Below are positions 1-64,000 of a stretch of DNA of 64,000 bases, one piece after another. The first letter of the stretch is position 1. The number at the start of each line of letters is the position of its first letter. Position numbers and translations under genes: made by a program. Under the pieces are notes generated by a model. It had not been told where the DNA came from. It was given only the letters and a program-made list of their open reading frames with translations, and did not search any database. Source of the DNA: Acinetobacter sp. XS-4 (GTDB taxonomy: Bacteria > Pseudomonadota > Gammaproteobacteria > Pseudomonadales > Moraxellaceae); the NCBI RefSeq assembly GCF_023920705.1, contig NZ_CP094657.1:930001-994000 (forward strand). Reading direction: 5' to 3'.

Positions 1-138
1 TGGCCTATTTCTATTTTGGCGGCGGTTTATAAGCCTTAAAAGTACAAGATATAGAATCGTGAATTTAAAGGCATTAACATTGTGCTTTGCTACAACTCAA
101 AGGATAATAACGTTTTTATAAGCTATGAGTTGCAGATA
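1..138. other. Left-edge leader upstream of pdxB
   Basis: This AT-rich stretch lies before the chosen pdxB start. An upstream in-frame ATG at 82 would add 19 residues that do not look like part of the PdxB family, so I treat 82-138 as untranslated. I see no convincing gene end, terminator or consensus promoter here; whatever precedes pdxB lies outside the window. Confidence 0.4.
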
Positions 139-1206
139 ATGAAAATCGTCGCAGATGAAAATTTGGCATTTACCGATTACTTTTTTTCAGAGTTTGGCGA
201 TATTCAACACCATGCAGGACGCACCTTAACACATGCAGATGTAAAAGATGCAGAAGCATTATTGGTTCGCTCAGTCACTGCGGTGAATGCAAGCTTAATC
301 GAAAATACAGCATTAAAATATGTGGGTAGTGCCACAATCGGAACCGATCATTTAGATATTCCTGCTTTAGAGAAACAAGGAATTACATGGGCAAATGCGG
401 CAGGTTGTAATGCGCAGGCAGTTGCTGAATATGTCATTACTGCTTTACTTCATTTAGATATGAACCTTTTAGAACAACAAGAAAAATTTACCCTAGGAAT
501 AGTGGGGCTTGGAAACGTCGGTACGCGTTTGGCACATATGGCCCAGTTGTTGGGCTGGAGTGTGATTGGTTTTGACCCATATGTGCAGTTAGATTCAATT
601 AAAAATGTGAGTTTAGAAACTCTTTTGAAACAAGCCAATGCAATTTCAATTCATGTGCCTTTAACCAAAAATGCTGAACATGCGACGTATCATCTTTTTG
701 ATGAGCAAGCGTTTGCTGCACTTCAACCGAACACAATTTTAATTAATAGTGCGCGTGGTCCAGTCGTGAAAGAAGCTGCTTTAATTGAAGATATTCAGCG
801 TACCCAGCGTAAAGTTGTGCTCGATGTATTTGAGCATGAGCCAGTGATATCTGAAGAGCTTATCGATATGTTAGCGTTGGCAACACCGCATATTGCAGGT
901 TATAGCCTTGAAGGGAAGGCTCGTGGCACCCAAATGATTTATGAAGCGTTCTGCCAAAAGTTTGGATTCGATATAAATAAACGTTTCGAGACCCAATTGC
1001 CTGCATGTGACGACTATTTTTCAGGAAATGATTTAAAAGCGGTGTTAAAGCAAAAATTAGCTCAAATTTATGATATTGCTCAAGATGATGTCAACATCCG
1101 TGCTTGCATTAAAGAGGGCAAAGTTGAGCAAAAAGCATTTGATTTATTACGTAAGAATTATCCGCTGCGCCGTGAATGGGCAGCACATGGAGGGCCGCAG
1201 GCATGA
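139..1206 (+). CDS. pdxB: Erythronate-4-phosphate dehydrogenase PdxB
   Basis: PdxB oxidises 4-phospho-D-erythronate with NAD in the DXP-dependent pathway to pyridoxal 5'-phosphate, in the cytoplasm. The 355-residue protein begins MKIVADENL, the usual PdxB N-terminus, which is why I start at 139 rather than at the in-frame ATG at 82. The Rossmann glycine motif GLGNVG is near residues 123-128, followed by the D-2-hydroxyacid dehydrogenase signature region (INSARGP) and a C-terminal PdxB dimerisation segment. The gene ends in a 4-base ATGA overlap with epmA, so the two are probably translationally coupled. SerC, which acts later in the same pathway, is also in this window (27011-28090) but is not linked to it. 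Confidence 0.93.
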   Translation: MKIVADENLAFTDYFFSEFGDIQHHAGRTLTHADVKDAEALLVRSVTAVNASLIENTALKYVGSATIGTDHLDIPALEKQGITWANAAGCNAQAVAEYVITALLHLDMNLLEQQEKFTLGIVGLGNVGTRLAHMAQLLGWSVIGFDPYVQLDSIKNVSLETLLKQANAISIHVPLTKNAEHATYHLFDEQAFAALQPNTILINSARGPVVKEAALIEDIQRTQRKVVLDVFEHEPVISEELIDMLALATPHIAGYSLEGKARGTQMIYEAFCQKFGFDINKRFETQLPACDDYFSGNDLKAVLKQKLAQIYDIAQDDVNIRACIKEGKVEQKAFDLLRKNYPLRREWAAHGGPQA

Positions 1207-2177
1207 ATTTAAGTTATCAACCTACTTGTTCAATTGATGCCTTAAAAGCACGTGCCAAGCTCTATAACCAGATTCGTCAATTTTTTGCTGAACGTGATGT
1301 CATGGAAGTGGAAACACCGATTGTTTCGCAAGCAGGTGTCACCGATGTGCATTTAGCTTCTGTTCAGGCTTTACGTCATATTAATGGCAAATTGCAGACT
1401 CAATATTTACAGACTTCGCCTGAGTTTGCCATGAAGCGTTTGCTGGCGAGTGGCAGTGGGCCGATTTACCAGATTTGTAAGGTTTTTCGAGACGATGAAC
1501 ACGGGCGTAAACACAATAGTGAATTTACCATGCTTGAATGGTACCGTCCCGCTTTTGATCTAAAAGCTTTAATGCATGAAACCGCCGATTTATTGCAAAG
1601 CTGTTTGCAGCATCGCTTTGGTGAAGTTCGTCCGTTTATTTTAAGTTATAAACATGCTTTTCAAGATCGTCTTGATATTAACCCATTACAAGCAACGTTG
1701 AAGCAACTCAAAGATACGGCAAATCGCGTGGGATTAAACCTTGATTTGGGTGATGACCGTTTAGCTTATATCGATTTGTTATTTTCGCATTTTGTTGAAC
1801 CAAGTTTAGGGTTTGATGCACCTGTCTTTTTAACTGACTTTCCACCAGAAATGGCATCTTTGGCAAAAGTAAAAGTAGATGAAGATGGGGAAGAGATTGC
1901 AGCACGTTTTGAGGTTTATATTGAGGGTTTAGAGCTGGCAAATGCTTACGATGAATTACTTGATGCAGACGTATTACGCTCACGCTTTGAAGCAGACAAT
2001 GCAGAACGGGTTAAGCAAGGCCTTCATGTTATGCCTTTAGATGAACATTTGTTAGCAGCTTTGCCTCATATGCCAGAATGCTCAGGAATTGCTTTAGGTG
2101 TAGACCGCTTACTCATGGTTGCCATGGATCAGGTTAAAATTGAAAAAGTCATTACCTTTCCAGCAGAAATTGCTTAA
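1203..2177 (+). CDS. epmA: Elongation factor P--(R)-beta-lysine ligase EpmA
   Basis: EpmA (PoxA/GenX/YjeA) is a stand-alone paralogue of class II lysyl-tRNA synthetase. It attaches (R)-beta-lysine to a conserved lysine of elongation factor P, which helps ribosomes through polyproline stretches. The 324-residue protein has no tRNA anticodon-binding domain, as expected. Class II motif 2 is visible around VFRDDEHGRKHNSEFTMLEW, and motif 3 around GIALGVDRLLM near the C-terminus. The start at 1203 overlaps the pdxB stop as ATGA. The genes for EF-P and EpmB are not in this window. A bidirectional hairpin terminator follows. Confidence 0.93.
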   Translation: MNLSYQPTCSIDALKARAKLYNQIRQFFAERDVMEVETPIVSQAGVTDVHLASVQALRHINGKLQTQYLQTSPEFAMKRLLASGSGPIYQICKVFRDDEHGRKHNSEFTMLEWYRPAFDLKALMHETADLLQSCLQHRFGEVRPFILSYKHAFQDRLDINPLQATLKQLKDTANRVGLNLDLGDDRLAYIDLLFSHFVEPSLGFDAPVFLTDFPPEMASLAKVKVDEDGEEIAARFEVYIEGLELANAYDELLDADVLRSRFEADNAERVKQGLHVMPLDEHLLAALPHMPECSGIALGVDRLLMVAMDQVKIEKVITFPAEIA

Positions 2178-2190
2178 AAACTGACAAATA

Positions 2191-2217
2191 AAAAAGCCAC
2201 AATATTGTGGCTTTTTT
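2191..2217. terminator. Bidirectional terminator between epmA and the Tim44-like gene
   Basis: AAAAAGCCACAA and its reverse complement form a near-perfect palindrome with A-runs on the left and T-runs on the right. It can serve epmA on the plus strand and the convergent Tim44-like gene on the minus strand. Confidence 0.85.
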
Positions 2218-2235
2218 ATTGAGGGTTTATTTAGC

Positions 2236-3225
2236 TTAAGCTTGTTGAATGCCTGCAACAACCCAGTCTTGCTGAGAGCCAGCAGGCTTAACAAAGTGCC
2301 AGATTTCAGTAAATGGTTGTGGCAAGCTGTTTAAATCTTCACTCACAGTACCCGTGAAGCGTACGCTTACAACGTATTGACCATTTTCAGTCGCGCTGTC
2401 TACAACCATCGCATTCAGATTGCTAAATTCAGCAACGTCTTGATCTTGGTTTTCCATGATGTCGTTATACATAGAACTATAAAGTTCTGGTGTTAAGTAA
2501 CGGCGAATTTCTTCAATGTTACTTGCAGTATTCATCGACTGGATGTGATTAAAACGTTGACGTGCAATACGTAAGAAAGCAGCAGGTTCACTACCATCTG
2601 GAAGTTGATTGCCATTGCTCGTTGTTGCACTACCAAAAGGAGCTTGGGTTGCTGCACCGCCACCAACAGATTGACCAAAGATATTTGTATTATCTCCAGC
2701 ATTACGTGGTGTCGCTTGTGGCGCAGCAGAACGGCCAAATGGGTTTTGACCATCATTATTTGGTGCGTAAGGATTATTACCCGCTAATTTTTTTTTTGCG
2801 CCCAATTTGCGGAAAACAAAAAAGGCTAAAGCTGCTGCAAGTAATACCCAAAGCCAGCTAGGAATTCCACCTTTTTTCTCTTCTTGCGCTTGAGCAGCTT
2901 GTTCTGTTCCAGCTTGAGTTGCTTGATGTTCAGTTGATGTTGGTTTGTCATCAGCTAAAGCATTTGCTGCAACAGCACCTACGGCAGCACCAGCCACACC
3001 AGCTGCAACCATTGAACCAACACCCGGACCTGATCGTTGAGGTGCAGTAGCAGGTTGTTGAGCAGGAGTCACTTGACGAGGTTGTTGATAAGACTGGCTT
3101 GAAGTAGAAGAGCGTGCCATACCGTGGCTTTTACCACCACCTGCACGTTTAGCTTCAGCAAGAGGCGAAATTGCTAAAGCAGCCATTAAAATACCGGTAA
3201 TCAAGCCACGCTGGTGTACTTCCAT
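2236..3225 (-). CDS. Tim44-like domain membrane protein
   Basis: This 329-residue protein has an N-terminal signal sequence with a likely cleavage site after AEA (about residue 25). A Gln/Ser/Pro-rich linker follows, then an Ala/Gly-rich hydrophobic stretch (about 68-90) and a clear transmembrane helix at about 121-141 (IPSWLWVLLAAALAFFVF). The C-terminal ~115 residues (from about 215) resemble the Tim44-like/MRPL45 lipid-associated fold and include a typical FTEIWHFVK segment. In mitochondria Tim44 belongs to the import motor, but the role of bacterial relatives is not established. The domain probably sits at the membrane surface. It is convergent with epmA and upstream of nothing obviously related. 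The domain call rests on pattern recognition. Confidence 0.75.
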   Translation of the reverse strand: MEVHQRGLITGILMAALAISPLAEAKRAGGGKSHGMARSSTSSQSYQQPRQVTPAQQPATAPQRSGPGVGSMVAAGVAGAAVGAVAANALADDKPTSTEHQATQAGTEQAAQAQEEKKGGIPSWLWVLLAAALAFFVFRKLGAKKKLAGNNPYAPNNDGQNPFGRSAAPQATPRNAGDNTNIFGQSVGGGAATQAPFGSATTSNGNQLPDGSEPAAFLRIARQRFNHIQSMNTASNIEEIRRYLTPELYSSMYNDIMENQDQDVAEFSNLNAMVVDSATENGQYVVSVRFTGTVSEDLNSLPQPFTEIWHFVKPAGSQQDWVVAGIQQA

Positions 3226-3307
3226 AGGAAATTCCTGTCTAAAATTAAATTGTAATAGTATTTATGAAGGTATTTACGCTAAATTTCAACCATAAAAGTA
3301 TGTTTTT

Positions 3308-4696
3308 TTATGTCAATTCATCACTCAGTTGCATTGCTTCGGTCAATGCTTCATGTAGACGGGCAACTGCAATGACTTGTACGCCGGGAATTGCTTTTTG
3401 CGGCGCATTACCTCTTGGCAAAATGACATACTTAAAACCATGTTTTGCAGCTTCTTTTAAACGCTCCTGACCATTTGGTACAGGACGAATTTCACCAGAA
3501 AGACCCACTTCTCCAAAAACTGCAAGTTGTTGAGGTAAAGCTTTAGTCCGTAAACTTGAAGCACATGCTAATAAAACTGCTAAGTCTGAACCTGTTTCGG
3601 TAATTTTTAAGCCACCCACAATGTTCACATAGACATCTTGTCCTGTGGTTTGAACACCGCCATGACGATGCATGACAGCAAGCAGCATGTTCAAACGGTT
3701 TTGTTCAAGACCAAGTGCGACGCGACGAGGTTGCCCTTGGGCATCATCAACTAAGGCTTGGACTTCGACCAAAAGAGGGCGAGTCCCTTCACGGCTAATC
3801 ATGACAATTGAACCGGGAATCGCTTCATCATAACGGCTTAAGAAAATGGCAGAAGGGTTAGCAACTTCGCGTAAACCTTTATCTGTCATGCCAAATACGC
3901 CAAGTTCATTCACCGCACCAAAACGGTTTTTAACAGCGCGAATCATTCGATAACGTGAGTCTGATTGACCTTCAAAGTACAGTACACAGTCCACCATGTG
4001 TTCTAAAACACGTGGACCTGCCAGTGCACCTTCTTTGGTCACATGACCAACAATGAAGAGTGCAGTGCCACTATTTTTTGCATAACGAGTTAATAAAGCA
4101 GCAGATTCACGAATTTGTGAAACACCACCCGGTGCCGATTGAAGTGTTTCTGTATAAAGCGTTTGGATCGAATCTAAGATCGCCACGACAGGTTTTTCTT
4201 GTTCTAAGACTTCGCAAATTCGTTCAACACAGGTTTCGGCCATGACTTTTAACTGGTCGGTAGGCAAGTCAAGACGTTGTGCGCGAAGTGCAACCTGAGA
4301 TAAAGATTCTTCACCGGTAATATAAAGTGCAGAACTTTTTGCACTTGCCATATAGGTTGCTGTTTGCAAAAGAATGGTCGATTTACCAATTCCGGGGTCA
4401 CCACCAATCAATACGACTGAACCCGTAACTAAGCCTCCGCCAAGTACGCGATCAAATTCACTGATACCAGTCGGTAAGCGTGTTTCATGAGAAACCGAAA
4501 CTTTATTTAGCGTTGTAATATTGGCAGCTTGACCCGCATAGCCCCCAATTTTCGGACGTGCGCGATGAGCAGTGGTAGGCTCAAGTTTAACTTCAGTCAA
4601 AGAATTCCATTCACCACACTCTGAACATTGACCTGCCCATTTAAGATGATCGGCACCACATTGTTCGCAACGGTAAACAGTTTTGACTTTGCTCAT
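3308..4696 (-). CDS. radA: DNA repair protein RadA
   Basis: RadA (Sms) is a RecA-related, DnaB-like branch-migration helicase used in recombination and, in competent bacteria, in transformation. The 462-residue protein starts with a four-cysteine zinc finger (C10, C13, C24, C27). The Walker A motif GGDPGIGKST is at about 98-107, the RadA-specific KNRFG motif at about 256-260, and a C-terminal Lon-protease-like domain includes the VGGLKITETGSDLAVLLA region. All key residues are present and the length is normal. The gene is transcribed alone, divergently from the cycA-like permease across a ~490-base gap. Confidence 0.96.
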   Translation of the reverse strand: MSKVKTVYRCEQCGADHLKWAGQCSECGEWNSLTEVKLEPTTAHRARPKIGGYAGQAANITTLNKVSVSHETRLPTGISEFDRVLGGGLVTGSVVLIGGDPGIGKSTILLQTATYMASAKSSALYITGEESLSQVALRAQRLDLPTDQLKVMAETCVERICEVLEQEKPVVAILDSIQTLYTETLQSAPGGVSQIRESAALLTRYAKNSGTALFIVGHVTKEGALAGPRVLEHMVDCVLYFEGQSDSRYRMIRAVKNRFGAVNELGVFGMTDKGLREVANPSAIFLSRYDEAIPGSIVMISREGTRPLLVEVQALVDDAQGQPRRVALGLEQNRLNMLLAVMHRHGGVQTTGQDVYVNIVGGLKITETGSDLAVLLACASSLRTKALPQQLAVFGEVGLSGEIRPVPNGQERLKEAAKHGFKYVILPRGNAPQKAIPGVQVIAVARLHEALTEAMQLSDELT

Positions 4697-5185
4697 ATTA
4701 GACTTCAGTTAAAAACTTCTTAATTAATAGTAGAAACGGAGTATAACAAAACCAAAATAGAGAATCAGTTTTGAAGTGGAATACATTTTGCTTAATTTAA
4801 AACAACGAAAATATCAGGTCATTGTTCATGTGTTAGATAATTTAAAAGATTAAGGTCGAGCAGGGGTATTTTTAATAAGCAGATGAAGGACTGAAATGAA
4901 ATTGAACATTAGAAAAACGGTCAATTGAATCGTCTTTTTAATTTAAAAATCAGACAAGTTCAAGTCATGTTTTTAGACCGTAAAGTGCGTTGTATTGCTA
5001 TGGGCTTGTGCGTATTATCAGATTTAATTGTATGTAGCTTGAAATCATCAGCAATACAGATAAAAATCGGTTAGCTGAAAAATTATCAAAAAATATACAT
5101 TTAAAAGATACCTGCAAATGGTGCGATATCGTCTTTTTGATTTTAGCTAACGGACTAAAAAAAATTACTGGAGTGTATTGATAAG
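4697..5185. other. Divergent intergenic region, radA / cycA
   Basis: This 489-base AT-rich region separates two divergent genes and must hold both promoters. I see no RNA gene, no strong hairpin and no coding-like open frame. A weak -35-like TTGAAA occurs near 5039 on the plus strand, but no good -10 lies at the right spacing. The segment before the permease start contains the ribosome-binding-like GGAG at about 5170. Confidence 0.4.
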
Positions 5186-6592
5186 ATGTCGAATCAAAAT
5201 CTGAGTGAGTCTCATGAACAAGGTGAGCTCCATCGTAGCCTGTCAAATCGGCATTTACAGCTGATCGCGATTGGCGGTGCAATTGGTACGGGATTGTTTA
5301 TGGGATCAGGCAAAACGATTAGTCTTGCTGGCCCCTCAATCTTATTTATTTACCTGATCATTGGTGTGATGGTGTTTTTTGTCATGCGTGCGCTTGGCGA
5401 ATTACTTCTTTCAAACCTTGCCTATAAATCATTTATTGATTTCACAACAGATTTAATTGGCCCATGGGCAGGTTATTTTGTCGGTTGGACCTATTGGTTG
5501 TGTTGGATCACCATCGGTATTGCAGATCTTTCCGCAATTATCTATTACTTACAATTCTTCAATAACGGTCTACCTTTCTCGCCTGTCGAAGGTGCCATGA
5601 TTAGTGTTGCAGCCATCGTATTCATTATGGGTTTGAACTTGTTAACAGTTCGCTTGTTTGGTGAATTAGAGTTTTGGTTTGCACTTATCAAAATCCTAGC
5701 AATTATTATTTTAATTGCTGTGGGTCTATGGATGATCTTTACGGGCTTTACCTCGACGACAGGTGAAGTTGCTTCATTTACACATCTATGGGCAAATGGC
5801 GGTTTCTTCCCGACGGGTGTACATGGCTTCTTGGCAGGTTTCCAGATTGCGATTTTTGCTTTCGTTGGTGTAGAACTTGTCGGAACAACGGCTGCGGAAA
5901 CTAAAGATCCTGAACGTAATTTGCCTAAAGCAATTAACTCAATTCCAATTCGTATCATTATTTTCTATGTGCTTGCATTAATTATTGTCATGTCAGTAAC
6001 ACCATGGAATAAAATTGATCCAGCGATCAGCCCATTTGTAAACTTGTTTAGTCAAGCAGGTGTTGCAGCAGCAGCAATCTTGATGAACTTGGTCGTGTTG
6101 TCATCAGTGATGTCATCAATGAACAGTGGCGTGTTTTCAACAAGCCGTATGTTGTTTGGTCTATCTCGTGAAGATCAGGGACCAAAAGCTTTTGGTAAAT
6201 TGAACAGACGTGCAGTACCTGCAAATGCATTGTATTTCTCTGCTGCGTGTTTATTGTTAGGTGCAGCATTACAGTATTTTGTACCAAATACCGTTGAGGC
6301 GTTTACGCTTGCAACAACACTTTCAACAATTCTGTTCATTTGCGTGTGGTTACTGATTATCTGGAGTTATATCCGTTATTACACTACACGTCCTGAGCTG
6401 CATGCAAAATCAACATTTAAATTGCCAGGCGGCTTATTTACATGTTGGATCACGATTATTTTCTTTATTGGTATGATTTACGTGTTGTCTTTAGAGCCAG
6501 ATACGTTTAAAGCGCTTAAAGTCAGCCCAATTTGGTTTCTTATATTGATCGTTGGTTATTTCTTCTTCTATAAACCGCGTCATAAAAAGTAA
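5186..6592 (+). CDS. cycA: D-serine/D-alanine/glycine permease (CycA-like)
   Basis: This is a proton-coupled amino-acid permease of the APC superfamily in the inner membrane. The 468-residue protein is almost entirely hydrophobic, consistent with 12 membrane helices. Its N-terminal region (SNRHLQLIAIGGAIGTGLF, then GSGKTISLAGPSI and GELLLSNLAYKSF) reads very close to E. coli CycA, which imports D-serine, D-alanine, glycine and D-cycloserine. The APC consensus loop (FVGVELVGTTAAETKDPERNLPKAI) follows helix 6. The gene has its own terminator and no operon partners. Exact substrate preference is inferred from similarity; another amino-acid permease of the AroP/CycA group is the alternative. Confidence 0.85.
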   Translation: MSNQNLSESHEQGELHRSLSNRHLQLIAIGGAIGTGLFMGSGKTISLAGPSILFIYLIIGVMVFFVMRALGELLLSNLAYKSFIDFTTDLIGPWAGYFVGWTYWLCWITIGIADLSAIIYYLQFFNNGLPFSPVEGAMISVAAIVFIMGLNLLTVRLFGELEFWFALIKILAIIILIAVGLWMIFTGFTSTTGEVASFTHLWANGGFFPTGVHGFLAGFQIAIFAFVGVELVGTTAAETKDPERNLPKAINSIPIRIIIFYVLALIIVMSVTPWNKIDPAISPFVNLFSQAGVAAAAILMNLVVLSSVMSSMNSGVFSTSRMLFGLSREDQGPKAFGKLNRRAVPANALYFSAACLLLGAALQYFVPNTVEAFTLATTLSTILFICVWLLIIWSYIRYYTTRPELHAKSTFKLPGGLFTCWITIIFFIGMIYVLSLEPDTFKALKVSPIWFLILIVGYFFFYKPRHKK

Positions 6593-6614
6593 TTAAATTT
6601 ATTTGGTTATGATC

Positions 6615-6644
6615 AAACGCTGGCTGAAAAGCTGGCGTTTTTTA
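6615..6644 (+). terminator. Terminator after cycA-like gene
   Basis: The stem AAACGC-TG-GCT / AGC-TG-GCGTTT closes on a GAAA tetraloop, with two G-U wobble pairs, and is followed by a T-run. The position just after the permease stop supports an intrinsic terminator. Confidence 0.75.
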
Positions 6645-6674
6645 TGCATATTGTTTTTCTCTTTAAGTTTACTC

Positions 6675-6703
6675 TTTAGCCGTCTGCATGATCACGGTAT
6701 ACT
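6675..6703 (+). promoter_or_regulatory. Putative sigma-70 promoter of lptM-lysA-dapF
   Basis: A TATACT -10 box (6698-6703) lies 17 bases after a weak TTTAGC -35-like hexamer (6675-6680). The predicted transcription start is about 20 bases before the lptM ATG at 6733. Confidence 0.45.
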
Positions 6704-6732
6704 GCATCGAATTGTTTAAATCAGGTGCTCAG

Positions 6733-6954
6733 ATGCGTCGTGTCATTTGCCTCATCAGTTTATTGAGCAGCAGTATTTTGCTAAGCGCTTGCGGTCAGTC
6801 AGGAGCATTACAGCTACCTTCTGATCCGAATTATGACAAACGTGCGAAATACTTGCTCTATCGTAATAAAGAACAGAAACAAGTTGTGCAACAGGATGAA
6901 CAAGCTGAACAGCCAGTTGAATCATCAGCCCCAACCCAAACAACTTCACCTTAA
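6733..6954 (+). CDS. lptM: LptM-like small lipoprotein (YifL family)
   Basis: This 73-residue lipoprotein has a signal peptide ending in the lipobox LLSAC (cysteine at about residue 20), followed by a short GxSGxL segment and a low-complexity Gln/Glu/Pro/Thr-rich tail. It matches the YifL/LptM family, which helps mature the LptD outer-membrane LPS translocon by promoting correct disulfide formation. In E. coli yifL likewise lies just upstream of dapF, and here it precedes lysA-dapF by 22 bases. I start at 6733 (MRRV) rather than the in-frame ATG at 6688, because only the shorter form gives a proper lipoprotein signal. Function is inferred from the signal, size and synteny. Confidence 0.75.
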   Translation: MRRVICLISLLSSSILLSACGQSGALQLPSDPNYDKRAKYLLYRNKEQKQVVQQDEQAEQPVESSAPTQTTSP

Positions 6955-6976
6955 GCTTTGAAATAAGGACACATTC

Positions 6977-8227
6977 ATGAGTTTCACTCGCATTAATGGA
7001 GTATTGCACGCAGAGCAATGTTCTATGGAGCAGCTTGCGCAGCAATTTGGCACACCCTTGTATGTTTATTCAAAAGCAGCTTTTGAAAAACATTACTTAG
7101 ATATGGACCGTGCTTTTGATTTTATTGATCATCAAATCTGTTTTGCGGTGAAATCTAACTCAAATTTAGCTGTTCTTAATGTATTGGCAAAACTTGGTGC
7201 TGGTTTTGATATCGTATCGGGTGGTGAGCTTGCACGTGTTTTAAAAGCGGGTGGAGATGCATCTAAAGTTGTTTTTTCGGGTTTAGGTAAAACCGAAGCC
7301 GATATCGAAACATCTTTAAATGTAGGCATTGCTTGCTTTAATGTAGAGTCTTATGCAGAACTAGACCGTCTTCAAAAAGTTGCAGCTCGTCTAGGCAAAA
7401 AAGCGCCGATTTCTTTACGTGTAAATCCAGACGTAGATGCAAAAACGCATCCTTATATTTCAACAGGTTTAAAAGAAAATAAATTTGGTATTCCAAGTGA
7501 TACCGTTTATGAAACCTATCAATATGCTGCATCTTTACCAAACCTTGAGATTATTGGAATTGACTGCCACATTGGTTCGCAATTAACCGAGACTAAACCA
7601 TTCGTTGATGCTTTAGATCGTGTCATGTTGATGATTGAGGAACTAAAAAAACTTGGCATCAATCTTAAACATATTGATATTGGTGGTGGTTTAGGTGTTT
7701 GTTATAAAGATGAAACACCGCCAAGTGTTGAAGAATATGCAAACTCAATGAAACCTGCTTTAGAAAAGTTAGGTCTTAAAGTTTATATGGAACCGGGCCG
7801 TAGCATTAGTGCAAATGCAGGTGTGCTTTTAACCAAAGTTGATTTGCTCAAGCCAACGACTCATCGTAACTTCGCCATTATTGATGCTGCAATGAACGAT
7901 TTAATTCGCCCTGCATTATATGAAGCATGGATGGATATCCAACCTGTGGTACCAAGTTCAGATATTGAAGAAAAAACTTGGGATCTCGTAGGTGCAATCT
8001 GTGAGACAGGTGACTTCATTGGTAAAGATCGCTCATTGGCTTTAAAAGAAAATGACTTGTTAGCTGTTCTCGGTGCTGGTGCTTATGGTTTTGTAATGAG
8101 TTCAAATTACAATACACGTGGACGTGCTGCAGAAGTGATGGTGTCTGGCGACAAAGCTCATTTGATTCGTGAACGTGAAACAGTTGAATCCCTTTGGGAA
8201 AAAGAAAGTTTATTGCCTGAGGAGTAA
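6977..8227 (+). CDS. lysA: Diaminopimelate decarboxylase LysA
   Basis: LysA decarboxylates meso-diaminopimelate to L-lysine, the last step of the DAP pathway, and is PLP-dependent with an alanine-racemase-type fold. The 416-residue protein carries the PLP lysine in FAVKSN (about K59), the HIGSQ motif, the glycine-rich phosphate loop GGGLGV, the EPGRS motif and the active-site cysteine region CETGDF. It lies in an lptM-lysA-dapF operon with a 5-base gap to dapF. Here the enzyme making meso-DAP (DapF) and the one consuming it are expressed together. Confidence 0.97.
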
Positions 8228-8232
8228 ATGAA

Positions 8233-9078
8233 ATGTTGTTAGAATTTACTAAAATGCATGGCTTAGGCAATGACTTTATGGTGGTTGATCTAATCAGCCA
8301 ACGTGCCTATTTAGATACAGAAACAATTCAACGTTTAGCCGATCGTCATTTCGGTATTGGTTTTGATCAACTTTTAATTGTTGAACCACCTGATTTACCG
8401 GAAGCAGATTTTAAATATCGTATTTTTAATGCAGATGGTTCTGAAGTTGAACAATGTGGTAATGGCGTGCGCTGTTTTGCTCGTTTTGTACATGAGCGTC
8501 ATTTAACAACGAAAACAAGTATTACCGTCCAAACTAAAGCAGGGATTGTAAAACCTGAACTGGGGCAAAATGGTTGGGTTCGCGTGAATATGGGCTACCC
8601 GAAATTCTTGCCGAATGAAATTCCGTTCATTGCTGAACAACCAGAAGCTTTATATACACTTGAGTTAGCCAATGACCAAAACATTAGTATTGATGTGGTC
8701 AATATGGGCAACCCTCATGCTGTCACTATTGTTCCTGATGTATTAACTGCGGATGTTGCTGGTATTGGTCCACAAGTTGAATCGCATAAACGTTTCCCTG
8801 AGCGTGTGAATGCTGGCTTTATGCAAATCATTGATGAAAAGCATGTACGGTTACGTGTATTTGAACGTGGTGTAGGTGAAACCCTTGCGTGTGGTACAGG
8901 AGCTTGTGCTGCTGCGGTAAGTGGTATGCGCCGTGGCTTACTGGGTAATTCAGTTGAAGTTGAACTTGCTGGTGGTAAGCTACAAATCGAATGGCAAGAA
9001 GGTGATGTAGTCTGGATGACGGGTCCAACAACACATGTATATGATGGGCGTTTGGATTTACGTTATTTTCAAGGCTAA
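8233..9078 (+). CDS. dapF: Diaminopimelate epimerase DapF
   Basis: DapF is a cofactor-free epimerase that interconverts LL- and meso-diaminopimelate, supplying both lysine and peptidoglycan. The 281-residue protein has the two catalytic cysteines of the family, in EQCGNGVRC (about C75) and [10 protein letters not shown] (about C220), and the usual N-terminus [11 protein letters not shown]. It sits 5 bases after lysA and is followed by a strong terminator, so the operon ends here. Confidence 0.97.
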
Positions 9079-9093
9079 GTAAGATTTTTCTTA

Positions 9094-9130
9094 GGGAAAA
9101 GGCCTTAAATAAGGTCTTTTCCCTTTATTA
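9094..9130 (+). terminator. Terminator after dapF
   Basis: A 14-bp stem (GGGAAAAGGCCTTA paired with TAAGGTCTTTTCCC, one G-U pair) with a two-base AA between the arms is followed by a T-rich tract. It sits just after the dapF stop. Confidence 0.85.
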
Positions 9131-9159
9131 TTTTTACAAGAATAAATATTGAGAGAAAA

Positions 9160-10083
9160 ATGCAAAATAGAATTAGAGGAGCAATTTATGGTTTGCTGAT
9201 TGGTGATGCAGTCGGTGTGCCATATGAATTTCATTCAGCTTTGCAGCTTCCACTTTACTCACATATTGATATGATTCCACCTAAAGATTTTAGGCGAACT
9301 TATCCTGATATTCCAATTGGAACATGGTCAGATGATGGAGCTCAGGCTCTATGTTTATTAGCATCCCTATTGCATTGTCAGAAACTCGATAATATCGATT
9401 TTGCTAACCGTCTTCGCAATTGGTACCGTTATGGTTATATGGCGGTTGATTATCAAGTGTTTGATATTGGAGTGCAAACTGCTCAGGCGTTACAACGTTA
9501 TGAAGCTGGAGTATCTGTAGAAGAGATGGCTAATACAGATGAACATTCGAATGGTAATGGAGCGTTGATGCGTACATTACCTGTGGCATTATGGCATAGG
9601 GGATCTGATTAGCAATTAGTTGAGTTAGCCTATCAGCAGTCTCATTTAACGCATGCTCATCTTCGATCAAAAATTTGCTGTGCTTTATATTGCTTATGGG
9701 CAAAATATTTATTGAAAGGACAATCAGTTAATGATGCTTGGAAATCTAGTATTTCCATACTGATGCAACTTTATAAAAATAGTGTTAATGAACAGCAAGA
9801 ACTTAATCATATTATTGATTCAACTCATGAGAAAAAAATATCGGGCAGTGGTTACGTAGTGGATTGTTTACATTCAGCTCGTTTTGCTCTGCAGCAAGGT
9901 AATTATGAAGATGTCATTAAAACGGCTATTGCCTTAGGACAAGATACTGATACAACTGCTTGTGTTGCAGGAGGATTGGCAGGAATTGTGTTTGGATATG
10001 AAGGGATTCCACAAATATGGTTACAGCAGTTAAGAGGGAAAGAATTGCTAGAGCCGCTATTAACACGATTAGAAGAAGTATGA
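9160..10083 (+). pseudogene. ADP-ribosylglycohydrolase family gene interrupted by one amber codon
   Basis: Two open segments (9160-9612 and from 9613 on) are in the same frame and separated by a single TAG at 9610-9612. Read through, they give a ~307-codon protein of normal length for the ADP-ribosylglycohydrolase/DraG family, which removes ADP-ribose from proteins or small molecules. The N-terminal part has the metal-site motif as TWSDDGAQ and an early IGDAVGVPYE segment. The C-terminal part has GQDTDTTACVAGGLAG, the second conserved metal-binding motif. Metal ligands are therefore split across the stop, and neither half should be active alone. Codons beyond the TAG continue as plausible protein (QLVELAYQQSHLTHAH), so the lesion looks recent. 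A weak reinitiation start at 9712 would yield only 123 residues. Confidence 0.8.
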
Positions 10084-10084
10084 C

Positions 10085-10681
10085 ATGAATTTAATTTTCT
10101 TACCGGGCGCATCAGGCAGTACGACATTTTGGCATCCCTTGATTGAAAAATTACCTCAGCATTACCAGACAAAAATTATTGGTTACCCGGGTTTTGGGGA
10201 TATACCAGAATCCCTTGAGATCAAAAACTTTGAAGACCTAAAAAAGTATGTGGTTGATCAAATTAATGAAGAATCTGTAATTGTTGCTCAATCTATGGGT
10301 GGGATTTTTGCTGTTGCAGCAGCGTTGCAAAAACCTCAATTGGTGAAAGGGCTGGTCTTGATTGCAACTTCTGGTGGAATTAACCTTGAACGATTTAATG
10401 TGCAAGACTGGCGTGAAGCATACCAGCAAGCATTTTTAAAATATCCAGATTGGTTTATTACTACCAATGCCAACTATGAAGAGTTCTTATCAGATATAAA
10501 CGTTGAAACTTTATTAATCTGGGGTGATAACGATCCGGTGAGTCCCGTTCAGGTGGGTCAATATTTAAATCAAAAATTTGAGAATTCGACGTTATATGTT
10601 GTGAAGGATGGTGATCATCAGTTGGCAGAAAAACATGCCGATGAAGTTGTAGTGCAAATAAAAGACTATTTAAAAAGTTGA
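10085..10681 (+). CDS. Alpha/beta hydrolase
   Basis: This small 198-residue alpha/beta-hydrolase-fold protein has the nucleophile elbow AQSMGG (serine at about 70), an oxyanion region LPGASGS near the N-terminus, an acid candidate in WGDNDPVSP and the catalytic histidine in DGDHQL. It has no signal peptide, so it should be cytoplasmic. The substrate cannot be read from the sequence. Its start is one base after the stop of the broken ADP-ribosylglycohydrolase gene, so the two were probably co-translated, and the amber codon upstream could reduce its expression by polarity. It ends at a bidirectional terminator. Confidence 0.8.
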   Translation: MNLIFLPGASGSTTFWHPLIEKLPQHYQTKIIGYPGFGDIPESLEIKNFEDLKKYVVDQINEESVIVAQSMGGIFAVAAALQKPQLVKGLVLIATSGGINLERFNVQDWREAYQQAFLKYPDWFITTNANYEEFLSDINVETLLIWGDNDPVSPVQVGQYLNQKFENSTLYVVKDGDHQLAEKHADEVVVQIKDYLKS

Positions 10682-10701
10682 AGTAATTCTTTAAGGTATA
10701 A

Positions 10702-10730
10702 AAAGCGTGCTGACATATAGCACGCTTTTA
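10702..10730. terminator. Bidirectional terminator, hydrolase / LysE-type exporter
   Basis: AAAAGCGTGCT and AGCACGCTTTT form an 11-bp perfect stem with a 7-base loop and flanking A/T runs. It lies between two convergent genes and can serve both. Confidence 0.85.
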
Positions 10731-10735
10731 AAAAT

Positions 10736-11359
10736 TTACCTTTTACTCAAAGCCAGTTTTAAAGCAAACAACACAAAAATACTGCCTGTAATCCGGTCCA
10801 TATATTTCACAAACTTAGGTTGCTTCAGATAACGTGACAGTGGCTGCATGGCTAAAATTAATAAAATTGACCATAAGATTCCAATCACCACATGAATCAT
10901 CACAAGCCCCATAACCCAAGTGATAGCAGATGCTTGTGGTGGAATAAATTGTGGAAGAAATGAAATATAAAAAATTCCAACTTTGGGATTGAGTAAGTTA
11001 CCCAAAAAACCTTTAATAAACCAATTCTGTGAAATAGCCATATTTGAATTACTTCCTTGCATGTCTGAAAGTTGGCTACGCGGTTTTAAAATCATATTTA
11101 AACCCAACCATGTAAGGTAAGCAGCCCCCATCCATTTCAGAATATTAAAAGCTAAATCAGAAGCCATGAGCAAAGCACCCAGACCACAAGCAACCACAAT
11201 TCCCCATGCAATACAGCCAAGGCTGATACCCACTGCTGCTTGAAATGCTTTCGATTTACCTTCAAGAGTAGCAGTACGAATAATTAAAGTCGTATCGAGA
11301 CCAGGTGTAAGCGTAAGTAATGTAATCGCAATTAAGTAAGGAATGAGTAGGGTGGTCAT
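10736..11359 (-). CDS. LysE/RhtB family exporter
   Basis: This inner-membrane exporter of the LysE/RhtB family pumps out amino acids or related metabolites; the substrate is not predictable here. With the start at 11359 (MTTLLIPYLIAI) the protein has 207 residues and about six hydrophobic helices, and shows the family signature LTPGLDTTLIIRTA near residues 17-30. A longer in-frame start at 11500 would add 47 residues unlike the family and would overlap xerC, so I reject it. It is divergent from xerC. Confidence 0.85.
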   Translation of the reverse strand: MTTLLIPYLIAITLLTLTPGLDTTLIIRTATLEGKSKAFQAAVGISLGCIAWGIVVACGLGALLMASDLAFNILKWMGAAYLTWLGLNMILKPRSQLSDMQGSNSNMAISQNWFIKGFLGNLLNPKVGIFYISFLPQFIPPQASAITWVMGLVMIHVVIGILWSILLILAMQPLSRYLKQPKFVKYMDRITGSIFVLFALKLALSKR

Positions 11360-11489
11360 GACAGCAGGGTTCCGACGAGTACTTAAGATGAAGTTTAATA
11401 TATAAGGTAGAGAGTTGTTATGCTGTGTGATCTTAAATTTCCTGAACAACAACTTTTTGATACACTGAAAAAATAAAATGAGCAAATAA

Positions 11490-12419
11490 ATGGAGAGCAA
11501 TTTGGATTTTGCATTACAGCTGCTCTCAATGTGGTTAAAAGAAAGAAAAATTCAGAACCAGTCTGAGCACACGATTACGGCTTATGAAAGGGATGTTAAA
11601 AGTTTTCTTGAGTTCTGTGAACACAAACGACTAGATTTAAGAAATATTGAAGCTTCAGATTTACGTGAATATTTGGCCCAGCGTGTTGAGCAGGACCAGT
11701 TAAGTTCAAGCAGTATGCAGCGTCATCTCACCTCAATTCGCCAGTTTATGAAATGGGCTGAACAAGGAAAATATCTAGAAATTAACCCTACTGATGACTT
11801 TAAGTTAAAACGTCAGCCTAGACCCTTACCGGGTATGATCGACATAGAAATGGTTAATCAAATTTTAGATCAACCTATGCCTGAAAAACCAATTGATCAG
11901 CAATTATGGTTAAGAGATAAAGCCATGCTCGAGTTACTTTACTCAAGTGGTTTGCGTTTGGCTGAACTGCAAGGCTTAACAATTAAAGATATAGATTTTA
12001 ACCGTCAATTGGTACGTATTACAGGTAAAGGGAATAAAACCCGTATTGTACCATTTGGAAAAAAGGCGAAAGAAAGCCTATTGAATTGGCTGAAAATTTA
12101 CAAAATATGGAAAGGGCATTTTGATCAGAATGCTTTTGTTTTTATTTCTCAAAGAGGTGGTGTGTTAACCCCACGGCAAATCGAAAAGCGTGTAAAGCTT
12201 CAAGCGCAAAGAGCGGGTGTGAATGTAGATTTACATCCTCATTTATTAAGGCATTGTTTTGCTAGTCATATGTTATCAAGTAGTGGTGATTTGCGATCAG
12301 TACAAGAAATGTTAGGCCATAGTAATTTATCTACGACACAAATTTATACGCATATCGATTTTGATCATTTAGCTCAAGTCTATGATCGAGCTCATCCGAG
12401 AGCGCAAAAGAATGAATAG
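11490..12419 (+). CDS. xerC: Tyrosine recombinase XerC
   Basis: XerC acts with XerD at dif to resolve chromosome dimers before division. The 309-residue protein has an N-terminal SAM-like core-binding domain and a C-terminal catalytic domain. The catalytic set is complete: R156 (SGLRLAEL), a lysine near 180 (TGKGNK), H251 and R254 (HLLRH), H277 (LGHSNLSTTQIYTH) and the nucleophile Y286. XerC rather than XerD is favoured by its position downstream of dapF, as in E. coli. I see no phage or integron context. XerD and dif are not in the window. Confidence 0.92.
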   Translation: MESNLDFALQLLSMWLKERKIQNQSEHTITAYERDVKSFLEFCEHKRLDLRNIEASDLREYLAQRVEQDQLSSSSMQRHLTSIRQFMKWAEQGKYLEINPTDDFKLKRQPRPLPGMIDIEMVNQILDQPMPEKPIDQQLWLRDKAMLELLYSSGLRLAELQGLTIKDIDFNRQLVRITGKGNKTRIVPFGKKAKESLLNWLKIYKIWKGHFDQNAFVFISQRGGVLTPRQIEKRVKLQAQRAGVNVDLHPHLLRHCFASHMLSSSGDLRSVQEMLGHSNLSTTQIYTHIDFDHLAQVYDRAHPRAQKNE

Positions 12420-12880
12420 ATTTAAAAACTGCCTTAATAATAAAGTTGATTAAAATGGCAAGTCTTATACGAATGTAGACATCATTTGTATTTTTTTAGA
12501 AATTTGTTTAAGAGAAATAGCGGAAATAGTCAAATTGACCATTTTGATCTTTGGATATTTTGTCGGTACCCCTGACTCAAAAACATCTAATTTAGATTAT
12601 TTTAAGGCGATCTTATGTTTCTGACTAATAAGCTAAATAAGATAAAAAGATAATAAAAATCAATATATAAAATAGAGTGTAAAAAGAACAAAATAGCAGC
12701 TAATAAGGCATAATATTTTTTTTATGAACTGATGGTTTCATCTTTTTTGTGCAGTTCTGGAAAATTGTGACTTGACCGAAATGCCAAACACATTGCAAGA
12801 TAGGGTACCTAAAAAATTTTAATTGAAGAGTTAATATACTTTTCTCAACATTTACTTTTGCTAGAACAGCCGAGGATTAC
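12420..12880. other. Intergenic region upstream of etfBA
   Basis: This 461-base, very AT-rich region has no coding-like open frame and no recognisable RNA gene. A TATACT hexamer at 12835-12840, about 40 bases before the etfB ATG, is the best -10 candidate, but its -35 is poor. A TTGACC at 12772-12777 lacks a matching -10. A small palindrome ATCTAATTTAGAT lies near 12588. I assign no further function. Confidence 0.35.
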
Positions 12881-13630
12881 ATGAAGGCTCTTGTTGCTGT
12901 AAAACGCGTGGTTGATGCCAACGTCAAAGTTCGTGTTAAGCCGGACAATAGTGGGGTTGACCTAACTAACGTTAAAATGTCAATTAACCCATTTTGTGAA
13001 ATCGCAGTGGAAGAAGCGGTTCGCTTAAAAGAAAAAGGAACAGTATCAGAAATCGTTGTTGTTTCTGTGGGTCCTAAAGAAGCTCAGGAACAAATCCGTT
13101 CTGCAATGGCTCTGGGAGCAGACCGCGGTATTTTGGTTGAAACTACTGATGAAATTGGCGCTTTAGAAGTTGCTAAAATTTTAAAAGGTATCGTTGACGC
13201 TGAAAAACCAGAACTTATCCTTCTTGGTAAACAAGCAATTGATGATGACTCTAACCAAGTCGGTCAAATGCTTGGCGCATTATTAGGTGCGGGCCAAGGT
13301 ACATTCGCTTCTGAAGTGAAAGTTGATGGCGGCAAAGTACAAGTAACTCGTGAAGTTGACGGCGGTTTACAAACTGTTGAACTGGCACTTCCTGCAATCA
13401 TTACAACTGACTTGCGTTTGAATGAGCCACGTTATGCAGCATTGCCTAACATCATGAAAGCTCGTAAGAAGCCACTTGATACTAAATCTCCTGCTGATTA
13501 TGGCGTTACAGCTGGTACTAAGCTTAAAACTGTTAAAGTTGAAGCTCCAGCAGAACGTAAAGCTGGCGTACAAGTGAAATCTGTAGATGAGCTTGTTGAA
13601 AAATTGAAAAATGAAGCGAAAGTGATCTAA
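12881..13630 (+). CDS. etfB: Electron transfer flavoprotein beta subunit EtfB
   Basis: EtfB is the AMP-binding small subunit of the heterodimeric flavoprotein that carries electrons from acyl-CoA and related dehydrogenases to ETF-ubiquinone oxidoreductase. The 249-residue protein begins [19 protein letters not shown], typical of the bacterial group I beta subunit, and contains the family region [18 protein letters not shown]. The alpha-subunit gene follows after 17 bases with its own ribosome-binding site (GGAAGGA), forming an etfBA operon. Confidence 0.96.
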
Positions 13631-13647
13631 TACGGAAGGATAAAATC

Positions 13648-14580
13648 ATGAGTATTTTAGTTATCGCTGATCACAACAACCAAGTACTTAACGGTGCTAC
13701 TTTAAACGTTGTTGCTGCAGCACAAAAAATCGGTGGTGATATTACTGTATTAGTTGCTGGTTCTGGTGCTCAGGCAGTTGCTGATGCTGCTGCTAAAGTT
13801 GCTGGTGTAAGCAAGGTTTTACTTGCTGACAATGCTGCTTATGCAAACCAGTTAGCTGAAAACGTAGCTGCTTTAGTTGCTGATTTGGCTAAAGGTTACA
13901 AATACGTATTAGCTGCTTCTACAACGACTGGTAAGAACATTCTTCCACGTGTTGCTGCTCTTCTTGATGTAAGCATGATCACAGACATTATTTCTGTTGA
14001 ATCTGCGAATACATTCAAGCGTCCGATTTATGCAGGTAACGCGATTGCGACTGTTCAATCTGACGAAGCAATCATTGTAGGTACAGTTCGTGGTACAGCA
14101 TTTGATCCAGTAGCTGCTGAAGGTGGCTCTGCTGCGGTTGAAGCAGTAAGTGAAGCGAAAGATGCAGGTATTTCTAACTTTGTATCTGAAGAAATCGTAA
14201 AACTTGACCGTCCTGAATTAACAGCTGCTCGCATTGTTGTTTCTGGTGGTCGTGGTGTTGGTTCTGGTGAGAACTACCATAAAGTACTTGATCCATTAGC
14301 TGACAAGCTTGGTGCAGCACAAGGTGCTTCACGTGCAGCAGTTGATGCGGGCTTCGTACCGAACGACTTCCAAGTGGGGCAAACTGGTAAGATCGTTGCA
14401 CCTGACCTTTATGTTGCTGTAGGTATTTCTGGTGCGATCCAGCATTTAGCTGGTATGAAAGATTCTAAAGTTATTGTTGCAATCAACAAAGACGAAGAAG
14501 CGCCAATCAACAGTGTTGCTGACTACTGGTTAGTTGGTGATTTGAACACTGTAGTACCAGAGTTGGTATCTAAACTTTAA
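13648..14580 (+). CDS. etfA: Electron transfer flavoprotein alpha subunit EtfA
   Basis: EtfA binds the redox-active FAD of ETF. The 310-residue protein has the N-terminal ETF fold and a C-terminal FAD-binding domain with [31 protein letters not shown] and [19 protein letters not shown], the family signature. It follows etfB directly and is closed by a terminator, so etfBA is a two-gene unit. Confidence 0.96.
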
Positions 14581-14601
14581 TCTTTACTGGTTAAAGTCGA
14601 A

Positions 14602-14634
14602 GAACCCTTAGTTTTTACTAAGGGTTTTTTTATT
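14602..14634 (+). terminator. Terminator after etfA
   Basis: The stem AACCCTTAGT paired with ACTAAGGGTT and a short T-rich loop is followed by a run of T residues, shortly after the etfA stop. Confidence 0.85.
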
Positions 14635-14833
14635 GTAGGAATGAATAAGTTAAAGGCTAAATTAGATTTGCTGTCTCATTTTGGGTTTGATTTTTATAGA
14701 ATAAAAATCACATAGTTTTAATATGGTGAACCTATGCTCATTACAGCGATATGATAAGAATAATATGCAATTAAATTATACAAATATCACCAGATTGACC
14801 ATGTAGATTCCGTACATTCCAAAGCGCTTTTGT

Positions 14834-14841
14834 GCTATACT
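14834..14841 (+). promoter_or_regulatory. Putative extended -10 promoter of gyrA
   Basis: TGCTATACT forms an extended -10 element (TG, one base, TATACT) about 110 bases before the gyrA start. The -35 region (near 14812-14818) is poor, which extended -10 promoters tolerate. The leader would be about 100 bases long and AT-rich. Confidence 0.45.
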
Positions 14842-14948
14842 ATACAGCTATATTTTTTTCGATTTTAGTTCAGTTTTCGGAACTAAATTTTTTGCAAGAT
14901 CAAGACATATAAGCAGATGGAAATTTCTATCTGCAAGAAGGAGTATGC

Positions 14949-17663
14949 ATGAGCGTATCGGAAATCCGACCGATTGCCATTGAGGATGAACTCAAGCATT
15001 CATATTTAGATTACGCGATGAGTGTAATCGTATCTCGTGCATTGCCGGATGTGAGAGACGGTCTGAAACCTGTTCACCGTCGTGTGCTATTTGCCATGCA
15101 CGAATTGGGCAATGACTATAACAAAGCCTACAAGAAATCTGCACGTGTTGTTGGGGACGTAATCGGTAAATATCACCCTCATGGTGACTCAGCTGTTTAT
15201 GAAACCATTGTACGTATGGCTCAGGACTTTAGTTTACGTTATTTATTGGTAGATGGTCAGGGTAACTTCGGTTCGATTGATGGTGATAGCGCAGCTGCAA
15301 TGCGTTATACCGAAGTCCGTATGACTAAGTTAGCGCACGAACTTCTTGCAGATCTAGAAAAAGACACAGTTGATTGGGAAGATAACTACGACGGATCTGA
15401 GCGTATTCCTCAGGTGCTTCCAACACGTGTTCCTAACTTGTTAATTAATGGTGCTGCTGGTATTGCTGTAGGTATGGCAACCAACATGGCGCCACACAAC
15501 ATGACAGAAGTTGTGAATGCATGTTTAGCCTATGCCGACAATCCGAATATCTCGATTGAAGGATTGATGGAATATATTACTGGTCCTGATTTCCCTACAG
15601 GCGGTATTATTTATGGTAAATCAGGTATTGTTGATGCTTACCGTACAGGTAAAGGCCGACTACACATTCGTGGTAAATACCATTTCGAAGAAGATGAAAA
15701 GACAGGCCGTATAACGATCGTCTTTACTGAAATTCCATATCAAGTCAACAAGGCAAGAGTTATTGAACGTATTGCCGAGTTAGTTAAAGAGAAAAAACTT
15801 GAAGGTATTTCAGAGCTTCGTGATGAGTCTGACAAAGACGGTATGCGTATTGCGATTGACTTGAAACGTGGTGAAAATGCAGAAGTCATTGTAAATAACT
15901 TATTCTTAAATACACAGCTTGAAAACTCTTTCAGCATCAACATGGTTTGTCTTGACAACGGACAACCAAAATTGATGAATCTGAAAGATATTATTGCGGC
16001 ATTTATTCGTCACCGCCAAGAAGTCGTGACACGTCGTACCATGTTCGAATTGCGTAAAGCACGTGAACGTGGTCATATCTTGGAAGGCTTAACTGTAGCC
16101 TTAGCCAATATTGATGAAATTATCGAAACCATTAAAACTTCTGCTAACCCAGCTGAAGCGCGTGAGCGTTTACTTGCAGGTGAGTGGGCTGGCGGTGGTG
16201 TTGTTTCTTTACTTGAAAATGCTGGTGCTATTTCTGTTCGTCCAGATGAGATCGAAGGTGAAAACCCAGATCGTCCATTTGGTTTAACTGAATCCATTTA
16301 CCGTTTATCACCAACGCAAGTAGGTGCAATTTTAGAATTGCGTTTACATCGTTTAACGGGTCTTGAGCAAGACAAATTACATGCAGAATATACTGAAATT
16401 TTAGGTCAAATTGCTGAACTTACAGCAATTCTTAATGATTTTAATTTATTGATGGCTGTAATTCGTGAAGAATTAGCACAAGTACTGCAACAGTACGGTG
16501 ATGGACGTCGTACAGAAATTATTGAATCACGTATTGATTTCAGTCGTGAAGATTTAATTCCAGAAGAGCAAGTCGTATTAACAGTTTCACAAACCGGTTA
16601 CGCAAAAACTCAACCACTTTCTGACTATCAGGCTCAGCGCCGTGGTGGACGTGGTAAGTCTGCAACTTCAATGAAGAGTGATGACTTTATTCAGCATCTC
16701 ATTGTAGCTTCAAACCATGCGACTGTGCTGTGCTTTACTAACGTAGGTAAAGTCTATCGTCTTCGCGTATTTGAAGTGCCTCAAGCATCACGTGGTGCAA
16801 AAGGTCGCCCGATTATAAACTTGTTACCTTTAGATGCGAACGAAACTGTAACTGCTATCTTGCCGTTAACAGAGTTCCCAGAAAACCATTACGTATTTAT
16901 GGCAACAGCTTCAGGTACGGTTAAACGTGTTGATTTGGAGCAGTTTGCTAACATTCGTTCAAATGGCTTACGTGCAATTGAACTGAATGAAGAAGATACC
17001 TTGATTGGCGTTGCGATTACTGATGGTAATCAGCAAATCATGTTGTTCTCGAATGAAGGTAAGGCAATTCGTTTTGCAGAAACTGACGTGCGTTCAATGG
17101 GTCGTACTGCTAAAGGCGTCCGAGGTATGCGTGTTAGCTTTGCAAGTAGCACTTTAAGCGAAGAAGATGCAGAAATTGAAAATGATGAATCTGATGACAA
17201 TGAAGATTCAGCAGATTTAACTGTAGTAAGTCGCATTGTATCGCTTGTTGTTGTGCCTGAAACGGGTGAAGTGCTGTGTGCGAGTGCCAATGGTTATGGT
17301 AAACGTACTCCTGTAAATGACTTCCCAACCAAAAAACGTGGTGGTAAGGGCGTTATTGCGATTAAAACAAGTGAACGTAATGGTGAGCTTGTGGGTGCAG
17401 TATCTATTGATGAAAGCAAAGAATTGTTGCTTATTTCTGATGGTGGCACATTAGTTCGTACGCGTGCTGCCGAAGTTGCAATGACTGGTCGTAACGCACA
17501 AGGTGTACGTCTGATTCGTTTAAGCGAAGAAGAAACTCTAGTGGGCGTTGTGTCTATTGATGCTGTTGAAGATGAAGAAGAGTTTCTCGAAGGAGAAGTG
17601 GATACTTCAGAAGTAGATGGTGAAGATGCAGTTTCTACGAATGACGATGTGTCAGAAGAGTAA
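14949..17663 (+). CDS. gyrA: DNA gyrase subunit A
   Basis: GyrA is the DNA-cleaving subunit of gyrase (A2B2), which introduces negative supercoils. The 904-residue protein has the winged-helix and tower regions, the catalytic tyrosine at residue 120 (AAMRYTE), the GyrA box QRRGGRGK that wraps DNA, and a C-terminal beta-pinwheel. The quinolone-resistance region reads [11 protein letters not shown] with serine 81 and glutamate 85, the unmutated state at the positions usually changed in resistant Acinetobacter. An acidic insert of about 20 residues interrupts the pinwheel near residues 735-757, and the C-terminal tail is also strongly acidic. The start is preceded by AAGGAG. The gene is monocistronic, with a terminator shared with the convergent operon. 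Confidence 0.98.
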
Positions 17664-17676
17664 GTCTTAATTAAAT

Positions 17677-17706
17677 AAAAAAGGAAGCGTAAGCTTCCTT
17701 TTTTAT
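17677..17706. terminator. Bidirectional terminator, gyrA / GT39 operon
   Basis: AAAAAAGGAAGC and GCTTCCTTTTTT form a strong stem with a four-base loop. A- and T-runs on each side let it end both gyrA and the convergent naxD-like operon. Confidence 0.85.
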
Positions 17707-17713
17707 TGGCGGT

Positions 17714-19360
17714 TTATTTTGATTTATGAAAGATAAACACATCATAATTTCGATAATGTAGTGTTTTAACAGATGGATCTTTAGTTGCAAAATTATTAGG
17801 CTGACTTACGACAATCAAATCTTGCTTTTGCGTTAAAGCATCTTGAAGCTGTTGCTCACTCCATAAGTATTTTTTGCGTTGTGGTTCAAATAATAAACCA
17901 TCTTTAATTTCTAAAGATGCACTATCTGAATGCACTGTATCCCATTGATTTACAATATATACAGGCTGTTTTAGCTGTAAAAGAAATGGAACATCATAGA
18001 AATAGTAATTGTAGAACACTATTTTTGTAGACGGGGTTATGTACTCAGCAAAACTTGTTTGTCCTACATTATTTTTGGTATCTAAAATACGAACGGCAAA
18101 AGGGACTGAACTACACAAAACAATTAAACTGATAAAAATATAGTTCAAATAGTTTATTTTTTGATTTTTATATAACCAGATTAAAGTCAGCGGAAGCACA
18201 ATTAAGAGAGTGCCAATAGCATAAATAAATACGGCTTGGTTTTGGAAAAAGGGTTGATGTGCACGCATGAAATGCGGTGTAGCAGTAATACCTATTCCGA
18301 CAAGCATAATAAATATAGGTAAACCCCAAACCTGTAATTTGGTTTTATATTCACTTTCAAGTACTTGGTTGATAACAAGAGCCAAGAAAACAGCCAGTGG
18401 GGGCACAGCTGGTAAAATATAGCCAGCTAGTTTAGACGGAGGAATAGAGAAGAAAACTGTGACAGAAATAAACCACCATACAAGTAGGGTAAGTAAAACG
18501 GATTGCTTATACTTCTGAAATACGGCTTTAATAGATTGAAATCTACTTGCAAAAATCCATGGTAAAAAACTGACAAATAAAATAAGCAGATAGAAACACC
18601 ATGGTTGCTTATTATTAAACTCTTTTGAACTAAATCGGCTAAATTGCTGGTCTATAAAGAAATAATGTAAAAATTGTGGGTATTTAAGTTGAACTGCATA
18701 TAGCCATGGACTAACCAGTAATATAAATAGCAAAATCCCCAAAGGGTTAAGTAATGAAGGGATTTTTTTCCATTGTTTGGTGTAGAGCAACCATGGTAAA
18801 AGAATCATGCCGGGAATTAATATCCCAATCAGACCCTTACTTAAAAACGCAGCAGCACCTGCAAAATACCCTAAAAATAAAATAGATTTACGTGCTGAAA
18901 TTGTGAAATCAACAAAACATAAAACACTAACGGTAATCCATGAAGCAAGGAGTAAGTCATGATTAATATATTCACTGCTACCAAAAAATAGTAAATTGGT
19001 GCCTAAAATAATGGCAGTAAGTTGTGCTACACGTTCTGAAATGTGATTTCTAACGAATAAGAATAGGCTGATGAGCATGAGTGTAGCTGCTAGCACTGGA
19101 ACTAATCTCAACACCCAAATATGCATACCAAAAAGTTCCATAAATATAGAACTTAACCAATGTAATAGAGGAGGCTTGTGCATAAATGGCAAGCTATTGA
19201 TACGGGGAATTAACCAATCTCCCGACTCAAACATAGATCGACTAATGTCTCCGTAGCGTCCTTCATCTGGTACAGAAAGAGGTCTTATCCAAGACAAAAC
19301 AAACAGCCAAATCGGTAAAAATATTAATAAGAATTTGGAACTACGAAGCCATTGCTGCAT
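17714..19360 (-). CDS. ArnT/FlmK-like glycosyltransferase (GT39/PMT family)
   Basis: This 548-residue polytopic inner-membrane glycosyltransferase uses a polyprenyl-phosphate sugar donor. The N-terminal membrane helix is followed by the family motif PDEGRYGDI (catalytic acidic residues in the first periplasmic loop) and PFMHKPPLLHW. About 11-12 hydrophobic helices precede a periplasmic C-terminal domain. ArnT moves L-Ara4N, and Francisella FlmK galactosamine, from undecaprenyl phosphate to lipid A. As the last gene of an operon with a YdjC deacetylase and a GT2 enzyme, it best fits the FlmK role of adding galactosamine to lipid A. The substrate is inferred from context. Confidence 0.82.
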   Translation of the reverse strand: MQQWLRSSKFLLIFLPIWLFVLSWIRPLSVPDEGRYGDISRSMFESGDWLIPRINSLPFMHKPPLLHWLSSIFMELFGMHIWVLRLVPVLAATLMLISLFLFVRNHISERVAQLTAIILGTNLLFFGSSEYINHDLLLASWITVSVLCFVDFTISARKSILFLGYFAGAAAFLSKGLIGILIPGMILLPWLLYTKQWKKIPSLLNPLGILLFILLVSPWLYAVQLKYPQFLHYFFIDQQFSRFSSKEFNNKQPWCFYLLILFVSFLPWIFASRFQSIKAVFQKYKQSVLLTLLVWWFISVTVFFSIPPSKLAGYILPAVPPLAVFLALVINQVLESEYKTKLQVWGLPIFIMLVGIGITATPHFMRAHQPFFQNQAVFIYAIGTLLIVLPLTLIWLYKNQKINYLNYIFISLIVLCSSVPFAVRILDTKNNVGQTSFAEYITPSTKIVFYNYYFYDVPFLLQLKQPVYIVNQWDTVHSDSASLEIKDGLLFEPQRKKYLWSEQQLQDALTQKQDLIVVSQPNNFATKDPSVKTLHYRNYDVFIFHKSK

Positions 19361-19369
19361 ACATAATCC

Positions 19370-19750
19370 TTAATGTTGAAATGCAAAAAAACGGTTAAGT
19401 AAGAAAGTCACAATTGATGTCAGGACAATAGCTACACAAACCAAAGTTGAAATAGGGGTGCTGAAATACAGATTAGAAAGCAAGAGAAAGCTCTCATTAA
19501 ATAAAAAGCCTAATCCAGCGACTAACGTAAATTTGGGTAATGTTTGTCGATGAGAAATATGCTGGGCTTTAAAAGTAAAAATACGATGCCCAAAATAGCT
19601 CACCCAATAGGCAAGTAAAAAGGCGACTAAATTGGCATACTGCAATGCAATGTTTCGTTTAAACAAGAGCATGACAATACTGTAGTGCGTAAGTGCTGCT
19701 GCGGCCCCAGTCGTGGTAAACCGCGCGAGCTGAAAAATATGAGCAAACAT
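19370..19750 (-). CDS. GtrA family membrane protein
   Basis: This 126-residue protein has four hydrophobic helices and the GtrA-family pattern (FTTTGAAAALTHYSIV near the start, YWVSYFGHRIFTF mid-protein). GtrA proteins are thought to flip polyprenyl-phosphate sugars across the inner membrane in GtrABC-type systems. Its position between a GT2 enzyme (which loads the lipid carrier) and a GT39 enzyme (which unloads it in the periplasm) fits that role. Its start overlaps the GT2 stop by one base (TAATG), indicating translational coupling. Confidence 0.82.
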   Translation of the reverse strand: MFAHIFQLARFTTTGAAAALTHYSIVMLLFKRNIALQYANLVAFLLAYWVSYFGHRIFTFKAQHISHRQTLPKFTLVAGLGFLFNESFLLLSNLYFSTPISTLVCVAIVLTSIVTFLLNRFFAFQH

Positions 19751-20730
19751 TAGAAACTAGAGAACGTGTTTTCTGAGTGAGTGATTGGGTGTTCTTGCTT
19801 AATACGAGAATGTTCGGTTGAAACAATATATTTTGGTCGATTTTTAACTTCTGCATAAATTCGGCCAATGTATTCACCTAAAATTCCAATGAATAACAAT
19901 TGAATGCCACCTAATAGCGTCATGCCTGCTGCAAGAGTTGCCCAACCAGGTACAGAAATTCCTTCAATCAGGGTTTTAATAATGATCCAGACACCGTAAC
20001 TCATAGCGCCTAAAGCCAATAGGGCACCTAGATAAATACAAATTCGTAAAGGTAAATCTGAAAACCCAGTTAAACCAGACATTGCTAGATTAAATAATGC
20101 TTTCACGTTAAAACTAGAACGACCATGTTGACGATCTTGTTCTGAGAAATTGATTCCGATACTTTTAAAACCGACCCATGCATAGAGGCCTTTCATATAA
20201 CGATTTTTTTCTGGAAGTTGTTTAATCGCTTCGACAACTTTTGCATCAAGAAGTCTGAAATCACCAGCATTTTCAGGAATATCAATAGGAGAGCTTAAGT
20301 TTAGAATACGGTAGTAACCTTGGGTTAGAGTCCGTTTTAGCCATGATTCAGTGGTACGATTACGAATGCCATAAACCATGTCATAACCATTTTTCCAAAG
20401 GTTAATCATGGTCGGAATTGCTTCAAAAGGATGTTGAAAGTCAGCATCAATGAGCAGTGCAACTTCACCATTTACATGGTCTAAACCTGCGCTTAAAGCA
20501 GCTTCCTTACCAAAATTTCGCGATAGTTCCAGCACAACTAAAGGATAATCTTCGATCATCGTTTGCAAGATCGGAATAGTATCGTCTTTGCTGCCATCAT
20601 CGACCACAATAATTTCATAGCTAAGATTTTGTTGCTTTAAGCTGTTTGCTAAAGCTGGAATAAATGTCTTTAAATTCTCTGCTTCGTTATAAGCGGGAAC
20701 AACGCAGGATAAAAAAGGTTTTGTGCTCAT
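19750..20730 (-). CDS. GT2 glycosyltransferase (ArnC/GtrB/FlmF2-like)
   Basis: This 326-residue family 2 glycosyltransferase transfers a sugar from a nucleotide to undecaprenyl phosphate on the cytoplasmic face. The N-terminal catalytic domain has CVVPAYNEAENL, VVDDGSKDDT and the metal-binding IDADFQHP. Two C-terminal membrane helices follow (about 230-255 and 265-290), as in ArnC, GtrB and DPM-like enzymes. The start at 20730 (MSTKP) overlaps the preceding deacetylase stop as ATGA; the longer frame from 20775 is rejected. In Francisella the equivalent FlmF2 loads GalNAc, and I infer the same role here. Confidence 0.85.
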   Translation of the reverse strand: MSTKPFLSCVVPAYNEAENLKTFIPALANSLKQQNLSYEIIVVDDGSKDDTIPILQTMIEDYPLVVLELSRNFGKEAALSAGLDHVNGEVALLIDADFQHPFEAIPTMINLWKNGYDMVYGIRNRTTESWLKRTLTQGYYRILNLSSPIDIPENAGDFRLLDAKVVEAIKQLPEKNRYMKGLYAWVGFKSIGINFSEQDRQHGRSSFNVKALFNLAMSGLTGFSDLPLRICIYLGALLALGAMSYGVWIIIKTLIEGISVPGWATLAAGMTLLGGIQLLFIGILGEYIGRIYAEVKNRPKYIVSTEHSRIKQEHPITHSENTFSSF

Positions 20731-21521
20731 TGCATTGCCCCTAGTCTGGTAAGTTGGATGCCATTTTTCTGGCAATCAAGAGGGAACTGATCAGAACAAA
20801 AATATTGGTATTCTTGGATACGTGCATACTGGATTGGATCTTGCTCACTTGGTGTAGAAAGTGAGGGATGACACATAATCAGTAAGTGATCTTTTGCTTG
20901 AGCAAGCCAATATTGGTTCAGTTCGGCATAATCAGTTTGTTTAAAGTCATAGATACCAGCGAAATATTCATTTTGGCTAAACTGGTAGGTTTGGCATGCT
21001 TTTGCTAAGGCATTTGATCCAAGTGCAGAAAGCATATGAGTTTTAAAACGATAATGGGGTAGATAAATTGGATGTTGTAAATTACGTATCCAACCAGTAA
21101 ATTTTTTCTCTTTTAAAAGTTGCAGCAAAATATCCCGTATAAACGGAAATTGATGAATATGTTGGTGTCCATCAATAAAATCGGGTTGTTTTCCCATGAC
21201 TGAAACAAATGCATCCCATTGTTCTTCAATACATTGGGTAATTAATTCACGGTTAAGATTTGATGACCATGCGCGAAACATAAGTGCAGGTAAGGAAAAA
21301 ACCGTATTACCTGAAGTAAACGCATGAGTGAAATTTAAGTGTAAACCAATGTCAATTTGATTCGATAAAGGTTTAAGTTTGGCAGCAGCAGTTTCCCAGA
21401 GCTCAGATTGGGTCATACATGAGGTCGCTTGAAGAGCTCCTCTTTCAATTAACTGAATAATTGCATTAGATATCTCTGCATTCATTGCAAAGTCATCTGC
21501 GCAATAACATACCTTTGCCAT
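20727..21521 (-). CDS. naxD: YdjC/ChbG-type carbohydrate deacetylase (NaxD-like)
   Basis: This 264-residue YdjC-family polysaccharide deacetylase has metal ligands visible in YCADDFAMN near the N-terminus and DGHQHIHQFP mid-protein. In Francisella and A. baumannii, NaxD of this family deacetylates the GalNAc-undecaprenyl phosphate intermediate to give galactosamine, which then decorates lipid A and raises polymyxin resistance; in A. baumannii the gene is reported to be under PmrAB control. Being first in an operon with GT2, GtrA and GT39 genes, and preceded by PmrA-type half-sites (21606-21633), it fits NaxD well. The start is either 21521 (MAKV, chosen) or 21536 (MTEF). Confidence 0.75.
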   Translation of the reverse strand: MAKVCYCADDFAMNAEISNAIIQLIERGALQATSCMTQSELWETAAAKLKPLSNQIDIGLHLNFTHAFTSGNTVFSLPALMFRAWSSNLNRELITQCIEEQWDAFVSVMGKQPDFIDGHQHIHQFPFIRDILLQLLKEKKFTGWIRNLQHPIYLPHYRFKTHMLSALGSNALAKACQTYQFSQNEYFAGIYDFKQTDYAELNQYWLAQAKDHLLIMCHPSLSTPSEQDPIQYARIQEYQYFCSDQFPLDCQKNGIQLTRLGAMQ

Positions 21522-21605
21522 ATCAAATTCCGTCATAGAACAGGGTAGCAGAGTTACCCTTTTAGGCTGCTGAAAAACTAGACAGTTTTACTATGAAGAA
21601 ATTTC

Positions 21606-21633
21606 CTTAATTCCAACTTAAAGTTTTTTTAAG
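21606..21633 (-). promoter_or_regulatory. Putative PmrA-binding region with three half-sites
   Basis: On the plus strand, CTTAAT, CTTAAA and TTTAAG are each separated by exactly five bases (21606-21611, 21617-21622, 21628-21633). In the direction of the operon they read CTTAAA, TTTAAG, ATTAAG. Each fits the HTTAAD-N5-HTTAAD motif I recall for Acinetobacter PmrA. A CATAGT hexamer (4 of 6 matches to -10) lies 10 bases further towards the gene. The site is about 85-110 bases before the naxD-like start. Confidence 0.6.
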
Positions 21634-21760
21634 GTTTTATGACAATTGTTACTAATTAATAATTTGAATTTATTGGTTTTTTTATATTTTTATGGTCAAT
21701 CGTTTTTAAGAAATGACTTTTAACTATCAGATTTCATAGTAAATAAAAATATAATTTATG

Positions 21761-21790
21761 CTCCAAGTTCAGTTGACTCTTCACTTGGAG
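21761..21790 (-). terminator. Possible terminator of the exporter operon
   Basis: CTCCAAGT and ACTTGGAG form an 8-bp perfect stem with a 14-base loop that overlaps the permease stop codon. On the minus strand it is followed by A/T-rich DNA with a short T-run. The long loop and imperfect tract make this a weak call. Confidence 0.35.
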
Positions 21791-22872
21791 GCTTTTAAAC
21801 GTGAATATGCCCAGATTAAAAAAATAAGGCCGATTGTCGCAAGAAAAATCAGTTTTGGTACAACCGTTGCTAAAGGAACACCCATCTGGTTAAGTTGTAC
21901 AAACATTTGTACACCATGTGTCGATGGTAAACACCACGCAAACCATTGTAACCATTCAGGCATTGCTTGATGTGGCCATGCAGCGCCAGTTAATAAGAAT
22001 AGGGGTACAGAACTAAACACAATAATATGTCCGGCACGTTCTGGCATGTCTAAAAGTGAACCAATCAACATGCCTAATCCAATCACACAACTAATAAAAA
22101 TTGGAACGGCAATGAGTAGGCCTATAAAATTTCCACCATGGGGGTAGTCATTGAACCACAAGGTAAAACCAAAAAGATAAAAACACCCTAAACAACCAAT
22201 GGTAAATATACTTGCGAAAATTCCAGCGAAGCGAACAGCTGTAATTTTTTGGTGTTGCTCACGGTAGCTTGCAATCAACATTGCTAAACCTAGCACAATC
22301 GTTTGATGAATAATTAAAGATGCAACAGCCGGGAAAATATAACTTCCATAGCCTGAAAGGGGGTTAAACAAAGGAACTTGATGAATAGAAAGCGCGGGTT
22401 GGAAATGTGTGCGCTCTCCAAATTTTTCAACATATTCTTTTAAGGTCGCTTCAATGGATGTAGCTAAGCCTAAACCAATTTCTTTAGTTTTTAAAAAGTT
22501 GGTTGTACTTAAATATAAGCCAATTCCGCCTGTTTCTCCACGGCGTAAGCTTTGCGTTAGGTTACTTGGTAAAAGTAAAATACCATCGGCTTTTTGTTCA
22601 CGAACCATTTGTTCCGCTTGTAAAAAATTGCTTGTAACGGTAACAATATGAACATGCGGGCTATTTGCACTTTGACCGATTAATTGGGAAGTTAAGAGGC
22701 TTTGTTCTTCATCAACAATTACGATTGGAATTGATTCTGCCCGCTCAGCTTTATATGCAGTAGGGTAAAAAAAACTATAAAGAATGACCGATAAAATCAG
22801 AGTTGTGAAAACTGAACTGTTTCCTACAATATCTTTAAATGTTTGCAAATATGCCTTTAAAAATTCTTTCAT
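21781..22872 (-). CDS. ABC-2 type exporter permease (second)
   Basis: This 363-residue inner-membrane permease of the ABC-2/YhhJ-YbhR type has one N-terminal helix, a large periplasmic domain (about 45-175, with PIVIVDEEQS) and five or so C-terminal helices. The segment GAAWPHQAMPEWLQWFAWCLP towards the end is typical of the family. No nucleotide-binding domain is present in the protein. Its start overlaps the preceding permease gene by 4 bases (ATGA), so the two probably form a heterodimer. It is the last gene of a tolC-like/hlyD-like/permease/permease operon. The substrate is unknown; drugs or toxic lipids are possible. Confidence 0.82.
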   Translation of the reverse strand: MKEFLKAYLQTFKDIVGNSSVFTTLILSVILYSFFYPTAYKAERAESIPIVIVDEEQSLLTSQLIGQSANSPHVHIVTVTSNFLQAEQMVREQKADGILLLPSNLTQSLRRGETGGIGLYLSTTNFLKTKEIGLGLATSIEATLKEYVEKFGERTHFQPALSIHQVPLFNPLSGYGSYIFPAVASLIIHQTIVLGLAMLIASYREQHQKITAVRFAGIFASIFTIGCLGCFYLFGFTLWFNDYPHGGNFIGLLIAVPIFISCVIGLGMLIGSLLDMPERAGHIIVFSSVPLFLLTGAAWPHQAMPEWLQWFAWCLPSTHGVQMFVQLNQMGVPLATVVPKLIFLATIGLIFLIWAYSRLKASK

Positions 22873-23999
22873 TGCACTGCTCTCCCAATTAATTTTTTAA
22901 GCAGTAGAGAACTTAAAAAGAAGTAAATAAGGCAGTAGCCAATGAGTATTAAAAAAGGAATCATTGAAATGAAAACTGGACTTCCAATCACCCATTGTTC
23001 AGTTTGCAGCTTGGCATAAGGGGTATAGGGAATAATCAGTGACCAAAACTTGGTGAAAATAGGGGCATTATTCAAAGGAAGAGTAACGCCTGCAAAACTT
23101 AAAGAGGACCCGCCATAGACAGCGATAAAGCCAAAAGTTTTACTTAAATTTTTGGTTGCTAAAATAACTGTGCTGCTAATCAAAGCGTAAGCAAAATAAA
23201 GTAGAAACTGTGCGCATAGCAATAAACTAAGAGAACCTGCTACGAACCAACCACGGATTTCAACCAGCCAAAACATCCATAACCATGTCCAGAAACAGAA
23301 AATAAGACTATAAAGCAAATTTTTAGCCAATAAGCCTTGAAGAAAACTTTCTCGGTTTACCCAAACCGTTAATGTGCCACGTTTAAGTTCTTGTCCAATG
23401 GCAAAGGCAACACAGCAGCATAGCAACAGATGCAATACGGCAGGCACCATAAATGGCTCTAAATAAAACTCATAGCTCATGCTTGGGTTATAAAGCGTCG
23501 AGATTTTGACATGAGCGGTAGGAACATCTAAATAGGGAATATTATTGACTAGATAACTCTGGCCTGCATAGTCTGCTAAAGCATTGAGGGTACTGACCAA
23601 CATTGCGGAGGAAATGGTATTCCCGACACTAAAAAATGACTGGTTAAATGCAATATTAATTTGAGCATCTTGCGCTTTCACAAAGCGTTTTTCAGCGCCG
23701 TCTGGAATGAAAACATAGCCCCATATTTTGGTTTCATTGAGTAGTTGTTCCGCTTCAGTGGAGCTTGCCGTAATTGTTTTAATCTCTACCGTATGATTCA
23801 ATGAAAGATACTTTTCAATATTACGGCTGAGTTCACTTTGGTCCTGATCAATAATCGCAATCGGTAAGTGTTCAGCTTTACCTGCGTAAAACATGCTGCT
23901 AAACATAAAAATGATAAAAGCGGGGATGAGTGTCACCATACACAAATCCCATTTATTGCTTTTTAGATAGTTTAGTTCACGTAATATACTGGCAAACAT
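22869..23999 (-). CDS. ABC-2 type exporter permease (first)
   Basis: This 376-residue permease has the same layout as its downstream partner: an N-terminal helix, a periplasmic domain with PIAIIDQDQSELSRNIEKYL, then a cluster of hydrophobic helices from about residue 180 onward. The shared IxDxxxS pattern after the first helix indicates the two permeases are paralogues. It begins 3 bases after the HlyD-like gene and overlaps the next permease by 4 bases. I see no Walker motifs here, nor in any of the four operon genes. If it works as an ABC transporter, the ATPase must be encoded elsewhere. Confidence 0.82.
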   Translation of the reverse strand: MFASILRELNYLKSNKWDLCMVTLIPAFIIFMFSSMFYAGKAEHLPIAIIDQDQSELSRNIEKYLSLNHTVEIKTITASSTEAEQLLNETKIWGYVFIPDGAEKRFVKAQDAQINIAFNQSFFSVGNTISSAMLVSTLNALADYAGQSYLVNNIPYLDVPTAHVKISTLYNPSMSYEFYLEPFMVPAVLHLLLCCCVAFAIGQELKRGTLTVWVNRESFLQGLLAKNLLYSLIFCFWTWLWMFWLVEIRGWFVAGSLSLLLCAQFLLYFAYALISSTVILATKNLSKTFGFIAVYGGSSLSFAGVTLPLNNAPIFTKFWSLIIPYTPYAKLQTEQWVIGSPVFISMIPFLILIGYCLIYFFLSSLLLKKLIGRAVQ

Positions 24000-24002
24000 G
24001 CT

Positions 24003-25124
24003 TTATTTTTCTTCTTTAATTTTAAATAGAACACTCATCCCAACTTTTAAATCTTGCACTGGACGCTCAGGTACCAGATGTAATTTAAAGCTACGAATAT
24101 CATAGCCTCCAGTTTGGCGAGTCGTTTTAATGGTGGCAAATTCACCTTCAGCATCTATATTCTTAATTTTAAAATTCACATTCTGATTAAGTGCTGGAAT
24201 GAATCCTTCAAGGGTTTTATTTTTATAAACAGAGGCATATTGATTTTCACCCACGTTTAAACTTACCCATAAATCATCATCTTCTAAAATGCTGACAACA
24301 GGTACACCCATAGCGACTAATTCTGAAGGTTTACCATAAGTTTTTGAAACCGTACCTGAAATAGGGGAGAGTAAACGTGTCTCTTCCTCTAGTGCTTTTG
24401 CTTCACCTACAGCTGCTTTTGCAATTTCAACCTGTGCATCTGCCGTCGATTTTTGTTGGCTCGTACTGCCACGTTTCGCACGAGCATATTGTTGATAAGA
24501 GGCTTCGCTTAACTCTTGAGCAGAAGTTTGTGCCGCGAGCATTTCATCTCGTCTTTGACGTGAAATCACACCTTGTCTATATAAATTTTCACCACGTTGG
24601 TAAGTAGTTTTTGCAAGGTTTGCTTGTGCTTTCGTGCTTTGCCAGTTGGCATAAAGAGTATCGATATTTTCTTGTTGAGAACCGCGATCTACCGTGGATT
24701 GAAATGCCAAAGCTGATTGTAAAGTAGCCAAAGCTTGTTGTTTTTTAGCTTCTATTTCTGGGCTAACCAAACGAACAAGCGGCTGACCTTTAGAAACTTT
24801 CTGGCCTTCTTGTACATAAATTTCTTCAATACGACTCGGAACTTTTGTACTTACGTGAATAGTTTCGGCTTCAACACGACCTTGTAATTCAATAGGCTTT
24901 GGCTGATAACTTTTCCACAATCCAAAAATAATTACACCTAATAGGGCAATAATGATTACACCAATAATCAGTTTAATTTTTGAATTTTTAGGTGGTTTGG
25001 AGTCACTTTGATTTGTGCTTGATTCTTGCTGATCACTAACTTGATCATCTTTTTGAACTTGGTTGGTTTCTGCCGTATCCGCAACAGGAGCATCTTGTTC
25101 TGAATGAGCTGAGTCTTGATTCAT
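24003..25124 (-). CDS. HlyD-family periplasmic adaptor (membrane fusion protein)
   Basis: This 373-residue membrane fusion protein links an inner-membrane transporter to a TolC-type channel. It has a ~45-residue polar, Gln/Ser/Asp-rich cytoplasmic N-terminus, one transmembrane helix (about 50-70), a split biotinyl-lipoyl domain (VSTKVPSRIEEIYVQEGQKV and the LLSPISGTV half), a long helical hairpin between them, and a C-terminal beta-barrel. I chose the start at 25124 (MNQDS) because GGGGGAG lies 8-9 bases upstream. The in-frame extension to 25244 would overlap the tolC-like gene. It lies 13 bases after the tolC-like gene and 3 bases before the first permease. Confidence 0.87.
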   Translation of the reverse strand: MNQDSAHSEQDAPVADTAETNQVQKDDQVSDQQESSTNQSDSKPPKNSKIKLIIGVIIIALLGVIIFGLWKSYQPKPIELQGRVEAETIHVSTKVPSRIEEIYVQEGQKVSKGQPLVRLVSPEIEAKKQQALATLQSALAFQSTVDRGSQQENIDTLYANWQSTKAQANLAKTTYQRGENLYRQGVISRQRRDEMLAAQTSAQELSEASYQQYARAKRGSTSQQKSTADAQVEIAKAAVGEAKALEEETRLLSPISGTVSKTYGKPSELVAMGVPVVSILEDDDLWVSLNVGENQYASVYKNKTLEGFIPALNQNVNFKIKNIDAEGEFATIKTTRQTGGYDIRSFKLHLVPERPVQDLKVGMSVLFKIKEEK

Positions 25125-25137
25125 TTTATACTCCCCC

Positions 25138-26637
25138 TTAACGGATATAGTCAGTATATGGTTGATTAACGTAAGCTTTAAACTGGTCAATTGAACCGTG
25201 ACTTTGTAGTAAGGTCGCGAGTGACATGACATATTTATAAGCATTTAAAGCCATTTCAGTTTTTAACGCGCTTAATGCATTTTGTGCATCAATCACTTGG
25301 GTTGCTGTACCCATTCCTTCACGGAAAGAAAGCTCTTGAATACGTAAGTTTTCTTGAGCCGCATTTACGTTTCTTTGTAAGAGTTGATGACTTTGCTGAG
25401 CAGAGTTGAGTTCGTTATATGACTTATTTAAAAGAGCTTCGACCTCTTGTTTAGTTCGTTCAGTCATGAGTTCAGAAGCATAGCGCTTCAATTCGGCAGC
25501 GTGAATATTCTTATTTTTATCTACACCTGAAAATAGGTTGTATTTTGCCATTACACCGACAATCCAGTTTTCATTTTTATCAAGAGCATACTCACCAAAG
25601 ACAAAAAGACTTGGTTTATTTGCAGCTTGTTGAGCTTGAATATTTACATTAGCCAGTTGAGTATCCATCTGCATTTTTTGTACAAGACTAGATTTTTGCG
25701 AATAACTGGTTAAAAGAGATTCTAGAGTTTGGCTTGGCGTGTTGTTTACAAATAATGGTGTACTTAAATCTATATTATTTTGTTGATGTAAAAGATTATT
25801 AAGACTAAAACGGCTGGCATTTAAGTTAGCTTGAGTATTTTGTAGAGTACGTTCCGCATTATTACGCGCTACTTCAAATTGCATGCGTTGCCCCTTACTA
25901 ATAAATCCTTGTTGTTCGAGCTTTAGGGCATTGCTGTAATGTTTTTGCATCGCATTAAAGTTAAATAAACTACTTGCGACCAGTTGCTGCTGTAATTGGA
26001 CATTAAAATAACTTTGTACCACTTCAAACCGCTGTATATCTTGTTGTTGCTGGCTTGAAAGCTCTGAACGCTGTGCTTGAATATTTGCTATTTTTTTTGC
26101 ACTTGTGGTTAATCCACCTGTATAGAGTGGCATAACGACTGAAATAGAAGGGCGTATAACCTGATCTTCAATAGTCAGATTCGCATAATCTGGAAATCGA
26201 TTTATACCATCATGGATAGTTTGATTTGCGCCTTCTTGAACTTGTCCTAGCACATCTGATGGAATGACATTGTTCCACTGTGAAAGTTTGTCATTCAGCC
26301 CTTGGCTTAAATCATTCTCAAGTTTTTGTTTAAAAGAGCCAAGAGGTACATCTGTTTCACTATGAAAGGCATATGCTCTGACATTTAAATCAACTCGAGG
26401 TAATCCGAGGCCCTTTACGGCTTCAGCTTCTAATTGAGATGCTTGCTGTAACGCTTGATTGGCTTGAGTACTATATGAGCTTTTCAAAGCTTGTTGTTCT
26501 GCTTCAGCATAACTTAAGCTTTGAGCATATAAATGATCAGTAAAAAAAAGACCTAAAGCCAAAGCAAGTTGTTTTGGTTTAAATGAAAAGGGAAAAATAG
26601 ACTGTTTATATCGATGTACTGGCATTTTAAATAACAA
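25138..26637 (-). CDS. TolC-family outer-membrane efflux protein
   Basis: This 499-residue protein belongs to the outer-membrane efflux family (OEP/TolC), which forms trimeric channel-tunnels. It has an N-terminal signal sequence (LALALGLFFTDHLYAQ, cleavage near residue 39) and two related long alpha-helical repeats rich in Gln, Asn and Ala, with the conserved segment ending (FREGMGTATQVIDAQNALSALKTE) near the C-terminus. The ATG at 26625 is an alternative start. It is the first gene of the exporter operon, and a 16-bp palindrome lies about 60 bases upstream. It supplies the outer-membrane part of a tripartite pump. Confidence 0.87.
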   Translation of the reverse strand: MLFKMPVHRYKQSIFPFSFKPKQLALALGLFFTDHLYAQSLSYAEAEQQALKSSYSTQANQALQQASQLEAEAVKGLGLPRVDLNVRAYAFHSETDVPLGSFKQKLENDLSQGLNDKLSQWNNVIPSDVLGQVQEGANQTIHDGINRFPDYANLTIEDQVIRPSISVVMPLYTGGLTTSAKKIANIQAQRSELSSQQQQDIQRFEVVQSYFNVQLQQQLVASSLFNFNAMQKHYSNALKLEQQGFISKGQRMQFEVARNNAERTLQNTQANLNASRFSLNNLLHQQNNIDLSTPLFVNNTPSQTLESLLTSYSQKSSLVQKMQMDTQLANVNIQAQQAANKPSLFVFGEYALDKNENWIVGVMAKYNLFSGVDKNKNIHAAELKRYASELMTERTKQEVEALLNKSYNELNSAQQSHQLLQRNVNAAQENLRIQELSFREGMGTATQVIDAQNALSALKTEMALNAYKYVMSLATLLQSHGSIDQFKAYVNQPYTDYIR

Positions 26638-27010
26638 TTTTTTGGCATCCCTTATAGTTTAAATTTCTTGTTATTAAATTCAATTATCATATTGTTTATT
26701 ATACATTTGTATAAAAACATTTTAGTTTTTAGCTCCTTTAATTATTGAATTACTAAGCCAATATTTTTGTAATACCCATCAAGGTATGTGAAATTATAAT
26801 CACAAGTCAAGTTGATCTTTTTGCTTAAAAATCTTTTTAAATTTTGAAGGCGATAATTAAAACTATGGAAATAACGACAACAATAATTGAAAAAATAAAC
26901 CTAAATACAGTCCAGCATTGAAATATTTGCTTGAGAAGCTGCTGCAAGCTTAAGCAATCTGTGGTTAAATGCCATTTTTATTGTGTTTGACTTTATACAA
27001 AGGAAAAATC
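26638..27010. other. Divergent intergenic region, exporter operon / serC
   Basis: This 373-base AT-rich gap lies between divergent genes. The left part holds a 16-bp palindrome and a TATAAT on the minus strand (annotated separately). The right part contains the serC leader, with AAGGA shortly before the ATG at 27011. I see no RNA gene or coding-like frame. A start codon at 26969 in frame with serC would add 14 residues not found in the family. Confidence 0.5.
26698..26714 (-). promoter_or_regulatory. Palindromic operator-like site over a TATAAT box
   Basis: TTATACATTTGTATAA (26699-26714) is a palindrome with two 7-base arms around a 2-base centre, like many TetR-family operators. On the minus strand a perfect TATAAT -10 hexamer (26698-26703) overlaps one arm, about 60 bases before the tolC-like start. 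No -35 is clear and no regulator gene is adjacent. Confidence 0.45.
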
Positions 27011-28090
27011 ATGCGCGCGTACAATTTCTGTGCTGGTCCTGCTGCATTACCTACTGCCGTTTTAGAAAAAGCTCAACAAGAATTGTTGGATTGGCAAGGT
27101 AAAGGTCTATCCATCATGGAAATGAGTCACCGTAGTGCTGACTATGTTGCTGTGGCTGAAAAAGCTGAAGCAGATTTACGCAAGTTAATGAATATTCCAG
27201 AAAACTATAAGGTACTGTTTTTACAAGGCGGTGCGTCATTACAATTTTCTGCGATTCCTTTAAACCTTTTAGGTAAGAACAGTAAAGCTGATTATATTGA
27301 TACTGGCATCTGGTCTGAAAAAGCGTTAAAAGAAGCAAAACGTTATGGCGACATTAATGTTGTAAATGCTGGTATTAAAGTAGATGGTAAGTTCGCAATT
27401 TCTGAGCAAAGCGAATGGAATTTATCTGATGATGCAGCCTATGTACATTATGCAGATAATGAAACAATTGGTGGTTTACAGTTCGCAGGAATTCCTGATG
27501 TAAAAGCTCCACTCGTTTGTGACTATTCATCAAGTATTTTATCTGCTCCATTAGATGTGACCAAGTTTGGTTTGATCTATGCTGGCGCACAAAAAAATAT
27601 TGGTCCTGCTGGTTTAACAATTGTCATTATTCGTGATGACTTACTTGATCAAGCTAAGCCAGAAATTCCAAGCATTTTAAAATATGGTGATCAAGCGAAA
27701 AATGGTTCTATGGTAAATACACCATCAACTTACGCTTGGTACTTGTCTGGTTTGGTATTTGAGTGGTTGCTAGAGCAGGGTGGGGTAGATGCTATTCATA
27801 AAGTTAACCTTGAAAAAGCTCAGTCATTATATGGTTATATCGATTCAAGCGATTTCTATAACAACCCGATTGCAATTCCAAACCGTTCAATTATGAATGT
27901 ACCGTTTACGTTGGCAGACGAAGCTTTAGACAAGCAATTCTTAAAAGAAGCTGAAGCAAACCATTTGTTGAATTTAGCTGGACACCGTTCTGTCGGTGGT
28001 ATGCGTGCAAGTATTTACAACGCAGTACCTTTAGAAGGTGTACAGGCATTAATTAGCTTTATGGATGATTTTGCAAAGCGTAATGGTTAA
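27011..28090 (+). CDS. serC: Phosphoserine aminotransferase SerC
   Basis: SerC makes 3-phosphoserine from 3-phosphohydroxypyruvate and glutamate in serine synthesis, and 4-phosphohydroxythreonine in PLP synthesis. The 359-residue class V aminotransferase starts MRAYNFCAGPAALP, the family N-terminus, which fixes the start at 27011. The PLP lysine is K195 in AGAQKNIGPAG, and the substrate-binding HRSVGGMRAS is near the C-terminus. It is a single-gene unit with a strong terminator. Confidence 0.97.
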   Translation: MRAYNFCAGPAALPTAVLEKAQQELLDWQGKGLSIMEMSHRSADYVAVAEKAEADLRKLMNIPENYKVLFLQGGASLQFSAIPLNLLGKNSKADYIDTGIWSEKALKEAKRYGDINVVNAGIKVDGKFAISEQSEWNLSDDAAYVHYADNETIGGLQFAGIPDVKAPLVCDYSSSILSAPLDVTKFGLIYAGAQKNIGPAGLTIVIIRDDLLDQAKPEIPSILKYGDQAKNGSMVNTPSTYAWYLSGLVFEWLLEQGGVDAIHKVNLEKAQSLYGYIDSSDFYNNPIAIPNRSIMNVPFTLADEALDKQFLKEAEANHLLNLAGHRSVGGMRASIYNAVPLEGVQALISFMDDFAKRNG

Positions 28091-28105
28091 GCAAATCAAA
28101 TAAAT

Positions 28106-28132
28106 AAAGCCCTCAAATGAGGGCTTTATTTT
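28106..28132. terminator. Bidirectional terminator after serC
   Basis: AAAGCCCTC and GAGGGCTTT form a perfect 9-bp stem with a four-base loop, with T-rich DNA to the right and A-rich DNA to the left. It can also end the convergent 50-residue ORF at 28143-28295. Confidence 0.85.
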
Positions 28133-28142
28133 TAAATAAATT

Positions 28143-28295
28143 TTATGAATTAAAAGGTACTAAACCAAACTGGTGCATGAATATAGCTGCTAAAAACATA
28201 CCCAATACAAAAAAGCAAAACGCACCAGTATCGACCTTTACGCGCAGGCTACTAGATTGAATGAGGCTGGTGGTTTGTTCGGGTATAATCTTCAT
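28143..28295 (-). CDS. Small single-helix membrane protein, 50 residues
   Basis: A short minus-strand open frame encodes 50 residues beginning MKIIPEQTTSLIQ. A polar, basic first half (SSSLRVKV) is followed by one strong hydrophobic helix (about residues 24-47, FCFFVLGMFLAAIFMHQFGL). An AGG lies 7 bases before the ATG. It sits between the serC terminator and the 315-residue hypothetical gene, in the same direction as the latter and 33 bases after its stop, so the two may be co-transcribed. I do not recognise a family. Support is the start context, composition and placement. Confidence 0.55.
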   Translation of the reverse strand: MKIIPEQTTSLIQSSSLRVKVDTGAFCFFVLGMFLAAIFMHQFGLVPFNS

Positions 28296-28328
28296 TCAAT
28301 AACCTAATTATTAAAATATTAGTGAAAT

Positions 28329-29270
28329 TCAATTAGTTTCACCCTTTTTAGCACAAATAGTCGCTTGAATCCAGATATTGCCGCGAATATATTCGCCAAT
28401 ATTAAAGTTTTTATACAAATCGTTTTTGGTTGCAATGCGCACTAATATGGCAGGAAGATCATCTTCTAAAACCAAAGTAACATCATAAAGGGTATATTCT
28501 GCCCCCATAAATGTCATAGAAGTTTTGCCAACAATATTACCTTGGAACCATGCTTCATCTTCTTGACCAAGATTTTCACCATATAAATAAGCAACCATTT
28601 TAGAAAAATCAACGGTTACAGGTTCTTGATCTTCTGGGGTTTTTGGTTGCCATTCATTAATAAGTTCCTGTAAATTTTCAGGAGCAATACCATTATGTTC
28701 AGTCAAAATCGCATTTAATGCACGGTGATGTTTAATTGAGGCTGGATCATCAACAACGATTTTTTCGCCTGCTGGAACAGGTTCTAATTCATAAGCCCAA
28801 GCATTAAATTGAACTTGATAATCTTGAGTTTTGTCATATTGACAAGCGTTAACGCTAAATAAATTATCAAATGCATAAACCGTTGTATCTTTATTTAGTT
28901 TTAAACTTAAAACTGCTTGGGTCGCAGAGTCACAAGTAATGATACGTTCAATTTTCGCATTATATTGATATGGACTTTCAAAACTTGGAAAGGCTGTTTT
29001 GAGCGCTCGAGGTTTTTGATTTTCAACCGCAATAATCTGGTTGATCGTAACTTTTTGGTTTTGTGGGCCTTGAATCAACCAAAAAGATTGATCCATATCT
29101 TCTTCATGTTCACATAAGCCCATTGGCATTACAGGTGCATCAAGTGCTAGTCCTAACCATTTTGGTACATCTGTTTCAGGATGGGACGTCAATAAATTCC
29201 AATGTTCGCCATGACTACCAAAATTTTGGTCATTTACTTTAATTACTTCTGGACTGTTTTGATTTTTCAT
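28329..29270 (-). CDS. Uncharacterised protein, 313 residues
   Basis: I do not recognise this protein. It is acidic, soluble-looking, lacks a signal peptide or membrane helix, and is rich in Asn, Gln, Glu and aromatic residues. Segments such as GSHGEHWNLLTSHPETDVPKW near the start and FNIGEYIRGNIWIQATI near the end look like conserved blocks. Four cysteines are scattered. Codon usage and composition match the neighbours, so I see no sign of recent transfer. The start could be 29276 or 29270 (two in-frame ATGs); I chose the second. It may be transcribed together with the 50-residue membrane protein downstream. Confidence 0.7.
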   Translation of the reverse strand: MKNQNSPEVIKVNDQNFGSHGEHWNLLTSHPETDVPKWLGLALDAPVMPMGLCEHEEDMDQSFWLIQGPQNQKVTINQIIAVENQKPRALKTAFPSFESPYQYNAKIERIITCDSATQAVLSLKLNKDTTVYAFDNLFSVNACQYDKTQDYQVQFNAWAYELEPVPAGEKIVVDDPASIKHHRALNAILTEHNGIAPENLQELINEWQPKTPEDQEPVTVDFSKMVAYLYGENLGQEDEAWFQGNIVGKTSMTFMGAEYTLYDVTLVLEDDLPAILVRIATKNDLYKNFNIGEYIRGNIWIQATICAKKGETN

Positions 29271-29534
29271 AAGCACGATGCTGTTGGGTTCACATTACTT
29301 GTTATATTAAATCGAGGGTGTTTACTGTTTTTCAAGTCACCATATGTAAATTCTCTTGTAAAAGCACATATTTAGTCATTTAAAGATAGATATTGCTTCT
29401 ATTTATAAAATAAAAGGTAGATCTGGCCAGTAAAAAACTTAAACACCAAATTAAAAATAAGTTTAATGCTTATTACTATTCACCTTAGAAAAGCATCTGT
29501 TAGACTTATATTTTTAGTGGAAATAGAGAATAAC

Positions 29535-30005
29535 GTGCTGCCATTTAAACTATGGGTAGACGCAGATGCCTTACCAAGAATCTTACGTGAAGTGATTTTG
29601 CGCGCATCAGATCGTTATCAGTTAGAAGTTATCTTTGTTGCTAATCAAAATGTTGGTATTACACCTTCTGTTCGCATCAAGTCAATACAGGTTTTAAGTG
29701 GTGCTGATCAGGCCGATAAAGAAATAGTCGATCGTATGATTGAGAATGACATTGTCATTACGCAAGATATTCCACTAGCTGCTCAAATTATTGAAAAAGG
29801 CGGCGTTGCCATTCATCCCCGAGGCGAAGTCTATACAACCGCTAATGTTAAGGCACGGTTACATCTGCGCGATTTCATGGATACGCTTCGTGGTGCCGGT
29901 GTACAAACGGGTGGCCCACCGCCTATTTCCGAGCGAGATAAGCGTGAATTTTCAAGTGCACTAGATCAAACAATTTTAAAGCAGAAACGTAAAACAGCTA
30001 AGTGA
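29535..30005 (+). CDS. YaiI/YqxD family protein (UPF0178)
   Basis: This 156-residue protein of the YaiI/YqxD (UPF0178) family starts with [16 protein letters not shown], carries the VDADA motif of a PIN-like fold, and has the conserved central [21 protein letters not shown] and RGEVYT segments. Its biochemical role is not established; a nucleic-acid-related function has been suggested by fold. I start at GTG 29535, since this aligns with the family N-terminus; the ATG at 29466 would add 23 unrelated residues. The EamA transporter follows 7 bases later and is probably co-transcribed. Confidence 0.82.
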
Positions 30006-30012
30006 GCATCGC

Positions 30013-30921
30013 ATGCCATCGCAAACCAATTTGGCTTTAACCTATGCCTTGTTAGTGTTTATTTGGGCAACCACTCCATTGGCTATTGTTTGGAGTGTGT
30101 CTGATTTACATCTTATGTGGGCATTGTTGTTACGCTTTTTTATTGCATTACCTTTAGCCGTGACCATATTACTGATTTTAAGAACACCTTTTCCGACTCA
30201 TCGACAAGCAATTCATAGTTATGTTGCTGGATCTTTTAGTTTAATTGGTTCTCAAATTTTTACCTATGCGGCTACTCAATATTTAAGTTCAGGCATGATT
30301 GCGCTTATGTTTGGTTTAGCGCCTATTATGGCTGGACTTATTGGGCGATTTGCATTTGGCCAACAACTTTATAAGTTGCAATGGCTAGGTATGGCGATTG
30401 CGGTCAGCGGATTGGCTATCATTTGTTTAAATGGTACAAATCAGCATGTGCATCCGTTCGGCATTGTCCTCATGCTGATGAGTGTATTTGTCTATTCTTT
30501 TTCAATTTTTTGGGTCAAGAAAGTTAATGCACAGATTCAGCCTATGGCTCAGGCAACAGGTTCTATTTTAGTGTCTTCAATTTTGGCAAGTTGTCTTATT
30601 CCATTTATTTGGCAATATGCACCAACACATTTTCCAGAAGCTAAATCTTTATTTGCCTTAATTTATACGGTACTGATGGCTTCATTAGTTGCCATGTTTT
30701 GTTATTTCAAGCTTATACAAAATATTCAGGCAACAACTTTATCTTTAACAACGGTAATTACGCCAATGTTAGCTATGATGATTGGAGCAGCTTTAAACCA
30801 CGAACAACTGTCGATTATGGTCTTTGTGGGGGCTTTGATTATCTTGTTTGGACTATTTTTATATTTCTATAAAGACATTCAAGCAAATCGAAATTTTGTT
30901 CGACATATTAAGTCTAAATAG
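30013..30921 (+). CDS. EamA-type (DMT superfamily) transporter
   Basis: This 302-residue inner-membrane protein has about ten hydrophobic helices made of two EamA repeats (roughly 10-140 and 150-285), with the family-typical FIWATTPLAIVW near the start and a second-repeat LTTVITPMLAMMIG. DMT transporters export or import metabolites, and the substrate cannot be predicted from sequence. It lies 7 bases after yaiI. No terminator is visible directly after it. Confidence 0.85.
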   Translation: MPSQTNLALTYALLVFIWATTPLAIVWSVSDLHLMWALLLRFFIALPLAVTILLILRTPFPTHRQAIHSYVAGSFSLIGSQIFTYAATQYLSSGMIALMFGLAPIMAGLIGRFAFGQQLYKLQWLGMAIAVSGLAIICLNGTNQHVHPFGIVLMLMSVFVYSFSIFWVKKVNAQIQPMAQATGSILVSSILASCLIPFIWQYAPTHFPEAKSLFALIYTVLMASLVAMFCYFKLIQNIQATTLSLTTVITPMLAMMIGAALNHEQLSIMVFVGALIILFGLFLYFYKDIQANRNFVRHIKSK

Positions 30922-30947
30922 GAGAAGATTTGGGTAATTTGTTGAGC

Positions 30948-31058
30948 TTATTCATTAAATTGTTCTAATTCGTAGCGAAATGCATGATCAAATTGATCTC
31001 CCAACTTAAGTAGTAGAAAATAGCGCAGCAATATAATATTAGGATTGTTAAGGGAAGG
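30948..31058 (-). other. Possible gene remnant: coding-like tail without a start
   Basis: On the minus strand a 37-codon open stretch ends in TAA at 30948-30950 and reads as plausible protein (RYFLLLKLGDQFDHAFRYELEQFNE at its end), but an in-frame TGA precedes it at 31059-31061 and there is no ATG. It could be the 3' end of a decayed gene or a small ORF using TTG at 31031. The evidence is amino-acid composition only. Confidence 0.2.
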
Positions 31059-31180
31059 TCAGAACTTACTGATTTTTAAACCTTAATACAGCATCTAACG
31101 ATATGGCCAAATAGTAGATGTCGACGTAATTTGACTTTAGCATCTGCTATTTCCCATCAATCACCTTGGATTTAGAAGGT

Positions 31181-32416
31181 ATGTTTAAACCAATCTCACT
31201 GTATATAGGGTTGAGATATACTCGCGCAAGACGCAGTAATCATTTTATTTCTTTTATTGCATTGGTTTCGATGATCGGTTTGACACTAGGTGTCGCTGTG
31301 CTGATTACGGTACTTTCTGTGATGAACGGTTTCGATCGCGAATTGAAAAACCGTGTTTTGGGAATGGTGCCGCAAGCGACAGTTTCATCTACACAAATCC
31401 TCACGGATTGGCCTGAACTGGTAAAACGAGTTGAACATCATCCACATGTAACTGGGGTTGCACCTTTTACCCAATTGCAAGGTATGTTAACCGCGCAAGG
31501 TCAAGTCGCTGGTATTATGGTGACGGGTATTGATCCAAAATATGAAAAGAATGTATCTATTATTCAAAATCATATTGTTGCTGGTAGCTTAGATTCACTG
31601 AAAAAGGGTGAGTTTGGTATTGTTCTTGGTAAGGATATGGCCGATTCATTAGGCTTGCGTCTAAATGACAGTGTGACATTGGTTTTACCTGAAGCAACGC
31701 CATCTCCAGCGGGTGTAGTACCTCGTTTCAAGCGTTTTAAAGTAGTTGGTATTTTTAGTGTAGGTGCAGAGGTTGACTCTATGGTGGGTTATATCGCCCT
31801 CTACGATGCTTCAACCCTATTACGCTTACCAGATGGTGCCCAAGGTGTCCGTTTAAAACTAGATGATATTTTTGCCGCGCCACAAGTTGCAGATGACTTG
31901 GTGAAAAGTTTGCCAAGCAATTTTTATGCAACGAATTGGACCTATACGCATGGTAATTTGTTTAATGCCATTCAAATGGAAAAAACACTCGTTGGTTTGT
32001 TACTTGTACTTATCATTGTTGTTGCAGCATTTAATATCGTTTCATCATTGGTTATGGTGGTAACTGATAAAAAATCAGATATTGCTATTTTACGTACATT
32101 AGGTGCTTCGCCATCAATGATTACTAAAATATTTATGGTGCAAGGTACTGTTATTGGTGTGATTGGGACAGTTGCTGGTACGGTTTTAGGTGTAATTTTG
32201 GCTCTAACCATTAGTGATATCATTTCATGGTTTAACAATGTGTTGGGCTTAAATCTATTTGATGCTTACTTTGTGCATTACCTACCTTCTTATTTAAGAT
32301 GGCAAGATGTGACTATTATTGTGACTGTGTCTTTACTTCTTAGCTTCTTGGCAACGATTTATCCGGCACTTCGTGCGGCCAAAGTTCAACCTGCCGAGGC
32401 ACTGCGTTATGAGTAA
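31181..32416 (+). CDS. Lipoprotein-releasing permease LolF/LolC-E family
   Basis: This 411-residue MacB/LolCE-type permease, with LolD, extracts lipoproteins from the inner membrane and hands them to LolA. One N-terminal helix (about 24-48) is followed by a large periplasmic domain and three C-terminal helices (near 270, 315 and 380). The N-terminus ISLYIGLRYTRARRSNHFISFIA matches LolC/LolE closely. Only one permease gene precedes lolD, so the complex is probably a LolF2-LolD2 homodimer form, as described for Acinetobacter. I start at 31181 (AGAAGG just upstream) rather than 31166. Its 3' end overlaps lolD by 8 bases. Confidence 0.88.
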   Translation: MFKPISLYIGLRYTRARRSNHFISFIALVSMIGLTLGVAVLITVLSVMNGFDRELKNRVLGMVPQATVSSTQILTDWPELVKRVEHHPHVTGVAPFTQLQGMLTAQGQVAGIMVTGIDPKYEKNVSIIQNHIVAGSLDSLKKGEFGIVLGKDMADSLGLRLNDSVTLVLPEATPSPAGVVPRFKRFKVVGIFSVGAEVDSMVGYIALYDASTLLRLPDGAQGVRLKLDDIFAAPQVADDLVKSLPSNFYATNWTYTHGNLFNAIQMEKTLVGLLLVLIIVVAAFNIVSSLVMVVTDKKSDIAILRTLGASPSMITKIFMVQGTVIGVIGTVAGTVLGVILALTISDIISWFNNVLGLNLFDAYFVHYLPSYLRWQDVTIIVTVSLLLSFLATIYPALRAAKVQPAEALRYE

Positions 32417-33095
32417 AATTGTTTTAGAAGCAAAAGATATCTATAAACATTTTGATGATGGTAAATCTAAGGTTGAAGTCATTAAAGGTCTTTCTTTACA
32501 AGTTGAAGCAGGGCAGTTTGTTTCGATTGTTGGTGCGAGTGGTTCAGGTAAAAGTACATTGCTTCATGCGCTAGGCGGTCTCGAGCAACCAACACAAGGT
32601 CAAGTATTTTTAAATGGTCAGCGTTTTGATAATTTAGGTGAAGCTGAGCGTGGTTTTCAACGTAACAAATACCTTGGTTTTGTTTATCAATTTCACCATT
32701 TGTTACCTGAGTTTACTGCGCTTGAAAATGTGGCAATGCCACTTATGCTTCGCCCAGATAGCCAATACAAATCAGTAAAAGCACAAGCTGAATATTTACT
32801 AGATCGAGTGGGATTATCTCATCGTATGGATCATCAGCCAGGTGAGCTTTCGGGCGGTGAGCGCCAACGTGTTGCTTTGGCTCGTGCTTTGGTCACTCAA
32901 CCTGCGGTTGTTTTGGCTGATGAACCAACAGGAAACCTTGATCGTAAAACAGCTCTAGGTATTTTTGAATTACTGACTGATCTTAAGAAAGAACTCAACA
33001 TGGCTATGCTGATTGTGACTCATGATGAACAGTTGGCTCAGGCAGCAGATTCAATCTTGCATATGGAAGATGGTCTTTGGGTGAGCGGTTCTTAA
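32409..33095 (+). CDS. lolD: Lipoprotein-releasing ABC ATPase LolD
   Basis: LolD powers lipoprotein release. The 228-residue ATPase has Walker A GASGSGKST (about 48-56), the LolD-typical Q-loop region YQFHHLLPEFTALENVAMPL, the signature LSGGERQR, and Walker B VVLADEPTGNLD followed by the H-loop VTHDEQ. The start at 32409 overlaps the end of the permease gene by 8 bases, so translation is coupled. A terminator follows. Confidence 0.95.
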   Translation: MSKIVLEAKDIYKHFDDGKSKVEVIKGLSLQVEAGQFVSIVGASGSGKSTLLHALGGLEQPTQGQVFLNGQRFDNLGEAERGFQRNKYLGFVYQFHHLLPEFTALENVAMPLMLRPDSQYKSVKAQAEYLLDRVGLSHRMDHQPGELSGGERQRVALARALVTQPAVVLADEPTGNLDRKTALGIFELLTDLKKELNMAMLIVTHDEQLAQAADSILHMEDGLWVSGS

Positions 33096-33120
33096 AAAAT
33101 TGTCATTAAATCACATTGTT

Positions 33121-33147
33121 AAAGCCCACTTAGTTGGGCTTTAATTT
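33121..33147 (+). terminator. Terminator after lolD
   Basis: AAAGCCCA and TGGGCTTT make an 8-bp perfect stem with a 6-base loop, followed by a T-rich tract. Confidence 0.8.
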
Positions 33148-33177
33148 TGCCCTAAAAAGATAATGATATGACTTTAA

Positions 33178-35604
33178 ATGTTAAAACTTATTTTAGTGGG
33201 GTGGATTGTAGGTATTGCATTCATGGGAATAGATCTTCCTTTAATAATGCAATATGGTTGGGTTGGTAAAGTTCTACTCTTGATCAGCTTTATTTTTTAT
33301 ATTTTTAAGCGGCATATTTTTGTAAATCGTCCCATATTAAAAGCAGTTTATTGTTTAATCTGTGGGCTAAGCCTTTTTGTTATAGGCTATCAATATGCTC
33401 AGCACGCCTTAAATGAAAGATTACAATTACGGGAGATGCGACCTGAGTCTTTAGACATTATTGTTTATATAGACCGAATAAGTGAAGAAAAAGATAATAA
33501 GACACAGCAAGTCGCTCAGGTTCTAGGGCGGTCATCCGATGTGGTGAATTGGTTGTTATATTTAAAAAATGAAAATGCTTTGATAGAAGGGCCAAAATTA
33601 CAATTAGATCATTACTATCGAATTTCAGGTAAAACCAGACCAGCTCATAGTTATGCAGTAGCAGGTGCTTTTGATCAAGAACAATGGTTCATTCAACGAA
33701 ACATAATGTCAGGTTTCAGTGTTCAGCATGTTGAGCCTTTAAGCTCAAATGAAATTTATCGATTGGGTTATCAAAATCACTTACAACAGCAACAGAAGTT
33801 TTTTACTAGGCAACAATTAAATATAGAAAAACTCCGACTAAAATTTAGATTAATGCTAAAAAAATCTCCCTTTCAGAATAAAGGATTGTTATTAGCGCTT
33901 TTGACAGGGGATGAAAGTCTTTTAAATGAAGATATTAAAAATCAATTTAAACAGTTAGGAATCTCTCATTTGTTGGCCATTTCAGGGCCTCATGTCCTCA
34001 TTTTTGCAATCTTGTTATCATGGGGATTACATCAATTAGTACGACGTTATTATCCTCAGCTTTATTTGTGGCAACCCAAGCAAATATTGGCAATGATTCC
34101 GTTATGTTTTGGAGTATTGATTTATACGACTTTTGTCGGCTTTGAAATTCCAGCCTTAAGAACGTTACTTTCAGTATTTTTATTTGCCTTTTTATTGTTG
34201 ATCAAACTGCCTGTTAAGCCATTCTCGCTCTTGGTTTACAGCGCAAGTCTACTTTTATTTTTCGACCCATTTAGTGTCTTATCGGCAGGTTTTTGGCTCT
34301 CTTATGGTTCTTGCTTTATTTTGTTACGTATTTATCAAACCATAGTACAGGCTCCAAATCTTGCTTCAGTGGGTCTGCTATCTAGAATAATGCTTTTAAC
34401 TAAAACCCTAATTGAATCTCAGGGCAAAATATTTATTGCCCTATGTCCTCTAATGTTGATTTTCTTCCAACAGATTTCATGGGTTGCACCTCTCACAAAT
34501 ATTATTGCTGTTCCTCTGTTAGGAGGAGTTATTGTTCCTTTAAATATTTTCGCTGCTTGTGCGTGGCTTATTTTTAATTCACTTGGAAATGCACTCTTTC
34601 AGATTAATGATTTTTTGCTCAGCATGGTGCTGACGTGTTTTAGTCTTTTAGAGAAATTATCTTTACCATTGCAAGGTTTTAGTCTGACACCACTGGCTTT
34701 GATAGGCTTAAGCTGTGCCATTATTATCTTATTTTTACCACGTGGTGTTTTACCGAAATCTTGGAGTCTTATATGTTGTTTACCCTTAGTCATTCCGAAT
34801 AAAACCTCTCAGCAAATCCAATTAAATATTATAGACGTAGGCCAAGGGCAGGCGATTTTTCTACAACACTCAGAGCAGACATGGTTAATTGATACGGGTG
34901 GTTCTTATGATGAGAAGGCTTTCAGTATTGGTCAAAATGTAGTAATTCCCTATTTACGCCAGAAAGGTATTAATCAACTAAATCATGTGGTGTTATCTCA
35001 TCTTGACCAAGATCATAGTGGGGCATTTCCCGCCATAAGACAGGCTTTTCCTATCAAACAAGTTATATCAAATCAGCTATGGGCAGAGCAGGTGAAAGAA
35101 CCATTTACCTATTGTCATCAAGGACAAAAATGGCAATATCCTCAGTTAGATATTGAGATACTTTGGCCCAAAGAAAATGATTTAAATTTAGTTCCTTCTA
35201 ATCAAAATGAATATTCTTGTGTCGTTTATATTCATTTAAAACAAGTAAGGGGTTATCAGAACTATTTAATTATGGGGGATGCGGGATGGGAAGCGGAATA
35301 TCAATTGATAAAAGAATATCCTGATTTAAAAGTAGATGTTTTGATATTAGGCCATCATGGCAGTAAACATAGTTCAGCCTATGATTTCTTAGCGACTTTA
35401 AATCCGAAGCTTGTTATTGCCTCTGCTGGTTTTAATAACCGATATGGTCATCCAAGCAAAGAGGTTTTAGCGAGAATACAAGAACTTAATATTCCGTTTA
35501 AAAGCACCGTTGAGCAAGGAACATTAAGCTTTGTATCTCAAGATTATCAAATGGTTTTATACACTCGACGTTTCGAGCGTACTTGGCTTCACAGAACTTT
35601 GTGA
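33178..35604 (+). CDS. comEC: DNA internalization protein ComEC/Rec2
   Basis: ComEC forms the inner-membrane channel that takes up single-stranded DNA in natural transformation. The 808-residue protein has N-terminal helices, a ComEC N-terminal/OB-like domain, the multi-helix competence domain (LLALLTGDESLL, GISHLLAISGPHV), and a C-terminal metallo-beta-lactamase-like domain with SHLDQDHSG (H608, D610, D612, H613), probably the strand-degrading nuclease. The gene appears intact, consistent with a transformable host. Its last 48 bases overlap the convergent acyltransferase gene. Confidence 0.93.
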   Translation: MLKLILVGWIVGIAFMGIDLPLIMQYGWVGKVLLLISFIFYIFKRHIFVNRPILKAVYCLICGLSLFVIGYQYAQHALNERLQLREMRPESLDIIVYIDRISEEKDNKTQQVAQVLGRSSDVVNWLLYLKNENALIEGPKLQLDHYYRISGKTRPAHSYAVAGAFDQEQWFIQRNIMSGFSVQHVEPLSSNEIYRLGYQNHLQQQQKFFTRQQLNIEKLRLKFRLMLKKSPFQNKGLLLALLTGDESLLNEDIKNQFKQLGISHLLAISGPHVLIFAILLSWGLHQLVRRYYPQLYLWQPKQILAMIPLCFGVLIYTTFVGFEIPALRTLLSVFLFAFLLLIKLPVKPFSLLVYSASLLLFFDPFSVLSAGFWLSYGSCFILLRIYQTIVQAPNLASVGLLSRIMLLTKTLIESQGKIFIALCPLMLIFFQQISWVAPLTNIIAVPLLGGVIVPLNIFAACAWLIFNSLGNALFQINDFLLSMVLTCFSLLEKLSLPLQGFSLTPLALIGLSCAIIILFLPRGVLPKSWSLICCLPLVIPNKTSQQIQLNIIDVGQGQAIFLQHSEQTWLIDTGGSYDEKAFSIGQNVVIPYLRQKGINQLNHVVLSHLDQDHSGAFPAIRQAFPIKQVISNQLWAEQVKEPFTYCHQGQKWQYPQLDIEILWPKENDLNLVPSNQNEYSCVVYIHLKQVRGYQNYLIMGDAGWEAEYQLIKEYPDLKVDVLILGHHGSKHSSAYDFLATLNPKLVIASAGFNNRYGHPSKEVLARIQELNIPFKSTVEQGTLSFVSQDYQMVLYTRRFERTWLHRTL

Positions 35605-36540
35605 AGCTTCTGCTTTAAGCTTAGCCACAATTTGAAGAGCTTCCGCTGGATCAAGATTATAAACATTATCTAAAGCAGGGTTTGCTTTAAAACGTTTATA
35701 ACTCCAGTGGTAATGTTCTGGATAGCGATGAATAAGTTGTTCAATAGCTTGGTGAATGATATAAGTTCCATCATCCGCACTACCTTCGTAGATTTTCTCA
35801 TCCATAGGTTCAATGTGCATCGTAAATCCATCATTTTCGTTACGAATTGCATAAAGGAATAACGCTTTTGCTTTAGTTTTTTGGATGAGCTTGGCGCTTA
35901 AATTACTTGAAGCAAGCGGAACACCAAAATAATTGATCATACTGCCGCCCACGTTGGGCGTATGGTCAGGTAAAATTGCGGTAGTTTGACCTTGTTTTAA
36001 AGCTTTAAAAATTTGTCTTACGCCACTTTCATCAGTAGGAACCAAGTGGGCTCGTTCACGACTACGTGCATCTCGAACAAAACGGTCCGCATCTTCATTT
36101 TTTACAGGCTTGTATAAAATTGTCATTGAAGTGAACTGTGAACACCAAGCATTCAAGATTTCCCATGTACCAAAATGTGGGATGATCATGACAAGCCCTT
36201 TTTTTGCTGCAAGCGCTTCGTGATAGTAATGTTCACCTTCAATATGATGAATTCTTTCGATATTCTTGCTATTTGATGAACCCCAAATACTTAAAAATTC
36301 AAAGTATGAGGTGATTTCATTACGAATAGCTTGTTCCGTAATCTCTATTCGCTGCTGTGGCGTTAAATCTGGAAGAGCGATTTGTAGGTTTAGTTCTATA
36401 CTTTTTGATGTTTTAGTAATTTTTAAAGTATTGATTAACCCTGCCAACATACGGGCAAGAAAACGTCCAAATTTAATTGGCTGGCGGCTAAAAGTTTTGA
36501 GTAGGAAGTAGTTCATGCTTTTTGTATCTAATTTGGTCAT
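35557..36540 (-). CDS. Lipid A-type lysophospholipid acyltransferase (LpxL/LpxM/HtrB family)
   Basis: This 327-residue member of the lauroyl/myristoyl acyltransferase family adds secondary acyl chains to lipid A at the inner membrane. The catalytic HX4E motif is HFGTWE (H122, E127), with an N-terminal membrane-anchoring helix (about 20-42) and the conserved region LPDHTPNVGGSMINYFGVP. The final ~30 residues are a polar tail encoded in the overlap with comEC. Which acyl position it serves (LpxL versus LpxM) cannot be decided here. No Shine-Dalgarno stands out before either ATG (36540 or 36516), so the start is uncertain. Confidence 0.85.
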   Translation of the reverse strand: MTKLDTKSMNYFLLKTFSRQPIKFGRFLARMLAGLINTLKITKTSKSIELNLQIALPDLTPQQRIEITEQAIRNEITSYFEFLSIWGSSNSKNIERIHHIEGEHYYHEALAAKKGLVMIIPHFGTWEILNAWCSQFTSMTILYKPVKNEDADRFVRDARSRERAHLVPTDESGVRQIFKALKQGQTTAILPDHTPNVGGSMINYFGVPLASSNLSAKLIQKTKAKALFLYAIRNENDGFTMHIEPMDEKIYEGSADDGTYIIHQAIEQLIHRYPEHYHWSYKRFKANPALDNVYNLDPAEALQIVAKLKAEASQSSVKPSTLETSSV

Positions 36541-36633
36541 CTATCGCGGGGAAAAGGAAGCAATAATTAAAAAAAGATAAAATTATTATAAATGAAATCA
36601 TATTATTTAGACAGTTTTTATCAAATCAACGTA

Positions 36634-36639
36634 TATAAT
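36634..36639 (+). promoter_or_regulatory. Possible -10 box of the sppA-like gene
   Basis: A perfect TATAAT lies 34 bases before the chosen ATG at 36674. The -35 region at the expected spacing is poor; TAGACA lies slightly too far upstream (36608-36613, 20-base spacer). Confidence 0.35.
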
Positions 36640-36673
36640 GACATCATTTTAGATTAATTTGGATTGGAATTTT

Positions 36674-37690
36674 ATGTCCGATTGGCCACCAAAACCACAA
36701 AATGAACCTATAATCCCTAAACAAAATGGACCAGAATGGCAAATTCTTGAGAAGGCTGTACTTGCTTCAGTCGAGGAACAGCGTCGTAGCCGTCGTTGGG
36801 GTATCTTCTTTAAAACATTAACTTTTATTTATTTGTTATTCATCGTTGTACTCATGGGTAAAGGCTGTTCAACCAGCAAAGAAGGTTCTGCTGTAAATAG
36901 CAGTAGCGCTCATTTAGCAGTGGTAGATATTATTGGAACTATTGATGCTTCGAGTAATCAAGCTGTAAATAGTGAAGATACGAATAAAGCGCTTAAACGT
37001 GCTTTTGAAGCTTCGAATAGTAAAGCTGTTGCACTTAACATTAACTCACCTGGCGGTTCTCCAGTTCAGTCTGATGAAATCTGGCAGGAAATTCGTTATT
37101 TGAAAAAACAGCATCCAGATAAAAAGGTTTATGCTGTTATTGGTGATATGGGTGCATCGGGTGCGTACTATATTGCTTCTGCTGCTGATGAGATTATCGT
37201 CAATCCATCAAGTTTGGTTGGCTCAATTGGTGTGATCATGCCGAACTATGGGATTACTGGTTTAGCTCAGAAACTTGGTATTGAAGATCGTACTTTAACG
37301 GCAGGAACGAATAAAGACATTTTAAGTATGACAAAACCGATTGATCCTGTTCAAAAGCAACATATTCAATCTGTTCTTGATAATGTTCATACTCACTTTA
37401 TCACTGCAGTTAAAGAAGGGCGTGGAAAACGTTTGAAATCGAACGATCCAGCTATTTTCTCTGGTTTATTCTGGACTGGCGAACAAGCAATTCAGTTAGG
37501 TGTTGCTGACCGTTCAGGTAACATTACGAGCTTGATGCGTGAACTAAACCTTGATAATAAAGTTGACTACACAATTGAGCGTAACCCATTACAATCAATT
37601 TTGGGTCGTATGGGTGCACAAATCGGGCAAGGGGTAAGTGAATCTATTGCTCAAGAAGTGCAGACTCGTCAAAGCGCAAAATTACAATAA
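36674..37690 (+). CDS. Signal peptide peptidase SppA-like S49 serine protease
   Basis: This 338-residue membrane-anchored S49 peptidase has a polar cytoplasmic N-terminus, one helix (about 42-63), and an external protease domain. Its serine nucleophile is S162 in GASGAYYIASAADEI and its general-base lysine is K214 in TAGTNKD. The 52-residue spacing between them equals that of the short Bacillus SppA (S147/K199), so this is a single-domain SppA rather than the long E. coli form. Such enzymes degrade remnant signal peptides. I start at 36674 (MSDWPP) rather than 36659. An alpha/beta hydrolase follows after 21 bases. Confidence 0.85.
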   Translation: MSDWPPKPQNEPIIPKQNGPEWQILEKAVLASVEEQRRSRRWGIFFKTLTFIYLLFIVVLMGKGCSTSKEGSAVNSSSAHLAVVDIIGTIDASSNQAVNSEDTNKALKRAFEASNSKAVALNINSPGGSPVQSDEIWQEIRYLKKQHPDKKVYAVIGDMGASGAYYIASAADEIIVNPSSLVGSIGVIMPNYGITGLAQKLGIEDRTLTAGTNKDILSMTKPIDPVQKQHIQSVLDNVHTHFITAVKEGRGKRLKSNDPAIFSGLFWTGEQAIQLGVADRSGNITSLMRELNLDNKVDYTIERNPLQSILGRMGAQIGQGVSESIAQEVQTRQSAKLQ

Positions 37691-37711
37691 AATCTGTTTT
37701 AGGATAGCGGT

Positions 37712-38521
37712 ATGTCAATGAAACCAGTTATACACTTTGCTCATGCGAATGGCGTACCATCAAAAGTGTATCAAAAACTGTTTGACCAGTTGAAAGGGGA
37801 ATATGACATTATTTATGTTCCCCTGATTGGTTCTGATAAACGTTATCCTGTGACGAATCATTGGCCTACTTTGGTTGATCAGGTGATTGACAGTATTGTG
37901 CGGCAGGCGAAAGGACGTAAAGTTATTGGACTTGGACATTCTCTTGGTTCAGTTTTAACGTTGATGGCATCTTTTCAGCGTCCTGAACTCTTTTCTCAAG
38001 TCATTATGTTAGATCCCCCTCTTATTTTAGGGCGATATTCATTTGCATTTCACATGGCAAAATTATTTCGTCCTAAATTGGTTGATGCGATGACTCCAGC
38101 GGGCTTATCTGCACGCCGTCGAGAACATTGGGAATCGAGAGAGCAGGCTGCTGAATTACTGCGTCCCAAAGGTTTCTATAAAGATTTTGATGAAGATTGT
38201 TTTCAAGCCTACATTGACTATGCTTTAAAAGAAGACTTAGTTCGCGGTGGTGTCACTTTAACGATTTCTCGTGAAGATGAAGTTGCAATTTTCCGGAAAA
38301 ATCCTTCTTGGTGGTGGCTGCCTATGCCAAAACCTAAGATGCCTGTGCATTTAGTTGTGGGTAAAGGAAGTGATTTCTTAAAAAGAGGCTTTCCTCAAAT
38401 GGCAAAGCGAAAAATGGGAATTCCGTTTACTGTGGTTGAGGGAGGGCACATGTTCCCTCTAGAACATCCTATTGAAACAGTGAACTCTATAAAGAAATTG
38501 ATTCATCATCAACCAAATTAA
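37712..38521 (+). CDS. Alpha/beta hydrolase
   Basis: This 269-residue alpha/beta-hydrolase has an N-terminal HFAHANGVPS oxyanion region, nucleophile elbow GLGHSLGS (serine at about 97) and a catalytic histidine in VEGGHMFPLEHP. A cap-like region (about 125-190) rich in Arg and Trp separates core strands. No signal peptide is seen. The substrate is not predictable. It is 21 bases downstream of the sppA-like gene and may share its transcript, with a terminator following. Confidence 0.82.
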   Translation: MSMKPVIHFAHANGVPSKVYQKLFDQLKGEYDIIYVPLIGSDKRYPVTNHWPTLVDQVIDSIVRQAKGRKVIGLGHSLGSVLTLMASFQRPELFSQVIMLDPPLILGRYSFAFHMAKLFRPKLVDAMTPAGLSARRREHWESREQAAELLRPKGFYKDFDEDCFQAYIDYALKEDLVRGGVTLTISREDEVAIFRKNPSWWWLPMPKPKMPVHLVVGKGSDFLKRGFPQMAKRKMGIPFTVVEGGHMFPLEHPIETVNSIKKLIHHQPN

Positions 38522-38534
38522 TTTTTAGACTTAT

Positions 38535-38566
38535 AAAAAAGGACATGCTGGCATGTCCTTTTTTAT
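38535..38566. terminator. Bidirectional terminator, hydrolase / purMN
   Basis: GGACATGC and GCATGTCC form a perfect stem around TG, flanked by A- and T-runs. It can end both the hydrolase gene and the convergent purMN operon. Confidence 0.87.
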
Positions 38567-38588
38567 TTTTGCTTTTAAGTAAAAAGTT

Positions 38589-39218
38589 TTACCAATTTGC
38601 AAAACGAATAGGGTGTTCAAGAACTTGATCACGGAAATAAGCTTGGCCATTTTTCCATGTAAGTTGACCGTTACATAACCACTCTGCTACTTGTGGGTAG
38701 ATAAAGTGTTCAAGTGTATGCACTCGATTTGCTAATGAAGCGGCAGTATCATGTTCTTTCACTGAAATAGCGGATTGGGCAATTGATTGACCAGAATCCA
38801 GTTCAGCAGTTACAAAGTGTACGGTACAACCATGTAAACGATCACCTGTGTTTAAGACACGTTGATGAGTATTCACACCTTTATAAGCTGGAAGAAGTGA
38901 GGGATGTATGTTCAGCATTTTCCCTTGCCATTTGTTGACAAAGGTGGGAGTTAAAATGCGCATGAAACCAGCTAAAATGACCACATCTACTTGCCAAGCT
39001 AAGAGCTGTTGATGCATTACTTCATCAAACACTTCACGAGTTGGAAAGTCTTTATGAGAAAGAACGGCCGTAGCAATATTGGCTTTTTGAGCACGCTCTA
39101 GGGCATAAGCATCTGCTTTATTAGACAGTACACCTACAATTTGCCCTGATAGATTTGCATCTATCAAGGCTTGTAAATTACTGCCGTTCCCAGAGACTAG
39201 AACAGCAATTTTTATCAT
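38589..39218 (-). CDS. purN: Phosphoribosylglycinamide formyltransferase PurN
   Basis: PurN formylates GAR using 10-formyl-tetrahydrofolate, the third step of purine synthesis. The 209-residue protein has the N-terminal phosphate-binding [13 protein letters not shown], the folate and catalytic region LAGFMRIL and [12 protein letters not shown] (catalytic Asn and His), and the later VTAELDSG segment. It overlaps purM by 4 bases (ATGA) in a purMN operon as in E. coli. Confidence 0.96.
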
Positions 39219-40285
39219 GCAAAGATCACACGAATTTTTTCGTCTGCACCTTCCACTGACTCAGCATTTTCTTGGATGTGTCCAATTTTCCAAGCTTTTT
39301 CACCTTGAGCATTAAGCACTTCAATTGCTTTTTCTGCATCATTAGCATCAACAGCAATGACCATACCTACGCCACAGTTAAACGTACGGTACATTTCAAA
39401 GCGCTCTACATTGCCTTCGCGTTGTAGAAGTTGGAATAACTCAGACCATTCCCATGAAGCTTCATCAATGACTGCTTGAGCACCATTTGGTAATACACGT
39501 GGTAAGTTACCAGGTAAACCGCCACCAGTGATGTGTGCCATAGCATGCACATCAACTTGTTTGCAAAGCTCAAGAACTGGTTTTACATAAATACGTGTTG
39601 GTTCCATTGCAACATCTGCAAGAGGGCGACCATCAATTACTTGAGTTAAATCAACGTTTTTAACGTCTAAAATTTTACGTAGTAATGAATAACCATTTGA
39701 GTGAGCACCACTTGATGCAACACCGATAAGTACGTCACCAGACTTTACTTTAGTGCCATCAATAATTTTACTGTGCTCAACAACACCAACGGCAAAACCA
39801 GCAAGATCGTAATCTTCGCCTTCATACATGCCTGGCATTTCTGCGGTTTCACCACCTACAAGTGCGCAACCTGCAAGCTCACAACCTTTACCAATACCCG
39901 TAACAACATTTGCAGCAACGTCAACATTTAAGTGACCAGTTGCGTAGTAATCAAGGAAGAATAATGGTTCTGCACCACAAACTAAAAGGTCATTTACACA
40001 CATAGCTACAAGATCTTGGCCGATTGTGTCATGACGATTAAGATTGAGTGCCAAACGTAATTTAGTTCCTACACCATCGGTTCCAGAAACTAAAACAGGC
40101 TCTTCATAACCTTTAGGAATTTTGCATAGTGCACCAAAGCCACCAAGACCGCCCATTACTTCAGGACGACTTGTACGTTTAGCGACTGACTTGATACGAT
40201 CGACCAGTGCGTCGCCCGCTTCAATGTCGACACCCGCATCTTTGTAGCTTAAACCGGTATTTGGGGTAGAAGTTGAGTTGCTCAT
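39215..40285 (-). CDS. purM: Phosphoribosylformylglycinamidine cyclo-ligase PurM
   Basis: PurM (AIR synthetase) closes the imidazole ring using ATP. The 356-residue protein carries [19 protein letters not shown] near the start, the nucleotide and substrate segments [21 protein letters not shown] and GGETAEMPG, and the C-terminal [16 protein letters not shown]. It is first in the purMN operon and is divergent from the perM-like gene. PurL, whose product feeds PurM, is also in this window at 60893. Confidence 0.97.
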
Positions 40286-40311
40286 AAATGAAGTCTCCGC
40301 ATTGGCGGCAG

Positions 40312-40317
40312 ATTATA
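40312..40317 (-). promoter_or_regulatory. Possible -10 box of purMN
   Basis: On the minus strand a perfect TATAAT lies about 27 bases before the purM ATG, giving a short leader of roughly 20 bases. The -35 region is not clear, and I see no convincing PurR operator. Confidence 0.4.
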
Positions 40318-40420
40318 ACCTGAATATACGAAACTCTTATGTTATTTATGCTCGAAAATGCTATCTTTAATAAAAATATTTTTTCATTTATAACGATTAA
40401 ATCAAAAAAGGCTAGATTTT

Positions 40421-41614
40421 ATGCAAGATCGTATACTGCGCCGTATTCTTTTACTCGCAGGTATTGTATTGCTGGTATGGGTATTGTACTTACTCAAGCC
40501 TGTAGTCATTCCTTTTATCGGTGCTTTTTTCCTGGCTTATTTATTCAGCCCACTTGTTGATGTTCTGGTAAAAATAAAATTGCCTCGCTGGTTAGCAATT
40601 AGCGTAGTCTTTATAGGAATCGGTGTAACTCTGACCGTTGCACTCTGGTATTTGGTTCCTCTGATCTGGAAACAATTGGTTTACGCCCGAGATAGCATTC
40701 CAGCAGGTATCCACTGGATTAATGCAGAACTATTGCCATGGGTTTCTTCGACATTCAATGTTCAGCAAATGGAAATTGATACCGATCAAATGTCCAAAGC
40801 TGTCATGGATTACGTTCAGACGAATTACAGTGCCGATAGTATTCAAGCTGTTTTATTAAAGCTTGCGCAGTCAGGTCTCAATTTTATTCAGATCGGCGGA
40901 ACAGTTGTTTTAATTCCAATCATTGCTTTTTATTTTTTACTAGATTGGGACCGTATGCTACAAAACTTACGTCGTCTCATTCCACGCCCATATGAAGCAA
41001 CTACTTTACAGATTGTCGGTGAATGTCATAGCGTTTTAGGAGCATTTGTTAAAGGTCAGTTTCTCGTCATGCTATTGCTCGGCGTGGTATACGCAGTTGG
41101 GTTGCAGCTTATTGGTTTGGAAGTTGGTCTTATTATTGGTATGGTGGCTGGCCTTGCCAGTATTATTCCTTATTTAGGATTTGCCGTAGGTATTATTGCA
41201 GCGGTTATCGCGAGTTTATTCCAGTTCGGATTGGACTGGATGCATTTATTACTGGTTGGTGTCGTTTTTATGATTGGCCAAGCGGTAGAAGGTTATATTC
41301 TACAGCCATTCCTACTGGGCGATAAAATTGGTTTATCTCCTGTAGCAGTTGTTTTTGCCGTATTAGCGGGTGCACAGCTTGCAGGTTTCTTGGGAATGTT
41401 AATTGCATTGCCTGTTGCTGCTGTTATTGTAGTGTTGTTGAAGCATTTAAGAGAGAATTATGAAAGAAGCTCACTTTATGCTCCATCTTCTACATTAGTG
41501 ATCCAACATGGCGATATTGAGCAAATTCATGTAGAAACCGAAAGCACTAAGCTTGATCTTGAAGTTAAAACACAGCAAGATACAGATGAACTGAAATCCC
41601 CTAACCAGAAATAA
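40421..41614 (+). CDS. AI-2E family transporter (PerM/YfgO-like)
   Basis: This 397-residue inner-membrane protein has about eight hydrophobic helices. It belongs to the AI-2E/PerM family, with an N-terminal pair of helices, a soluble-looking region (about 90-150) and the conserved AGLASIIPYLG and EGYILQPFLLG segments. Despite the family name, members include Na+/H+ antiporters and proteins of unknown role, so I do not assume autoinducer export. In E. coli perM also lies next to hda, near purMN, and here hda follows 20 bases later. The C-terminal ~50 residues are polar. Confidence 0.83.
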   Translation: MQDRILRRILLLAGIVLLVWVLYLLKPVVIPFIGAFFLAYLFSPLVDVLVKIKLPRWLAISVVFIGIGVTLTVALWYLVPLIWKQLVYARDSIPAGIHWINAELLPWVSSTFNVQQMEIDTDQMSKAVMDYVQTNYSADSIQAVLLKLAQSGLNFIQIGGTVVLIPIIAFYFLLDWDRMLQNLRRLIPRPYEATTLQIVGECHSVLGAFVKGQFLVMLLLGVVYAVGLQLIGLEVGLIIGMVAGLASIIPYLGFAVGIIAAVIASLFQFGLDWMHLLLVGVVFMIGQAVEGYILQPFLLGDKIGLSPVAVVFAVLAGAQLAGFLGMLIALPVAAVIVVLLKHLRENYERSSLYAPSSTLVIQHGDIEQIHVETESTKLDLEVKTQQDTDELKSPNQK

Positions 41615-41634
41615 TTTCAAGGTTAATTCAATAT

Positions 41635-42333
41635 ATGCGTCAACTCCAACTGGATATAGAACCTCAACTTGATGCCCGAATTAGTGATTTTTCGGGACCA
41701 AGCTGGGGGAATGTAGTCGATGCTGTGCGTCAACTACATGCTGGTCTGGTGAGTAGGTTTTACATATATGGTGGAGCAGGAACAGGAAAGAGTCACTTAC
41801 TTTCCGCAATTTGTGACTCTTATTTAGAAATAGGCAAATCTGCAATTAAAGTTTCTTTGCTTGAACTCCTCGATGCTCCTATTGAAGCAATTACTTCTTT
41901 AGAGCATTATGATCTTGTTGCTTTGGATGATATTGAATCGATTAGTGGTGTGCCTCATTGGCAAAAAGCTGTTTTCCATTTAATGAATAATCACGAAGGG
42001 CAGCTAGTATTTTCTTCGCGTGTAGCGCCTATCGAATTAAAGTTAGAATTACCAGACTTACAGTCACGACTTACGCAAGCTGTCAGTGTTAAAGTGCCGA
42101 GTGGAAGCTTATATGCGGACCGCTATTCTTTAGTTACGTCTGTAATGTCTAGACGTGGTATTCATTTTGATCAGCAAATTGTTGACTATTTATTATTACA
42201 TGGTCCTCATCAGGCTTCTCTTTTGCTACAGACAGTTGCCCAATTAGAAAAACTGCTTAAAGGTGAAAAAACAAAACTTTCTAATGCGACTTTAAGGCAA
42301 ATTTATGCTTTGATTGATGAATATCAACAATAG
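41635..42333 (+). CDS. hda: DnaA inactivator Hda (DnaA-like AAA+ protein)
   Basis: Hda with the sliding clamp stimulates DnaA-ATP hydrolysis to stop replication re-initiation. The 232-residue protein is a DnaA-like AAA+ domain without the DNA-binding domain IV. An N-terminal clamp-binding-type segment RQLQLDI is followed by Walker A GGAGTGKSHL (about 46-55), Walker B LVALDDIES, and a sensor-2 region near the end. Length, N-terminal motif and placement beside perM agree with Hda. Confidence 0.88.
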   Translation: MRQLQLDIEPQLDARISDFSGPSWGNVVDAVRQLHAGLVSRFYIYGGAGTGKSHLLSAICDSYLEIGKSAIKVSLLELLDAPIEAITSLEHYDLVALDDIESISGVPHWQKAVFHLMNNHEGQLVFSSRVAPIELKLELPDLQSRLTQAVSVKVPSGSLYADRYSLVTSVMSRRGIHFDQQIVDYLLLHGPHQASLLLQTVAQLEKLLKGEKTKLSNATLRQIYALIDEYQQ

Positions 42334-42668
42334 ATGTTCTTTCGTTTTGTCTTATTGCTTCACCTGCGCACATGGAAAACTATTAAAAATAGAGTGTCGG
42401 ATACAAGATTTCTAATTTCAGAGCACTTACCTCTATATCTTTTTAAAGCTCTTTCTAATTTTTAAACATTCAGATTTTGTATTTAAAAAAGTTTTTTAAA
42501 TGTATAAAGCTTTTTGTAATCTAGTTCAAAAATGACTCTACAGACCGACCAAAATGTCTTGAGAAATTCTACTTGCTGTGACAAAGTACGCACAAAGGAT
42601 GCGATTGCAAAAGCGGAAATTTTGCAATATTGACAAAGAAAAATGAAAAAAGATGTAAGGAGATGGGT
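42334..42668. other. Intergenic region upstream of the CSLREA gene pair
   Basis: This 335-base AT-rich region between hda and the first surface-protein gene shows no open frame of note. It ends with a perfect 9-bp inverted repeat (annotated separately) and the ribosome-binding site TAAGGAG. Several poly-A/poly-T patches (for example around 42485-42500) may be structural, but I assign no function. Confidence 0.45.
42604..42628 (+). promoter_or_regulatory. Perfect inverted repeat just upstream of the CSLREA gene
   Basis: ATTGCAAAA and TTTTGCAAT are exact reverse complements separated by seven bases. The repeat ends about 40 bases before the ATG, so it is either an operator or a hairpin in the mRNA leader. 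No T-run follows, which argues against termination. Confidence 0.4.
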
Positions 42669-44519
42669 ATGCTCAAACGGAGCATTGCTTTTGCTTTATT
42701 GGCTGCTGCTGGACACGCTTATTCTGCCGATATTCAAGTCACAAGCTTAATTGATGAAGATAAAGACGATACGCTATGTACGTTGCGTGAGGCTGTACAG
42801 TTTCTTAATTATCGAGCATCTTCCAATGCTGCTGATGTTGAAAAATATGCAACTGGTTATCACGGATGCGGAGGTAAAGACGCCTCTTCAAATATTATTT
42901 TGAAGCGTGATAAAGAATATGCATTAAATACAAGTATAACAATTACCGCGGCTTTAAATATCCTTACAGAGAGTGACTCTAGTTTTATTGATAATGATGC
43001 TCCAGGAACCCATAACGCAAGCATTAAAATGGCAGGTACAGATCGCCTGTTTAAAATTGATGATGGTAATGTTGAAAAAACCTCTTTTTCTGTTTCTTTG
43101 AGTGACCTTAATTTACAAGGGGCTGGCTCTAAAACCTCCGTATTAGATGGAGGATTAATTTATAACCATGAACAATTAACTATTAAAAATTCACGTTTAC
43201 TTAATGGTTACGCTACTCGTGGTGGTGCAATTTACAATGCTGGTAATTTATCTAATACGACAAGAACAGCAGGTACAGTTACCCTTACCAATAATTTAAT
43301 ACAGAATAATAAAGCGGCTCAGGGAGCAGTTTTATATAGCGAAATGCCTCTTTATTACATTACTCAATCTGTTTTACGTGATAATGAAGTTACAGCCGCA
43401 GATAACGCTTTATTGTATGTTCAAACCAAGTTTGCAGATGAAAGTACTGGGGGATATTTAACTTCACGTGCTATTGGATTAAGTAATAGTACAATTTTTC
43501 ATAATAAAGGTGGTTTTATTGCAAATATCCGAGATGGGATGTTTGTTAACAACATTACGATGATTAAAAATGACAAAGGACTATTTCTTGATGCTCCTCA
43601 AGGAAATGCTTCTGTTTCAAACAGTATATTAGTAGGGAATACTCTAAATTGTCAGGTTGGTACAACCGATAAAGCAGTTATACAAAGTAATTTGGTTACC
43701 GCAGAATGTAACCGAAATGCGACCACAAAGCTTCCTAATATTCTTTATCCCGCTAATGAAAAATTAATTGCGGGAGATACAGATGAAGGTGTGTGCGATG
43801 TAACGGCTCAAAATGGATTGTTATGCCCTTATAACACGCCAAAAAATAGCTTTTTGGGTTTCTTTAGACCACGATTACTTGAGAATTATAAAAATTTAGC
43901 TGAATCATTGATCATTAATAAAGGACGTCTTTACAGTGATGGCTCTTCAATTGGTTTAGCGAGTTGTGAACGATACGATCAACGTGGTAAGAGTCGCAGT
44001 GGATATGATGAGCTCTGTGATTTAGGTGCAATCGAATATATCGTAGATAGTGAAGTCTCTTCAGTTGGTCAAGATATTAAATATGGCCAAGTTGCAAAAT
44101 TCGGTATTTTAGGTTCTTTAAGTGAAGCTGATTTGGTTACGCCTGCTACGTGTAAGCGATTGTTTGGTGAGCGTGCTGATGGCAAAGACTGGCAACCAGG
44201 ATGTCTTAAAGTTAGACAAAGTACAGATACACCAGTTTCAAAAGGCACTATAACCTTAGATCAAAATGGTAATGTAATTTATACGCCAAACGGAAATTGG
44301 CATGGTGCAGATATTTTTAGTATTCAAGTAGTAACTAGCGTATCTCGATTTAATGAGGGTGAAGATTTTCAATATATTACTATCCCAACAAGAATTGTTC
44401 AGGAACCTTTATCTGGAATTGAAGATAAATCGGTGAGTACTGGCGGTGGGGGAAGTGTTGGTGGCGGTTTAATTTTAGGGTTATTTGGATTAATTGCATT
44501 ACGCCGTTTCAAGTCATAA
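42669..44519 (+). CDS. CSLREA-motif, GlyGly-CTERM surface protein (rhombosortase target type)
   Basis: This 616-residue exported protein has an N-terminal signal peptide (to about HAYSA) and a CSLREA-type motif [11 protein letters not shown] just after it. A middle region of short Asn/Thr/Ile-rich beta-strand repeats ([20 protein letters not shown]) suggests a right-handed beta-helix, followed by DQRG...CDLGAIE. The C-terminus has a Gly-rich GGGGSVGGG stretch, a hydrophobic helix and a basic RRFKS end: the GlyGly-CTERM tripartite signal processed by rhombosortase after type II secretion. I start at 42669, with AAGGAG 6 bases upstream. A paralogue follows. Function is unknown; surface attachment or interaction is likely. 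Confidence 0.8.
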
Positions 44520-44534
44520 ACAGGGATGTGGGCT

Positions 44535-46955
44535 ATGAAAAATTATCAAAAAGCACTGGGTGTAATTACTGTTATCGCAGCAATGCCTTTAATGGCTCAA
44601 ACAACAATAAAAGTTACAACATTTGCTGACGAAGATAATGAGAACATGAATGCATGTTCTCTACGTGAAGCGATTACAGCAGCTGAAATGCGTAAATCTT
44701 ATGGAGGGTGTGAGGTTTCTGCAATTGATGCAAACTACACAATTCAACTCGAAGGTGGTACTTACACCTTAAATAAAGAATTAACCCCTAAAATCGGTTT
44801 GAATATTATTGGGAAAGAAGCGACGGATTGGGAGCGAAAAGGAGTTCTAACTAATGACTATCCAGCCCAAAAAGCGCTTGAAACTCGTATAAATGCTGGG
44901 GGAAAATCACGTATCTTTAATACGGCTGTTTACCAGCAACCTTTAACATTAACTAATATTATTTTAGAAAATGGGAAAAGTACTGAGTCTGGTGGTGCAA
45001 TTTATGCTGGCGCTGATGTAACTTTAAAAAATAGTCAGATATTAAACTCACAAGCATCTAAAGGTGGAGCGATTTACCTCGGAGGTAATACTGCCAGTTT
45101 AACGATGAGTCATTCTTTAATTCAAAACAATGGCCTGACTTCAACTGAAGGTAGTATTCTCGCAATGAGTTGTATGTTTAATACTTCATATAGCGCCCGT
45201 ACTATATCATTGGATTCAAATAGTTTTGTTAATAATGGATCGACTAGTTCAATAAGTGCTTTTAATTTTTGTGGTAGCCCTACAGCCTCCTTTACAAATA
45301 ATACAATTGCACAAAATATTGCGAGTCCGACTAACGGCAGTATTCTTAAATTTACAGGAGATGCTGATCCAGCAAAAAATCAAACCAGTAATTTAAGTTC
45401 GGATAGTAGTTTAATACTGCAAAATAATACGATTGTTGAGAATTCTGCAAACACAACTTTTTTATATGATAAATTAGGTGATAAAAACTTAAATTTTAAT
45501 GTATTAGCTTTTAATAATGGGTCTTATGCTTGCCGATATTTACTTGGGGCTGCAGCTGAGGAAAAAGATACTGGACTAGATTTGAGGTTTAATGCTTTAA
45601 ATTTAACAGGCAATGCACCAAAATGTGATGTACCCAAAGAAGTAGTTCCTGAGGGCAATACTAATATTGATGTAAAAAATAATACTTTAAATACTTTATT
45701 GGAGCCTTTATTAAAAGGACTTAATGAAAATAATGGTTTTTTACCAATTTACTATCCTAAAAATAATTTTTCAGCGTCAGATTTAATTGATGTAGATTCA
45801 GAAAATAAAGGTACTTGCCAGACTCAAGATCAGCGTGGGTTAGCTAGGTTGGTAAGTAATACATACTATTATCAAACTTTAAATAAAAATAGTTGTGATA
45901 TTGGTTCGGTTGAGTTGATGAAACTTACGGCAGGTGATCTAGAAGGTTTAGGTAATATTTCATTTACGACCTTAATAGATACATATCAAAAAAGCTATGA
46001 TTTGTATGATAGCCTGCTCAAAGATCCAACTACGCCATCAAACTTTATCGTTTACTATAAAGTTCGTTTAGCTGAATTTAAGGATTTACTGGATAAGTTT
46101 AAAAATGATACTGCTCATGTAAATACAAAATATCGAGCAATTTACATTGATTTAAAAAATTATGGTTTTCCTCTACCAACTGAAGACAGTAACCATGTAT
46201 TAAAGTTTTTTAATACAGCTGATTATGATGTTAAAGCAGAACCCTTGGGTGTGGCGCAAAAAGTAGAAGATTTAACTACTGATACTAAAACTAAGGAAAA
46301 CCAGAGATGTGTGTGGAATCCAGCAGTACAGCAAATTCTTTTTTATCGTGTTGATGATGATGTTACTTCAAGTACAACTAATGAATTTTGTAAATATACA
46401 ATTACTACTAAAGCGGGCGTGGAACTCAGTAGTGGATTAATTAAAGCAAAATTTGCAAATATTGCTCCTGTTTCTGGAGATGGCACAATAACATTTAAGT
46501 ATTTAGCAAATGAAATGATTCCTTTGAATTTACTCAAATATGCCAATGATGATGGAGATGGACCAGTTAGTACACTTAGTACAAATTCTGATAAGTCTCA
46601 ATTTGCGGACTTACCAATTTATTTACCAAGCAAAGCTTCAAAAGATGGAATTTTTACGGTCGTTAAGGCAGATCGAGAAGGACCTTGTCCTGGTAAAGAC
46701 AGTAAAAATACATGTTACGGTGGTAATATTTACATTCAAGCAAAAAATGTCTTTAACACTTTTAACGATACACTTTCTTATAATGTCTATGATGCTAATG
46801 GATTAATTTCAGCGAAACCTGGGACAATTAATCTAATAAGTACCGCAACTACTACAGATGATTCTCGAAGTGGTGGCGGTGGTGGCGGTAGCTTAGGAAT
46901 TTTGTCTATAGCATCTTTACTTGGTTTAGCGATCTATAGACGCTACCGTAAATAA
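44535..46955 (+). CDS. rbtA: CSLREA-motif, GlyGly-CTERM surface protein (RbtA-like)
   Basis: This 806-residue paralogue of the preceding protein has a signal peptide ending near PLMAQ, the motif CSLREAITAAE, beta-helix-like repeats (GGAIYAGADVTLKNSQI, GGAIYLGG), a DQRG...CDIGSVE block, a C-terminal domain absent from classic CSLREA proteins (about 470-770), and a final SGGGGGGS, helix, YRRYRK signal. It resembles Acinetobacter rhombotarget A (RbtA), a rhombosortase substrate. The gene begins 15 bases after its neighbour, so they form a two-gene unit ending in a strong terminator. The rhombosortase gene itself is not in this window. The symbol is tentative. Confidence 0.7.
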   Translation: MKNYQKALGVITVIAAMPLMAQTTIKVTTFADEDNENMNACSLREAITAAEMRKSYGGCEVSAIDANYTIQLEGGTYTLNKELTPKIGLNIIGKEATDWERKGVLTNDYPAQKALETRINAGGKSRIFNTAVYQQPLTLTNIILENGKSTESGGAIYAGADVTLKNSQILNSQASKGGAIYLGGNTASLTMSHSLIQNNGLTSTEGSILAMSCMFNTSYSARTISLDSNSFVNNGSTSSISAFNFCGSPTASFTNNTIAQNIASPTNGSILKFTGDADPAKNQTSNLSSDSSLILQNNTIVENSANTTFLYDKLGDKNLNFNVLAFNNGSYACRYLLGAAAEEKDTGLDLRFNALNLTGNAPKCDVPKEVVPEGNTNIDVKNNTLNTLLEPLLKGLNENNGFLPIYYPKNNFSASDLIDVDSENKGTCQTQDQRGLARLVSNTYYYQTLNKNSCDIGSVELMKLTAGDLEGLGNISFTTLIDTYQKSYDLYDSLLKDPTTPSNFIVYYKVRLAEFKDLLDKFKNDTAHVNTKYRAIYIDLKNYGFPLPTEDSNHVLKFFNTADYDVKAEPLGVAQKVEDLTTDTKTKENQRCVWNPAVQQILFYRVDDDVTSSTTNEFCKYTITTKAGVELSSGLIKAKFANIAPVSGDGTITFKYLANEMIPLNLLKYANDDGDGPVSTLSTNSDKSQFADLPIYLPSKASKDGIFTVVKADREGPCPGKDSKNTCYGGNIYIQAKNVFNTFNDTLSYNVYDANGLISAKPGTINLISTATTTDDSRSGGGGGGSLGILSIASLLGLAIYRRYRK

Positions 46956-46966
46956 ACGGTATAAAA

Positions 46967-46997
46967 TAAAAAAGCCTCCAATTGGAGGCTTTTTTAT
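46967..46997. terminator. Bidirectional terminator after the surface-protein pair
   Basis: AAAAAGCCTCCAATTGGAGGCTTTTT is a perfect palindrome with flanking A/T runs. It separates the rbtA-like gene from the convergent sigma-factor operon and can end both. Confidence 0.88.
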
Positions 46998-47047
46998 AGA
47001 AAGTTATGTAAGACATTAAATTCACTTCATACGAAACAGAGTTGTAT

Positions 47048-47437
47048 TTAATGTTCTAAATACTTGTTCATATACTCTTCACGAATAGCTGTTTTTTCTT
47101 CACCATTTGCTTTAAGCATACGCTGGCGTAAATCATTACGCTCTTGTGTACTCATTTTTTGCCATACTTCACGCATTTTTTCTTTTTCAGCATCGGGGAG
47201 TTGAGTAAACCAGTCCATACGTTGCTGTAGGTTCGTACTTTGATTCGCTGGTAATTCTTTCAAGCTCTGGTAACGTTTAATAACTGCACGTTGTTCTTCT
47301 TCAGAAAGAGCATTCCATGTGTCATCAACTTGTGTATTGGCATCCTTAGAAAAAATCCAAAATCGTTCAAAACCTGCAAAACTCGTTTGCAAGAAACTTA
47401 ATGAACAAAGGATAAGTGCTAATTTTTTAGCTGCCAT
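47048..47437 (-). CDS. DUF3106-type exported protein
   Basis: This 129-residue protein has a signal peptide (cleavage near SFAG) followed by a charged helical domain with repeated LSEEEQRAVIKRYQSL, LPDAEKEKMREVW and MSTQERNDLRQRM blocks. The spacing of these acidic/Trp/Arg helices fits the DUF3106 family. The repeats recall CpxP/LTXXQ-like periplasmic sensors, but I do not claim homology. Its start (47437) overlaps the upstream small membrane-protein gene by 11 bases, so it belongs to the sigma-factor operon and could act as its periplasmic sensor. The longer start at 47455 is possible. Confidence 0.7.
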   Translation of the reverse strand: MAAKKLALILCSLSFLQTSFAGFERFWIFSKDANTQVDDTWNALSEEEQRAVIKRYQSLKELPANQSTNLQQRMDWFTQLPDAEKEKMREVWQKMSTQERNDLRQRMLKANGEEKTAIREEYMNKYLEH

Positions 47438-47747
47438 GTTGTACTTTATCCTCACCCAAGACCATTAGCATTTCTAAATCTTCCACCATTTGTGGAGATA
47501 ATTTAGGATTTACAATTACTTGATTTTGTGGCTTATCAACAATATCTGCTGAATTAGGTAAAATTACAAAACCTGTGATCGCAGCTGCAAGTGCAAAACC
47601 AGACATTTTCCAGACACTATAAAAAGAGGCTGGTTTTTTTTGAATATGGTCAAGCACATGATTCATGACCACTGTTTTATTTTTATGGTGATGTGCCAAA
47701 CTATCAAGTTTAGACGTCACCTTTTTAGTGAAATCATCATGATTCAT
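47427..47747 (-). CDS. Small single-helix protein, candidate anti-sigma factor
   Basis: This 106-residue protein has a charged His/Lys-rich cytoplasmic N-terminus (about 1-45), one transmembrane helix (about 50-66, SGFALAAAITGFVILP) and a short periplasmic tail (PKLSPQMVEDLEMLMVLGEDKV). It lies directly after an ECF sigma gene with an 11-base overlap. That arrangement, and the topology, are typical of membrane anti-sigma factors, but I see no ZAS zinc motif and do not recognise a family. The next gene also overlaps it by 11 bases. Confidence 0.6.
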   Translation of the reverse strand: MNHDDFTKKVTSKLDSLAHHHKNKTVVMNHVLDHIQKKPASFYSVWKMSGFALAAAITGFVILPNSADIVDKPQNQVIVNPKLSPQMVEDLEMLMVLGEDKVQHGS

Positions 47748-48372
47748 CAGAACCTCCCAAGGGATTTAAATGGGCTAAGTACTCTCTAAGTCCCTGAATT
47801 GCTCGGTGATAATGGGTTTTTACACTACCTTCAGTACAGTTCATGATCTGAGCTGTTGTGTGTGTGTCAAAACCTTCCCACGCACGTAACATAAATGCCT
47901 GTTGTTGACGAACGGGTAGCTTTGAAATTGCTTCTCGAATTTCTTCGATAGTCACTGCTTGATCAAGAAAATCTGCAGGATTAATGGCTTTTTCATCAAC
48001 TACATCAATAACTTCATCGTCGTCATTATCCAGACTAACTTTTTTGAAGAATGAAAATGGGTTTGCTCTACGAGATTCTTTGCGGCGCCAGTCCTGAAGT
48101 TTGTTGTTTAAAATAGTATAAAACAGGGGATACCATTCTTCAGTACTTTTATCGGCATAAGATTTGTGTAAAGCAATAAATGCTTCTTGAACCAAATCCA
48201 TTGCAATACCTTGTTGACCTTGGGTAGCACTCTCCATCATCACCAAAGCACGACCAGTAACATCTTGCATGAAAACTTTCAGGCGTTGTTCAGCCGTGCT
48301 TGCATGAGCACTAGATGTTTCCGATCGAGACTTTTTCGGTGCTAAATCCATGGAGATGGAAAATCCTGTCAT
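47737..48372 (-). CDS. ECF-type RNA polymerase sigma factor
   Basis: This ~211-residue sigma-70 family protein of extracytoplasmic-function type has region 2 with IAMDLVQEAFIALHKSY and a core-binding WYPLFYTILNNKLQDWRR segment, and region 4 with LPVRQQQAFMLRAWEGFD and the helix-turn-helix CTEGSVKTHYHRAIQGLREYL. An acidic linker (DNDDDEVIDVVDE) separates them. Regions 1.1 and 3 are lacking. Three in-frame ATGs are possible (48396, 48372, 48351); I chose 48372 because AAGGTGGG lies about 9 bases upstream. It heads an operon with a small membrane protein and a DUF3106 protein. Its stimulus and regulon cannot be read here. Confidence 0.85.
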   Translation of the reverse strand: MTGFSISMDLAPKKSRSETSSAHASTAEQRLKVFMQDVTGRALVMMESATQGQQGIAMDLVQEAFIALHKSYADKSTEEWYPLFYTILNNKLQDWRRKESRRANPFSFFKKVSLDNDDDEVIDVVDEKAINPADFLDQAVTIEEIREAISKLPVRQQQAFMLRAWEGFDTHTTAQIMNCTEGSVKTHYHRAIQGLREYLAHLNPLGGSDES

Positions 48373-48510
48373 TGGACATACCCACCTTATCTTCAATATA
48401 TCTCTTATATAACGTTGAAAAGAGGTGGGAGGTTGACAACAATCGGCTATTTTTTACTAGTGTAATTGATTTTTTTCACAAATATGTGAGAAGTAAAATA
48501 AATTAACGTT

Positions 48511-49287
48511 TTATTGGCGTTGACGAACCATCTCAAAGAAACAAATAGATCCTGCAATTGCTACGTTTAATGACTCTTGCCCACCTGGCTGTGGAATAGT
48601 CACTGACTGTGCGTGCTCTAAAGCGTAATCACTTGCACCTTGGCCTTCATTTCCTAAAATCCAGACACAGGGTTTTGAAAGATCTTGTGAATAGAGGCTT
48701 GTTGAGTGATGAGAGCTTGTAACAAAAACTGGTGTTTGAAATTTTGGAAGAATATCTGTGAGCTGGAAGTTTTCAAAACAATGCAAGCTAAAATGGGCTC
48801 CCATACCTGCTCTTAAAACTCGTGGCGACCAAAGTGATGCAGATCCTTGTGTGCAAATGATTTGCTTAATATTTGCTGCTGCTGCTGAACGTAGCAATGT
48901 GCCTACGTTACCTGGATCTTGTATATTTTCCAGAATTAAAGTATCTACTTTATAGTCAATTGTTGATGCTGTTTTAGGCAAATCAATAATAGCTAAACAA
49001 GCTAAGCTCGTACCTAATGTGCTCAAATCTCTATATAAAACTTCGCTAATAACAAAGATATGGCCTTGATGCAGTTCAATTATTTTTTTTAAATCAGCAT
49101 GTTCTAATGCTTGTTCTGTAGTAAATAAGGAAAAAATCTTTTTTTGCTGTTGTAACCACGTCAAACAGAGATGGGTACCTTCAAGAACTGTTTGTTGGTG
49201 CTTTTTTCGAGCGCTATTAAGTTCAATTAATCCACGCAAATGTTTAATTTTTGCATTGTCTTTTGATTCTAAAAAAATAACCGCCAT
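48511..49287 (-). CDS. TrmH/SpoU family RNA methyltransferase
   Basis: This 258-residue SPOUT-class RNA 2'-O-methyltransferase has the N-terminal substrate-binding domain TVLEGTHLCLTWL, motif 1 ENIQDPGNVGTLLRSAAA, motif 2 WILGNEGQG, and motif 3 IPQPGGQESLNVAIA, which together form the knotted SAM site. The target, a ribose in rRNA or tRNA, cannot be specified; relatives include RlmB and TsnR-like enzymes. It lies downstream of fbp in the same direction, with a probable terminator in between. Confidence 0.87.
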   Translation of the reverse strand: MAVIFLESKDNAKIKHLRGLIELNSARKKHQQTVLEGTHLCLTWLQQQKKIFSLFTTEQALEHADLKKIIELHQGHIFVISEVLYRDLSTLGTSLACLAIIDLPKTASTIDYKVDTLILENIQDPGNVGTLLRSAAAANIKQIICTQGSASLWSPRVLRAGMGAHFSLHCFENFQLTDILPKFQTPVFVTSSHHSTSLYSQDLSKPCVWILGNEGQGASDYALEHAQSVTIPQPGGQESLNVAIAGSICFFEMVRQRQ

Positions 49288-49301
49288 GAGAAAATATCCA
49301 A

Positions 49302-49331
49302 CAAAAGGGCACCATCATACTATGATGCCCT
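49302..49331 (-). terminator. Probable terminator after fbp
   Basis: On the minus strand AGGGC-ATCAT pairs with ATGAT-GCCCT with a 3-base bulge and is followed by TTTTGTT. It lies between the fbp stop and the methyltransferase start. Confidence 0.5.
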
Positions 49332-49346
49332 AAAGAATTAAAATTA

Positions 49347-50318
49347 TTAATGATAGCTTGTTACACGTTCAACTTCATTTTTAGAACCAATAATTACAGG
49401 AACACGTTGGTGAAGCTCTGTTGGTTCAATGTCTAAAATGCGAACACGGCCTGTAGTTGATGTGCCACCAGCTTGTTCAATCAGCATACTCATTGGGTTT
49501 GCTTCATACATTAAACGTAAACGACCCGCTTTTTTAGGATCTTTTAAGTCGTATGGATAAAGGAAAATACCACCGCGACATAAAATACGGTGAATATCAC
49601 CCACCATACATGCTACCCAACGCATGTTGAAATCTTTTTCACGAACAGAAGTTTTACCTTCAAGCAATTCATTAATATATTGTTTTACAGGCTCTTCCCA
49701 ATGACGTTGGTTAGATGCGTTAATTGCAAACTCTTGCGTATCTGCTGAAACTTGAACATTGTCAGTAGTAAGCAAGAATGTTTGAGTTTCAGGGTCTAAA
49801 GTAAAGAATACTACGCCATTTCCTACAGTTAAGGCCATCATGGTTGATGGGCCATAAAGTACGTAACCAGCAGCAACTTGCTGTGTACCCGCTTGCATGA
49901 AATCTTCTGCTTGTGTTACCGCATTTTTTGCAGGCAGGATAGAGAAAATTGTACCTACACACATATTGATATCGATGTTGCTTGAGCCATCTAGTGGATC
50001 AAATAACACTAAATATTTACCATTTTCTTGTGCAGGTGTGAACTCATCAAGCTCTTCAGAAGCGAGGCCACCCACTTGTGGATGAACTTTTAAAGCATCA
50101 ATTAAATAGTCATTTGAAATCACATCAAGTTTTTTCTGTGTTTCACCTTGAACATTTTCATTACCAGCACTACCCAAAATACCAGCGAGTGCACCTTTTT
50201 GTAAGGCTTGATCGATCGTTTTACAGGTAGTGGCGATAGTGTCGATGACTTGAGCCAACTCAGGTGTTAGATTCCCTTTTTGTTGTTGTAAAAATTGGGA
50301 CAATGTGAGGTTGGACAT
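49347..50318 (-). CDS. fbp: Class I fructose-1,6-bisphosphatase
   Basis: Fbp hydrolyses fructose-1,6-bisphosphate to fructose-6-phosphate, the irreversible gluconeogenic step, essential for organisms that grow on organic acids. The 323-residue protein has the metal-site motif DPLDGSSN (about 107-114), the upstream SEELDEF segment, and the substrate-site [23 protein letters not shown] region. I start at 50318 ([10 protein letters not shown]) with AGGAGC 8 bases upstream; the frame from 50348 adds ten unrelated residues. Confidence 0.95.
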
Positions 50319-50503
50319 ATAAAATAGCTCCTGTGCTTCAAGCATCAAAATGAGTCAGATAAATACGAGGCATATTCTAGATGAGAATGTCACAAAATAA
50401 AAATTATCTTACTTTATTTGTGTTGGATTTATGCTTACAACCCCCATTTTAAATGGTATGTTGATTATATGACAACGGACTGTATATTTTTAGGAGAATC
50501 GAA

Positions 50504-50689
50504 ATGACAACAAAGAAGTTTGATGCGACCCCAACAGCAGGTGAACCAATCAATCTAGATGAAATTTCGAAAGAAAATGTTCAGGAAGCTTGGAAAGACT
50601 ACGAGGCTAAGCCTGAATATAAAGATTTTAATAAGCATGATTTGATTGAATCTATGCAACATTCTGAAGAAGAAAAGAAATCTTCTTAA
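50504..50689 (+). CDS. Small acidic protein, 61 residues
   Basis: This is a short, highly charged, probably soluble protein without cysteine, signal or membrane helix. It begins MTTKKFDATPTAGEPINL and ends in a Glu/Lys/Ser-rich tail (SEEEKKSS). The ribosome-binding site TAGGAG is well placed 7-8 bases before the ATG, and a terminator follows, so it looks like a genuine single-gene unit. I do not recognise its family or function. Confidence 0.7.
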   Translation: MTTKKFDATPTAGEPINLDEISKENVQEAWKDYEAKPEYKDFNKHDLIESMQHSEEEKKSS

Positions 50690-50703
50690 GTTTTGTTGTT
50701 ATA

Positions 50704-50738
50704 AAAAAACGCTCATAAAATATGAGCGTTTTTTTATG
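50704..50738. terminator. Bidirectional terminator, small acidic gene / pal
   Basis: AACGCTCATA and TATGAGCGTT pair perfectly around AAA, with an A-run before and T-run after. It can end the 61-residue gene and the convergent tol-pal operon. Confidence 0.87.
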
Positions 50739-50746
50739 CATCTGCC

Positions 50747-51307
50747 TTATTTTAATAAAGGAGGCACTGCTTCGTAATTAATTTCAACGCGGCGATTTTC
50801 TTTCCACGCAGATTCATCATGTCCTGCATTTACAGGTGCTTCTTTACCATAACTTACAGCTTCAAGTTGCTGTGGGTTTACACCATTGGTAATTAAGTAG
50901 CTTTGTACAGCTTTAGCACGACGCTCGCCTAAAGCCATATTGTACTCACGTGTACCACGTTCATCTGTATGACCAGTTAATGCAACTTTTGAATTTGCAT
51001 TTGCCATAAGGAATTGAGCGTGAGCTTGAAGCGTTTGATAGTCTTCAGTAGATAAATCACTACTGTCATAATCAAAATGAACAACGCGTTTAGCCAAAGC
51101 AGCTTTATTTGCCTCAGTTACACCTTTCGATGAAGCACCAGCCAAATTTTGAGCATTTAATGCCGCATCTTCACTTAAACCAGAAGTGTTAACTGTACTT
51201 GGATTTGTGCCAGTTGCAGTAGTTGTTGCTGGTTTGCGGCTAGCACAACCCGTCATTACAAGTGCTACACTAAGAAAGGGTAAAGCTAAATATTTGATTG
51301 ATTTCAT
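50747..51307 (-). CDS. pal: Peptidoglycan-associated lipoprotein Pal
   Basis: Pal is an outer-membrane lipoprotein that binds peptidoglycan and TolB, keeping the outer membrane attached during constriction. The 186-residue protein has a signal peptide with the lipobox VMTGC, a low-complexity Thr/Ala linker, and a C-terminal OmpA-like domain with [32 protein letters not shown] and ENRRVEI. The start at 51307 (MKSIKY) has GGAGAAG just upstream; 51322 is rejected. It is the last gene of the ybgC-tolQRAB-pal cluster. Confidence 0.95.
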
Positions 51308-51334
51308 GATCTTCTCCATCAATGGAATTAAAAG

Positions 51335-52615
51335 TTATTTTGGTGCCCAAGCTGGTTCACGTACTTCACCTTGTTCACTTGGTAAATTCATACGGAAACG
51401 TCCATCAGTAGACATGATAGATAACAGGCCACGGCTGCCTTCACGAGTCGCGTAGACCACCATTTGCCCATTCGGTGAGAAACTTGGTGATTCATCTAAA
51501 CTGGTTGGAGTAAGAATATTGGTGATACCAGTATTAATGTCCTGAATTGCAACTTTATAACTGCTGCCACTTGGACGATGAACAAGAGCAATTTTTTTGC
51601 CATCTGCACTCAAAGTTCCGCGTGCATTAAATGAACCTTTAAACGTTAGACGTTTTACTGAACCATCAGCAAAGGTATAACGATAGATTTGGGCTGAACC
51701 ACCACGGTCAGAAGTGAAAATAAACGATTTTCCATCTGGTGTATAACGTGCTTCTGTATCAATTGCCGAGTCGTTTGTCATACGTTTGACTTGGCGAGTT
51801 GATAAATCCATTTGATAGATTTCTGGATTGCCATTCATGGATGCTGTAAATAGCATTGATTGACCATCAGGTGAAAAACTCGGTGCGCCATTTAAGCCTT
51901 TAAAGCTAGTGAGTACTTCACGTGTGCCAGTTGATAAATCTTGCAGATAAATTGCTGGACGTTTGGTTTCAAAAGAAACATAAGCAATTTTCTTGGCATC
52001 TGGTGTCCATGCCGGAGAAAGAATTGGGTCACGAGATGACAAAACAGTTTTTGGCTGTTCACCATCGGTATCTGCAATTTGTAGAGTATAACGCTCTGCA
52101 GGAGTTGCTGGATTTCTGAGTACATATGCAATACGGCCGCTAAAGTCACCTGGAATGCCAGTAAGTGCCTGATAAATAGCATCACTCACCATATGACCAG
52201 CTTGGCGTATGCGTGAAGCAGGAACATTTAAAAGTTCATTTAAAATGTATTGCTGCTTTTGTACATCATAAAGTTGATAATGAACTTCAAAACCTGTAGC
52301 TGTTTGTTTAATTTGTCCAGTAACTACATACGGAATTCCAGCAGTTTGCCAGTCAGAAGCTTGAATTTGATTGATTGCAGCATTGGCTGGCAAATTTTTA
52401 GATGAGCTTGTAAAACGTCCAGAACGGTTTAAGTCAGTTTCAACAATAGGAGAAAGCCCATTGTCATTGTTAAATGGGACAATAGCAATTTTTGGTGCCT
52501 GATCTGGTGCTTTAGCAATTTCCAGATATAACTGGGCAAAAGCAGTTGTAGAAGCAATAGGGCTTAAGGCGGTGATCAATGCTAAAGATAGCAGGTGTTT
52601 GCGGCTCGTATTCAT
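51335..52615 (-). CDS. tolB: Tol-Pal periplasmic beta-propeller protein TolB
   Basis: TolB is a periplasmic protein that cycles between Pal and TolA. The 426-residue protein has a signal peptide (cleavage after AFA, about residue 27), an N-terminal domain with IAIVPFNND, and a C-terminal six-bladed beta-propeller with repeated SPAWTPDAKKIAY, SFSPDGQSMLF, RYTPDGKSFIF and SFSPNGQMVVY strands. It ends 27 bases before pal and begins 93 bases after tolA; the tolA-tolB gap contains a long hairpin. Confidence 0.96.
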   Translation of the reverse strand: MNTSRKHLLSLALITALSPIASTTAFAQLYLEIAKAPDQAPKIAIVPFNNDNGLSPIVETDLNRSGRFTSSSKNLPANAAINQIQASDWQTAGIPYVVTGQIKQTATGFEVHYQLYDVQKQQYILNELLNVPASRIRQAGHMVSDAIYQALTGIPGDFSGRIAYVLRNPATPAERYTLQIADTDGEQPKTVLSSRDPILSPAWTPDAKKIAYVSFETKRPAIYLQDLSTGTREVLTSFKGLNGAPSFSPDGQSMLFTASMNGNPEIYQMDLSTRQVKRMTNDSAIDTEARYTPDGKSFIFTSDRGGSAQIYRYTFADGSVKRLTFKGSFNARGTLSADGKKIALVHRPSGSSYKVAIQDINTGITNILTPTSLDESPSFSPNGQMVVYATREGSRGLLSIMSTDGRFRMNLPSEQGEVREPAWAPK

Positions 52616-52664
52616 AAGTTTAAAGTCATAGCAGATATTTTTGTGACTGTTGATTTTGTAGCAT

Positions 52665-52699
52665 AGTTACATGCCTTAAACTATTTAAAGCATGTAACT
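52665..52699. repeat. Long hairpin in the tolA-tolB gap
   Basis: AGTTACATGC and GCATGTAACT pair perfectly (10 bp). Inside, after one mismatch, TTAAA and TTTAA pair around a 3-base CTA loop, giving a nearly continuous 16-bp stem. No T-run follows in either direction, so it is not a normal intrinsic terminator; it is more likely a processing, stability or attenuation element in the tol-pal mRNA, or a protein-binding site. Confidence 0.55.
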
Positions 52700-52708
52700 C
52701 TTTCAAAA

Positions 52709-54202
52709 TTATTGCGCTCTAAATGTAGAGTTAACACTTCTTGCTTCGCGTCTTGCATCAGGGTCTGATGGCATAGGATATGGTGCAGATGCTTGAATTG
52801 CGGCCTTAATACTTGCATCTAAAGCATCATCTCCGCTTGAACGTGTGATCACAATAGAATTAACGCTACCTGAGTCTGAAAGGGTAAAACGAACACCAAC
52901 TGTTTTACCACTACTGCCAGTCGGGACATCCCAAGAGCGTCGAATTTTTTGCTCAAAATCACGTCTAGCTGAAGACGCAATTTTTTTAGCTTCGGCTTTC
53001 TTCTGAGCTGCTTCTTCTTGAGCTTTTTGAGCAGATGCAGCTTTTGCTTCGGCCTCTGCTTCAGCTTTACGTTTAGCATCATCAGCAGCTTTTTGCTGTT
53101 TAGCTTTAGCGTCAGCCTCAGCTTTTTGTTGCTTGGCTTTTGAGTCAGCTTCAGCTTTACGCTTAGCATCTTCATTAGCCTTTTGTTGTTTAGCTTTTGC
53201 ATCAGCCTCAGCTTTGCGTTTAGCGTCGTCAGCTTTTTGCTGTTTAGCTTTAGCGTCTGCTTCAGCTTTGCGTTTAGCATCGTCATTGGCTTTTTGCTGC
53301 TTAGCTTTAGCGTCTGCTTCAGCTTTACGTTTAGCGTCGTCATTAACTTTTTGCTGTTTAGCTTTAGCGTCTGCTTCAGCTTTACGTTTAGCATCGTCAT
53401 TAGCTTTTTGCTGTTTAGCTTTTGAGTCAGCTTCAGCTTTACGCTTAGCATCGTCATTAGCTTTTTGCTGCTTCGCTTTAGCGTCTGCTTCAGCTTTACG
53501 TTTAGCGTCATCATTAGCTTTTTGCTGTTTCGCTTTAGCATCTGCTTCAGCTTTTTGTTTAGCTTCTTGCTGTGCTCGAAGTTTAGCGTTTTCGGCTTTT
53601 TGAGCCTCACGTTTTAGCTTTGCATCGGTCTCTGCTTTTTGCTTAGCTTCTTCAGCAACTTTTTGTCTTGCCTTAGCATCTGCTTCAGCTTTTGCACTTT
53701 GTTCAGCCTTACGTTTTTGTTCGGCTTCGGATTTTGTTTTAGCCTCATTCTGGCGTTTAGCTTCAGCTTGCTGCTTTTGTATTTCCTCTATACGTTGCTG
53801 TTCTGCTGCTTGTTTAGCTTTTGCAGCTTCTTCAGCTTTACGTTTTTGTTCAGCTAATTTTGCTTGCTGTGCCTGTTCCACTTTTTGCTTTTGAGCAGCA
53901 AGTTGTTGAGCTGTTGGAGGAGGGGGCGTAGCCGGAAGATTTTCAGGAAGCGTTTCATCCACAATAGGCGTTAACACCTCTTTTGCTTCATTGGTAGCTG
54001 TAGTTTCTTGTTCAACTTCTTTGGCTAACGGAGGCGGTAAATCTTCTGGCTTAACTAAAATAGTTGTTAGCTTTTTTGGCTGTTCAGGTGGTTTACTCAA
54101 GCCTAAAAAAAGCAAGCCAACAATGGCAATTGCATGAACTCCTAGTGTAAAGCTCAATGCAATCGCATTTTGTTTAAAGTGTGGCTTTTGATTTTTATTC
54201 AT
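52709..54202 (-). CDS. tolA: TolA, membrane-spanning Tol-Pal protein
   Basis: TolA links TolQR in the inner membrane to TolB/Pal across the periplasm. The 497-residue protein has a short cytoplasmic N-terminus, one transmembrane helix (about 13-35), a Pro-rich linker (about 38-97), a very long Lys/Ala/Glu coiled-coil domain II (about 100-410) and the compact C-terminal domain III (FEQKIRRSWDVPTGSSGK, then SGDDALDASIKAAIQ). Within domain II a 19-residue unit of the type KAEADAKAKQQKANDDAKR is repeated about nine times (residues ~217-379). It lies 3 bases after tolR. Confidence 0.94.
   Translation of the reverse strand: MNKNQKPHFKQNAIALSFTLGVHAIAIVGLLFLGLSKPPEQPKKLTTILVKPEDLPPPLAKEVEQETTATNEAKEVLTPIVDETLPENLPATPPPPTAQQLAAQKQKVEQAQQAKLAEQKRKAEEAAKAKQAAEQQRIEEIQKQQAEAKRQNEAKTKSEAEQKRKAEQSAKAEADAKARQKVAEEAKQKAETDAKLKREAQKAENAKLRAQQEAKQKAEADAKAKQQKANDDAKRKAEADAKAKQQKANDDAKRKAEADSKAKQQKANDDAKRKAEADAKAKQQKVNDDAKRKAEADAKAKQQKANDDAKRKAEADAKAKQQKADDAKRKAEADAKAKQQKANEDAKRKAEADSKAKQQKAEADAKAKQQKAADDAKRKAEAEAEAKAASAQKAQEEAAQKKAEAKKIASSARRDFEQKIRRSWDVPTGSSGKTVGVRFTLSDSGSVNSIVITRSSGDDALDASIKAAIQASAPYPMPSDPDARREARSVNSTFRAQ
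53066..53554 (-). repeat. Tandem 57-bp repeats encoding the TolA coiled coil
   Basis: About nine tandem copies of a 19-codon unit encode TolA residues ~217-379. Copies differ by single residues (Ala/Ser in ADxKAK, Ala/Val in QKxND), one copy lacks a residue, and one is shortened to 11 residues. Such arrays can change copy number by slippage or recombination while staying in frame. Confidence 0.85.
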
Positions 54203-54205
54203 AGC

Positions 54206-54658
54206 TTATTTTAAAGGCTCTGTCAGAAGGCCAACTTGAGTTAAACCTGCTTCTTGTAAACTTGCCATCAATGATACGACTTCTCCATAAGGACGAGACT
54301 TATCACCATTGACTAAAACTGTGAGTTGTTTATTTTCTTGTTCAGCTTGTTTTTGTGCATCGCTTAAAACTTCTTCAAGTTTTTCACGAGACAATGGTTC
54401 ACTATCTTTGTAATCTTCATACTGAAGATAAATATTGCCATCTTTACCAATCGTGACCATGGCTGGCATATCTTTTGATTCGATTGGATGATTATTTGCT
54501 TGAGGTAAATCGACTTTAATCCCACTAGTAATCATGGGAGCAGTCACCATGAAAATAACCAAAAGTACGAGCATAACGTCAATATAGGGTACGACGTTCA
54601 TATCACTTTTTAGTGGTTTTTTTATGCGCTCAAAGCGCCCTGAACGCTGAATTGCCAT
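54206..54658 (-). CDS. tolR: TolR, Tol-Pal energy-transducing protein
   Basis: TolR (ExbD family) works with TolQ to convert the proton-motive force into TolA movement. The 150-residue protein has one N-terminal transmembrane helix with the essential aspartate in VVPYIDVMLVLLVIFMV (about D27), and a periplasmic domain ending in EAGLTQVGLLTEP. It shares one base with tolQ and ends 3 bases before tolA, showing tight coupling. Confidence 0.95.
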   Translation of the reverse strand: MAIQRSGRFERIKKPLKSDMNVVPYIDVMLVLLVIFMVTAPMITSGIKVDLPQANNHPIESKDMPAMVTIGKDGNIYLQYEDYKDSEPLSREKLEEVLSDAQKQAEQENKQLTVLVNGDKSRPYGEVVSLMASLQEAGLTQVGLLTEPLK

Positions 54659-55356
54659 TATGCATCTTCCTGTGATGAACCCACAGACTGACGTTGCAAT
54701 AAGGCAATCATCTCTTCAGCAAATAAAGCACGATCAGAGTAAACACTTTCACTTTTAGAAGTGAAGTGGTTAAAAGCCAATACAGCAGGAATTGCAGCAA
54801 ATAAACCAATTGCGGTTGCAATAAGTGCTTCGGCAATACCAGGTGCAACAGTTGCCAAAGTGACTTGATCAACAGCAGCTAAACCGATAAATGCATTCAT
54901 AATCCCCCAAACGGTACCGAATAGACCGATGTAAGGAGCTACAGAGCCAATACTTGCTAAAGTACCTAAGCCGTATTCTAAGTGGCTCTGATCACGACTC
55001 AGACCTACACGTAAAATACGTTCAGTCCCTTCAATTGTTTGTGAAACAGGGGCATGACGTTTTTTAAGCTTAAAAAACTCACTCAATCCTTGATAAAAAA
55101 TATCTTCGAGACCTGAGCGTTTTGAGTTGAGCTGAGCATTGTTGTAAAGCGTATTGAGTTCAGCACCTGACCAGAACATTTTCTGGAAATGTTCATCTTC
55201 TTGATGTGCTTTTTTATAACTCATATGTAACTTGGCAATCAGATACCAACTAAAGATTGATGCTAACAATAAAATTAGCATGACCAACTGAACGACTGGA
55301 CTTGCCTGTAAAATAAGGTCAGAAATATGCAGGGTTGATTCAATGTTTGTTGCCAT
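54658..55356 (-). CDS. tolQ: TolQ, Tol-Pal proton channel protein
   Basis: TolQ (ExbB/MotA family) forms the proton-conducting stator with TolR. The 232-residue protein has three transmembrane helices (about 18-40, 135-158 and 170-192), the family region GTLASIGSVAPYIGLFGTVWGIM and the conserved APGIAEALIATAIGLFAAIPAV. It lies 23 bases after ybgC and overlaps tolR by one base. Confidence 0.96.
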   Translation of the reverse strand: MATNIESTLHISDLILQASPVVQLVMLILLLASIFSWYLIAKLHMSYKKAHQEDEHFQKMFWSGAELNTLYNNAQLNSKRSGLEDIFYQGLSEFFKLKKRHAPVSQTIEGTERILRVGLSRDQSHLEYGLGTLASIGSVAPYIGLFGTVWGIMNAFIGLAAVDQVTLATVAPGIAEALIATAIGLFAAIPAVLAFNHFTSKSESVYSDRALFAEEMIALLQRQSVGSSQEDA

Positions 55357-55379
55357 AGTTACATATGCCGGTTGTTTTT

Positions 55380-55787
55380 TTAGTCTTGTTCCAATTCTTT
55401 ACGAATAAGATCACGTATTTCTTCTGGAAGACGACGAGCTACAAGTTCTTTGCTTAAACATGCCAACTCAACCTCGCCAGAAGCAAGCAAGATTTCACCA
55501 CGATAAATATTTTGTTGCAACACAAATGACGCAGCTTTACATGAAACTACACGTGCTGTAACAGTAATTAAATCATCCATTAAAATAGGACGCATGTATT
55601 TTACGTCAATTTTGTGTACGACAAAGTTGTAGTCTTTTTGATGCCAGTAATGATCAACGCCAGAAGCACGGAGCCATTCAGTACGGGTACGTTCCATATA
55701 GCGAATGTGGTTGGCATGGTAAACAATACCGCCTGCGTCCGTATCTTCAATATAAACACGAATGTTGAATTCAAAATGATTCGCCAT
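55380..55787 (-). CDS. ybgC: Acyl-CoA thioesterase YbgC
   Basis: YbgC is a hotdog-fold 4HBT thioesterase that usually opens the tol-pal operon; in other species it acts on short acyl-CoAs or acyl-ACPs and has been linked to phospholipid synthesis. The 135-residue protein begins MANHFEFNIRVYIEDTDAGG and has the catalytic aspartate in DTDAGGIVYHANHIRYMERTR. I start at 55787 for family agreement; the ORF from 55871 adds 28 residues unlike YbgC. It is followed by tolQ after 23 bases. Confidence 0.92.
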   Translation of the reverse strand: MANHFEFNIRVYIEDTDAGGIVYHANHIRYMERTRTEWLRASGVDHYWHQKDYNFVVHKIDVKYMRPILMDDLITVTARVVSCKAASFVLQQNIYRGEILLASGEVELACLSKELVARRLPEEIRDLIRKELEQD

Positions 55788-55997
55788 GAGAGGATTCCGT
55801 TTTAGTTCACTATAGAGCTTTGTATCTAAAATATGACTGCTGAATAAAACATCAATTTTATTCGAAGCCACGTATATGCTTTAAATACGGGGCAGTTTAG
55901 CAGATTGCATACTAAGTCCTATGGCACAACCTTTCAATTGCGATTGCTGTATTTTTGATCGAAAAATGCTACATCTCATGGCTAGCATGCTTTTAAA

Positions 55998-57332
55998 TTA
56001 TAACGGTTTCCATGTCATTTGAACTTGTTTTGACATATTCGGATAATCTAATACGAATCTTACATGTAACTCAGTCCCTGTTTTTAAAGCTTTGTCATCC
56101 ACAATAAAATAAGGATTATGATTCGGTGCAGCCTGACTTAAGTCTTGATTCTCTGGTGTAGCTCCCAAGAAGACAAAGAAGGAAGGCATCAGTTTGCCAT
56201 AATAGGCAAAATCCTCACTAGCACTTGCATTGTGCTCAAGCACATGCAGTCTTGAAGCTCCTGCAACTTTCGCTAATGTTGGCTGAATAAGTTGAGTAAG
56301 GTTTTTATCATTCATGGTTACTGGTGCATAAGGTGCAATTTCAACTTTAGCAGTTACATCATTGGCTTGAGCATTATGCTCTATCATGACTGGTAAACTT
56401 TTTAAGATATTATTTCTTATTTCTTCGTTATTAGAGCGAATCGTACCGATCATATTGACCTGTTCGGGAATTACATTTCCTGCAGTACCCCCTTGAATAT
56501 TACCAATACTGATTACACCCATACCTTGGGTTAGATCTGTTCTTCGGCTAATCAGACTTTGCAAATTATTAATCATGAGTGCAGATGCATAAATTGGATC
56601 TTTACCTAACCACGGCGTCGAACCATGAACCTGCTTACCATTGACCTGAATACGTAAGTGATCTGCACTATTTAAAATAGCACCGTCTTTATAGTAAAGG
56701 TGCCCACTTTCCATGCCTGCCATGACATGCATTCCAAAAATGACTTCTGGTTTATAGTCTTTAAAAGCACCATCTGCGATCATTTTTCGTGAACCGATTT
56801 GATCACCATGGGTAAAGTTATCTATATCTGCACTGCCTTCTTCAGCCGGTTGGAAAACAAAAATAACTGTGCCCGATATTTTATCTTTATTCGCAGCTAA
56901 AATTTTTGCTGCACCTAATAGCATTGCAGTGTGTGCATCATGTCCACAAGCATGCATCACATAAGTTTCCTTACCTTGATAAATTGCTTTTTGTTTACTG
57001 GCAAATGGAACACCGCTTTTTTCCTCCATGGGTAAAGCGTCCATATCGGCGCGAAGTGCAATGATAGGGCCGGGTTTATTACCTTTTAATATGCCAATTA
57101 CACCTGTTTTCGCATAACCTGTTTTGACTTGAATGCCATAAGACTTCAACTCTCTTTGAACAAGGGCAGACGTTTTAAACTCCATATTGCCTAGTTCAGG
57201 ATGTTGGTGAATGTTTTGTCTTAGCTGAATGACCTGATTTTCATTTTGTTGAGCAGCATCGTTAACCCAATCTGCTAAACTTAGTTGACTCATTAAGGCG
57301 AGTGGCAAAAATAAAGCGGCTTTCTTATACAT
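55998..57332 (-). CDS. M20 family amidohydrolase (hippurate hydrolase-like), exported
   Basis: This 444-residue M20D-type metalloamidase/carboxypeptidase has metal-binding motifs HACGHDAHT (about 127-135) and FQPAEEGS (about 160-167), the earlier RADMDALP catalytic-aspartate segment, a later HVMAG, and a lid dimerisation domain. An N-terminal signal peptide ending SLADW indicates periplasmic export, which is unusual for the many cytoplasmic members. Likely substrates are N-acyl amino acids or short peptides; the exact one is unknown. It stands alone, between the tol-pal cluster and ruvAB. Confidence 0.85.
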   Translation of the reverse strand: MYKKAALFLPLALMSQLSLADWVNDAAQQNENQVIQLRQNIHQHPELGNMEFKTSALVQRELKSYGIQVKTGYAKTGVIGILKGNKPGPIIALRADMDALPMEEKSGVPFASKQKAIYQGKETYVMHACGHDAHTAMLLGAAKILAANKDKISGTVIFVFQPAEEGSADIDNFTHGDQIGSRKMIADGAFKDYKPEVIFGMHVMAGMESGHLYYKDGAILNSADHLRIQVNGKQVHGSTPWLGKDPIYASALMINNLQSLISRRTDLTQGMGVISIGNIQGGTAGNVIPEQVNMIGTIRSNNEEIRNNILKSLPVMIEHNAQANDVTAKVEIAPYAPVTMNDKNLTQLIQPTLAKVAGASRLHVLEHNASASEDFAYYGKLMPSFFVFLGATPENQDLSQAAPNHNPYFIVDDKALKTGTELHVRFVLDYPNMSKQVQMTWKPL

Positions 57333-57504
57333 GTCCTTATCCTAAAAATATTATTGTTCATAAGATTTAATATCTAGGTTTCTTATAATTCAGTTTTTTA
57401 AAATATTAAAAAATCAATAAGGTATAAAGAAAGACTTAAAAAGTATTGAGTGGCTAATCTATTGATAAGGCAATTATTATTTGAATAAAAAAAGAATAGT
57501 TAAA

Positions 57505-57535
57505 TTAAAAAAGGAAGAGAAAACTCTCTTCCTTT
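57505..57535 (-). terminator. Terminator after ruvB
   Basis: On the minus strand AAAGGAAGAGA pairs with TCTCTTCCTTT around a 4-base loop and is followed by a T-run. It lies just beyond the ruvB stop. Confidence 0.82.
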
Positions 57536-57537
57536 GA

Positions 57538-58542
57538 TTAGTTTTTAGGCTCAGGTGGTGTCAGGCCAAACTGTAAATAAGACTGATTGGTTGCAATGCG
57601 GCCTCGAGCAGTCCGCATGACATAACCTTGTTGAATTAAATACGGTTCAATCACATCTTCAAGTGTGCCGCTATCTTCAGCCATTGCTGCTGCTAGCGCT
57701 TCAACTCCAGCAGGGCCACCATCAAAACGCTCTAACAGCATGCTCAAATAACGTCGGTCTAGGGTGTCTAAACCTGCTTTATCAACATTGAGCATATCAA
57801 GGGCACGTTGAGCCATTTCATGGGTCACTTCGCCTGTGCCTTTCACTTGTGCATAGTCTCGCACACGACGTAATAAACGATTGGCAATACGAGGTGTTCC
57901 ACGGGCACGGCGTGCAACTTCTTCTGCGCCCTCAACTGTGATGGGCACATTCATCAAGTTTGCAGAGCGTGACACAATGTGAGTGAGGTCTTCTACAGAG
58001 TAAAACTCAAGACGTTGCACAATACCAAAACGGTCACGTAGAGGAGAGGTGAGCAAACCCGCGCGTGTTGTAGCCGCAACAAGTGTAAAAGGGGGTAAAT
58101 CGAGTTTGATTGAACGAGCAGCAGGGCCTTCACCAATCATGATATCTAATTGGTAGTCTTCCATCGCTGGATAAAGAATTTCTTCAATCACTGGAGAAAG
58201 GCGGTGAATTTCATCAATGAACAAGACGTCGCCTTCTTCAAGGTTGGTAAGCATTGCAGCTAAGTCACCCGCACGCTCCAAAACTGGCCCCGAAGTAGAT
58301 TTAAGATTACCGCCCATTTCACGCGCAATAATATTGGCAAGGGTGGTTTTACCCAAGCCCGGTGGACCAAAAATCAGCGTGTGATCAAGTGCTTCACCAC
58401 GACCGCGAGCTGCGCCAATGAAAATTTCCATTTGCTCGCGTACTACAGGTTGTCCGATGTAGTCGGCAAGAGAAGTTGGTCGAATAGCCCGATCAAAATG
58501 ATCTTCAGGCTTTTCCGCTCCACTGATTAGACGGTCTTGCAT
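57538..58542 (-). CDS. ruvB: Holliday junction branch-migration ATPase RuvB
   Basis: RuvB is the hexameric AAA+ motor that, with RuvA, drives branch migration of Holliday junctions. The 334-residue protein has Walker [14 protein letters not shown] (about 58-70), Walker B FIDEIHRL (about 108-115), the sensor-1 AATTRAG and the arginine-finger region SPLRDRFGI, plus a C-terminal winged helix. It starts 7 bases after ruvA. RuvC is not in this window. Confidence 0.97.
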
Positions 58543-58549
58543 AATTGTT

Positions 58550-59149
58550 TTACTTCATCATTGATTTAAGAGCAGCACGAATAATATCGGCTGATTCTGT
58601 GTAATCGGCTTTAACCGCAGCAACAGCTTTTTGTGCTTCAAGTGGCTTATAACCTAAAGATTGCAAAGCAGCTTCTGCTTCTGCCACAGGTGAGTTTGCA
58701 GCAAACTGAATTTGAGGCAGGGTAGCTGAAGTAGAAGTTCCTTGAGCTAATGTTTTGAAACGGTCACGAAGCTCAATCATTAAACGTTCAGCTGTTTTTT
58801 TGCCAACGCCCGGAACTTTTACTAACGTATTGATGTCGTCATGTTCAATTGTGTGCACCAGTAACTCAACACTTAACGTTGATAAAATACCTAAAGCCAT
58901 TTTCGGACCGACACCATTTACTTTTAATAAAGTGCGGAAAATTGTTTTCTCTTGAGCATCACTAAATCCGTAGAGCTGTTGTGCATCTTCACGGACAACC
59001 AAATGCGTCCATAGCGTAACTTTTTGGCCTTTTTGTAATTGGCAAAATGTTGAAAGTGGCGTATCAATTTCATAACCCACACCATTTACATTTAGTAAGA
59101 CAGTAGGGGCTTCTAGGGCAAACACTTCGCCAATTAAACATCCGATCAT
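58550..59149 (-). CDS. ruvA: Holliday junction DNA helicase subunit RuvA
   Basis: RuvA tetramers bind Holliday junctions and load RuvB. The 199-residue protein has an OB-fold N-terminal domain ([28 protein letters not shown]), two helix-hairpin-helix motifs ([16 protein letters not shown] and [16 protein letters not shown]) and a C-terminal three-helix domain that contacts RuvB. It leads the ruvAB operon. Confidence 0.97.
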
Positions 59150-59242
59150 AGATTAGTTTCACTTATTCATAACTGTAAATCTGGTCGTTTTAACACTAAT
59201 TGAAAACGACACTGGTTTTATTTCTTTCTATATCAAGCCAGC

Positions 59243-60583
59243 TTAAAACAAACCTATTTTATTACCTTGCAACTCTTGCGCCAAGCTATAAGCCTGATGA
59301 TCTGAGAACTTACTGATAATATCGAGTACTTGCATAATATTGCTGTAATGATTATTGCTAAAGTTAGCACCATACAGACTAAGAATAGACATTAAACGTT
59401 GTTCTTTAAAGCTTAAAGATTTATGTGGTGTGGTCAGCGGTACAAATGCATCCAAAATTGTTTGCAAACTTTGATGCGCAATAATTTCTAAGCCAGACTT
59501 TTGTGGATGCTCAAAAATTTTATCACGCGCCAGATTTTTGGCTGTTTCGATACCAATTGCAATATCGGGTGAGCAATATTGTAAAAGGTTACCTTTAAGC
59601 TGACCTGTAATGATTTCATAATGATGTTTAGCAAAAGCTGTGGTGACTTCATCCACAAGCCGTTTCATAACACGACCACGTAATGCCGAAATCTTTTGTT
59701 GCCACGTGCTATTTGGGTGTGACAATTCTTCAGGCTGACCATAGTCGGCAATAAGGTTTAAGAAAATTGGCTCAACTTCTTGGTAACTCAGCATATTTAA
59801 GATAATGCCATCTTCTAAGTCAATTAAGGCATAGCAAATGTCATCCGCAGCTTCTAACAAATAGGTGAGCGGGTGACGGCAATAATGATATTCACCTAAC
59901 TGAATAAGTCCGAGCTGTTCGGCAATCTGTTTTAAAATTTCTTTTTCAGATTGATAACAACCAAACTTTGCTCGTTGATGAGAAGGGCGATCACCTTGCG
60001 ATGCAATGGTTTTTGAAAGCCATGGATACTTTAAATAAGCCCCTAAGGTTGCATAGGTTAAGCGCATACCTCCATCATTTGGATGATAGTCAATGCGACT
60101 TAATAATCGTAATCCTTGAGCATTACCTTCAAACTGGCGAACATCGGCTTCTTCTTCGGGGCTTAGTTTCTTCAAAAAATCATCATGTGAAGCATCGTCA
60201 AACCACTCACGAATCGCATATTCACCCGCATGTCCGAAAGGCGGGTTGCCAATGTCGTGGGCTAGACACGCTGCCTGAATAATTGCACCAACATCGGCCG
60301 GAGAAATCCAAACGGGTAATTCATTTTTTATTTTTTCTGCGGCAAGCATTCCCATTGAGCGGCCAATACAGGAGACTTCAAGAGAGTGGGTTAAACGGGT
60401 ATGAATGCCATCATGCTGTGCAAGTGGGTGAACTTGCGTCTTACGGTTTAGCTGACGAAAACTTTGAGAAAATATAATGCGGTCATAATCTTTATGGAAT
60501 GGGCTACGAGCCAGTTCTGTACTGCTTTTTTTACTACCTAAACGAACTGCAGAAAGCAGCTCTAACCAACGCATTTGTTCCAT
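59243..60583 (-). CDS. dgt: dGTP triphosphohydrolase (Dgt-type HD protein)
   Basis: This 446-residue HD-domain enzyme hydrolyses dGTP (or dNTPs) to deoxynucleoside and triphosphate and so adjusts dNTP pools. The metal-binding HD residues are H66 in TRLTHSLEV and H109-D110 in CLAHDIGNPPFGHAGE, with a later aspartate in EAADDICYALIDLED. The N-terminal SPFHKDYDRIIFSQSFRQLNRKTQV is characteristic of the Dgt family. It is divergent from purL. Confidence 0.9.
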   Translation of the reverse strand: MEQMRWLELLSAVRLGSKKSSTELARSPFHKDYDRIIFSQSFRQLNRKTQVHPLAQHDGIHTRLTHSLEVSCIGRSMGMLAAEKIKNELPVWISPADVGAIIQAACLAHDIGNPPFGHAGEYAIREWFDDASHDDFLKKLSPEEEADVRQFEGNAQGLRLLSRIDYHPNDGGMRLTYATLGAYLKYPWLSKTIASQGDRPSHQRAKFGCYQSEKEILKQIAEQLGLIQLGEYHYCRHPLTYLLEAADDICYALIDLEDGIILNMLSYQEVEPIFLNLIADYGQPEELSHPNSTWQQKISALRGRVMKRLVDEVTTAFAKHHYEIITGQLKGNLLQYCSPDIAIGIETAKNLARDKIFEHPQKSGLEIIAHQSLQTILDAFVPLTTPHKSLSFKEQRLMSILSLYGANFSNNHYSNIMQVLDIISKFSDHQAYSLAQELQGNKIGLF

Positions 60584-60892
60584 TTATCATTATTCAAAAC
60601 TGTAAAACCTGATCATGCCAAAAAAAAGTTAAAAGCACTAGCTTGGTGCGACATAGTTTGTCTTAGTTCAGGTTTTATTATGTTATTGAATAAACATGAA
60701 ACAATTTATTTTTAACGAGAATGCCTAAAAAAATGATTTTGAACAAAAAACTACTCACTTCTTGCAGAATTAGGTTACAGAATACTGATTCTACATCTAG
60801 CTGATTTTAGCAAGAAGCAGTAGAATATGCGCTCTCTCTAAAGTCACATTGCGGTAAGGTTCACAAGACCTGCCCGTGGAGCCAAAATCAAC
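60584..60892. other. Divergent intergenic region, dgt / purL
   Basis: This 309-base region holds the promoters of dgt and purL. A TAGAAT -10-like hexamer at 60821-60826 is a candidate for purL, with no clear -35. A 10-bp inverted repeat (TAAAACCTGA at 60603-60612, TCAGGTTTTA at 60668-60677) is separated by 55 bases. I see no RNA gene and no clear PurR operator. Confidence 0.4.
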
Positions 60893-63800
60893 ATGTTTAT
60901 CGTGGCCGGTGCAGCAGCACATTCTTCTTTTAAGAAAGCTCAACTATTAACACGTTTATCGTCAATTAGTTCTGTTCAATCTTTTGACAGCCAATGGGTC
61001 TATTTGTTTGATCAAGCGCTCAACGAGCAGCAACATCAATCTGCTTTGCAATTATTAAATGACGGTGAGTCTTTTGAACTTCGTCAATCTGCAAGTGATG
61101 AGATTCAGATTTTAGTTACACCACGTGTGGGTACTATTTCACCTTGGTCTTCTAAAGCAACTGATATTTTCAAAAACTGTAATACACCAGTACACCGTTT
61201 AGAACGTGGTCTTTTATTCACATTAAAAGGTGTTACTGAAATTACGAATGAAGTTAAACAAGTACTTCATGACCGTATGACAGAAACAGTTTTTGCTCAA
61301 ATTGATGATGCAAAAGCATTATTTTCAGAAACTGCTCCAAAACCATTAAATTCAATTGATATCTTGGGTCAAGGCAAAGAAGCTTTGGTTAAAGCTAACA
61401 ATGAGTTTGGTTTTGCGTTATCTGAACAAGAAATTGATTACTTAACTGAAGCATTCGTTAAGCTGGGTCGTAATCCAAATGACATCGAGTTAATGATGTT
61501 TGCACAAGCAAACTCTGAACACTGCCGTCATAAAATCTTTGGATCTGAATGGACAATTGATGGTGAAAAACAACCATTATCATTGTTCCAGATGATTAAA
61601 AACACTTATAAAGAATCTCCAACTGATGTGTTATCTGCATATAAAGATAATGCTTCAGTAATTGTGGGTTATGACACGATGCGTTTTTATCCGAAAGCGG
61701 ATGAAAATGGTCACTTTGTTTATAAATATAAGAGCCAAGCTGCTCATATTTTAATGAAGGTTGAAACTCATAACCACCCAACAGCAATTTCTCCATTTGC
61801 TGGTGCTGCAACTGGTTCAGGCGGTGAAATCCGTGATGAAGGTGCAACAGGTCGTGGTGGTAAACCAAAAGCTGGTTTAACAGGTTTCACAGTTTCCAAC
61901 TTAAATATTCCAGGTTTTGAACAACCTTGGGAAGAAAACTACGGTAAACCTTCACGTATGGCATCGCCATTACAAATCATGATTGAAGGTCCATTAGGCG
62001 GCGCGGCATTCAATAATGAATTCGGTCGTCCTGCGTTAAATGGTTATTTCCGTACTTTCGAACAGAATGTAAATGGTGAAGTGAAAGGCTTCCACAAGCC
62101 AATTATGATCGCTGGTGGTTACGGTAATATCCGTCCTGACCATGTAGAAAAAGATGCGATTCAACCAGGTGATTTACTCATTGTATTGGGTGGCCCTGCA
62201 ATGTTAATCGGTCTTGGTGGTGGTGCAGCATCTTCTGTAGATAGCGGTACAATGGGTGAAAGCCTTGATTTCGCTTCTGTACAACGTGAAAACCCAGAAA
62301 TGGAGCGCCGTTGTCAAGAAGTAATCGATACTTGCTGGCGTTTAGAAGACTTCAACCCAATCGTTTCTGTACATGACGTTGGCGCGGGTGGTTTATCAAA
62401 TGCTATGCCTGAACTTGTGAATGATCATGAGTTAGGTGCAGTTCTTAACCTTCGTAAGATTCCTTCATTAGAACCGGGTATGAGCCCAATGGAAATCTGG
62501 TCAAATGAAGCACAAGAGCGTTATGTTCTTGCTATTCGTCCAGAATCTTTAGAGCAGTTCGAAGCAATCTGTGCACGTGAACGTTGTCCGTTTGCTGTGT
62601 TGGGTGAAGCAACTGAAGCACGTCACTTAACAGTTGAAGATCCATTATTCCAAAATGATGCTGTTGATATGCCAATGCAGGTGATGCTTGGTGGTACGCC
62701 ACGCATGCAACGTTCTTATGAAACTATTGAACGTAGTGGCGATGATTTTGACGCTTCAAAAGTTGATTTGAAAGATGCGATTTTCCGCGTATTGAAAAAC
62801 CCTACAGTTGCGTCTAAGTCATTCTTGATCACAATTGGTGACCGTTCAATTACAGGTATGGTTGCACGTGATCAAATGGTTGGTCGTTGGCAGGTTCCTG
62901 TTGCAGATGCAGCAGTAACAACAACAAGTTTGCAAGGTTTCACTGGTGAAGCAATGGCAATGGGTGAACGTCCACCAGTTGCATTGTTAAACCCAGCCGC
63001 ATCTGCTCGTTTGGCAGTTGCTGAAGCAATTACCAATATTGCATGTGCAAACATTGAACAAATTAGCGATATCAAACTTTCTGCAAACTGGATGGCTGCT
63101 GCTGGTCAAAAAGGTGAAGATCAAGCATTGTTTGAAGGCGTGAAAGCAATTGGTATGGAAATGTGTCCTGCTTTAGGAATTGCGATTCCTGTAGGTAAAG
63201 ACTCACTTTCAATGCGTACGACTTGGAATGACAACGGTGAAGATAAAGCTGTAACTTCTCCAATGACGGGTGTAATCACTGCATTTGCTCCAGTAACTGA
63301 TGTTCGTAAGACCTTAACACCTGAACTTAAAAATTTAGAAGATTCAGTACTTGTTCGTATTGATTTATCTAAAGGTCAGTTCCGTTTAGGTGGTTCGATT
63401 CTTGCTCAAGTATATAAAGCAATTGGTTCAATCACTCCAGATGTTGACAGTTTTGATGATTTCAAAGCGTTCTTCGCTTTAATCCAAGATTGGAACAACC
63501 GTGGCTTGATTCAGGCTTACCATGACATCGGTGATGGTGGTTTATTAGCTTCTGTAGCTGAAATGATGTTTGCTGCACGTTTAGGTGTTGCGTTAGAAAA
63601 CCAGACTACTGCAGGTTTATTTGCAGAAGAAATTGGTGCAGTACTTCAAATCAAAGCAACTGATTGGGACGCTTTACAAGCAGAAATCGCAACTTCTAGC
63701 TTAAAAGATGCAATTGCTGTAGTTGGTCGTGTAAATAACTCAGATCAATTATCTGTAAATGGTTTAACTTTAGATCGTGCTGAATTACAACAAGCTTGGT

Positions 63801-64000
63801 CTGAGGTATCTCATCAGATCCAACGTCTACGTGATAACGTAGAAACTGCTGATCAGGAATTTTCATTAATTACTGACAATGCGCATCAAGGTTTGATTGC
63901 TAAACCAACATTCGACTTGAATGAACCTGTTGAAGCACCGTTCATTAATACACGCCGTCCTAATATGGCAATCTTGCGTGAGCAAGGTGTAAATGGTCAT
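60893..64000 (+). CDS. purL: Phosphoribosylformylglycinamidine synthase PurL (partial, 3' end off window)
   Basis: PurL converts FGAR to FGAM with ATP and glutamine in purine synthesis. The reading frame is open from ATG 60893 to the last base (1036 codons) and does not stop within the window; the large single-chain form is usually about 1280-1300 residues. The visible part contains the N-terminal domain, the linker with [16 protein letters not shown], the first catalytic half with [13 protein letters not shown] and [15 protein letters not shown], and the second half with DISLS-like and HDIGDGGLL motifs. The last residues, [16 protein letters not shown], mark the beginning of the glutaminase domain, which lies beyond the edge. 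The start has GGAG about 11 bases upstream. Confidence 0.95.

What the first reader, a model, noticed from the sequence alone, without database searches (positions are those of the whole stretch)
21606..21633. Three PmrA-type half-sites at exact 11-base spacing before the naxD-like operon
CTTAAT, CTTAAA and TTTAAG are each separated by five bases, so two overlapping HTTAAD-N5-HTTAAD boxes share the middle half-site. The naxD-like gene is the kind of gene PmrAB controls in A. baumannii. Three half-sites instead of two could mean tandem or stronger PmrA binding and a link to colistin response of all four genes. The half-sites are AT-rich, so chance is possible, though the even spacing argues against it.
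Basis: partly seen in the sequence, partly recalled or inferred. Interest (0 to 1): 0.7.

Follow-up and report, generated by a model that had tools for sequence, protein, structure and literature searches.

The report
PmrA promoter with extra half-site
The spot looks like an ordinary switch site for PmrA, the regulator that turns on polymyxin-resistance genes in Acinetobacter; comparison of related species suggests that the working part is the pair of repeats nearer the gene, not the pair named in an earlier paper, and that the third repeat is a later addition in one group of species.

Summary
The three half-sites are real and exactly spaced (21606-21633). HTTAAD is its own reverse complement and naxD lies on the minus strand, so the promoter reads CTTAAA(hs1)-N5-TTTAAG(hs2)-N5-ATTAAG(hs3)-N10-CATAGT. 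The bare triple is near chance (4 places in the genome, 3 for the reversed control). In context it is not. The genus PmrA-type promoter is HTTAAG-N5-HTTAAG, then 10 bp, then a -10 element: 30 of 30 pmrC loci read, and 123 sites in 60 genomes against 17 with a 12-bp gap. At naxD, hs2-hs3 with this gap is kept in 27 of 28 orthologues; hs1 is present in 9 of 28, all in the A. calcoaceticus-baumannii (Acb) group. The box printed for A. baumannii naxD corresponds to hs1-hs2, so it is probably one register (11 bp) too far upstream. hs1 is not clearly better conserved than its flank, but half-sites at -11 also occur at dgkA and at a PAP2 gene next to pmrB, two further likely targets. Whether hs1 strengthens binding is untested. 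Verdict: a known kind of site, with a probable register correction, a lineage-specific third half-site and a larger predicted PmrA regulon.

The parts
21628..21633 (-). hs1, CTTAAA, distal half-site, Acb group only
   Evidence: 9 of 28 orthologues
21617..21622 (-). hs2, TTTAAG, shared middle half-site; first half of the core box
21606..21611 (-). hs3, ATTAAG, proximal half-site; second half of the core box
21590..21595 (-). predicted -10 element CATAGT, 10 bp from hs3
   Evidence: CATAGT or CATATT in the nine Acb loci
20727..21536 (-). naxD-like YdjC-family deacetylase gene; the start is probably the later ATG at 21519-21521
   Evidence: PF04794, E 1.7e-48; relatives align from residue 4-6
19750..20775 (-). 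GT2 glycosyltransferase gene (listed TTG start; a later ATG at 20728-20730 overlaps the naxD stop)
   Evidence: (PF00535)
19370..19750 (-). GtrA-like membrane protein gene
   Evidence: PF04138
17714..19360 (-). ArnT-like glycosyltransferase gene, last of the operon; a convergent gyrA-like gene follows
   Evidence: (PF13231, PF02366)

Best explanation
This is the PmrA-activated promoter of the naxD operon. A phosphorylated PmrA dimer sits head-to-tail on hs2-hs3 (TTTAAG-N5-ATTAAG), 10 bp upstream of the -10 element, in the -35 zone, and recruits RNA polymerase as at the pmrC promoter. hs1, one register (11 bp) further upstream, is a derived feature of the Acb group. It is either neutral or an accessory contact, for example a second register hs1-hs2 that competes with or feeds the productive one. 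Shown here: sequence, spacing, conservation. From papers on A. baumannii: PmrA binds the naxD promoter and is needed for its expression. Inferred: which pair is productive, the -10, and the manner of activation.
For: Same box-to--10 distance as pmrC of the same genome (TTTAAG-TCATT-TTTAAG-10 bp-TACAGT); pmrC core with TANNNT in 30 of 30 loci read. Genus spacing test: N10 123 sites in 52 of 60 genomes (reversed control 15), N12 17 sites in 14 of 60 (control 13). naxD: hs2-hs3-N10-NANNNT in 27 of 28 orthologues, hs1 in 9 of 28. Acb invariant columns: hs2 and hs3 12/12 against 36/60 upstream, p 0.005. A pmrCAB locus is present and its PmrA receiver domain differs from the A. baumannii one at 7 of 126 positions by my count.
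Against: The naxD -10 is CATAGT, which does not fit the TANNNT of the spacing test, so naxD is not among the 123 sites. The hexamer 10 bp after hs2 (GGAAAT, GAAAAT, GAAATT or GGATAT in the nine Acb loci) fits the loose mask NANNNT in 5 of 9 and by count GAAAAT equals CATAGT in matches to TATAAT (4 of 6); the case for hs2-hs3 rests more on constancy and on loss of hs1 elsewhere than on -10 quality. hs1 is present in 9 of 9 Acb orthologues. No binding or start-site data were seen for this register.
Confidence: 0.75

Rival explanations
1. The printed register is right: PmrA activates from hs1-hs2, and hs3 is only AT-rich promoter sequence.
For: PMC9431647 names CTTAAG-AAAAC-TTTAAG as the A. baumannii naxD box (passages); PMC10927774 shows binding to a naxD fragment and its loss on mutation of TTTAAG (section 3.6 read). 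hs1 is in 9 of 9 Acb orthologues; in 5 of 9 a loose NANNNT lies 10 bp after hs2.
Against: 19 of 28 orthologues lack hs1 but 18 of these 19 keep hs2-hs3. The hexamer after hs3 is CATAGT or CATATT in 9 of 9, that after hs2 varies in four forms. TTTAAG fits hs2, shared by both registers, so its mutation would not tell them apart; which bases were changed I could not see.
Confidence: 0.1
2. All three half-sites are used: hs1 adds binding strength or a second register for a PmrA dimer, and selection keeps it in the Acb group.
For: HTTAAD at -11 from the core is the commonest of 54 offsets at naxD (9/27), PAP2 (5/25) and dgkA (13/18); other offsets 0.6-2.5%. Triple plus N10 plus NANNNT: 20 sites in 60 genomes, reversed control 2; 3 naxD, 5 dgkA and 2 pmrC among the 20.
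Against: At naxD hs1 has 5/6 invariant columns against 36/60 upstream (p 0.26; with its spacer 0.045); at PAP2 1/6, and 5 of 30 loci only; at dgkA 5/6 against 50/60. pmrC 0/30. PAP2 and dgkA were found through the triple search, and related genomes are not independent; runner-up offsets are close at naxD (8 at -38) and PAP2 (4 at -47).
Confidence: 0.2
3. The arrangement is chance in AT-rich DNA and naxD here is not under PmrA.
For: Bare triples are as frequent as the reversed control (4 and 3); 8 of the 24 directional matches in the genome lie wholly inside ORFs.
Against: hs2-hs3-N10 in 27 of 28 orthologues; genus-wide spacing preference; published PmrA dependence of naxD in A. baumannii.
Confidence: 0.03

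Closest known systems
A. baumannii PmrA box at pmrCAB, eptA-1 and naxD (HTTAAD-N5-HTTAAD)
   Same: Same hexamers, same 5-bp spacer, same gene naxD (PMC9431647, PMC10927774, PMC12654582, passages)
   Different: Printed naxD box is hs1-hs2; conservation here points to hs2-hs3, and a third half-site and the fixed 10-bp gap to the -10 were not mentioned in the passages that I saw
Enterobacterial PmrA box (K. pneumoniae pbgP, S. enterica)
   Same: Two hexamers 5 bp apart, bound head-to-tail by a PmrA dimer (PMC3973317, passages)
   Different: Half-site letters differ (CTTAAT and CCTAAG at pbgP); two half-sites, not three

Membership tests
PmrA box promoter | Two HTTAAD half-sites with a 5-bp spacer | tested here: met
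   two overlapping pairs
PmrA box promoter | Position as at pmrC: 10 bp between box and -10 | tested here: met
   hs2-hs3 to CATAGT 10 bp; pmrC 10 bp; for hs1-hs2 inconclusive (loose -10 in 5 of 9)
PmrA box promoter | Conservation in orthologous promoters | tested here: met
   hs2-hs3 27 of 28; hs1 9 of 28
PmrA box promoter | PmrA encoded in the same genome | tested here: met
   pmrC, PmrA-like and PmrB-like genes in L014; PmrA receiver matches A. baumannii PmrA structures
PmrA box promoter | Bound by PmrA and PmrA-dependent | not testable with these tools
   Published for A. baumannii naxD, not for this species
Three-half-site PmrA promoter (proposed) | Third half-site kept by selection | tested here: inconclusive
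   naxD p 0.26 for hs1 alone, 0.045 with spacer; PAP2 not conserved; dgkA no contrast
NaxD (YdjC-type deacetylase) | YdjC domain | tested here: met
   PF04794, 166.2 bits, cut-off 29.7; the two NCBIfam matches are below their cut-offs
NaxD (YdjC-type deacetylase) | Deacetylates undecaprenyl-phosphate GalNAc | not testable with these tools
   Enzyme assay needed; no comparison with a characterised NaxD sequence was made

The most novel reading that the evidence does not exclude
Some Acinetobacter PmrA promoters (naxD and dgkA in the Acb group; PAP2 and pmrC sporadically) carry a third, in-phase half-site that offers a second, loading or competing register 11 bp upstream of the productive one, so that PmrA dimers step or compete between registers and these genes answer to PmrA levels differently from two-site pmrC.
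Probability: 0.2. Interest if true: 0.6.

Novelty: new variant of a known kind. Interest (0 to 1): 0.42.

Why it matters
naxD is one of the few studied PmrA targets in a group where colistin is a last-line drug. If the working box is hs2-hs3, the printed box is off by one register, and probes built on hs1-hs2 hold only half of it. The rule HTTAAG-N5-HTTAAG-N10-TANNNT is much sharper than HTTAAD-N5-HTTAAD, which gives 251 pairs in this genome. With a looser form of it dgkA, a PAP2 gene next to pmrB and two more genes come out as likely targets, and a diacylglycerol kinase is over-expressed in two colistin-resistant clinical A. baumannii strains with pmrB changes (PMC6330354).

Tried and rejected
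Rejected: the triple as significant by itself. Rejected: even spacing as proof of three-site binding (PAP2 hs1 not conserved). Rejected: a divergent promoter from the plus-strand match 21617-21649; the plus-strand ORF that follows is 70 aa and lies over an ABC-permease gene of the other strand. Of the 24 directional matches, 8 lie wholly inside an ORF of 90 aa or more (my reading); I chose eight nearby proteins by eye for Pfam and pursued dgkA, PAP2, the AMP-binding gene and the 116-aa gene; those behind L015, L024 and L035 were not pursued.

Limits: no G handle is named, so the published A. baumannii box was matched by its letters, which also occur in named A. nosocomialis and A. seifertii loci. 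For pmrC, PAP2 and dgkA only the best 30 loci were read, of 159, 141 and 150 genomes with a match out of 175, so those rates concern the closer relatives. naxD: 31 of 175 genomes match; G149 (34% identity) had no locus and was not read; L069 and L070 (34-36%) have no box and are not among the 28. The genus pattern searches used 60 of the 175 genomes. Paper searches for ChIP-seq (7 listed of 7) and 'PmrAB regulon' (12 listed of 47) showed no title about mapped PmrA sites in Acinetobacter; one search found no paper. Chin et al. 2015 on naxD is not held. Figures and supplements of PMC10927774 were not seen.

Full report
OBSERVATION. The 28 bases at 21606-21633 hold three HTTAAD hexamers at exact 11-base steps. 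HTTAAD is its own reverse complement, so direction comes from the gene: naxD is on the minus strand, first ATG at 21536. In that sense the promoter reads CTTAAA-AAAAC-TTTAAG-TTGGA-ATTAAG-GAAATTTCTT-CATAGT; I call the hexamers hs1, hs2 and hs3 from upstream to downstream. The bare triple is weak evidence: 5 of 100 shuffles of the window have one, and the genome has 4 distinct triples against 3 for the reversed pattern. In 20000 shuffles of the 244-bp intergenic region a triple appears in 0.11%, and a triple with a NANNNT hexamer 10 bp downstream in none.

GEOMETRY. The pmrC promoter of the same genome is TTTAAG-TCATT-TTTAAG, 10 bp, TACAGT; its box is the one printed for A. baumannii pmrCAB (PMC9431647, passages). 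At naxD the hexamer 10 bp after hs3 is CATAGT. In the genus the 10-bp rule is general: of 60 genomes drawn from it, 52 have HTTAAG-N5-HTTAAG-N10-TANNNT, 123 sites by my sum (reversed control 15), while N12 gives 17 sites in 14 genomes (control 13). This test did not start from a chosen gene. naxD itself is not among the 123, because its -10 begins with C. In this genome the looser pattern HTTAAD-N5-HTTAAG-N11-A-N3-T has 24 matches against 5 for the control.

CONSERVATION. Of 175 genus genomes 31 encode a naxD homologue; 30 loci were given. 28 are orthologues at 48-100% identity, two are distant (34-36%) without a box. hs2-hs3 with 10 bp to a NANNNT hexamer is present in 27 of 28, ending in G in 25 of the 27; the exception, L066, keeps a proximal TTTAAG 10 bp before AATAGT (sequence printed). 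hs1 is present in 9 of 28, the nine with 82% identity or more; the same promoter type is in named A. calcoaceticus, A. nosocomialis and A. seifertii loci, while A. colistiniresistens, A. brisouii and two unnamed species have only hs2-hs3. Among the nine, invariant columns are 5/6 in hs1, 6/6 in hs2, 6/6 in hs3, 5/6 in the -10 and 36/60 in the 60 bp upstream: p 0.26 for hs1 alone, 0.045 for hs1 with its spacer, 0.005 for hs2 with hs3. Against a clean verdict: 10 bp after hs2 the nine loci have GGAAAT, GAAAAT, GAAATT or GGATAT; 5 of 9 pass the loose NANNNT mask, and GAAAAT has as many matches to TATAAT as CATAGT. The hexamer after hs3 is constant (CATAGT or CATATT).

THE PUBLISHED BOX. PMC9431647 gives CTTAAG-AAAAC-TTTAAG for A. 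baumannii naxD (passages), that is hs1-hs2. PMC10927774 (passages and section 3.6 read; figures and supplement not seen) shows PmrA binding to a naxD fragment and its loss on mutation of TTTAAG. TTTAAG fits hs2, which both registers share, so this would not separate them. PMC6635527 (passages) reports naxD 15-fold up in a pmrB-mutated strain and back down without pmrA. My reading is that the printed register lies 11 bp upstream of the productive one.

IS THE THIRD HALF-SITE MEANINGFUL? Three of the four triples in the genome precede plausible PmrA targets: naxD; a PAP2-family gene next to pmrB (ATTAAA-N5-TTTAAG-N5-TTTAAG-N10-TGTAAT); and dgkA (TTTAAA-N5-TTTAAT-N5-TTTAAG-N10-TATAAT). The fourth lies near a LuxR-type gene. 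Over the loci read, an HTTAAD at -11 from the core is the commonest of 54 offsets at naxD (9/27; next 8 at -38), PAP2 (5/25; next 4 at -47) and dgkA (13/18; next 2), and absent at pmrC (0/30); other offsets run at 0.6-2.5%. Against it: PAP2 and dgkA were found through the triple search; related genomes are not independent; at PAP2 hs1 is not conserved (1/6 columns; hs2 and hs3 12/12; flank 7/60) and is in 5 of 30 loci; at dgkA the flank is as conserved (50/60) as hs1 (5/6), and in 4 of 17 Acb genomes (L143-L146) an extra base lies between hs2 and hs3. A scan for triple plus N10 plus NANNNT gave 20 sites in 60 genomes against 2 for the control; by coordinates 3 are naxD, 5 dgkA and 2 pmrC; one of the others is the plus-strand reading of this same site. 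Third half-sites thus recur at PmrA-type promoters, but selection for them is not shown.

REGULON. Besides pmrC and naxD the rule points to dgkA, PAP2, a 1332-aa AMP-binding, NRPS-like membrane protein and a 116-aa protein without a Pfam match. PAP2: a pair in 26 of 30 loci, followed at 10 bp by TGTAAT, TTAAAT or TCTAAT. dgkA: triple in 13 of 17 Acb loci; outside that group a pair in some loci only. In several genomes dgkA lies beside the PAP2 gene (G048, G050, G167, G168; coordinates), and in G048 a box lies about 40 bp before dgkA. PMC6330354 (passages and section 36 read) lists seven genes over-expressed in both of two colistin-resistant clinical A. baumannii strains with pmrB changes, among them pmrC, a diacylglycerol kinase (39 to 179 and 67 to 741) and a membrane NRPS module. 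naxD and the PAP2 gene are not among those seven. That the kinase and NRPS module are orthologues of the genes here is inferred from their descriptions.

OPERON. naxD, GT2, gtrA and an ArnT-like gene are co-directional, overlapping or 9 bp apart, and end before a convergent gyrA-like gene. All four are found in this order in 9 of 9 named loci; in L006 the GT2 match is in two pieces about 1.3 kb apart. Two papers say that the enzyme adding GalN to lipid A in A. baumannii is not known (PMC9431647, PMC12330716, passages). The GT2, GtrA and ArnT-like genes are natural candidates; the parallel with Francisella FlmF/FlmK is recalled, not tested.

VERDICT. A PmrA-type promoter. The core is most likely hs2-hs3; hs1 is an Acb-group addition of unknown effect. 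The kind is known; the register and the third half-site are the new details.

Noticed in passing
20727-21536: naxD is patchy: 31 of 175 genus genomes match although 159 of 175 match pmrC. Its start is probably the later ATG at 21519-21521, since relatives align from residue 4-6.
   Followed up: partly
17714-20775: GT2, GtrA and ArnT-like genes under the naxD promoter are candidates for carrier loading, flipping and transfer of GalN to lipid A, a step called unknown in two papers.
   Followed up: partly
L014:4801-5576 (own genome, beside pmrB): PAP2-family gene with a PmrA-type box; pair in 26 of 30 loci read.
   Followed up: partly
L039:1114-1549: dgkA with a triple PmrA-type box and a perfect TATAAT 10 bp away; a diacylglycerol kinase is over-expressed in two colistin-resistant A. 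baumannii strains.
   Followed up: partly
L040:1970-2320: 116-aa protein without a Pfam match behind a pmrC-like box; near-identical boxes occur in other genomes, e.g. G014, G016, G067.
   Followed up: partly
L039:14285-18408: 1332-aa AMP-binding, NRPS-like membrane protein with a PmrA-type pair about 90 bp before its ATG.
   Followed up: partly
about 21718-21759: An AT-rich block in the same intergenic region is nearly invariant in the nine Acb loci and far from the box; role unknown.
   Followed up: no
L006:5298-7587: In the A. colistiniresistens locus the GT2 match is in two pieces separated by about 1.3 kb, possibly an insertion.
   Followed up: no
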